Shown piece after piece: positions 1-32,395 of a DNA stretch of 32,395 bases (positions are counted from its first letter, which is position 1; every line of letters begins with the position of its first letter). The stretch is from Armatimonadota bacterium (lineage in GTDB: Bacteria > Sysuimicrobiota > Sysuimicrobiia > Sysuimicrobiales > Humicultoraceae): the NCBI GenBank assembly GCA_031459715.1, contig JAVKIA010000001.1:112429-144823 (forward strand), written 5' to 3'. The notes beneath the pieces are model-generated. The model was not told where the DNA came from. It searched no databases and saw nothing but the letters and a program-made list of their open reading frames with translations. The position numbers and the translations under genes were made by a program.

Positions 1-805
1 CGGTGTAGGCGATGGCCCCCGCCAGGGGCCCGTACAGCGTGCCCACCCCGCCCAGGATGGTGACCACCACGGGGTCGGCGGCCCGGTGGAAGCTGGTGAT
101 CTCCGGGCTGACGAAGCCGAAGTAGACGGCATACAGAGCCCCGGCCAGGGCTGTGGTGGTGTTGGCGATGATGAAGGCCAGCCAGCGGATGCGGAAGTTG
201 CTGTAGCCCAGGAACTGCAGCTTATCTTCGTTGATCTTGGTGGCCAGGCAGCAGGCACCGTAGATGGTCTCGTCCAGGTACTTGTAGAATCCCCAGAGCA
301 ACAGGGCCAGGAGGAAGGTGAAGACGAAAAACCGGCTGGGGTCGGTCAGGTCCAGCACGGGCGTGGGGCTCATGCGGGCGAGGAACCACAGGCCGTTGTC
401 GCCGTGGGTGATCCCCGCCAGCACCTTCTCCATCAGGTAGTACATGATCACAGCCAGAGCCAGGTTCACCAGGGCGAAGTAGTCGCTGCGCAGCCGGACG
501 AAAAGCGGACCAATGAGCAGGGTGACCAGCAGCCCCCCCAGCAGCCCCAGGAGGATGCCTACGTAGGGGTTGTGGCCGAAGTAGAAAAGGTAGAAGGCCG
601 TGGTGTAGGCACCCACCCCCAGGTAGGCCGGCTGGCCGAAGGAGATGAAGCCCACCCGCCCCAGGAGGAAGTTGTGGCCCATGACGTAGATGGAGAAGAT
701 GAGGATCTCGTTGGCGAAAGGCAGCGGCATGACCAGCCGCAGCACGGCCACCACCAGGAAGGCAACCAGGATGCCGGACCACCAGCGCAGCGCGCTCTTC
801 AGCAC
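1..805 (-). CDS. livM: Branched-chain amino acid-type ABC transporter permease LivM (partial, C-terminus cut by window edge)
   Basis: Inner-membrane permease of a Liv/HAAT-type importer, expected to pair with a LivH-like permease outside the window. The open frame runs off base 1, so about 268 N-terminal residues are seen. Hydrophobic helices alternate with short loops, and the LivM signature GRVGFISFGQPAYLGVGAYT is present, as is a conserved cytoplasmic segment with SDYFALVNLALAVIMYYL. Near the visible end is VTILGGVGTLYGPLAGA, the EAA-like coupling loop that contacts the ATPases. The start chosen is GTG at 805, preceded by AGGAG at a spacing of about 8. A TTG at 862 is in frame but has no ribosome binding site. 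The frame is the same as that of livF upstream, separated by a TAG at 887-889. Family assignment is firm; the substrate is not, since Liv systems carry amino acids, amides, urea or aromatic acids. Confidence 0.9.
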   Translation of the reverse strand, partial: MLKSALRWWSGILVAFLVVAVLRLVMPLPFANEILIFSIYVMGHNFLLGRVGFISFGQPAYLGVGAYTTAFYLFYFGHNPYVGILLGLLGGLLVTLLIGPLFVRLRSDYFALVNLALAVIMYYLMEKVLAGITHGDNGLWFLARMSPTPVLDLTDPSRFFVFTFLLALLLWGFYKYLDETIYGACCLATKINEDKLQFLGYSNFRIRWLAFIIANTTTALAGALYAVYFGFVSPEITSFHRAADPVVVTILGGVGTLYGPLAGAIAYT

Positions 806-886
806 CGGGCTGCTCCTGCGCTCCGGTGTGTATCGCCTGCCACCGGGGCTTCTCGCGCGCAACTGCGGTTCGGACGCCGGTTCCGG

Positions 887-1597
887 CTACAGGTATCGTT
901 CACAGACATTGGCCCTGATGGCCTCCGGATCCGAGATCTCAGCGACAATGTGCCCCTCCCTGACGGCGTAGACCTTGTCGGATATGGCCGAGACCAGCGG
1001 CAGGTTCTGCTCGACAATGACCAGGGTGGTGGTCTTGCTCAGCTCCCTGAGCACTTCCTTCAGGTGGTCGACCAGGCTGGGGGCCAGGCCCTCGGTGGGC
1101 TCGTCGATAAGCAGCAGGCTGGGGCGCCCCAGCAGCGCCCGCCCGATCATCAGCATCTGCCGCTCCCCTCCGCTGAGGTAGCCTCCCTTGTGATCCAGCA
1201 GCTGCTTCAGCCGGGGAAAGTGCGCGAACACGGGTTCCCAGTCGTAGTCCCCAGTGGCGTAGCTGGCCAGCTCCAGGTTCTCCCGCACCGTCAGGTCGGA
1301 GAAGACGCGCTTGTCCTGGGGGACGTACTTTAGCCCCATCCGGGCGATCTGGTAAGGCCGCAGACCGATGAGGTTGGTTCCGTTGAAGACGACGGAGCCG
1401 GAGGTAGGGCGGAGGAAGCCAGCGATGGTCCGCAGAAGGGTGGTTTTTCCGGCCCCGTTGCGGCCCACGCAGGTGACCAGCTGGCCCCGACGTACGGAGA
1501 TGTGGGCGTCGAACAGCACCCTGGACTCCCCGTAAGCCACGTGCAGCCCCTCCACCACCAGGATCTCGCCGTCCCGGGCTGTCACCTTGCCCTCCAT
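887..1597 (-). CDS. livF: Branched-chain amino acid-type ABC transporter ATP-binding protein LivF
   Basis: Cytoplasmic ATPase that, with LivG, powers uptake through the LivM permease. The 236-residue length is normal for LivF. Visible motifs are Walker A GRNGAGKTT (about residues 45-53), a YVPQDKRVFSDLTVREN segment matching the LivF Q-loop region, the ABC signature LSGGERQ, Walker B LLLIDEPTEGLAP and the switch histidine region replaced by VIVEQN, as is usual in LivF. The frame stays open upstream to 1795, but that extension lies inside livG and reads as arginine/serine-rich shadow sequence. The ATG at 1597, 4 nt after the livG stop codon, is therefore the start. The gene is co-transcribed with livG and is followed by livM after 81 nt. 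Confidence 0.95.
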   Translation of the reverse strand: MEGKVTARDGEILVVEGLHVAYGESRVLFDAHISVRRGQLVTCVGRNGAGKTTLLRTIAGFLRPTSGSVVFNGTNLIGLRPYQIARMGLKYVPQDKRVFSDLTVRENLELASYATGDYDWEPVFAHFPRLKQLLDHKGGYLSGGERQMLMIGRALLGRPSLLLIDEPTEGLAPSLVDHLKEVLRELSKTTTLVIVEQNLPLVSAISDKVYAVREGHIVAEISDPEAIRANVCERYL

Positions 1598-1601
1598 GAG
1601 C

Positions 1602-2402
1602 TCAGCTGGCGCCGACCCCGATCTGCCAGTAGCTGCGGCGGACCTCTGGATCGCGCAGGGTCTCTTCGAAGTTGCCGTCCGCGATGATCCTGCCGTCGTG
1701 CATGACCGTGAGCCGCTGTACGAAGTCAGCGATCTGGGAAACCTTGTGCTCCACGATGAGGATGGTCTGGCGGCCCACGTGCCTGCGCAGCACATCCAGG
1801 ACGCTCTTGATCTCCGCCTGGCTCAGGCCGGCCAGGGGCTCGTCCAGCAGGAGCACCTGTGGCTCGGTGAGCACGGCCATGGCGATCTCCAGGCGCCTCT
1901 TCTCCCCCAGGCTGAGGTGACGTACCAGGCGGTCACGCACATGCTGCAGCTCGAAGACCTCCAGGGCTTCCAGGATCTTCTCCTCCTGGCGGTATCTCCG
2001 GCGGGCTGTCAGGACCATGGAGAACAGCGAGGGCCGGCAGTACGCACGGTAGAAGGCCAGCACCAGGTTGTCGATGGTGGTCAGGTTGTCGAAGGTTGAT
2101 GTGAGCTGGAACGTCCGCATCATCCCCATCTCGATCCGCCGCTGGGGCGTGGCGTGGGTGATGTTCTCCCCACGGTAGAAGATCGTCCCTTCGTCGGGCG
2201 GGTAGTAGCCGGTGAGGAGGTTGAACAGGGTGGTCTTGCCGGCGCCATTGGAGCCGACGATCCCCGCCACCTCGTACTCCCGCAGCGTGTAGGTTACCCG
2301 GTCGACGGCCACAAGCTGCCCGAAGCGTTTGGTGACGTTGACGGCCCGAACGATCTCCGCGCCAGCCGGTGCCGCGGCCTCTGCGGAGCCCGCACCCACC
2401 AT
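1602..2402 (-). CDS. livG: Branched-chain amino acid-type ABC transporter ATP-binding protein LivG
   Basis: Second cytoplasmic ATPase of the Liv importer. The 266 residues include Walker A GSNGAGKTT (residues 50-58), the typical LivG stretch MGMMRTFQLTSTFDNLTTIDN, the signature HLSLGEKRRLEIA, Walker B VLLLDEPLAGLS, and VEHK as switch region. The signature reads LSLGE rather than LSGGE, a variation seen in some LivG proteins. About 15 alanine-rich residues precede the conserved core. The start ATG at 2402 lies 168 nt downstream of the binding-protein gene, and that gap holds a strong hairpin. The stop codon is 4 nt from the livF start, indicating translational coupling. Confidence 0.95.
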   Translation of the reverse strand: MVGAGSAEAAAPAGAEIVRAVNVTKRFGQLVAVDRVTYTLREYEVAGIVGSNGAGKTTLFNLLTGYYPPDEGTIFYRGENITHATPQRRIEMGMMRTFQLTSTFDNLTTIDNLVLAFYRAYCRPSLFSMVLTARRRYRQEEKILEALEVFELQHVRDRLVRHLSLGEKRRLEIAMAVLTEPQVLLLDEPLAGLSQAEIKSVLDVLRRHVGRQTILIVEHKVSQIADFVQRLTVMHDGRIIADGNFEETLRDPEVRRSYWQIGVGAS

Positions 2403-2435
2403 TCGTTCAGGCTCCTGTGGGTATGCGGCCGTGCG

Positions 2436-2476
2436 ACCCGGAGAGGGTGTTGCCTGGGCAGACCCCCTCTCCGGGT
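2436..2476 (-). promoter_or_regulatory. Nested hairpin in the binding protein-livG intergenic gap
   Basis: A perfect 12-bp inverted repeat (ACCCGGAGAGGG at 2436-2447 with its complement at 2465-2476) encloses a second small stem, TGCC/GGCA at 2451-2460. On the transcribed minus strand it falls after the binding-protein gene and before livG. No uridine run follows it, so a classic Rho-independent terminator is unlikely. A processing or 3'-end-protecting stem that raises binding-protein mRNA over transporter mRNA fits well, as known for many binding-protein operons. The role is inferred; the repeat is directly visible. Confidence 0.7.
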
Positions 2477-2570
2477 GCAGCTGCCGCGGGGGCGGATGAT
2501 GCCAGGAGCCGCGTCGGGTCAGAAAGGCGCAGGACGACCACCCAGTCCCTAGACCAATAGCATGGATCCC

Positions 2571-3812
2571 TCAGTAGCCCAGCGACTGCAGGGTGGGCAT
2601 GACCCCCTCGCCCCCCTGATAGCCCAGGACCTTGAAGAGGTCCCAGGCGTGCTTCTGCTCGCCGGGGCCCTTGCCCCTGACCAGAAAGGCAGCGAACTGG
2701 TAGATTGGCGCGTGGTCCTGCCGCCAGCGGGCGGGTCCCTTCACCGTGGTGAACTGGGGCTTGGCCATCAGCGCTGCGCCTACGGCCTTGGGCTCGAAAG
2801 AGCCCGCAGTCTCGAAGCCGCGGAACATTTCCCGGAAGGCGGTGTAGGCGATGGTGGCGTAGGCGTCCGCCGGCGTCCCGTACTTGGCCTGGTACAGCTG
2901 GCTAAAGGCGCTGGCGCTCTTGGCTACCCCCGTCGGCCCCAGGTCGCTCAGGTCGTAGTAGAAGTAGTGCATGGCGTAGACGCCGTCCAGGGCCTCGGGA
3001 GGAATGCCCTTGGCCACCACGTTGGTGATAAAGGCGTTGAAGATGGTCATCTCCCGGTTCAGGCCCATCTGGTGGGTCTGCTTCAGGAGGGCCACCGCGT
3101 CGGCAGCAAACTGCGCCGAGATGAAGACGTCCGGCCTGGCCGCCCGCACCTTCGTCAGCACCGTGGTGAAGTCCGTGGTCCCCAGGGGGACCTCGTCGTA
3201 GCCCACCACCTCAGCGCCGTGCTGCTTGGCGGCAGCATAGACTCCGTCACGGATGTCCCAGCCCCAGCTGTCAGCGCGGGCCAGGAAGAAGATGCGCTTC
3301 TTCCCCAGCACCTTGATGGCCGAGGTGCCGGACATGTATCCCACCGTCCAGGGGCTGTAGGCCACGGCAAAGGTGGTGGGGGAGAGCTTCCCCTTCTCGA
3401 AGGCCTCCTTGGCCATGACGCAGGTGGGGAAGTACGGCAGAGGCTCCTTCATCACCACGGCGTTGAGGGCGTAGGCCAGCGGGGCCCACGTCTGCCCACC
3501 CACGCCTTTGACGCCCTCGGAGACCAGGTAGCGGAAGCGGCGGACTCCGACGTCCAGCTTGGCCTCGTCGTCGGCCACCACCCCTTCCACCTGCACCTTT
3601 CCCCAGGGCATGTTCAGCCCGCCTTTTCCGTTGATCACGTCGATGGCTAGCAGCGCGCCGTTCTTCTGCGTCTCGGCCACCGCGGCGAACGGTCCGGTGA
3701 GCGGCAGCAGGATGCCCACCTTGATCTTGCTGGGTTGGGCCGGCCCCGCATTGGCTGGAGCCAGAGCCACGGACAGGGTGAAGAGGAGCAGCAGAACCAG
3801 CCACTTTCTCAT
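2571..3812 (-). CDS. Periplasmic substrate-binding protein of a Liv-type ABC transporter
   Basis: Captures the substrate outside the inner membrane and delivers it to the LivM-type permease. The first ~23 residues form a Sec signal peptide (MRKW, a leucine-rich core, then PANA as a likely cleavage site). No lipobox cysteine is seen, so the mature protein should be soluble in a periplasm, which hints at a diderm cell. The body is a type I periplasmic binding fold: IKVGILLPLTGPFAAVAE near the N-terminus, then ADDEAK, then a second-lobe stretch with ARADSWGWDIRDGV. The start chosen is ATG at 3812, because GGGAGGGG sits about 8 nt upstream. An ATG at 3818 is in frame but abuts that ribosome binding site. 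First gene of the operon, transcribed away from the molybdenum hydroxylase. Substrate unknown: these proteins bind branched amino acids, amides, aromatic acids or purine-like compounds. Confidence 0.92.
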   Translation of the reverse strand: MRKWLVLLLLFTLSVALAPANAGPAQPSKIKVGILLPLTGPFAAVAETQKNGALLAIDVINGKGGLNMPWGKVQVEGVVADDEAKLDVGVRRFRYLVSEGVKGVGGQTWAPLAYALNAVVMKEPLPYFPTCVMAKEAFEKGKLSPTTFAVAYSPWTVGYMSGTSAIKVLGKKRIFFLARADSWGWDIRDGVYAAAKQHGAEVVGYDEVPLGTTDFTTVLTKVRAARPDVFISAQFAADAVALLKQTHQMGLNREMTIFNAFITNVVAKGIPPEALDGVYAMHYFYYDLSDLGPTGVAKSASAFSQLYQAKYGTPADAYATIAYTAFREMFRGFETAGSFEPKAVGAALMAKPQFTTVKGPARWRQDHAPIYQFAAFLVRGKGPGEQKHAWDLFKVLGYQGGEGVMPTLQSLGY

Positions 3813-3818
3813 CGCCAT

Positions 3819-4021
3819 CCCCTCCCATCCAACGACCTACTCGGACTGCCCCGCGCACCGGTCGGCTCGGGCATTGAGCCCGTGCGACCGCACGGCCTGG
3901 ATCCTCCGCGCCAGTGAAGGAAGGAGGAGCCCCACCCCGAATCGGTTGTTTGGATACATTATCCAATATCCCTTTTTAACCGGCCAGGCTGGTAATTCCT
4001 TCTGCCCTGGAGGAGGCGCCA
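3819..4021. promoter_or_regulatory. Divergent control region between the Liv importer and the molybdenum hydroxylase
   Basis: This 203-nt gap must hold promoters for both flanking operons. The half nearest the hydroxylase (3945-3976) is clearly more AT-rich than its surroundings and contains a perfect palindrome. Possible -10 hexamers overlap the palindrome on both strands (TACATT on plus, GATAAT on minus), but no convincing -35 was found. The half nearest the Liv genes has two overlapping GC-rich stems: CGGGC 3868-3872 with GCCCG 3878-3882, and CCGTGC 3880-3885 with GCACGG 3890-3895. They would lie in the Liv mRNA leader. GGAGGAGG at 4009-4016 is the ribosome binding site for the FAD subunit gene. 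Confidence 0.6.
3950..3966. promoter_or_regulatory. Palindromic operator-like site
   Basis: TTGGATA and TATCCAA form a perfect 7-bp inverted repeat separated by CAT, inside the only AT-rich patch of the divergent gap. The size and symmetry are those of a site for a dimeric repressor such as GntR- or TetR-type regulators. No regulator gene is in the window, so which protein binds is unknown. Its place between two divergent operons would allow one regulator to control both. Confidence 0.6.
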
Positions 4022-4903
4022 GTGAAGCCGCCCCGATACATCGCTGCCTCGACGGTCGCCGAAGCCTCCACCATCCTGACGGCGGAGGAGGGGGCGCACG
4101 TGTTGGCAGGGGGCACCGACCTCGTGGTGCGCATGCGCGATGGCCTGGTGCGGCCAGCAGCGCTGGTGGACATCGAGCGTATCCCCGACCTGGCGGCCAT
4201 TGACAGCGTCGACGGCCACCTGCGCATCGGGGCCACGGCAACCATCGCCGCGTTACTGGAATCACCGCTGGTCCGCCGCCTGGCGCCGCTGCTGGCCGAG
4301 GCCGGCGCCCAGATGGGCGCGGTGCAGCTGCGCAACCTGGCCACGGTGGGAGGCAACCTGGCCAGCGCCGTCCCCTCCGCCGATCTGGCCCCTCCGCTCA
4401 TCGCCCTGGGAGCGGTGGCGCGGATCGCCGCAGTGGGGAGAGAGCGGACGCTGCCTGTGGAGGAGTTCTTCGTGGGGCCGCACCGCAGCGCGCTGCGCCG
4501 CGGCGAGGTGCTCACCGCCGTGGGCGTGCCTCCGCCGGAGCGAGGAAGTGGAGCGGCCTTTGTCAAGTTCGGCCGGCGTAGCGCCCAGGTCCTGGCCGTG
4601 GTCAACGCAGCGGCCTGGGTACGTCTTCAGCAGGGCGTGGTGGAGGAGGTGCGTATCGCCCTGGGCGCGGTGGCGCCCACACCGCTGCGGGCGCGCACGG
4701 CGGAGGAGCTGCTGCGGGGAGAGCCGCCGGATCCACGCCGTCTGGAGGAAGCGGCCGCTGCGGCGGCGGGAGAGACCAAGCCCATCTCCGACATGCGCGC
4801 CTCCGCGGACTTCCGGCGACATCTCTCCCGGGTGCTGGTGCGCCGCGCCCTGGAGCAAGCTGTGCAACGGGCCCGGAGCAGGGGGTGGGACCGTGTCCTA
4901 TGA
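4022..4903 (+). CDS. Molybdenum hydroxylase, FAD-binding medium subunit (CoxM/CutM/NdhF type)
   Basis: Passes electrons from the Fe-S subunit through FAD to an acceptor. The 293 residues match the ~290 expected for the family. Both FAD pyrophosphate-binding motifs are seen: AGGTDL (residues 29-34) and TVGGN within ATVGGNLASAVPSADLAP (about 107-124), followed by the CO dehydrogenase flavoprotein C-terminal domain. GTG at 4022 is the start, with GGAGGAGG ending 5 nt upstream. The 3' end overlaps the Fe-S subunit gene by 11 nt. First gene of a four-frame operon in the order FAD, Fe-S, catalytic part 1, catalytic part 2. Substrate cannot be read from this subunit. Confidence 0.93.
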   Translation: MKPPRYIAASTVAEASTILTAEEGAHVLAGGTDLVVRMRDGLVRPAALVDIERIPDLAAIDSVDGHLRIGATATIAALLESPLVRRLAPLLAEAGAQMGAVQLRNLATVGGNLASAVPSADLAPPLIALGAVARIAAVGRERTLPVEEFFVGPHRSALRRGEVLTAVGVPPPERGSGAAFVKFGRRSAQVLAVVNAAAWVRLQQGVVEEVRIALGAVAPTPLRARTAEELLRGEPPDPRRLEEAAAAAAGETKPISDMRASADFRRHLSRVLVRRALEQAVQRARSRGWDRVL

Positions 4904-5375
4904 GCTCAGCTTCCGCCTGAACGGCGAGCCCGTCACCACGGCGGTGGAGGCCGACGAGAGCCTGGTCTGGGTGCTGAGGGAGCGCCTGGGGCTCCTGGGG
5001 ACGAAGATCGGCTGCGGCACCGGGGACTGCGGAGCCTGCACGGTCTTGCTGGACGGGCGTCCGGTCTGCAGTTGCCTGCTGCTGGCGGTGAAGGCGCAGG
5101 GGCGGGAGGTGATGACCATCGAAGGGCTCGGCCAGCCCGGCCGCCTGCATCCCCTGCAACAGGCGTTCGTGGACCACGGCGCGCTGCAGTGCGGCTTCTG
5201 CGGTCCGGGCATGCTCCTGTCGGCGGCAGCGCTGCTGGCCCGCAATCCCCGCCCGCGGGAGGAGGCGGTGCGGGAAGCCATCGCCGGCAACCTGTGCCGC
5301 TGTAGCGGTTACGTCAAGATCGTGGAGGCCATCCTGGCCGCCGCGGAAGCGATGACCGGGAGGGAGGCCGTATGA
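4893..5375 (+). CDS. Molybdenum hydroxylase, [2Fe-2S] small subunit (CoxS/CutS/NdhS type)
   Basis: Carries two [2Fe-2S] clusters that link the molybdenum site to FAD. The 160-residue protein has the plant-type ferredoxin cluster ligands C41, C46, C49 and C61 (in GCGTGDCGAC and the following VCSC). The all-helical second domain contributes C100, C103, C135 and C137 (QCGFCGPG and LCRCSGY). A GTG start at 4893 fits the family N-terminus (SYELSFRLNG) and overlaps the FAD gene by 11 nt. The frame continues upstream but there reads as shadow of the FAD gene. The stop codon overlaps the next ATG (ATGA at 5372-5375). All eight ligands are intact, so the enzyme should be able to transfer electrons. 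Confidence 0.95.
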   Translation: MSYELSFRLNGEPVTTAVEADESLVWVLRERLGLLGTKIGCGTGDCGACTVLLDGRPVCSCLLLAVKAQGREVMTIEGLGQPGRLHPLQQAFVDHGALQCGFCGPGMLLSAAALLARNPRPREEAVREAIAGNLCRCSGYVKIVEAILAAAEAMTGREAV

Positions 5376-6679
5376 CGACCATCACCCGGCCCGCGCCGCC
5401 GGTCGTCGTCCAGGAGGTTCCACCTCAGGCCGTGGGGCGGCGTGTCAGCCGGCACGATGCCCTCCTCCAGGTTACCGGCCAGGTCCTTTACGGGGAGGAC
5501 ATGCGGGCCCCCGGGATGCTCTGGGCCAAGGCCGTCCGCAGCCCGCACCCCCACGCCCGCATCATCAGCATCGACCTCCTGCCGGCGCTGACCGCTCCCG
5601 GCGTGCGGGCAGCGATCACGGCCCGGGACGTGCCGCGCAACCGCTACGGGTTCACCCACCAGGACCAGCCTGTGCTGGCGGAGGACCAGGTGCGCCACGT
5701 GGGGGAGGCGGTAGCGGTGGTTGCCGCGGAAACCCTGCGACAGGCGGAGGAGGCGGCCGCCAGGGTGGTGGTGCACTACGAGCCCCTGCTGGCCGTCTTC
5801 GACCCCCTGGAGGCCATGCGCCCCGAGGCCCCTCGGGTGCACCAGGGCAGCAACGTGGCGGAGCACGTGCGCCTCCGCCAGGGGGACGTAGATGCCGGCT
5901 TCGCCGCCGCCGACCTGGTGGTGGAGGAGGAGTTCACCACCACGTTCGTGGAGCACGCGCACCTGGAGCCTCACGCCGGCCTGGCCATTCCCGCCGCCGA
6001 CGGGGCCGTAACCATTTACTCTTCGGTGCAGCGGCCGTTCCTGGTGGCGGCAGACACGGCCAAGGTCCTGGCCATGCCGCAGCACCGCATCCGCGTCATC
6101 GCCACCGGTGTGGGCGGTGGCTTTGGGGGAAAGAACGAGATGACCCTGGAGCCCTGGATTGCCCTCCTGGCCCTGAAGACCCGCCGTCCGGTGAAGATGG
6201 TGTTCACCCGGGAGGAGGAATTCCAGGCAACGACGGTGCGTCACCCTTACCGCATGCACTACCGCACGGGCGTGCGCCGCGACGGCACCCTGCTGGCCCG
6301 GGCGGTAGAGATCATCAGCGACTGCGGCGCCTACGTTTCCTGGGGCGCCTCCACCCTGGCCAAGGCCTCCATCCACGCCGCCGGGCCGTACGCCATCCCC
6401 CACGTGCGGATCGACGGCTACCTGGTGTACACCAACAACCCGGTGGGCGGGGCGATGCGGGGGTTTGGAGTGCCGCAGGTTGGGTTCGCCTACGAGTGCC
6501 ACACCGATGCGGTGGCGGCGGCCGTGGGCATGGATCCCGTCACCTTCCGCCTGCGCAACGCCCTGCGGGACGGCGGGCGCCTGCCCACGGGTCAGGTGCT
6601 GGAGAGGGTGACGCTGGAGCAGACACTGCGGCGAGCGCTGGCGCTGGCGGGGTGGGAACCGGAAGGGAGGGGGCGGTAG
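5372..6679 (+). CDS. Molybdenum hydroxylase catalytic subunit, N-terminal part (NdhL-like half)
   Basis: The 435 residues correspond to the first ~55% of a CoxL/XdhA-type large subunit. They hold the aldehyde oxidase/xanthine dehydrogenase a/b hammerhead domain (about residues 25-145) and the first molybdopterin-binding region, with GVGGGFGGK at 246-254 and the MRGFG loop at 362-366. The CO dehydrogenase active-site loop AYRCSFR is absent, so it is not a form I CO dehydrogenase. The frame ends at TAG 6677-6679, just after the conserved ALAGW segment, where the family normally continues. The missing remainder is encoded immediately downstream in another frame. The start ATG overlaps the Fe-S stop codon. 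It could be a true separate subunit, as in the nicotinate dehydrogenase of Eubacterium barkeri, or one half of a frameshifted gene. Confidence 0.9.
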   Translation: MTTITRPAPPVVVQEVPPQAVGRRVSRHDALLQVTGQVLYGEDMRAPGMLWAKAVRSPHPHARIISIDLLPALTAPGVRAAITARDVPRNRYGFTHQDQPVLAEDQVRHVGEAVAVVAAETLRQAEEAAARVVVHYEPLLAVFDPLEAMRPEAPRVHQGSNVAEHVRLRQGDVDAGFAAADLVVEEEFTTTFVEHAHLEPHAGLAIPAADGAVTIYSSVQRPFLVAADTAKVLAMPQHRIRVIATGVGGGFGGKNEMTLEPWIALLALKTRRPVKMVFTREEEFQATTVRHPYRMHYRTGVRRDGTLLARAVEIISDCGAYVSWGASTLAKASIHAAGPYAIPHVRIDGYLVYTNNPVGGAMRGFGVPQVGFAYECHTDAVAAAVGMDPVTFRLRNALRDGGRLPTGQVLERVTLEQTLRRALALAGWEPEGRGR

Positions 6680-7680
6680 TGCGCAGGCGCGGGCGCGGGG
6701 TCGCCTGGATGGCCTATCCCATTGGCTTCACCTCCTATGCCAACCCCAGTGCCGCGTTCGTCAAGGTGAACCAGGACGGCTCGGCCGTGGTCTGGACCGG
6801 TGCGGCGGATGTGGGGCAGGGCTCCACCACTGCGCTGGCCCAGATTGCGGCGGATGCGCTGGGCGTTCCCCTGGAGCAGGTCACCATGGTCACCAGCGAC
6901 ACGCTGCACACGCCCATGGACCTGGGCTCGGTGGCCAGCCGAGTCACCTACATCGCTGGCAACGCCATCCTGCGGGCCTGCGCCCAGGCCCGGCAGGTCC
7001 TGCTGGAGGTGGCGGCTGAGGAGCTGGGCATCGGCCCGGAGGGGCTGGAGAGCCGCGGCGGGTGGATCCTGGTGCGCGACCTCCCAGAGCGCCGCGTCCG
7101 CCTGGCGGAGATCGCGCGGAAGGCGGAGGCGGTGAAGGGCCGCCCTCCTATCGGCGCCGGTTCTTACAACCCACCGACGACCTTCCTCGATCCGGAGACG
7201 GGGCAGGGCAAGCCCTACAATACATATGTCTACGCCACTCAGGTCGCTGAGGTTGAGGTGGACACCGAGACCGGTGAGGTGCGGGTGCTTCGGCTTGTCG
7301 CCGTGCACGACTGCGGGCGCGCCGTCAACCCCCTGCTGGTGGAGGGGCAGATCCAGGGCGGCATGGCCATGGGCATGGGCTATGCCCTCAGCGAGGAGAT
7401 GGCGGTCCAGGAGGGGCAGGTGCTCAACACCAAGTTCGCCGACTACCTGATCCCCACCGCCATGGACGTTCCTCCCCTGGTGGTGGACCTGGTGGAGGCG
7501 CCGGATCCCAGCGGGCCTTTTGGCGCCAAAGGGGTGGGGGAACCCGCGCTGCTGCCCACGGCGCCGGCCATCGTCAACGCCATCTACGACGCGGTGGGAG
7601 TACGCATCCGCGAGCTCCCCGTGACCGCGCAGCGTGTTCTGGCTGCACTGCGGGCGCAGGAGACCTCTGCCGCAGACTGA
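6679..7680 (+). CDS. Molybdenum hydroxylase catalytic subunit, C-terminal part (NdhM-like half)
   Basis: The 333 residues supply the second molybdopterin-binding domain of the catalytic subunit. It begins at the family's usual RRRGRGVAWMAYPIG segment and has ADVGQGSTT (about residues 43-51), which contacts the cofactor. Near the end comes GPFGAKGVGEPALLP, whose glutamate (about residue 288) is the expected catalytic base. A GTG start at 6679 shares its first base with the TAG of the upstream half. A G-rich ribosome-binding-like stretch (GGAAGGGAGGGGG, 6661-6673) lies just before it. The same TAGTG junction occurs between nuoB and nuoC here. The frame is open back to 6496, but that part is shadow. 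Either a coupled separate gene or the product of a 1-nt indel in the run of five Gs at 6669-6673. Confidence 0.88.
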   Translation: MRRRGRGVAWMAYPIGFTSYANPSAAFVKVNQDGSAVVWTGAADVGQGSTTALAQIAADALGVPLEQVTMVTSDTLHTPMDLGSVASRVTYIAGNAILRACAQARQVLLEVAAEELGIGPEGLESRGGWILVRDLPERRVRLAEIARKAEAVKGRPPIGAGSYNPPTTFLDPETGQGKPYNTYVYATQVAEVEVDTETGEVRVLRLVAVHDCGRAVNPLLVEGQIQGGMAMGMGYALSEEMAVQEGQVLNTKFADYLIPTAMDVPPLVVDLVEAPDPSGPFGAKGVGEPALLPTAPAIVNAIYDAVGVRIRELPVTAQRVLAALRAQETSAAD

Positions 7681-7690
7681 TAGGCCCGGA

Positions 7691-8131
7691 CTAGCGCTCG
7701 AACCAGAGGGTCTGCGGCTTGAGGTTGCGGGTGATGCCCAGTTGTGCGGCCATCAGATTGGTCCAGGCGAGGAACCCCTCGATGATCCCCAGGGCTTCCT
7801 CCTCCACCTCATCGGGGTCCAGCGCCGAGGATTGCAGGGCGGCCACCATCTCGCCGATGGAGTGGCAGAAGGTGTCGATGTCGTCCAGGAGCTCCCGGCC
7901 AATGCGCAGCGCCGCCGCCGTGGCCGCCTGCGGCCGTCGCGACGATCGCGGCGCCAGAGCGCGGCGGTGCGCCACGGCCCACTCCGCCAGCTCCTCCAGG
8001 GCATAGTAGGCTTCCTCCGGGCCGCGCTCCATCAAGAGCGTGACGAAGGCCTGACAGTTCCGCCAGACCTGGTGGATGATGTTGGCCAGTAGCTTCTTGT
8101 CGTAGGGCTCCAGGCCGCGAGCGCGTGCCAT
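7691..8131 (-). CDS. Conserved-looking hypothetical protein, helical, 146 residues
   Basis: I do not recognise a family. The protein appears soluble and all-helical, without a signal peptide or membrane segment. It is rich in Glu, Ala and Leu in amphipathic patterns, for example VTLLMERGPEEAYYALEEL and later LDPDEVEEEALGIIEGFLAW. A basic patch (RSSRRPQ) sits near the middle. The ATG at 8131 has GAGGA about 8 nt upstream, which supports a real gene. The gene is tail-to-tail with the molybdenum hydroxylase (10 nt between stops) and divergent from the ExoD-like gene (81 nt). Coding on this strand is favoured because the overlapping plus-strand reading is arginine-rich and lacks a start signal. 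Confidence 0.65.
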   Translation of the reverse strand: MARARGLEPYDKKLLANIIHQVWRNCQAFVTLLMERGPEEAYYALEELAEWAVAHRRALAPRSSRRPQAATAAALRIGRELLDDIDTFCHSIGEMVAALQSSALDPDEVEEEALGIIEGFLAWTNLMAAQLGITRNLKPQTLWFER

Positions 8132-8212
8132 GCCGGTCGTCCTCTATTGTTCTCTCTTCCCGACGCAGGCCGCAGTTCCTGCAGGGGAAGGCCGTCCCCC
8201 GGAGGAAACCTG

Positions 8213-8863
8213 ATGCGCCATATGATGGAGGCTCACCCGAAGTTTCCTCTACCGCCTCCGCCCATCAGCGAGGTGCTGGACCAGCTCCTGGCCGCGGAGG
8301 AGCGAGTCACCATCGGGGAGATCGTCGACCGCATCGACGAACGCGGGTTCGGGCTCCTCATGCTGATTCTTGGGCTGCCCATGCTCATCCCTGTGCTCCC
8401 TCCCGGGGCATCTACCCTGGTGGGCCCCATTTACGCTCTGCTGGCCCTGCGCCTGGTCATCGGCATGGATCGCCCCTGGCTGCCCGGGTTCGTGCGACGC
8501 AAGGTCCTCTCGGCCCACACGCTGCAGGTGCTGCGGCGCCGCGGCGTCCCCCTGGTACGGCGGATAGAACGCTTCTCCCGCCCCCGCTTCCGCGTGCTCA
8601 GGCATCCCCTGATCGTCCGCCTGGCCGCGCTGAATGTGCTGATCATGGGGCTGGTCCTCCTCAGCCCGGCGCCCTTCCTCAACACCCTGCCGGCGCTCTC
8701 GGTGATGTTCATCGGTCTGGGACTGATGAAGGACGACGGCGTCTTCCTGGCACTGGGCCTGGGGTTGGGCCTGGTGGTGCTGGGCCTCCTCGCCGCCAGT
8801 GTCGGCCTGCTCGTCGCTGCCCTGCGGCGTCTTGCTCCCTGGTGGTTCCCGCCCGGGCCGTAG
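8213..8863 (+). CDS. ExoD-family membrane protein
   Basis: The 216-residue protein resembles the exopolysaccharide synthesis ExoD family (PF06055). After a cytoplasmic N-terminal part (SEVLDQLLAAEERVTIGEIV) comes ERGFGLLMLILGLPMLIPV, typical of the family. Further hydrophobic segments follow around residues 65-85, 140-165 and 180-205. ExoD was linked to exopolysaccharide production and alkali tolerance in rhizobia, but its molecular role is not settled. The start ATG at 8213 is chosen because GGAGGAAA lies 6 nt upstream; the frame is open to 8147 without such a signal. No polysaccharide genes are adjacent, so a link to exopolysaccharide is not supported by context. Confidence 0.85.
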   Translation: MRHMMEAHPKFPLPPPPISEVLDQLLAAEERVTIGEIVDRIDERGFGLLMLILGLPMLIPVLPPGASTLVGPIYALLALRLVIGMDRPWLPGFVRRKVLSAHTLQVLRRRGVPLVRRIERFSRPRFRVLRHPLIVRLAALNVLIMGLVLLSPAPFLNTLPALSVMFIGLGLMKDDGVFLALGLGLGLVVLGLLAASVGLLVAALRRLAPWWFPPGP

Positions 8864-9383
8864 GAGTGGTTGTCGTTCGGGTGCTTCCCGGTCGCCTCTG
8901 GGCTTGTGGGTGGCCGCCAGGGCTGGGTGGCGTGGTGTGGAGGGTAGGAAGGGGGTACGCCGGGTAGTCCGGCGAACGACTGCAACCACGTTGACGCTGT
9001 GCCGCCTGCTCGGGTCTGTCTGGCCGTGTTCCTGATGGTGGCGCCGGCGACCGGGCAGCAGTGCTCGCTTCCCGGCCTGCGGACCGTCATCGCCGGCGTG
9101 GGCATGGATGGTAGGATCACCGGCGCTGCCGGCGCGCTGACCGCGGGCCTGTGGTGTACCGACTATCTGAAACTACCTGGAGTGGCGGCAGCTCAGACCA
9201 GAGGAGATCGGGGTGCAGTGGCATACCCATCCTGAGGTGCGAGCGGGGAGGGTAGTTTGTAGCTGCGCGGGTTCTCTGTCACCCGTAACGGCGGGCACAG
9301 CGCGCCTCCCCTATCAGTACCATTAGCCCAATGGTCATCAACGGGGTGCATTCAGCGCTTCGGGGCGAAGGGAGGTAAATACC
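8864..9383. other. 520-nt stretch without a convincing gene
   Basis: No open frame here combines a ribosome binding site with protein-like composition. A 78-codon frame at 8999-9235 (GTG start) begins with a signal-like hydrophobic stretch but has no Shine-Dalgarno sequence, so it is not called. Visible structure: a 6-bp stem CGCCGG/CCGGCG at 8958-8974, an inverted repeat at 9319-9335, and a small stem CTTCG/CGAAG at 9358-9370 directly before the ribosome binding site of the small ORF at 9384. The downstream end probably holds that ORF's promoter, but no clear hexamers were found. Confidence 0.5.
9319..9335. repeat. Inverted repeat ACCATT-N5-AATGGT
   Basis: A perfect 6-bp inverted repeat with a 5-nt centre, 49 nt before the small ORF at 9384. 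The same CCATT...AATGG half-sites recur beyond the small ORF at 9638-9658. It could be a regulator site or one end of a small repeat element. Short repeats like this also arise by chance, so function is uncertain. Confidence 0.4.
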
Positions 9384-9482
9384 ATGTTGCACAGGCTGAT
9401 TACTGCTCTTCTGCTCGGCCTTCTTCTGCTGCCAGCCGGGATGCAGGCTACGGCCCTGGGCAGGGGAGCACAGTCAGGATGA
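9384..9482 (+). CDS. Possible 32-residue membrane or secreted peptide
   Basis: A short frame with an unusually good translation signal: GGAGG at 9371-9375, 8 nt before an ATG. The peptide starts MLHRLITALLLGLLLLPAGM and ends with a short polar tail (about 12 residues, ending GAQSG). One arginine followed by a ~14-residue hydrophobic core is the pattern of a signal peptide or a small single-span membrane peptide. A stem (9358-9370) ends just before the ribosome binding site and two CCATT/AATGG inverted repeats flank the region. It may be an independent small protein, a leader peptide, or the remnant 5' end of a decayed exported protein, since the sequence after the stop codon is not clearly coding. 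Not recognised as a known family. Confidence 0.45.
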   Translation: MLHRLITALLLGLLLLPAGMQATALGRGAQSG

Positions 9483-9786
9483 GGAGGAGTGGGTCCTTTG
9501 CCTCAGGCCCGATTGAGCCTGCAGAGTCCGCCGATCCGATCCGCCAGGCCGAACAGGCCCAAGTTGAGGGTGGCAGTGACGCTGGCGCGCCCGCTGAGGA
9601 CGGTGGCGAGCACCGCGCGCAGCGGTAGTGCCCACACAATGGTGCCATTCTGAATGGCGCTGGCAGGTAAAGAACCCGGTGGCGAGGAGGTGAGGACAAT
9701 ATGTCCGACCCTCCCCGCCACGGGTTGGGCAGAAGTTATATCACCCTGAAGGAGATCGAGACCCGTGCGAGCAGAGCAGAGGGTCT
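9483..9786. other. 304-nt gap between the small ORF and tRNA-Phe, no convincing gene
   Basis: No frame has both a start signal and credible composition. The minus-strand reading of 9503-9640 is hydrophobic and somewhat protein-like, but has no start codon with a ribosome binding site and may be a decayed gene. Inverted repeats CCATT/AATGG lie at 9638-9658. A stem AGACCC (9759-9764)/GGGTCT (9781-9786) lies just past the 3' end of the tRNA and could help end its transcript, though no uridine run follows. Confidence 0.45.
9644..9658. repeat. Inverted repeat GCCATT-N3-AATGGC
   Basis: A perfect 6-bp inverted repeat with a 3-nt centre. It partly overlaps a second one, AATGG-TG-CCATT at 9638-9649, giving three alternating half-sites. 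It resembles the repeat at 9319-9335 on the other side of the small ORF. Role unknown. Confidence 0.4.
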
Positions 9787-9862
9787 TGGTGCCGGGGGAC
9801 GGAATCGAACCGCCGACGCCGGGCTCTTCAGGCCCGCGCTCTACCAACTGAGCTACCCCGGC
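9787..9862 (-). tRNA. tRNA-Phe (anticodon GAA)
   Basis: A 76-nt cloverleaf including an encoded CCA end. The acceptor stem is GCCGGGG (9862-9856) paired with CCCCGGC, with discriminator A and CCA at 9789-9787. The D arm has AGCTCAGTTGGTAGAGC. The anticodon stem CGGGC/GCCCG closes the loop CTGAAGA, so the anticodon is GAA. The T arm GGCGG-TTCGATT-CCGTC has one G-U pair. Upstream promoter elements are visible at 9872-9901. It stands alone, not in a tRNA cluster. Confidence 0.95.
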
Positions 9863-9871
9863 CCAGTCCTT

Positions 9872-9901
9872 ACCGTAGTGGCTGCCGAAGGGATCCCGCA
9901 A
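9872..9901 (-). promoter_or_regulatory. Probable promoter of tRNA-Phe
   Basis: On the minus strand, TTGCGG (9901-9896) and TACGGT (9877-9872) are separated by 18 nt and match the -35 and -10 hexamers at four positions each. The expected transcription start lies a few bases before the mature tRNA 5' end at 9862. Confidence 0.5.
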
Positions 9902-9962
9902 CACACTGTACCTACTTTCGCCCCGGAGGGCAAGCACCCGGATCCTGCTAGTCCTGCCCCAG

Positions 9963-9997
9963 CAACGACGTGTGCGCGCGGTGACGGTCCGTCGTTG
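9963..9997. other. Stem-loop between tRNA-Phe and the GAF gene
   Basis: CAACGACG (9963-9970) pairs perfectly with CGTCGTTG (9990-9997) around a 19-nt loop. On the plus strand the stem is followed by TTT, so it could be a weak terminator for plus-strand transcription entering from the small-ORF region. On the minus strand no uridine run follows. Another palindrome, CTGCATGCAG, lies at 10045-10054. Confidence 0.35.
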
Positions 9998-10080
9998 TTT
10001 ACACATGTGCCTGCATGGAGAACGGGCGCCAGCCAGTCCCGATGCTGCATGCAGTCACGAGCCACCGGGTCCGGGCGCAA

Positions 10081-10116
10081 AGCCTGATGCAGAGCCTGAT
10101 ACAGAGCCTGATATAA
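10081..10116 (+). repeat. Three tandem 12-bp repeats at the GAF-gene promoter
   Basis: Three direct copies of AGCCTGATRYAR: 10081-10092, 10093-10104 and 10105-10116. Copies 1 and 2 differ at one base. The third ends in the -10 element of the promoter. Directly repeated sites one helical turn apart suit a regulator that binds side by side on one face of DNA, but repeat expansion by slippage is equally possible. Confidence 0.6.
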
Positions 10117-10117
10117 T
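10109..10117 (+). promoter_or_regulatory. Extended -10 promoter for the GAF-ABC exporter operon
   Basis: TG-A-TATAAT is a perfect extended -10 element; no good -35 is present, which such promoters tolerate. Transcription would begin near 10124, leaving a leader of about 20 nt before the ATG at 10146. That supports 10146 over the in-frame ATG at 10116, which lies inside the promoter. Confidence 0.65.
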
Positions 10118-10145
10118 GGGCCGGGTTCATCTGGGGGTTCTGGCC

Positions 10146-10589
10146 ATGGCTTCAGAGGTGGATTACACTGGTGCGCTGCAGGCGGTGCGCGACCGCCTGG
10201 CAAGCGGCGGTGTGGAGGCCGTCGTCGCCTACCTGGCGGAGGCCTTCCCTCACTACTCCTGGGTGGGGATCTACTGGGTGGAGGGCGGCGAGCTGGTACT
10301 GGGGCCGTGGAAGGGCCCCCAGGCCACGGAGCACACGCGCATCCCCATCGGCGCCGGTATCTGCGGGGCGGCGGCAGCCACGGGACGCACGGAGGTCGTC
10401 GACGACGTCAGCCGGGACCCCCGGTACCTGGCATGCTTTCCCTCCACGCGCTCTGAGATCGTGGTGCCCATCAGCCGGGCCGGCCGGGTGATCGGGGAGA
10501 TCGACATCGACAGCGACCTCCCGGCCGCCTTCGGCCCGGACGACCGCCGGTTTCTGGAAGCGGTGGCCGCGCTCATCGCCGCGGCGTAG
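10146..10589 (+). CDS. GAF-domain protein related to free methionine-(R)-sulfoxide reductase
   Basis: The 147 residues form a single GAF domain: YSWVGIYWVEGGELVLGPWK, then RIPIGAGICGAAAATG, then SEIVVPISRAGRVIGEIDID. This layout matches free methionine-(R)-sulfoxide reductases such as E. coli YebR. In that family three cysteines matter (C84, C94, C118 in YebR). Here C73 and C97 match C94 and the catalytic C118. The position of C84, a resolving cysteine, is Thr/Glu (residues 61-62). Activity is thus plausible but not assured; a sensory GAF role is the alternative. The start ATG at 10146 fits the extended -10 promoter and a GGGGG stretch about 8 nt upstream. The gene is 4 nt from the ABC exporter ATPase and likely shares its transcript. 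Confidence 0.85.
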   Translation: MASEVDYTGALQAVRDRLASGGVEAVVAYLAEAFPHYSWVGIYWVEGGELVLGPWKGPQATEHTRIPIGAGICGAAAATGRTEVVDDVSRDPRYLACFPSTRSEIVVPISRAGRVIGEIDIDSDLPAAFGPDDRRFLEAVAALIAAA

Positions 10590-10593
10590 GGCC

Positions 10594-11601
10594 ATGCCGC
10601 CCGCCATCGAAACCGAGGACCTCGTCCGCATCTTCCGCCTGCGCCGCTCCCGGCACCATCCCTCCGGCGCACCCATAGTGGCGCTGGACGGCGTCTCCCT
10701 GGAGGTGCCGCGGGGGGAGCTCTTCGGCCTGCTCGGTCCCAACGGCGCGGGGAAGACCACGCTGATCAAGATCCTGGTGACCCTGCTGCTGCCCACCTCG
10801 GGGCGGGCGGCAGTGGAGGGGTTCGACGTGCGCACGCAGGCGCAGCAGGTGCGGGAGCGCATCAGCATGGTCTCCGGAGGGGAGCACTCCGGCTACGGCC
10901 TCCTCACGGTGCGCGAGCAGCTGTGGATGTTCAGCCAGTTCTACGGCCTCCCCAGCGGTGAGGCGCTGGCGCGCATCGACCACCTGCTGCAGATGGTAGG
11001 TCTGTACCAGGAGCGGCACCGCAAGGTACAGCAGCTCTCCACGGGCATGCGCCAGAAGATGAACCTGGTCCGTGGCCTGCTGTCCGACCCCCACGTCTTC
11101 TTCCTGGACGAGCCCACTGTGGGCCTGGACGTGGGGGCGGCCAGGGATATCCGTACCTATATCCGGACCTGGCTGGCCGACCGCCCCGACCGCACCATCC
11201 TTCTGACGACGCACTACATGAGCGAGGCGGAGGAGCTGTGCGACCGTGTGGCCATCATCCACAAGGGCAAGATCGTGGCCTGCGACACTCCGGTCCGCCT
11301 GAAGCAGGCGGCCTCCGGCGGTTCGTACTTCCTGCTGGACACCGAGCGCCTGGACGGCGCCGACTTCCTGCGCAGCCTTCCGGGCGTGGCCCGGGTGGAC
11401 AGTGCGGAGCGCGACGGCCGGACCGAGCTGCGGCTGCGCCTGGCCGAAGACGCAGCCATCGCCGGGGTGGTGGCCGCGCTCACCGGGTGCGGCCGGCGCA
11501 TCCTCCGCCTGCAGAAGATCGAGCCCACCCTGGAAGACGCCTTCATCACCCTGGTGGGGCAGCGCCTGGAGGAGGCCGACCAGGAGGCCGCTGCGCCATG
11601 A
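10594..11601 (+). CDS. ABC-2 type exporter ATP-binding protein
   Basis: ATPase of an exporter with two separate permeases. The 335 residues include Walker A GPNGAGKTT (48-56), the signature LSTGMRQKM, Walker B VFFLDEPTVGLD and switch histidine TTHYMSEAEELC. The C-terminal ~90 residues are the accessory domain seen in drug/polysaccharide exporters of the DrrA/CcmA-like (DUF4162) class, ending in PTLEDAFITLVG. The start ATG at 10594 lies 4 nt after the GAF gene, and the stop codon overlaps the next ATG (ATGA). Substrate unknown: antibiotic, lipid or polymer export are all possible. Confidence 0.92.
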   Translation: MPPAIETEDLVRIFRLRRSRHHPSGAPIVALDGVSLEVPRGELFGLLGPNGAGKTTLIKILVTLLLPTSGRAAVEGFDVRTQAQQVRERISMVSGGEHSGYGLLTVREQLWMFSQFYGLPSGEALARIDHLLQMVGLYQERHRKVQQLSTGMRQKMNLVRGLLSDPHVFFLDEPTVGLDVGAARDIRTYIRTWLADRPDRTILLTTHYMSEAEELCDRVAIIHKGKIVACDTPVRLKQAASGGSYFLLDTERLDGADFLRSLPGVARVDSAERDGRTELRLRLAEDAAIAGVVAALTGCGRRILRLQKIEPTLEDAFITLVGQRLEEADQEAAAP

Positions 11602-12404
11602 GGATGCGGCGCGTCTGGTACGCCCTCCGAGGTCGGGCTTACCCGCGGACGGTGGGAGCGGCACGGGAACCCTCCTGGATCTTCTACGACCTGGCTCTAC
11701 CCATCCTCGGCGTGCTGGCCTTCGTCTTCGTCTACCGCGCCCTGGGAGCGCCGCCGCAGTTCACCGGCTACGTGATCATGGGCGGGGCCACCGTCTCCTT
11801 TTGGATGAACGTGATGTGGAACATGGCCGCGCAGTTTTACTGGGAGAAGCACCAGGGCAACCTGGAGCTCTACATGATGGTCCCCTGCGGCCTCGTGCCC
11901 ATCCTCCTGGGCATGGCCGCAGGAGGCATGGTGGCCACGACGGTACGCGCTGCCGTGGTGGTGGCGGTAGGCGTCCTGCTCTTCCGGGCGCCGCTGGCGG
12001 TCTCGTCCTGGCCGCTGTTTGGGCTCATCTTCGCCCTGGGGCTGGTGGCCCTCTACGGCCTCGGCATGTTCTTCAGCAGCCTCTTCCTGCTGTGGGGACG
12101 GGAGGCCTGGCACCTGGTGGGCCTGCTGCAGGAGCCGGTTTACCTGGTCTCCGGCTTCTACTTTCCCGTGCGGGCGCTGGGGCCGTGGGTGGGCCTGGCG
12201 GCCTCGATCATTCCCATCACCCTGGCCCTGGATGGCCTGCGCCAGGTGATGTTCCCGACATTCCATCCAGGCCTCTTGCCGCTGGCGTGGGAGATCGCCG
12301 GCCTGGCCCTGCTGGCGGTGCTGTTTGTGGTCCTGGCGCTGCGCATGCTGCGTCTCATGGAGCGGCTGGCCCGCCAGGAGGGCCGGCTGAGCTTCCGCTG
12401 GTGA
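11598..12404 (+). CDS. ABC-2 type exporter permease 1
   Basis: The 268-residue integral membrane protein shows about six hydrophobic segments, starting with YDLALPILGVLAFVFVYRAL, and the ABC-2 motif EPVYLVSGFYFPV before the last helices. The ATG at 11598 overlaps the ATPase stop codon, with AGGAGG upstream; a second ATG at 11604 is possible. The frame extends upstream to 11238 but there is only shadow of the ATPase. With the next permease it likely forms a heterodimeric membrane channel driven by the preceding ATPase. Confidence 0.88.
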   Translation: MRMRRVWYALRGRAYPRTVGAAREPSWIFYDLALPILGVLAFVFVYRALGAPPQFTGYVIMGGATVSFWMNVMWNMAAQFYWEKHQGNLELYMMVPCGLVPILLGMAAGGMVATTVRAAVVVAVGVLLFRAPLAVSSWPLFGLIFALGLVALYGLGMFFSSLFLLWGREAWHLVGLLQEPVYLVSGFYFPVRALGPWVGLAASIIPITLALDGLRQVMFPTFHPGLLPLAWEIAGLALLAVLFVVLALRMLRLMERLARQEGRLSFRW

Positions 12405-12408
12405 GACG

Positions 12409-13251
12409 GTGCTGACCCGGGCCCTGCGCACGGCCCGCGTGGGGTTCTGGCTGGGCTGGCAGGTCCAGTCCAACTGGACCGACCCGTTCTTGTTCTTCGT
12501 TTACTCCATCGCCCGCCCCCTGGGTGGGGTGCTGATCCTCGTCTTCATGTTCTTTGTGGTGGCGGGGGGCCGGCGAGGGCCGATGCTGGACTTCTTCGTG
12601 GTCGGGGCGGCCCTCTGGCCGGTGGTGGTCTGGGCCATGCAGGGGCTGGCCTGGGGGCTGCTGGAGGACCGCGAGCACTTCAAGACCATCGCCTACATCT
12701 ACACGGCGCCGGTGCCCTTCTGGGCCTACCTGGTGGGCCGCGGGTTGGCCTCGGCAGTGGTGGCACTGCCGGCCACCGTGATCACGCTGACAGCAGGGAT
12801 CACGGTCCTGCAGGTTCCCCTGGTCCTCTCGCTCGACCGTCTGCCCGCACTGGCGGCAGTCTTCCTCGTAGGTGTCGCCGGCCTGGTGGCCGTGGGCATG
12901 ACCGTGGTGGGGGCGCTCTTCCTCATCTCGGGAGAAGCCTGGCGGCTTCCCGACGCCGTGGGGCAGGGACTGTATCTGCTCTGCGGCGCGGTTTTTCCCC
13001 TGACGGTGCTGCCGGCCTGGCTGCAGCCGCTCACCCGCCTCTTCCCTGTGACCTACTGGCTGGAGGCGATGCGGCGGAATCTGCTTCCGCAGGACGCAGT
13101 TCGCTCCCTCCCCGGGATGGGCGGCCCGGCTGTGCTGGGTGCGCTGCTGCTGGCGACGGGCCTGTGGATCCTGCTCGCCGGACTGGCGTACGTCGGCGGC
13201 CTGGCTCGGGCACGGCAGAAGGGCATCCTGGACGCCTCCACCGGTTACTGA
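12409..13251 (+). CDS. ABC-2 type exporter permease 2
   Basis: The 280-residue protein has the six-span layout of ABC-2 permeases, with the conserved stretch QGLYLLCGAVFPLTVLPAWL and then LTRLFPVTYWLEAMRR in the C-terminal half. A GTG start at 12409 follows the first permease by 4 nt. Its last 7 nt overlap the 3' end of the oppositely oriented folA gene, so the two convergent transcripts must overlap. Probably the second half-channel of the exporter. Confidence 0.88.
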   Translation: MLTRALRTARVGFWLGWQVQSNWTDPFLFFVYSIARPLGGVLILVFMFFVVAGGRRGPMLDFFVVGAALWPVVVWAMQGLAWGLLEDREHFKTIAYIYTAPVPFWAYLVGRGLASAVVALPATVITLTAGITVLQVPLVLSLDRLPALAAVFLVGVAGLVAVGMTVVGALFLISGEAWRLPDAVGQGLYLLCGAVFPLTVLPAWLQPLTRLFPVTYWLEAMRRNLLPQDAVRSLPGMGGPAVLGALLLATGLWILLAGLAYVGGLARARQKGILDASTGY

Positions 13252-13826
13252 AGATCGCTGGCGGCGACCTCATCGGAGCCGGTGGGGCCAGAGGCCGGCG
13301 CTGCGGCGTGCTGAACCCGGCCGGGGGGCCAGCGCCGCTCCAGCAGCTCGAAGGTGCAGGCGTATTCGTTCTCGGAGTCCTGGGGGTGTTGCCCCAGGGG
13401 TATGGTCCGCCACTCTTCCGGATTCAGCGGGGGAAAGAACGAGTCTCCCTCCACGGCGGCGTGGACCCGTGTCAGGTAGATCCGGTCGGCGTGGGGCAGC
13501 GCCTCCCGGTAGATTTCCGCCCCGCCGATGACGTAGACCTCTTCCTCTGCCCGGGCCATCTGCAGCGCACCTTCCAGCGTCGGAGCGATCTCACATCCCG
13601 GCAGCCGGTAGCCGGCCTGCCGGCTAAGGACGATGGTGCGCCGTCCGGGGAGGGGCCCGCCCAGGCGGCGCATGATTGACTCCTGGGTCCTGCGGCCGAC
13701 GATCACCACGTGTCCCGCGGTGAGGCGGCGGAAGCGGCGCAGGTCCTCGCGCAGGCGCCAGGGGAGGTCGCCGGCCCGGCCGATGACCCCGTTCTCGGCG
13801 ACAGCCACGACAAGCGCGACCCTCAC
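13245..13826 (-). CDS. folA: Dihydrofolate reductase
   Basis: Reduces dihydrofolate to tetrahydrofolate with NADPH, restoring the cofactor oxidised by thymidylate synthase. The N-terminus has VAVAENGVIGRAGDLPW, with catalytic Asp28 in LREDLRRF, then the NADPH-binding GRRTQESI (usually GRxTWESI; Trp replaced by Gln) and VYVIGGAEIYREAL. The 193 residues include about 25 extra at the C-terminus, polar and Ala/Pro-rich, probably disordered. The ATG at 13826 overlaps the thyA stop codon (ATGA), so translation is coupled. The last 7 nt overlap the convergent permease gene, inside the C-terminal extension. Confidence 0.95.
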   Translation of the reverse strand: MRVALVVAVAENGVIGRAGDLPWRLREDLRRFRRLTAGHVVIVGRRTQESIMRRLGGPLPGRRTIVLSRQAGYRLPGCEIAPTLEGALQMARAEEEVYVIGGAEIYREALPHADRIYLTRVHAAVEGDSFFPPLNPEEWRTIPLGQHPQDSENEYACTFELLERRWPPGRVQHAAAPASGPTGSDEVAASDLQ

Positions 13827-14812
13827 AGCGGCGTGGGAATCCTCAGGCGCGGCAGGCGCGGGTGGTAGTCCGCCACCGAGAAGTGGTGGGGGCGGAAGGC
13901 GAACAGGCTGGTCACGGACCGGTCGAAGGTCACGGTGGGGAAGCGCTGCGGCTCCGTGGCCAGCATCCGCTCCACATAGGGGAACTGATTGTGGTAGATG
14001 TGCACGTCGTCGAGGTAGTAGACGAGTTCTTTCGGCCGGTAGCCCGTCACGTGGGCGAGCATCAGGGTGAGGGCGGCATAGTGGACGAGGTTGAACGCCA
14101 GCCCCACGGGGGCATCGGCGCTGCGCTGGCGGTGGCTGATGGTGAGCTCCCCCGCTCCATTGATGTGCACGTGGAACCAGCCATGGCAGGGGGGAACGGC
14201 AGCCCGCCGGTCCGGCCGGAGCAGGTACTGCGGGATCCAGGGGGTGACCTCGTGGTAGCGCAGGTGCGGGTGGGCCCTGATCTGGGCCAGCAGGGCGCTG
14301 ATCTGGTCGAAAGGGCCCTCAGCGGTGGGGAAGCGGCGGAAGGCAGCGCCGTATGAGGCCGGCCCCAGGTCTCCCGGGGGCAGGCCGGTGTGCGCCGCGT
14401 TGGCCTCGCTCACCCACTGGATCCACCAGTGGCAGCCGAAGGCCTCCAGCTCGGCTTGCGTCTGGGCCCCGTTGAGGAAGGCGCAGATCTCTCCCAGCGC
14501 CTGGTAGAATGGCGACGGCCTGCCGCCCTGAGGGGCGGGGGTGGCCAGGTCCCGTTCGGTAATCAGGGGGAACCCGTTGGCCAGGGGGAAGCGCATGAGG
14601 TGGCCGACCACCCGGCGTGCTGGCACTTCGTGGGCGGTAGGGACGTCTTCTCCCTCCTCCAGGATGCGGCGCAACAGTTCCCGGTACTGGAGATCCGGAC
14701 TCCTCTGGTCGAAGGGGAGGTAGACCGGCGGCTCCTCCCCGGTCAGGGAAGATGCCACCATGGCAGCGGGGCTTTCGCGGCCGGCGGACGGTTGCAGGCG
14801 AGGACCGCTCAT
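13823..14812 (-). CDS. thyA: Thymidylate synthase, divergent ThyA type
   Basis: Makes dTMP from dUMP, converting methylene-tetrahydrofolate to dihydrofolate. At 329 residues it is longer than E. coli ThyA (264). Conserved elements are visible: GHLMRFPLANGFPLIT, then DLGPASYG, the nucleophile Cys209 in PPCHGWFHVHI, the dUMP-binding RSAD at 230-233, Asn241 (dUMP rather than dCMP specificity), VHIYHN and a C-terminal stretch resembling FxxxDYxPxPxIxxP. Unusual points are the shortened N-terminal phosphate-binding loop, CHWWIQWV in place of the usual TIWDEWA, DDVHIY instead of GDAHIY, and a ~30-residue N-terminal extension. The ATG at 14812 has AAGGAG 9 nt upstream. It forms an operon with folA. 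Confidence 0.88.
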   Translation of the reverse strand: MSGPRLQPSAGRESPAAMVASSLTGEEPPVYLPFDQRSPDLQYRELLRRILEEGEDVPTAHEVPARRVVGHLMRFPLANGFPLITERDLATPAPQGGRPSPFYQALGEICAFLNGAQTQAELEAFGCHWWIQWVSEANAAHTGLPPGDLGPASYGAAFRRFPTAEGPFDQISALLAQIRAHPHLRYHEVTPWIPQYLLRPDRRAAVPPCHGWFHVHINGAGELTISHRQRSADAPVGLAFNLVHYAALTLMLAHVTGYRPKELVYYLDDVHIYHNQFPYVERMLATEPQRFPTVTFDRSVTSLFAFRPHHFSVADYHPRLPRLRIPTPL

Positions 14813-14831
14813 CTCCGCGAACTCCTTAGGT

Positions 14832-14848
14832 GCATCCAGCTTGGATGC
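14832..14848 (-). promoter_or_regulatory. Stem-loop just upstream of the thyA ribosome binding site
   Basis: GCATCC and GGATGC form a 6-bp stem with a 5-nt loop, ending a few bases before the AAGGAG that serves thyA. A hairpin here could affect ribosome access. It is short, and no known folate-type riboswitch was recognised in the leader. Confidence 0.4.
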
Positions 14849-15157
14849 GTCCGGCCGCAGGCGCAGCCCAGACGACCCATCAGGTGCAAGATGACCTCAG
14901 GGAGAGGGTCGGGGATAGAGCGGGGTCGGATGCGGTGTGGTCAGGACGGTCAAAAGGGTGGCGAAATGGACAGGTCTAGGCGTCGACCCCCCCTGAGATC
15001 AAGAGGTATTTCCACATGTGGTGGCAGATTCCTCCTGCCTGCCCTACATCTTGTGGAAACTTTCTCTTTAGGCAGGGCGAGGACCTGCATCCGGGGTGAG
15101 TCAGAAGGTGGTCTTTTCCTTCCGACAGGGCAGGAGGTAGCATAAAAGGGTCGCAAC
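14849..15157. other. Divergent gap between thyA-folA and the Nudix gene
   Basis: Together with the thyA leader this is 345 nt without a gene. It must contain the thyA-folA promoter (minus strand) and the Nudix promoter (plus strand), but neither shows clear hexamers. The part from 15001 to 15070 is less GC-rich than its surroundings and holds long-range inverted repeats. AAAGGG before the ATG at 15158 is the Nudix ribosome binding site. Frames across the gap look non-coding. Confidence 0.5.
15009..15076 (+). promoter_or_regulatory. Possible structured leader or pseudoknot upstream of the Nudix gene
   Basis: TTTCCACA (15009-15016) pairs perfectly with TGTGGAAA (15052-15059). Within that loop CCTGCCT (15034-15040) can pair with AGGCAGG (15070-15076), giving a pseudoknot topology. 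Alternatively its CTGCC (15035-15039) can pair with upstream GGCAG (15023-15027). The pairings are mutually exclusive, as in switching RNAs. The palindrome CCACATGTGG (15012-15021) could instead be a protein site. The repeats are directly seen; RNA function is conjecture. Confidence 0.3.
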
Positions 15158-15727
15158 ATGGCTTCACCTCTCATCGAAGAGCTCAAGAAGCGGCTGGCCT
15201 CCCTGCCTCCGGCCCCGGCGGCGGCAGAGAACCTGCGGCGGGCCGCTGTGCTCGTGCCCCTGTTCGAATCGGGAGGTGAGGTGCACCTGTTGCTCACCCG
15301 GCGCAGCCAGGCGGTGGAGCACCACAAGGGGCAGATCGCCTTTCCCGGCGGCGCCGCCGACGGTGACGAGAACCTCCGCCAGACCGCGCTGCGGGAGACC
15401 TTCGAGGAGGTTGGGCTACCTCCGGAGCGCGTGGAGATCCTGGGGCGCCTTCCGGATGTGGAGGTCGTGGCCTCGGGATTCCGGGTGAGTCCCTTTGTCG
15501 GCGTGATCCCCCATCCCTACCCCCTGCGCCCCAGCAGCGAGGAGATCGAAGAGATCGTCTCCGCCCCCCTGGCCGTCTTCCGCCGGCCGGCGAACCTGCG
15601 GGTCGAGCGGCGAGACCGGGGCGGGCGGCGGTATGAGATTCTGCACTACACTTACCGGGGACACGACATCTGGGGCGCCACGGCCCGGATCATCAGGCAC
15701 CTGGTCGACCTGCTGGAGGGGGCGTAG
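15158..15727 (+). CDS. Nudix hydrolase, NudL-type CoA pyrophosphatase
   Basis: Likely splits CoA or acyl-CoA into phosphopantetheine and 3',5'-ADP in the cytoplasm. The Nudix box is complete: G65-x5-E71-x7-REtfEEvGL (79-87). Just before it, LLTRRSQAVEHHKGQIAFPG is the motif that marks the CoA-specific subfamily (E. coli NudL, yeast Pcd1 type). The 189-residue length is normal. The ATG at 15158 follows AAAGGG at a spacing of 7-8. It stands between the divergent thyA operon and the cysteine desulfurase gene, separated from the latter by a stem-loop. Confidence 0.92.
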   Translation: MASPLIEELKKRLASLPPAPAAAENLRRAAVLVPLFESGGEVHLLLTRRSQAVEHHKGQIAFPGGAADGDENLRQTALRETFEEVGLPPERVEILGRLPDVEVVASGFRVSPFVGVIPHPYPLRPSSEEIEEIVSAPLAVFRRPANLRVERRDRGGRRYEILHYTYRGHDIWGATARIIRHLVDLLEGA

Positions 15728-15732
15728 GCGGA

Positions 15733-15754
15733 CCTTCCCGCAGCCGCGGGAGGG
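15733..15754 (+). terminator. Stem-loop after the Nudix gene
   Basis: CCTTCCCGC (15733-15741) pairs with GCGGGAGGG (15746-15754) over a 4-nt loop, with one or two G-U pairs. It starts 5 nt after the stop codon. No uridine run follows, so termination would be inefficient. A -10-like TAGAAT at 15762-15767 just beyond may start the desulfurase transcript. Confidence 0.4.
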
Positions 15755-15801
15755 GCGGTGCTAGAATAGGCCCAAGCGGAGACGTGTTGGGGTACGGGCA
15801 A

Positions 15802-16956
15802 GTGCCCAGGGCTGTCTACCTGGATTATGCCTCTACCACGCCGCTGGACCCCCGGGTGGCGGAAGCCATGGAGCCGTTCTTCCGGAAGCGGTTCGGCAAT
15901 CCCAGCAGCGTGCACACCTTCGGGCAGAGCGCCCGGCAGGCGGTGGACGCCGCGCGGGAGACCGTGGCCCGCGCGGTGGGGGCAGATGACCCGGAGGAGA
16001 TCGTCTTTACCAGCGGCGCCACCGAGGCGGACAATTTCGCCCTGATCGGAGCGGCCTACGCCGGTGAGCCCCGCGGTCGGCACCTGGTGGTCAGCGCCGT
16101 AGAGCACCACGCCGTCCTGGAGCCCGCCCGCTTCCTGGCCTCGCGCGGGTTTGAGCTCACAGTTGTGCCCGTGGACGGGACCGGCCGGGTCGACCCCGAT
16201 GCCGTCCGCCGCGCCATTCGCCCTCAGACCATCCTGGTCTCGGTGATGCACAGCAACAACGAAATTGGCACGCTGCAGCCGGTGGCCGAGATCGGTCGGA
16301 TCACCCGGGAGGCCGGGGTGCTCCTGCACTGCGATGCAGCGCAAAGCGCGGGGATCGTACCCGTGAACGTGCAGGCGCTGGGCGTGGACCTACTCTCCCT
16401 CTCCGCACACAAGCGCTACGGGCCCAAGGGCGTGGGGGCGTTGTACATCCGCAAAGGCACGCCCCTGGTGCGTCTCCTCCACGGCGGAGCGCATGAGGGC
16501 AACCGCCGCGCCGGCACCCCCAACGTCCCCGGGATCGTCGGCTTTGCTGCAGCGCTGCGCCTGGCGCTGCAGGAGATGGATGCGGAGGCCGCCCGCCTGC
16601 GCGCGTTGCGGGACCGGATGATCGCCGGGCTGCTGACCCTGGACGGGGTCCGGCTCAACGGCCACGCCAGGGAACGCCTACCCGGGAACGTCAACGTCTC
16701 CTTTCGCGGGGCGGACAGCGAGTCGTTGCTCCTGGCCCTGGACCTGCAGGGGGTGGCCGCCAGCAGTGGGGCGGCCTGCACCTCCGGCAGCCTGGAGCCT
16801 TCGCACGTGCTGGCGGCCATCGGCCTGGACGCGGAGACGGCGGCTGGAACGCTGCGCTTCTCCCTGGGGCGCTGGACCAGCGCTGAGGAGATCGACTACG
16901 TCCTGGAGATCCTGCCGGGGATCCTGCAGCAGGTGCGCTCGGCGCTGGTGCGCTAG
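15802..16956 (+). CDS. Cysteine desulfurase (IscS/NifS family)
   Basis: A PLP enzyme that removes sulfur from cysteine for Fe-S clusters, molybdenum cofactor or tRNA thiolation. Counting from GTG 15802, the protein has 384 residues. It begins with the family's VYLDYASTTPLDPRV and has EHHAVLEP, the PLP Lys204 in SLSAHKRYGPKG and the catalytic Cys326 in SSGAACTSGS, a long-loop NifS/IscS arrangement. A GTG at 15784 in the same frame is an alternative start, but its GGAG is only 2 nt away, whereas GGGG sits about 9 nt before 15802. No IscU, IscR or NifU gene is adjacent. The gene ends 127 nt before the complex I operon, which needs many Fe-S clusters; that link is inferred from position only. Confidence 0.93.
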   Translation: MPRAVYLDYASTTPLDPRVAEAMEPFFRKRFGNPSSVHTFGQSARQAVDAARETVARAVGADDPEEIVFTSGATEADNFALIGAAYAGEPRGRHLVVSAVEHHAVLEPARFLASRGFELTVVPVDGTGRVDPDAVRRAIRPQTILVSVMHSNNEIGTLQPVAEIGRITREAGVLLHCDAAQSAGIVPVNVQALGVDLLSLSAHKRYGPKGVGALYIRKGTPLVRLLHGGAHEGNRRAGTPNVPGIVGFAAALRLALQEMDAEAARLRALRDRMIAGLLTLDGVRLNGHARERLPGNVNVSFRGADSESLLLALDLQGVAASSGAACTSGSLEPSHVLAAIGLDAETAAGTLRFSLGRWTSAEEIDYVLEILPGILQQVRSALVR

Positions 16957-17009
16957 TCCATCTGGCAGTGCTTCGGCGCGTCGCCGTTGACGGTACGGTG
17001 GCGCGCTTA

Positions 17010-17038
17010 TTGACACCTCCCGGCCTCTCTGCAATTAT
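17010..17038 (+). promoter_or_regulatory. Promoter of the nuo operon
   Basis: A consensus -35 TTGACA (17010-17015), a 17-nt spacer and a -10 AATTAT (17033-17038) preceded by TGC, an extended -10. The predicted start near 17045 gives a leader of about 40 nt, which contains a GC-rich stem around CGCGCGAGCGCGCG before the AGAGG ribosome binding site of nuoA. It is the best sigma70-type promoter in the window. Confidence 0.75.
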
Positions 17039-17083
17039 GCCCTTGTGCCACCATCCGCGCGAGCGCGCGCCTGTTAGAGGCAC

Positions 17084-17449
17084 ATGACCCAGCCGCTGGC
17101 AGCGTACCTCCCCGTCTTCATCCACCTCCTCCTGGCCGTGCTGCTCACCGCAGCTCTCCTGGGAGGGCACGCCCTCCTGGGCGGACGGCGCCCCACACCG
17201 GCCAAGCTGGAGCCCTATGAGTCCGGGGTCTGGCCCATTGGCAGCGCCCGGGTGCGCGTCCCCATCCGTTACTACCTCATCGCCATGCTCTTCATCATCT
17301 TCGATCTCGAGGTGGTCTTCCTCTACCCCTGGGCGGTGGTGCTGCGGGAGCAGGGGGGCGTGGCCCTGTGGGCCATGCTGGTCTTCCTGGGCGTGCTGGC
17401 CGTGGGCTTCGTCTACGAGTGGGCCAGGGGAGGCATGGAGTGGGAGTAG
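17084..17449 (+). CDS. nuoA: NADH-quinone oxidoreductase subunit A
   Basis: Small membrane subunit of complex I near the quinone site. The 121 residues have three membrane segments and the family core [20 protein letters not shown] followed by [13 protein letters not shown], with the conserved acidic residues in helix 2. The ATG at 17084 has AGAGG just upstream and follows the operon promoter. Its 3' end overlaps nuoB by 10 nt. First of fourteen nuo genes in the standard order. Confidence 0.97.
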
Positions 17450-17961
17450 AGATTCCTGTGCCCGGGCGCGCCGCCGCCGGGGTCTCCCCCGAGGACGTGC
17501 AGCTGTTGGAGCGGCAGGTGCTGACCACCCGGGCCAGCCGCGTGATCGCCTGGGCGCGCAAGAGCTCCATCTGGCCGGTGCAGTTCGGCCTGGCCTGCTG
17601 CGCCATCGAGATGATGTCGACCGCGGCGGCCCGCTTCGACATCGCCCGCTTCGGCAGCGAACTCTTCCGGGCCTCCCCGCGGCAGTCCGACCTGATGATC
17701 GTGGCGGGCCGAGTCTCCCAGAAGATGGCGCCGGTGCTGCGCCACATCTACGACCAGATGCTGGAGCCCAAGTGGGTCCTGGCCATGGGGGACTGCGCTT
17801 CCTGCGGTGGGGTCTTCAACAACTATGCATTGGTGCAGGGCGTGGACAAGGTGGTCCCCGTGGACGTCTACGTCGCCGGCTGCCCGCCACGGCCAGAGGC
17901 GCTGCTGTTCGGTCTGCTGCAGCTCCAGGAGAAGGTCGCCCGCAGCGGAGGGCGCCGCTAG
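17440..17961 (+). CDS. nuoB: NADH-quinone oxidoreductase subunit B
   Basis: Holds cluster N2, the [4Fe-4S] centre that reduces quinone. Counting from GTG 17440 (173 residues), the four ligands are C53 and C54 in [12 protein letters not shown]119 in GDCASCGG and C148 in VAGCPPRPE, as in E. coli NuoB. The start is chosen because GGGGAGG lies 6 nt upstream inside nuoA. A GTG at 17458 is a weaker alternative. The frame is open to 17368 but reads as nuoA shadow there. The stop TAG shares its last base with the nuoC GTG. Confidence 0.96.
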
Positions 17962-18500
17962 TGGGGAGCGGTGCGGCCCCTGCCGCCCTGACCGTGCTGC
18001 TGGCGGCGCTGCCCGACGCCGTGCAGGAGCAGGTGGAGTTCCGCGGGGAGACCACCGTCGTGGTCAGTCCGGATCGCGTCCTGGAGGTCCTGACCTTCCT
18101 CCGCGACCGCCTGGCCCCCCGTCCTCCTGCGCTCACCGACCTCACCGCCGTGGATCGCCTGCCCCTCGAGCCCCGCTTCGAGGTTGTCTACCTGCTGACC
18201 TGGTACGACCCACCCGGCCGCCTGCGGGTGAAGACCCGGTTGCCGGGGGCTGATCCCCAGGTGGACAGCGCCACGGGGCTGTGGCCGGCGGCCAACTGGC
18301 TGGAGCGCGAGGTCTACGACCTCTTCGGCATCCGCTTCCGCGGCCACCCCGACCTCACCCGCATCCTCCTGCCCGACGACTGGGAGGGGCACCCGCTGCG
18401 CAAGGACTACCCGCTGGTGGAGGAGCCGGTGGAGTTCCTCGGCCGGATCCCACCCATCCCCAGCCAGGCCATCCCCCGAGTCCCTCCCCGGGAGCAGTAA
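17961..18500 (+). CDS. nuoC: NADH-quinone oxidoreductase subunit C
   Basis: Peripheral-arm subunit without cofactor that packs against NuoD and NuoB. The 179-residue protein has the 30-kDa subunit signature around [20 protein letters not shown], then [23 protein letters not shown] start at 17961 is embedded in the nuoB stop (TAGTG), with GGAGGG about 9 nt upstream. It is separate from nuoD, not fused as in E. coli. Five bases separate it from nuoD. Confidence 0.95.
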
Positions 18501-18505
18501 CCGCC

Positions 18506-19684
18506 GTGGCCGCCCCAAGCCGCGAGACGCTCACCATCAACATGGGTCCGCAGCATCCGGCCACCCACGGCGTGCTGCGCCTGGTCCTGGACCTGGAGGG
18601 CGAGGTGATCATAGGCGCCCGGCCGGTGATCGGCTACCTGCACACCGGTATCGAGAAGGAGATGGAAACGCGGACCTATCACCAGAACATCGTCTTCCCG
18701 CCGCGTGTGGAGTACCTGGCCACCATGATCGAGGAGGTGGCCTACGTGCAGGCGGTGGAGAAGCTGCTGGGCATCACCCCGCCCAAGCGCTGCCAGTACA
18801 TCCGCGTGGTCCTGATGGAGCTCTCCCGCATTGCCAGCCACCTGGTCTACCTGGGCAGCGCCGGGATCGACCTGAACATCACCAGCCTGTGGATGTATGC
18901 CTTCGCCCCGCGGGAGCGGATTCTGGACATCTTCGAGGCGGTCAGCGGCCAGAGGATGATGCACGGCTACATGCGCGTGGGCGGGCTGCAGTGGGATGTG
19001 CCCGCAGACTTCATTCCCCGGGTACGCGCGGAGATGGAGGAGCTGCCCCGACGCCTGGACGAGTTTGAGGCCCTGCTAAACGACAACCTGCTGTGGCGGC
19101 GGCGGCTGGAGGGGGTGGCCGTCCTCCCTCCGCAGGAGGCGCTGAGCTACGGCTGCACGGGCCCCGTGCTCCGCGGGTCGGGGGTGAACTACGACGTGCG
19201 CCGTGCCTTTCCCTATAGCTCCTACGAGGATTTCCAGTTCGACGTGCCGCTGGGCCAGCGGGGGGACGCCTTTGACCGCTACCTGGTGCGCATGGAGGAG
19301 ATGCGGCAGAGTCGCCGCATCATCCTCCAGGCGCTGGATCGCCTGCCCGACGGCCCGGTCAGCGCGGACGACCGCAAGGTGACCCTGCCGCCGCGCCGGG
19401 AGCTGGTGCGCAGCATGGAGGCGGTGATCCACCAGTTCAAGCTGGTGAGCGAAGGCTTTCACCCGCCGCCAGGGGAGGTCTACAGCGCCGTCGAATCTCC
19501 TCGCGGGGAGAAGGGGTACTACATCGTCAGTGATGGCAGCAACCGACCGGTCCGCGTGCACATCCGCACCCCCTCGCTGTGCAACCTGCAGGCGCTTCCG
19601 GTGATGATCTATCGGGGGTACATGGCGGACGTCGTGGTGGCCATTGCCAGCACGGACATCATCCTGGGAGACGTCGACCGCTGA
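18506..19684 (+). CDS. nuoD: NADH-quinone oxidoreductase subunit D
   Basis: The 49-kDa-type subunit forming the quinone-binding cavity with NuoB. The 392 residues start with the family stretch LTINMGPQHPATHGVLRL and continue with HTGIEKEMETRTY. The C-terminus is RTPSLCNLQALPVM and ends in STDIILGDVDR, where most homologues have SIDIVLGEVDR. A GTG at 18506 with GGGAG upstream is the start; the frame reads as shadow of nuoC before that. The stop codon overlaps the nuoE ATG by one base (TGATG). Confidence 0.96.
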   Translation: MAAPSRETLTINMGPQHPATHGVLRLVLDLEGEVIIGARPVIGYLHTGIEKEMETRTYHQNIVFPPRVEYLATMIEEVAYVQAVEKLLGITPPKRCQYIRVVLMELSRIASHLVYLGSAGIDLNITSLWMYAFAPRERILDIFEAVSGQRMMHGYMRVGGLQWDVPADFIPRVRAEMEELPRRLDEFEALLNDNLLWRRRLEGVAVLPPQEALSYGCTGPVLRGSGVNYDVRRAFPYSSYEDFQFDVPLGQRGDAFDRYLVRMEEMRQSRRIILQALDRLPDGPVSADDRKVTLPPRRELVRSMEAVIHQFKLVSEGFHPPPGEVYSAVESPRGEKGYYIVSDGSNRPVRVHIRTPSLCNLQALPVMIYRGYMADVVVAIASTDIILGDVDR

Positions 19685-20160
19685 TGGCCCCGCTACCAGA
19701 CGAGGCGCGGGACGAGATCCGCCGCCTCCAGCGCCACTACGAACAACGGCAGTCCGCGCTGCTGCCAGCGCTGTTCGTGGCCCAGCGGGAGCTGGGCTGG
19801 CTGCCCCCGCAGGCGCTGCAGGAGGTAGCCGACCTGCTGGACCTGCCGCTGTCCGAGGTGACCGCCGTCGCCTCCTTCTACCGCTTCTTCTTTCTGGAGC
19901 CCGCAGGGCGCCACCTCATCCTCCTGTGCACGAACCTGGCCTGTCTGCTGAACGGGGCGGAAGACCTGCGCCGCCACCTGGAGGAGCGGCTGGGCGTGCG
20001 CCCCGGGCAGACCACGCCGGACGGGGCGTTCACCTTCCGCGAGTCAGAGTGCCTGGCGGCCTGCCACCTGGCGCCCATGCTCATGGTGGACCGGGAGCGG
20101 TTCGGCCCGCTGACCCCGCGGGAGGTGGACGAGCTGCTGGAGCGATACCGTGCCCGCTGA
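19684..20160 (+). CDS. nuoE: NADH-quinone oxidoreductase subunit E
   Basis: Carries the [2Fe-2S] cluster N1a in the NADH-oxidising module. The 158-residue thioredoxin-like protein has the ligands C82 and C87 (LLCTNLAC) and C123 and C127 (SECLAAC), the exact family spacing. The N-terminal helical part contains ALFVAQRELGWLPPQAL, typical of NuoE. ATG at 19684 is chosen because it overlaps the nuoD stop codon and begins at the conserved N-terminus. The 3' end overlaps nuoF by 11 nt. Confidence 0.96.
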   Translation: MAPLPDEARDEIRRLQRHYEQRQSALLPALFVAQRELGWLPPQALQEVADLLDLPLSEVTAVASFYRFFFLEPAGRHLILLCTNLACLLNGAEDLRRHLEERLGVRPGQTTPDGAFTFRESECLAACHLAPMLMVDRERFGPLTPREVDELLERYRAR

Positions 20161-21433
20161 ATCCATCCTGCTGCGCTTTATGGAGGGGGAGGGAACCGCC
20201 GACCTGGAAGCCTACCTGCGGGTCGAGGGCTACGCGGCGGCGCGGCACGCCCTCACCGCCCTAACCCCGGAAGAGGTCATCGAGATCGTCGACCGGTCCG
20301 GGCTGCGCGGCAAGGGCGGAGCGGGCTTTCCCACAGCGCGCAAGTGGAAGTTCGTCCCCAAGGACGCGCCCCTCAAGTACGTGGTGGTCAACGGCGACGA
20401 GGCTGAGCCGTGCACATTCAAGGACCACATGTTGCTGGAACGCGCCCCGCACCTGTTGCTGGAGGGGATCATCATTGCCGCCTACGCCGTGGGCGCCCAC
20501 AAGGCCTACGTCTACGTGCGCCGCGAGGGTTATCTGGCCCGGGAGCGGCTGCGCCAGGCGGTGGCGGCAGCCTATGCCCGCGGCTTCCTGGGGCGGAAGA
20601 TCTTCGGCACAGGCATGGACCTGGAAGTGGTGGTGCACAGCGGCGCCGGCGCCTACATCGCCGGAGAGGAGACGGCGCTGCTGGAGTCGCTGGAAGGCCG
20701 CCGCGCCATGCCCCGGCCGCGTCCGCCCTTCCCCGCGGTCTTTGGCCTCTACGGCCGGCCCACCGTAGTGAACAACGTGGAGACGCTCAGCCACCTGCCG
20801 GCGGTGATCCGTCTGGGGCCAGAGGGCTACCGCGCCCTGGGCCCGCCGGCACTCTTCTCCGTGAGCGGCCACGTACGTACCCCGGGGGTCTACGAGCTGC
20901 CGCTGGGGACGCCCATGCGCCAGGTGATCGCCGCGGCCGGCGGCCTGCGCCCGGGGCGGAGGTTCAAGGCCGCCTTCCCCGGAGGGTCCTCCTCGGCCCT
21001 CCTCACCGCGGAGCACCTGGACGTGCCTATGGACTACGAACCCCTGCGGGCGGTGGGTTCCATGCTGGGGTCGGCCTCGCTCATCGTCATGGACGACACC
21101 ACCTGCATCGTCCGGGTGGTGGCCCGGGCCGTGGCCTTCTATAAGGAAGAGTCCTGCGGCAAGTGCACCCCCTGCCGGGAGGGCACCTACTGGCTCTCCC
21201 AGATCTTTGACCGCATCCTTGAGGGCCGGGGACGGGCCGAGGACCTGGAGCTCCTGACCCACATCTCCCGCGGGATGAGTAACGGTGCCTGCTTCTGCCT
21301 GCTGGGGGAGAGCGTGCCGCCCGGCCTGGAGGCATCGCTGCGGCACTTCCGTCATGAGTACGAATACCACATCCGCACCGGGCGCTGCGACGTGGAGGCG
21401 GCCCTCGCCGCGGCCGTCGCCCCGGGTGCCTAG
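20150..21433 (+). CDS. nuoF: NADH-quinone oxidoreductase subunit F (FMN and NADH binding)
   Basis: Oxidises NADH through FMN and passes electrons to cluster N3. The 427 residues include the FMN/NADH loop GLRGKGGAGFPTARKW (51-66), VNGDEAEPCTFKD, and AYIAGEETALLESLEG. The N3 ligands are C336, C339 and C342 (SCGKCTPC) and C383, 41 residues after C342 as in E. coli. An additional Cys381 is next to the last ligand. A GTG start at 20150 overlaps nuoE by 11 nt. Eleven bases separate it from nuoG. Confidence 0.97.
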   Translation: MPAESILLRFMEGEGTADLEAYLRVEGYAAARHALTALTPEEVIEIVDRSGLRGKGGAGFPTARKWKFVPKDAPLKYVVVNGDEAEPCTFKDHMLLERAPHLLLEGIIIAAYAVGAHKAYVYVRREGYLARERLRQAVAAAYARGFLGRKIFGTGMDLEVVVHSGAGAYIAGEETALLESLEGRRAMPRPRPPFPAVFGLYGRPTVVNNVETLSHLPAVIRLGPEGYRALGPPALFSVSGHVRTPGVYELPLGTPMRQVIAAAGGLRPGRRFKAAFPGGSSSALLTAEHLDVPMDYEPLRAVGSMLGSASLIVMDDTTCIVRVVARAVAFYKEESCGKCTPCREGTYWLSQIFDRILEGRGRAEDLELLTHISRGMSNGACFCLLGESVPPGLEASLRHFRHEYEYHIRTGRCDVEAALAAAVAPGA

Positions 21434-21444
21434 TCCCGGGAGCC

Positions 21445-23859
21445 GTGACTGAGCGCAGTGAGATCACCCTGACCATCGACGGGCGCCAGGTGACCGTCCC
21501 CCGCGGCATCACCGTCTGGCAGGCGGCCCGGCAGGCCGGCATCGACATCCCCATCTTCTGTTACCACGACCGGATGCCCCCGCTGGGAGCCTGCCGCCAG
21601 TGCCTGGTGCGCGTGGAGAAGAACCCGCGCTGGCAGACCTCCTGCACGCTCCTGGCCGAGGAGGGCATGGTGGTGCACGCCAGCACCCCGGAGGTGCGGG
21701 CGGCGCAGGAGCGCAACCTGGAGTTCCTCCTGATTAACCACCCGCTGGACTGCCCTATCTGCGACAAGGGTGGGGAGTGCCCGCTGCAGGACCAGACCTT
21801 TGCCTACGGCCCCGGACGCAGCCGGTTCGTGGAGACCAAGCGGGACTTCGCCAAGCCGGTCTCCCTGGGGCCGATCCTGGTGCTGGACCGAGAGCGCTGC
21901 ATCCTCTGCTGGCGCTGCGTCCGCTTCGGCGAGCTCATCGCTGGTGACGAGGCGCTGAAGGGGTTCGAGCGGGGCTTCGCCACCGAGATCAACACCCCAT
22001 TTACCTGGCCCGTGCGCTCCAAGTTTATCGGCAACACCATCAACATCTGTCCTGTGGGCGCCCTGACCAGCCGCACCTACCGCTTCCGCGCCCGCCCCTG
22101 GGACACCACCCCGGTCCCCTCCGTGTGCAATCACTGCGGGTTGGGATGTGCGCTCTGGCTGGACGTGCGCGACCAGACCGTGGCCCGGGTCCGGGCCAGG
22201 GAGACTCCGGACCTGAACGACATCTGGCTATGCGACCTGGGGCAGTTCGGCTTCTCCTTCGTGCACGCGCGGGACCGGCTGACCCGGCCGCTTGTGCGCC
22301 GCCACGGGCGGCTGCAGGAGGCGAGCTGGGAGGAGGCACTCGCGCTGGTGGCCGGACGGCTGGCGGCGGCGCGGCGGGACGGCCCCGGCCGGGTCGGGGT
22401 GCTGGGGGGAATGCGGCTGACCAACGAGGAGAACTTCCTGCTGTCCCGCCTCTTCCGCCAGGTGGTGGGCACGCCGCACCTGGACCACCGCCTCGACGCC
22501 CGCCCGGGCAGCGCCAGCCTGGAGGTGGCCTGGGGACTGCGCACGCCGCTGGAGACCATCTCCCACAGCGATCTGCTGCTGCTGGTGGGCTGCGACATCA
22601 CCGAGGAGTACCCCATCGCCTGGCTGCGGATGAAGCAGGCCACAGACCGCGGCGCCGCCCTGTACACCCTCCACTGCCGGCCGCTGGAGATCCGCCGCTT
22701 CGCCCGCGCCTCCCTGGTGCCTGCTCCGGGTGCGGAGGGAGTGGTGATGTCGCAGTTGGCCGCCGCCGTGAGCGGGGCGGCACCAGATGAAGCCGTCCTG
22801 CGCCAGGTGGGGGTGGACCCCGCGGTGGTGGAGACCCTGGCCGCGGGGGTGCGCACGGCCAGGAAACCCATGGTCTTCCTGGGGAAGAGCGCGCTGGAGG
22901 GGCTTGCGGGTAGGGCGGTACTGCGTGCCGCGGCGCAGCTCCAGGCCGGGGGGTGCACCGTGCACATCATGCGCGGCAAGGGCAACGCCGTTGGCGCCGC
23001 CCTCATGGGGGTGCTGCCGGTTCCCGGCGGGTGGACCGCGCCGGAGATCATCCGCCAGGCGGGAGGCGGTGCGCTGCAGGTACTCTACGTCCTGGGGGGC
23101 GACCCGGCCACCGAGGTGGCGGACGGGCGAGCATGGACGGCGGCCCGGGCGGGAACGCCCTTCCTGGTCGTCCACGACCTCTTCCTTACCCAGACCGCGC
23201 AGCAGGCGGACGTGGTCCTGCCTGTTCTGGCCTTCGCCGAGAAGGACGGCACGGTGTGCAACCTGGAGGGGCGGGTGCAGCGCATCACCGCAGCGGTCCG
23301 CGGCCCCGGCGAGGCCCGCGGCGACGCTGCGGTGCTGGCCGACCTGGCCGCGCGCCTGGGCGCCCCCTGGGCCTACGACGGCTGGGAGGAGATCTTTGCC
23401 GCCGCTTCCGCCGCGGTCCCCGGGCTGGCCGTGGGGGCGGTCCTATCGCCGCCGCCGCTTGCGGGGGAGTGGCCGGCGGACAGTGCTCCTCTACCCCGGG
23501 CTGCGGACCTGGTCCTGATCAGCGGGGAGGTGCTCTTCGACCGCGGCAGCATGACCGGCCGCTCGCCCGCCATCGCCGAGCTGGCCGGCCCGCCCACCGT
23601 CTGGGTCCACCCTGCCGACGCCGCCGCCTGCGGGCTTGCCGACGGCGCACTGGCCCGGCTCTCTGCGGGCGATGCCTCCCTGGTACTGAGGGCCCGCGTC
23701 ACCTCCGAGGTGCCTCCCGGTCGGGTTTTCGTTCCCCGGGGCTTCGATGCGCTCCCCCTGCACCGTCTCCTCTCCTGGGATCGCCCCCTGCCGGCGGTCT
23801 CGCTGCGTGCGGTGGGCGGGACGGCTGCTGCCGCTGCGGGCGCGGAGGCCGCACCGTGA
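21445..23859 (+). CDS. nuoG: NADH-quinone oxidoreductase subunit G
   Basis: The largest subunit (804 residues) carries the electron wire between NuoF and NuoI. Ligands seen: [2Fe-2S] N1b C39, C50, C53 and C67; His-coordinated N5 H99, C103, C106 and C112; N4 C152, C155, C158 and C202; and the extra N7 cluster C228, C231, C235 and C263. N7 is present only in some bacteria, such as E. coli and Thermus, and is off the main path. The remainder is a molybdopterin oxidoreductase-like domain, expected to lack the cofactor in complex I. A GTG start at 21445 has GGGAG immediately upstream. The stop codon overlaps the nuoH GTG (GTGA). Confidence 0.96.
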   Translation: MTERSEITLTIDGRQVTVPRGITVWQAARQAGIDIPIFCYHDRMPPLGACRQCLVRVEKNPRWQTSCTLLAEEGMVVHASTPEVRAAQERNLEFLLINHPLDCPICDKGGECPLQDQTFAYGPGRSRFVETKRDFAKPVSLGPILVLDRERCILCWRCVRFGELIAGDEALKGFERGFATEINTPFTWPVRSKFIGNTINICPVGALTSRTYRFRARPWDTTPVPSVCNHCGLGCALWLDVRDQTVARVRARETPDLNDIWLCDLGQFGFSFVHARDRLTRPLVRRHGRLQEASWEEALALVAGRLAAARRDGPGRVGVLGGMRLTNEENFLLSRLFRQVVGTPHLDHRLDARPGSASLEVAWGLRTPLETISHSDLLLLVGCDITEEYPIAWLRMKQATDRGAALYTLHCRPLEIRRFARASLVPAPGAEGVVMSQLAAAVSGAAPDEAVLRQVGVDPAVVETLAAGVRTARKPMVFLGKSALEGLAGRAVLRAAAQLQAGGCTVHIMRGKGNAVGAALMGVLPVPGGWTAPEIIRQAGGGALQVLYVLGGDPATEVADGRAWTAARAGTPFLVVHDLFLTQTAQQADVVLPVLAFAEKDGTVCNLEGRVQRITAAVRGPGEARGDAAVLADLAARLGAPWAYDGWEEIFAAASAAVPGLAVGAVLSPPPLAGEWPADSAPLPRAADLVLISGEVLFDRGSMTGRSPAIAELAGPPTVWVHPADAAACGLADGALARLSAGDASLVLRARVTSEVPPGRVFVPRGFDALPLHRLLSWDRPLPAVSLRAVGGTAAAAAGAEAAP

Positions 23860-24866
23860 TCCCTCTCCTGGTGGAGGCTGGCATCAAGAGCGCTGTCCTG
23901 CTGCTGGCGCTGCTCACGGCTACCGCCTACCTGACTCTGCTGGAGCGCCGGCTCCTGGGGAGGTTCCAGCTGCGATACGGGCCCAACCGCGCCGGGCCGC
24001 TGGGCCTGCTCCAGCCGCTGGCCGACGGGGTGAAGCTGCTCTTCAAAGAGAGCTTCGTCCCCGCGCAGGTGGATCCCATAGTCTACTGGCTGGCCCCGGC
24101 GATCTCCATGGTGGCGGCGCTGTTCGTCTACGTGGTCATCCCCTTCGGCCCCGCCGTGGTGCTCTTCGGGCGGACCATCCCCCTGGTGCTGGCCGATGTG
24201 AACGTGGGCATCCTTCTGGTGCTGGCCGCCTCCTCCATCGGCGTCTACGGCATCATCCTGGGCGGGTGGTCGGCCAGTAACAAGTACTCCCTCCTGGGGG
24301 CGCTGCGCAGCAGCGCGCAGCTCATCTCCTACGAGCTGACCCTGGGGCTTGGGGTCATTGCCGTGGTCCTGCTGGCCGGGTCCCTGTCCATGGTGAGAAT
24401 CGTAGAGGCGCAGCGGGAGCTCTGGTTCGCCTTCCGCTTCCCTTACGGGACGGTGGCTTTCCTCCTGTTCCTGGTCGCCGGGGTGGCGGAGACCAACCGC
24501 GCTCCCTTCGACCTGCCGGAGGCGGAACAGGAGCTGATCGCCGGCTACCAGACCGAGTACGGCGGGTTCAAGTTCGCCATGTTTTACATCGGCGAGTACA
24601 TGTCAGTGATCACCATCAGCGCTCTTGTGGCCACCCTCTTTTTGGGCGGCTGGTACGGCCCGCCGCTAGCGGGGAGGTGGCTGCCGGGCCCCTTCTGGGT
24701 GATCCTGAAGATCCTGGCCGGCGTCTTCTTCTTCATCTGGCTGCGGGCGACGCTGCCCCGGGTGCGGCACGACCAGCTCATGGCCCTGGGCTGGAAGGTG
24801 CTGCTCCCCGCGGGCTTCCTGAACGTGCTGCTGGCCGCCGTGGTGGTGGCGCTGCGGGGGGCGTAG
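23856..24866 (+). CDS. nuoH: NADH-quinone oxidoreductase subunit H
   Basis: Membrane subunit that joins the peripheral arm to the proton pumps and forms the quinone tunnel. The 336 residues have about eight membrane spans, the conserved LERRLLGRFQLRYGPNRAGP, ADGVKLLFKE, and the acidic cytoplasmic loop AETNRAPFDLPEAEQELIAG followed by TEYGGFKFAMFYIGEY. The GTG at 23856 overlaps the nuoG stop codon, with GGAGG upstream. The longer open frame upstream is shadow of nuoG. An 18-nt gap, the longest in the operon, precedes nuoI. Confidence 0.96.
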   Translation: MIPLLVEAGIKSAVLLLALLTATAYLTLLERRLLGRFQLRYGPNRAGPLGLLQPLADGVKLLFKESFVPAQVDPIVYWLAPAISMVAALFVYVVIPFGPAVVLFGRTIPLVLADVNVGILLVLAASSIGVYGIILGGWSASNKYSLLGALRSSAQLISYELTLGLGVIAVVLLAGSLSMVRIVEAQRELWFAFRFPYGTVAFLLFLVAGVAETNRAPFDLPEAEQELIAGYQTEYGGFKFAMFYIGEYMSVITISALVATLFLGGWYGPPLAGRWLPGPFWVILKILAGVFFFIWLRATLPRVRHDQLMALGWKVLLPAGFLNVLLAAVVVALRGA

Positions 24867-24884
24867 GATGCGCCGGGAAGACGG

Positions 24885-25370
24885 GTGAGCACGACCATGG
24901 CGGTGGCCCTGCGGCAGGTGCTGGGGCTTCTCCGGGGGCTGGGGGTGACCCTGCGCGTCCTGGCGCGTCCCCCGGTGACGGTGCTCTACCCGGAGCGGAA
25001 GCCTCCGGTGGAGCCGCGCTTCAAGGGGCGGCACTGGCTGACCCGGTACGCAGACGGGCTGGAGCGGTGCATTGGCTGCGAGCTGTGCGTCATCGTCTGC
25101 CCCTCCCAGGCCATCTTCGTCCAGGCGGCGGAGAACACTCCCGAGCACCAGGTCAGCCGCGGGGAGCGCTACGCCGCCGACTTCCAGATCAACATGCTGC
25201 GCTGCATTTTCTGCGGCTTCTGCGAGGAGGCGTGCCCCACGGGGGCCATCGTCCTGGGGCACGACTACGAGCTGGCCGGCCCCAGCCGGGCGGCGCTGAT
25301 CTACACCAAGCCCATGCTCACCGAGCCGTATCCCGGGGCCAGCGGCCGCGACCCCCACCGGGAGGTGTGA
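24885..25370 (+). CDS. nuoI: NADH-quinone oxidoreductase subunit I
   Basis: Ferredoxin-like subunit with the two [4Fe-4S] clusters N6a and N6b that feed N2. The 161-residue protein has two full C-x2-C-x2-C-x3-C-P motifs, CIGCELCVIVCP and CIFCGFCEEACP, each donating to both clusters. An amphipathic N-terminal part and VLYPERKPP are usual for the family. The start is GTG 24885, with GGGAAG a few bases upstream; ATG 24897 is an alternative. The stop TGA overlaps the nuoJ ATG. Confidence 0.95.
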   Translation: MSTTMAVALRQVLGLLRGLGVTLRVLARPPVTVLYPERKPPVEPRFKGRHWLTRYADGLERCIGCELCVIVCPSQAIFVQAAENTPEHQVSRGERYAADFQINMLRCIFCGFCEEACPTGAIVLGHDYELAGPSRAALIYTKPMLTEPYPGASGRDPHREV

Positions 25371-25933
25371 TGGAACCCGTCCTCTTCATCATCTTTGCCG
25401 CGCTGGCCCTGGCCGGCGGACTGGGTGTGGTCGCCTCCGCCCGGGCCATCCACAGCGCGCTGGCGCTGCTAATGGTTCTGGGCGCGCTGGCCGGACTCTA
25501 CCTGCTGCTGGGGGCGCAGTTCATCGCTGTCCTCCAGGTGATCGTCTACGCCGGCGCCATCGTTGTCCTCTTCCTCTTCGTCATCATGCTGCTGCACATG
25601 GCCACCGGCGAGCCCCCCACCCGAGGTCTGCGGCCCTGGCGGGCCGGGGCCACCCTGGTTGCCGCCTTCTTCCTGGCCGGGGTGCTCTTCGCCTCCCTGC
25701 GGGCCCCCGGTCTGGCGGATCCGGCGCCGGCCCCGCCGGAGGGCTTTGGCAGCACCGAGGCCGTGGGACGACTGCTCTTCACTCGCTTCCTCCTGCCGTT
25801 CGAGCTGGCCTCCGTGGTGCTCCTGGTGGGGATTGTCGCCGCGGTGGTCCTGGCCAAGGGGGCTCTGGTGCTGCGGGTCCCCGCGCGCCCGCCGTCTGAG
25901 GTGGAGGCGAAGGCGGAGGCGGTGCCGCGGTGA
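25370..25933 (+). CDS. nuoJ: NADH-quinone oxidoreductase subunit J
   Basis: Membrane subunit with five spans in 187 residues. Helix 3, with [20 protein letters not shown], is the family hallmark that contains the pi-bulge thought to couple quinone reduction to proton movement. The ATG at 25370 overlaps the nuoI stop codon, with GGGAGGT 4 nt upstream. The long frame upstream is a shadow of nuoH and nuoI. The C-terminal tail is charged (Glu, Lys, Arg). The stop codon overlaps nuoK (GTGA). Confidence 0.95.
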
Positions 25934-26227
25934 CGGTGCCCCTGCCGGCCTACCTGGTGCTGGGTGCCCTCCTCTTCTCCCTGGGTGCGGTGGGGGTACT
26001 GGTGCGGCGCAACGCGTTAATTGTCTTCATGTCCATCGAGCTGATGCTGAACGCAGTGAACCTGACGTTCGTCGCCCTCAGCCGCCATCTGCCGTCCATG
26101 GACGGGCAGCTGGCGGTATTCTTCACCATCGTTGTGGCCGGGGTGGAGGTGGTGGTGGGGCTGGCCATCATTGTAGAGATCTTCCGCTCCCGGGCCACGG
26201 TCGACCTGGACGAGGTCCGCCTGCTCC

Positions 26228-26235
<8 letters not shown>
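25930..26235 (+). CDS. nuoK: NADH-quinone oxidoreductase subunit K
   Basis: MrpC-like membrane subunit in the proton-relay line. The 101 residues form three helices with the two conserved membrane glutamates, one in [16 protein letters not shown] and one in [22 protein letters not shown] start at 25930 overlaps the nuoJ stop codon by 4 nt. The 3' end overlaps nuoL by 8 nt. Confidence 0.96.
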
Positions 26236-28071
<1,836 letters not shown>

Positions 28072-28072
<1 letters not shown>

Positions 28073-29625
28073 TGCTCACCTGGCTGATCTTCACCCCGAC
28101 CATCGGCGCAGCCGTGGTGGCGGCGCTGCCGCGCCGGCGCGCCGGCGCAGCGCGTTGGGTGGGATGGCTGGCCAGCCTGGCCACTCTGGGCCTGGCCGTC
28201 CGGCTCTTCCAGGCCTTCGTCCCGGGCAGCGGGGAGATGCAGTTTGTCGTCCGCCGGCCCTGGGTGCCGCTTTTGGGCATCGAGTACGCGCTGGGGGTGG
28301 ATGGGATCTCGCTGCTACTGGTGATGCTCACCGCGGTGATCTTTCCCATCGCCCTGCTCTCCTCCTGGGGGGCAATTGCGGAGAAGGTGCGGGAGTTCAC
28401 GGTGGCCATGCTCCTCCTGGAGACCGCCGTCCTGGGGACCTTCCTCAGCCTGGACCTGCTGCTCTTCTACGTCTTCTGGGAGGCAGTGCTGGTTCCCATG
28501 TACTTCCTCATCGGCATCTGGGGCGGCCCACAGCGCACCTACGCCGCCAACAAGTTCATCCTGTACACCATGGCAGGCAGCGTGCTGATGCTGGTGGCCA
28601 TCATCGCCTTCTACCTGACGGCGGCGCCGGCGGGCGCGCGCACCTTTGATCTGCTGCGCCTCCAGGAGGCGGCGCCGCCCTCAGGGCTTGCTCCCTGGCT
28701 GTTTGCCGCCTTCACCCTGGCCTTCGCCGTGAAGGTGCCGCTGTGGCCGCTGCACACCTGGCTGCCGGACGCGCACGTGGAGGCACCCACCGCTGGCAGC
28801 GTAATCCTGGCAGCCCTCCTGCTGAAGATGGGGACCTACGGGTTCCTCCGCTTCTCCCTGGGACTCTTCCCCCAGGTGGCGGTCACCGCCGCACCGCTGC
28901 TGCTGGCCCTGGGGGTGGTGGGGGTCATCTACGGGGGGATCGTCTCCTGGGCCCAGCCTGACCTGAAGCGCCTGGTGGCCTTCAGCAGCGTTAGCCACCT
29001 GGGCTTGGTCACCCTGGGCATCTTCGCCCTGACCACCGAGGCGCTGCAGGGCGCCCTGCTGCAGATGGTCAACCACGGCATCTCCACCGGCGGGCTGTTC
29101 CTCATCGTCGGCGTCCTCTACGACCGGCTGCACACCCGGGCCATCGCCGACTACGGCGGGGTGGCCGCGCTTATGCCGCGCTTCGCCGCCCTCTTCACCA
29201 TCGTCCTGCTCTCCTCCGCCGCTGTGCCATCGACCAACGGTTTCGTAGGCGAGTTCCTCATCCTGCTGGGGACCTTTCACCGTTCCCCGCCACTGGCCGT
29301 CCTGGCCGTCAGCGGGGTGATCCTCTCGGTGATCTACCTGCTGTGGGCCTACCAGAAGGTGATGCAGGGTCCGGTGAGGGCAAAGACGCCGGAGCGCCTG
29401 GTGGAGGTGAACGCGCGAGAGGCGCTGGTCTTCCTCCCGCTGGTGGTGCTCATCTTCTGGATCGGCCTGTACCCTTCCCCTCTGCTGCGCCGCTCCGAGG
29501 CTTCCGTGCGCGCGGTGGTGGAGCGCGTGGAACGCCGTACGCAGGGTGCGGTGACGCCTGGACGGCCAGTCGCAGGTACCCCCGGCGCGGTAGCTGGGAG
29601 GATTCCGCCTCTGGGGGCACGGTGA
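28072..29625 (+). CDS. nuoM: NADH-quinone oxidoreductase subunit M
   Basis: Second antiporter-like proton pump, between NuoN and NuoL. The 517-residue polytopic protein has the conserved FWEAVLVPMYFLIGIWGG (key glutamate), KVPLWPLHTWLPDAHVEAPT (key lysine and proton-channel residues) and YGGIVSWAQPDLKRLVAFSS. The ATG at 28072 overlaps the nuoL stop codon. The last ~35 residues are polar and Ala/Gly/Pro-rich, beyond the conserved region. Four bases separate it from nuoN. Confidence 0.96.
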
Positions 29626-29629
29626 CGCC

Positions 29630-31066
29630 GTGAGTGCGGCCATCGACCTGCGCACCGTCCTGCCGGAGGTGGTGGTGGCCGCCCTGGCCATGGCGGTGTT
29701 GATGTGGGATGTGCTGGCCGGGGTCCGCGGGCGGAAGGCGCTGGCCCCGGGAACTATCCTGGGGCTGGCGGCCGCCGCCGGGGCCGTGATCTGGGTGGGG
29801 CCTCGCCCGCCGGCCTTCGCCGGCGCCTACCTGCGCGATGCTGCCACGGTGCTCTTCCAGGCCATCGCGCTGATCTCTGCGGTTCTGGCCACCCTCCTTG
29901 GCGCCGACTACCTGCGGCGAACCGGCCTGGAACGAGGGGAGTACTATGCCCTCCTCCTCTTTGCCTGCCTGGGCGCTATGGTCATGGCGGCCGCCGGAGA
30001 CCTGATCGTCCTATTCCTGGGACTGGAGACCCTATCCATCCCGCTGTATGTCCTGGCCGCCTTCCGCCGCGGGAATGTCCGCTCCCAGGAGGCGGGGATG
30101 AAGTACTTCCTGCTGGGATCCTTCTCCACGGCCTTCTTCCTCTACGGGGTTGCCCTGCTCTATGGTGCCTCTGGGTCCACCGCTCTGGGGGCGCTGGCCC
30201 GGGCTGCAGCGGCGGGGCTGACCCCGCTGCTGGGGATAGGCGTCGCCCTTTTCTCCATCGGCCTGGCCTTCAAGGCCGCCCTGGTCCCCTTCCACACCTG
30301 GGCACCCGACGTCTACGAGGGGGCGCCGCTGCCGGTGACGGCCTATATGGCGGTGGTGGCCAAGGTGGGCGCATTCGCCGCGGTGCTGCGGGCCTTCCCC
30401 CTGGCCCTGCCCGGGCTGGCCGGCCAGTGGACGCTGCTGCTGGCCACCCTCAGCGTGGCCACCATGATCCTGGGCAACCTGGTGGCGCTGGTGCAGCGCT
30501 CTATGAAACGCCTGCTGGCCTACTCCAGCATCGCCCACGCCGGGTACCTGCTGATCGGGGTGGCTGCCGGAGGAGCGGAGGGGGCGTGGGCGATGGTCTT
30601 CTACCTGGTGGCCTACCTCTTCATGACCCTGGGCGCGTTTGCTGTGGTCCTGCTGCTGCAGCGGGCCGGCGAGGAAGCGGACCTTATCGAGGAGTACGCC
30701 GGCCTGGGAGGGAGGGCGCCCTGGCTGGCCGCGGCCATGGCCGTGTTTATGGTCTCCCTGGCCGGACTGCCCCCGACGGCGGGGTTCATCGGCAAGTTCT
30801 ACCTGTTCAGTGCGGCCCTGGCTGCGGGCCAGCCCGCGGTGGCTCTGGTGGGGGCCCTGACCTCGGTGGTTTCCGTCTACTACTACCTGCGCGTCCCCTA
30901 CATCATGTTCGTGGGCAGGGAGGTGGAGGGTGTGGAGGTGGTACCTGCGCCCGGCGTGCGCGCCGTCGTCGTCACCGCGGCAGCGGCGGTGATCCTCCTG
31001 GGCGTGCTCCCGGGCGCGCTGACGCAGGCGGTCCACCCTCTGGTCGACCTCTTCGGCGCCCGGTGA
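29630..31066 (+). CDS. nuoN: NADH-quinone oxidoreductase subunit N
   Basis: Third antiporter-like proton pump, next to NuoK. The 478 residues show about 14 helices with GLETLSIPLYVLAAFRRGN (key glutamate), FKAALVPFHTWAPDVYEGAP (key lysine) and SMKRLLAYSSIAHAGYLL. A GTG start at 29630 follows nuoM by 4 nt. It ends the operon and converges on lgt with only 10 nt between the stop codons. No room is left for a conventional terminator between them. Confidence 0.96.
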   Translation: MSAAIDLRTVLPEVVVAALAMAVLMWDVLAGVRGRKALAPGTILGLAAAAGAVIWVGPRPPAFAGAYLRDAATVLFQAIALISAVLATLLGADYLRRTGLERGEYYALLLFACLGAMVMAAAGDLIVLFLGLETLSIPLYVLAAFRRGNVRSQEAGMKYFLLGSFSTAFFLYGVALLYGASGSTALGALARAAAAGLTPLLGIGVALFSIGLAFKAALVPFHTWAPDVYEGAPLPVTAYMAVVAKVGAFAAVLRAFPLALPGLAGQWTLLLATLSVATMILGNLVALVQRSMKRLLAYSSIAHAGYLLIGVAAGGAEGAWAMVFYLVAYLFMTLGAFAVVLLLQRAGEEADLIEEYAGLGGRAPWLAAAMAVFMVSLAGLPPTAGFIGKFYLFSAALAAGQPAVALVGALTSVVSVYYYLRVPYIMFVGREVEGVEVVPAPGVRAVVVTAAAAVILLGVLPGALTQAVHPLVDLFGAR

Positions 31067-31076
31067 GGTTCCGCGC

Positions 31077-31850
31077 TTACGGCTCGGGATCCGCGCCGAC
31101 CGGCGGGGGCTGAGGGGGCGAGCTGCGGGGACGGCGCCAGAGGAACCACACGCCGGCCAGAAGCAGGATCGCTGCGGCCACCTGGCCGTAGGCCAGGGTC
31201 CCCAGGATGACGTGCTCCTCGCTGCGCAGCGCATCCAGGAGGATACGTCCGGCGGAGGTGAGCACGACAACGACCCACCACACCTGCCCGGGGAACGCGC
31301 GCCGCCTGGCCACGCGCCAGGCGGCCCAGAGGATCACTACGGCCAGCGCCATCTCGTAGAGCTGCAGGGGATGGCGCGGCGCATCCGGCGCCGTGGGGAA
31401 GAGGACTCCCCAGGGCAGCGCCGTCGGGTCTCCGTATAGCTCGCCGTTCATGAAGTTGCCGAAGCGGACGAAGATGTTGCCCAGGGGGATGGCCCAGACC
31501 ACGGTGTCGGCCAGCGACCAGTACGAGACACCGCCGCGGCGCGCCACCAGGTACCCGTACAGCAGCCCGGCGGCGATGGCCCCATGCGACGTCAGCCCGC
31601 CGTGCCAGAGGCGGAAGACCTCCAGGGGGTCGGCGAACTCTCCCGGATGGGAGACGACGTACCCCAGCCGGGCCCCGGCGAAGAGAACCAGGGCCAGGGG
31701 GAAGGTGATGCGGTCGATGAACTCCCGGGCGATGCCGAAGCGAGGTCCCCAGCGCAGGGCGAAGAGGATGCTCGCCAGGATCGTCAGCGCCATCATCACT
31801 CCGTACCAGCGGACGACCAGCGGTCCGGCCTGGAAGAGCACGGGGTTCAT
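31077..31850 (-). CDS. lgt: Phosphatidylglycerol-prolipoprotein diacylglyceryl transferase
   Basis: Inner-membrane enzyme that transfers diacylglycerol to the lipobox cysteine of prolipoproteins, the first step of lipoprotein maturation. The 257 residues have about seven spans. Conserved elements are RWYGVMM, the essential histidine region in GGLTSHGAIAAG, the Lgt signature NIFVRFGNFMNGELYG and HPLQLYEMA. The ATG at 31850 is probably read from a nearly leaderless mRNA, because a -10 element lies only ~10 nt upstream and no ribosome binding site is seen. The C-terminal tail is proline-rich. Confidence 0.96.
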   Translation of the reverse strand: MNPVLFQAGPLVVRWYGVMMALTILASILFALRWGPRFGIAREFIDRITFPLALVLFAGARLGYVVSHPGEFADPLEVFRLWHGGLTSHGAIAAGLLYGYLVARRGGVSYWSLADTVVWAIPLGNIFVRFGNFMNGELYGDPTALPWGVLFPTAPDAPRHPLQLYEMALAVVILWAAWRVARRRAFPGQVWWVVVVLTSAGRILLDALRSEEHVILGTLAYGQVAAAILLLAGVWFLWRRPRSSPPQPPPVGADPEP

Positions 31851-31859
31851 GGCGGTCCC

Positions 31860-31868
31860 AGTCTAGCA
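31860..31868 (-). promoter_or_regulatory. Extended -10 element for lgt
   Basis: On the minus strand TG-C-TAGACT (31868-31860) resembles an extended -10. A transcript would begin about 7 nt later, near 31853, leaving roughly 3 nt before the lgt ATG at 31850. The -35 region would lie inside the divergent gene. The match is moderate (TAGACT has 4 of 6 consensus bases). Confidence 0.4.
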
Positions 31869-31869
31869 G

Positions 31870-32395
31870 ATGGATCCCTGCGGCAGCAGCCCGCTCCCTT
31901 CTTCGCCTACGCGCATCGCCGTCGGCTCGCAACAGCCAGCCAAGGTGGCCGCGGCCACGGTCGTGCTGCAGAGGGCCTTCCCCGGAGCGGAGGTCGTGGC
32001 CCTGGGCGTGGAGGGCGGTGTCGGCCCGCTACCCCTCTCGGTCGAGGAGACCATCCGGGGCGCGCTGGAGCGGGCCCGGCGCGCGCTGCGGGAGGGCGGA
32101 GCCGATCTGGGTGTGGGGATCGAAGACGGGCTGGAGGAGACCCCGCACGGCACCTTCCTCGGGAGCTGGGCGGCCGCCATCGACCGCAGGGGACGGGTGG
32201 GGCTGGGAGCGGGGATGCGCATCCTCCTGCCGCCGGAAGTGGTGCAGGCGGTCCGCCGGGGGCAGGACCTCGGCCAGATCGTCCGCGAGCACTCCTCTCT
32301 GGTGGACAGCGAGACCGGCGGCGCCATCGGCTGGCTTACCCGCGGCCTGGTCACGCGGGAAGAGGCGCACCGCCATGCCGTCGCCGCAGCGCTGG
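31870..32395 (+). CDS. YjjX/DUF84-family inosine/xanthosine triphosphatase (partial, C-terminus cut by window edge)
   Basis: House-cleaning enzyme that would hydrolyse non-canonical ITP or XTP. The frame runs from ATG 31870 to the right edge, about 175 residues. After ~14 extra residues comes RIAVGSQQPAKV, the start of the family (usually VAVGSxNPxK), then ALGVEGGVGPLPLS, GIEDGLEE and finally GAIGWLTRGLVTREEAHRHA, the conserved DUF84 end region. A stop codon directly upstream (TAG 31864-31866) makes this ATG the first possible start. No ribosome binding site is visible. The gene diverges from lgt over a 19-nt gap, so its promoter must lie within lgt or its mRNA is leaderless. Confidence 0.85.
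   Translation, partial: MDPCGSSPLPSSPTRIAVGSQQPAKVAAATVVLQRAFPGAEVVALGVEGGVGPLPLSVEETIRGALERARRALREGGADLGVGIEDGLEETPHGTFLGSWAAAIDRRGRVGLGAGMRILLPPEVVQAVRRGQDLGQIVREHSSLVDSETGGAIGWLTRGLVTREEAHRHAVAAAL

Follow-up and report, generated by a model that had tools for sequence, protein, structure and literature searches.

Regulators of the FCD (FadR) subfamily of the GntR family offer the closest described counterparts to the locus considered here. The operator of VanR, one of their number, has the sequence ATTGGATCCAAT; a literature search for a VanR/GntR operator of that sequence returned no match. For the subfamily at large, the available part of Suvorova et al. (2015, PMC4494728) describes operators made of TKGT and ACMA boxes in which GT and AC are 2-3 nt apart, reports extra half-sites at 7-12 nt from the centre of the site, and states that where a divergon has a single site, that site usually serves both operons. 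Excerpts of the reports on three individual repressors give a more particular picture. Atu1419 of Agrobacterium fabrum, from the VanR group, has the 10-mer operator ATGTATACAT over a -10 box; the third position of that operator, a G, is recognised by an arginine of helix alpha3 (PMC7797058). AlkR of Pseudomonas aeruginosa, also of the VanR group, represses a hydroxylating enzyme from ATTGTCAGACAAT, a palindromic site over the -10 region with half-sites 1 nt apart (PMC12042122). NanR of E. coli is an FCD repressor with GGTATA boxes arranged as three direct repeats (PMC8012715).

The divergent gap and its palindrome

The window, by which we mean the whole 32,395-nt stretch of DNA analysed (C1:112429-144823 of its own genome, G000), contains a divergent gap between the genes of a Liv-type importer and those of a molybdenum hydroxylase. 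The features are as follows.

887-1795, minus strand: LivF-type Liv ATPase (PF00005), whose true start is probably internal to the ORF
1602-2402, minus strand: LivG-type Liv ATPase (PF00005), 77% identical to its G020 counterpart
2571-3818, minus strand: Liv-type periplasmic binding protein (PF13458, E 1.3e-62), first gene of the importer operon
3819-4021, no strand: divergent intergenic gap, 203 bp
3950-3966, no strand: core palindrome, putative operator of a GntR/FCD regulator, identical in G020
3950-3971, plus strand: conserved block TTGGATACATTATCCAATATCC, made up of the core palindrome and a third box, ATATCC, with 22-bp identity to the G020 gap
4022-4903, plus strand: molybdenum hydroxylase FAD subunit (PF00941, PF03450), first gene of its operon
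4893-5375, plus strand: hydroxylase [2Fe-2S] subunit (Fer2/Fer2_2 in the ORF 4140-5375; NCBIfam iron-sulfur subunit models)
5372-6679, plus strand: first half of the molybdopterin subunit, NdhL-like (PF02738, PF01315; 3hrd_A, E 1.7e-101)
6628-7680, plus strand: second half of the molybdopterin subunit, NdhM-like, in an ORF of its own (PF20256 in the ORF 6496-7680; 3hrd_B, E 6.1e-92)

The molybdopterin subunit is thus encoded by two overlapping ORFs (5372-7680, plus strand), a split also present in G020 and G014, and the best PDB matches of its halves are the large (3hrd_A) and medium (3hrd_B) subunits of nicotinate dehydrogenase. Like the hydroxylase here, that enzyme (3HRD) has an FAD subunit, a [2Fe-2S] subunit and a molybdopterin subunit in two polypeptides (chains A and B), whereas the FAD subunit here is better matched by other hydroxylases. 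No hydroxylase subunit reaches an NCBIfam equivalog cut-off in a search of the NCBIfam models. By its sequence, the hydroxylase is a predicted relative of nicotinate dehydrogenase; nicotinate and other N-heterocycles were considered as candidate substrates. The window also carries a tRNA-Phe (GAA) gene at 9787-9862 on the minus strand.

The first-pass annotation had drawn attention to a perfect palindrome in an AT-rich patch of this gap, flanked by the importer and hydroxylase genes, and each of these observations holds in the sequence. TTGGATACATTATCCAA (TTGGATA-CAT-TATCCAA) at 3950-3966 is a perfect 7-bp inverted repeat with the spacer CAT; the 30-bp windows from 3939 and 3949 have GC contents of 33% and 27%, against 63% for the gap as a whole; and the neighbours are a minus-strand Peripla_BP_6 Liv binding-protein gene and a plus-strand CoxM-type FAD-subunit gene. 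The further claim, that the palindrome overlaps possible -10 elements on both strands, fared poorly, as no sigma-70-like promoter with at least 9/12 matches is present in 3810-4040 of G000; none is present in the G020 gap either. A second inverted repeat, AGCCCGTGCG-AC-CGCACGGCCT, with one mismatch, lies on the liv side of the gap at 3877-3898. The possibility of a structured RNA in the Liv leader was rejected, since the leader folds no better than its shuffles (z-score -0.42).

Palindromicity alone is unremarkable here: among 1000 dinucleotide shuffles of the gap (spacer 0-8), 124 reach perfect arms of at least 7 bp, and we therefore rejected the bare palindrome as evidence. What stands out is the conservation of the sequence. 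The comparison set comprised 43 genomes of the phylum, all from one order. At up to two mismatches the arms occur at a single place in the 2.76-Mb G000 genome, and exact arms are found in 2 of the 43 genomes, namely G000 and G020, the latter from another family. Both exact sites lie in the gap between a Liv binding-protein gene and a hydroxylase FAD-subunit gene, so that the site is kept between the two operons, and the earlier suggestion of looking for it before the same gene pair in relatives is rewarded. The G000 and G020 gaps are identical over 22/22 bp of TTGGATACATTATCCAATATCC and have otherwise diverged, the next-longest same-strand stretch in common being 8 bp and the maximum among 1000 shuffles 14 bp. 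The distance from the site to the hydroxylase start is 55 bp in G000 and 53 bp in G020, and that to the liv binding-protein start 131 bp and 249 bp, respectively. G001, the only same-genus genome compared, has neither the site nor an equally close hydroxylase. Outside the phylum, sites with one mismatch were found in 7 of 18 genomes. A wider contig scan gave two loci, one of which was judged to be the G014 contig (L036), while the other is just 44% identical. In G014 the hydroxylase and liv genes are not divergent, yet a related site precedes the hydroxylase.

A candidate GntR/FCD regulator and copies of its putative operator

The G014 locus runs in one direction through the hydroxylase, the binding protein, livGFMH-type genes, a GntR/FCD regulator and a 2-hydroxyacid dehydrogenase. 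Orthologs of this regulator (P0001), 60-66% identical to it, are present in at least six further genomes among the matches listed for the 43 searched (G000, G020, G024, G027, G033 and G035). The first-pass annotation had proposed a search for a GntR-type gene near the site in related genomes, and such a gene lies directly 3' of livH in both G020 and G014; in G020 the two genes share 4 bp at the end of livH, and the regulator gene sits inside the divergent liv operon. In G000 the ortholog occupies C1:186530-187186, at a distance of 70 kb from the palindrome, and none of the nine FCD places of that genome falls within C1:112429-144823, which agrees, as to FCD genes, with the earlier statement that the window holds no regulator.

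The candidate belongs to the FCD (FadR) subfamily of the GntR family. The protein at L099:8522-9229 exceeds the Pfam cut-offs for the GntR winged helix-turn-helix (PF00392, 59.3 bits against 27) and for FCD (PF07729, 94.5 bits against 24.3), and those at L032:5083-5790 and L033:2025-2714 likewise carry both domains. The recognition-helix motif SRxPVREAL appears as VSRIPVREAL in G000, G020 and G014 and as VSRIPVREGL in G035. In G027, G033 and G024 (the last taken from the protein alignment) it reads VSHIPVREAL, with His for Arg. We infer, from the motif rather than from an alignment, that this arginine corresponds to Arg45 of Atu1419.

Downstream of gntR, either immediately or with a few genes in between, and within reach of the contigs and stretches compared, are genes for a 2-hydroxyacid dehydrogenase, an enzyme resembling HMGL/isopropylmalate synthase, an amidohydrolase and an M24 hydrolase. 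The gntR operon of G000 C1 (L099:8522-13804) is kept in several genomes of the order, and the transporters beside it differ.

Copies of the window site are found at this gene. TTGTATAGAAGATACAATATAC stands just before the gntR start codon of G000 as the sole other match in that genome, and has the layout of the block at 3950-3971, TTGKAT-N5-ATMCAATATMC. This pattern was derived from G000's two sites, and its two exact matches there are therefore circular. Allowing up to two mismatches, it occurs at nine places in the 43 genomes: two in G000 and one in G020, all exact, and six with two mismatches in five genomes. A non-circular test used the window's own half-sites, with no spacer and up to three mismatches, on five genomes; of its 16 places, exactly two are in G000, namely the window site and the one 5' of gntR. 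Among the loci of the nine G000 FCD places, the best match is 14/17 at the gntR ortholog and at most 11/17 at the other eight. G020 has only one operator place in its genome. In G014 the palindrome ATATTGTAT-N6-ATATAATAT lies 5' of the hydroxylase and again 5' of gntR; with up to three mismatches allowed, the genome has no other copy. Each of the two overlaps the TATAAT in a promoter-like sequence that has 10/12 matches. All three genomes with the gene set therefore have a shared palindrome at the relevant operons, at one place in G020 and two each in G000 and G014. An operator copy at the regulator's own gene, as autoregulation would have it, is present in G000 and G014, and in G020 by way of the liv operon. 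No recognisable sigma-70 promoter was found 5' of gntR in G000.

The operator varies among the orthologs: that of G014 has one extra spacer base, and a different palindrome, GTATATRCTATARCATATC, lies 5' of gntR in all three of G024, G027 and G033. G033 has a TTGACA-17-TAACAT promoter here, and the palindrome overlaps its -10 box; G024 has one further place, with three mismatches. The three VSHIPVREAL orthologs (L100:9394-10104, L103:3701-4414 and L101:9764-10408) have this compact palindrome 5' of gntR instead of the wider one. Among more distant homologs, that of G346 (50%) has TTGGATACAAAGGATACAG 5' of the gene, with a layout related but not equal; that of G300 (46%) has no evident operator copy; and the upstream DNA of the G016 homolog (52%) and of a second G014 copy (53%) is related without matching.

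Similar palindromes are also found near other GntR genes. Palindromes with two mismatches number 26 places, 15 of which were examined by locus; ten of these lie inside called genes and five are intergenic, and two of the five stand 24 and 39 bp 5' of other GntR/FCD genes (G007 and G008).

L039 (G007), 1501-1517: palindrome before another GntR/FCD gene
L040 (G008), 1501-1517: palindrome before another GntR/FCD gene

Among the matches listed, a by-eye comparison of coordinates saw none of the other 11 places adjoining an FCD gene. In G012, a two-mismatch place of the pattern lies about 50 bp 5' of an ORF with a GntR domain and no FCD match; the ORF is seemingly broken. Judging by G007 and G008, the wide-spaced layout could be a general feature of the phylum.

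Geometry of the putative operator against described systems

As far as the available part of Suvorova et al. (PMC4494728) describes FadR/FCD divergons, they share with the present case an FCD regulator, an AT-rich palindrome with TTGK/MCAA-like boxes, a single site between divergent operons, a site of the regulator's own and an additional half-site. The spacing differs from theirs: the GT/AC pairs of TTGGATACATTATCCAA and of TTGTATAGAAGATACAA are 9 nt apart rather than 2-3, the third box lies 7 bp past the second, and the site is nearer to the hydroxylase start than to mid-gap. A degenerate canonical 10-mer, TTGGATACAT, does sit inside the site at 3950-3959, and agrees with the operator ATGTATACAT of Atu1419 in 8/10 letters; compared with Atu1419 as the excerpt describes it (PMC7797058), however, the unit conserved here extends over more bases (22 bp) and has its centre of symmetry elsewhere, and TTGTATAGAA, 5' of gntR, is without the C of the second box. 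A classical VanR 10-mer throughout was dropped as a description of the operator, given that the gntR copy is without the second box. AlkR, in the excerpted report (PMC12042122), resembles the present case as an FCD repressor of a hydroxylating enzyme, and is unlike it in its 1-nt half-site spacing and in having no importer in the pair. GGATA boxes recur here (GGATATTGGATA, minus strand), recalling those of NanR, except that the three direct repeats in the excerpt on NanR (PMC8012715) are replaced by two facing boxes followed by a third. Literature searches for a GntR/FCD operator with TTGTATACAA, and for a GntR regulator of nicotinate dehydrogenase together with an ABC transporter, returned no match, and broader ones brought up papers at the level of the family or on unrelated matters.

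Tentatively, and with some doubt, we suggest that this clade of regulators may use an operator geometry of its own, in which 5 bp separate two facing TTGKAT boxes, a third box follows 7 bp on, and more than one dimer may bind, and that the Arg to His change in a sub-clade may go with the switch to the compact palindrome.

Readings of the site

We consider it probable, on these comparisons of sequence, that the palindrome is the operator of an autoregulated GntR repressor of the FCD subfamily which would co-control the hydroxylase, the importer and the catabolic operon. A dimer of the regulator, or more than one, would bind the block and obstruct the hydroxylase promoter, and the same bound dimer would probably obstruct the divergent liv promoter; the regulator would also block its own promoter. 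A catabolite would then release it, such that importer, hydroxylase and gntR operon would be induced together. Repression is favoured over activation because G014 and G033 each have a good sigma-70-like promoter whose -10 box is overlapped by the palindrome. The first-pass proposal of one regulator for both transporter and enzyme thus gains support in unequal measure: there is good support for the predicted control on the hydroxylase side, while control of the liv side is plausible, and is less sure because 131 bp in G000 and 249 bp in G020 separate the site from the liv start. The usual service of both operons by single divergon sites, as the available part of PMC4494728 has it, supports control of liv without proving it.

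It is the liv side that the strongest alternative disputes. The same GntR/FCD operator could act on the hydroxylase promoter only, with the liv promoter elsewhere in the gap, and the near-constant distance to the hydroxylase (55 and 53 bp) beside an inconstant one to liv (131 and 249 bp) fits this reading, as does G014, where the operator is 5' of the hydroxylase and liv lies downstream on the same strand. We nevertheless think it unlikely. In G020 the liv operon carries gntR after livH, and the genome has no second operator place. For the regulator to control itself there, as is suggested for G000 and G014, the site would have to act on liv; the tendency of FadR-subfamily divergon sites to serve both operons, in the available text of PMC4494728, weighs the same way.

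Still less probable, to the point where we would be surprised by it, is that the site belongs to another transcription factor, one with both gntR and the hydroxylase-liv genes under its control, and that GntR acts elsewhere. The departure of the box spacing from the FadR-subfamily pattern, as published in the available part of PMC4494728, speaks for such a factor, but the motif tracks the regulator, being 5' of gntR in G000 and G014 and at a controlled operon containing gntR in G020; similar palindromes precede other GntR/FCD genes in G007 and G008, and the change from VSRIPVREAL to VSHIPVREAL (G024, G027 and G033) goes with a different palindrome. A chance palindrome or plain promoter element with no dedicated regulator, for which the 124 equally palindromic shuffles might speak, is very improbable in the face of the 22-bp conservation across families, the second copy 5' of gntR in G000 and the one near-identical palindrome at two G014 operons.

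The autoregulated GntR/FCD repressor would thus exert control of a known kind, and what is new is the example itself and the off-consensus layout of its operator. For a little-studied lineage, and from sequence alone, the analysis provides a molybdenum hydroxylase and its importer with a candidate regulator, regulon and operator. The arrangement in G000 suggests that a regulator and its target can part by 70 kb with operator copies still tying them together, and the conserved enzymes of the gntR operon are leads to the substrate. The orthologs with different palindromes form a small test set for GntR recognition, and if the Arg to His change does go with the switch of palindrome, the group would form a natural series in which to follow changes of GntR operators.
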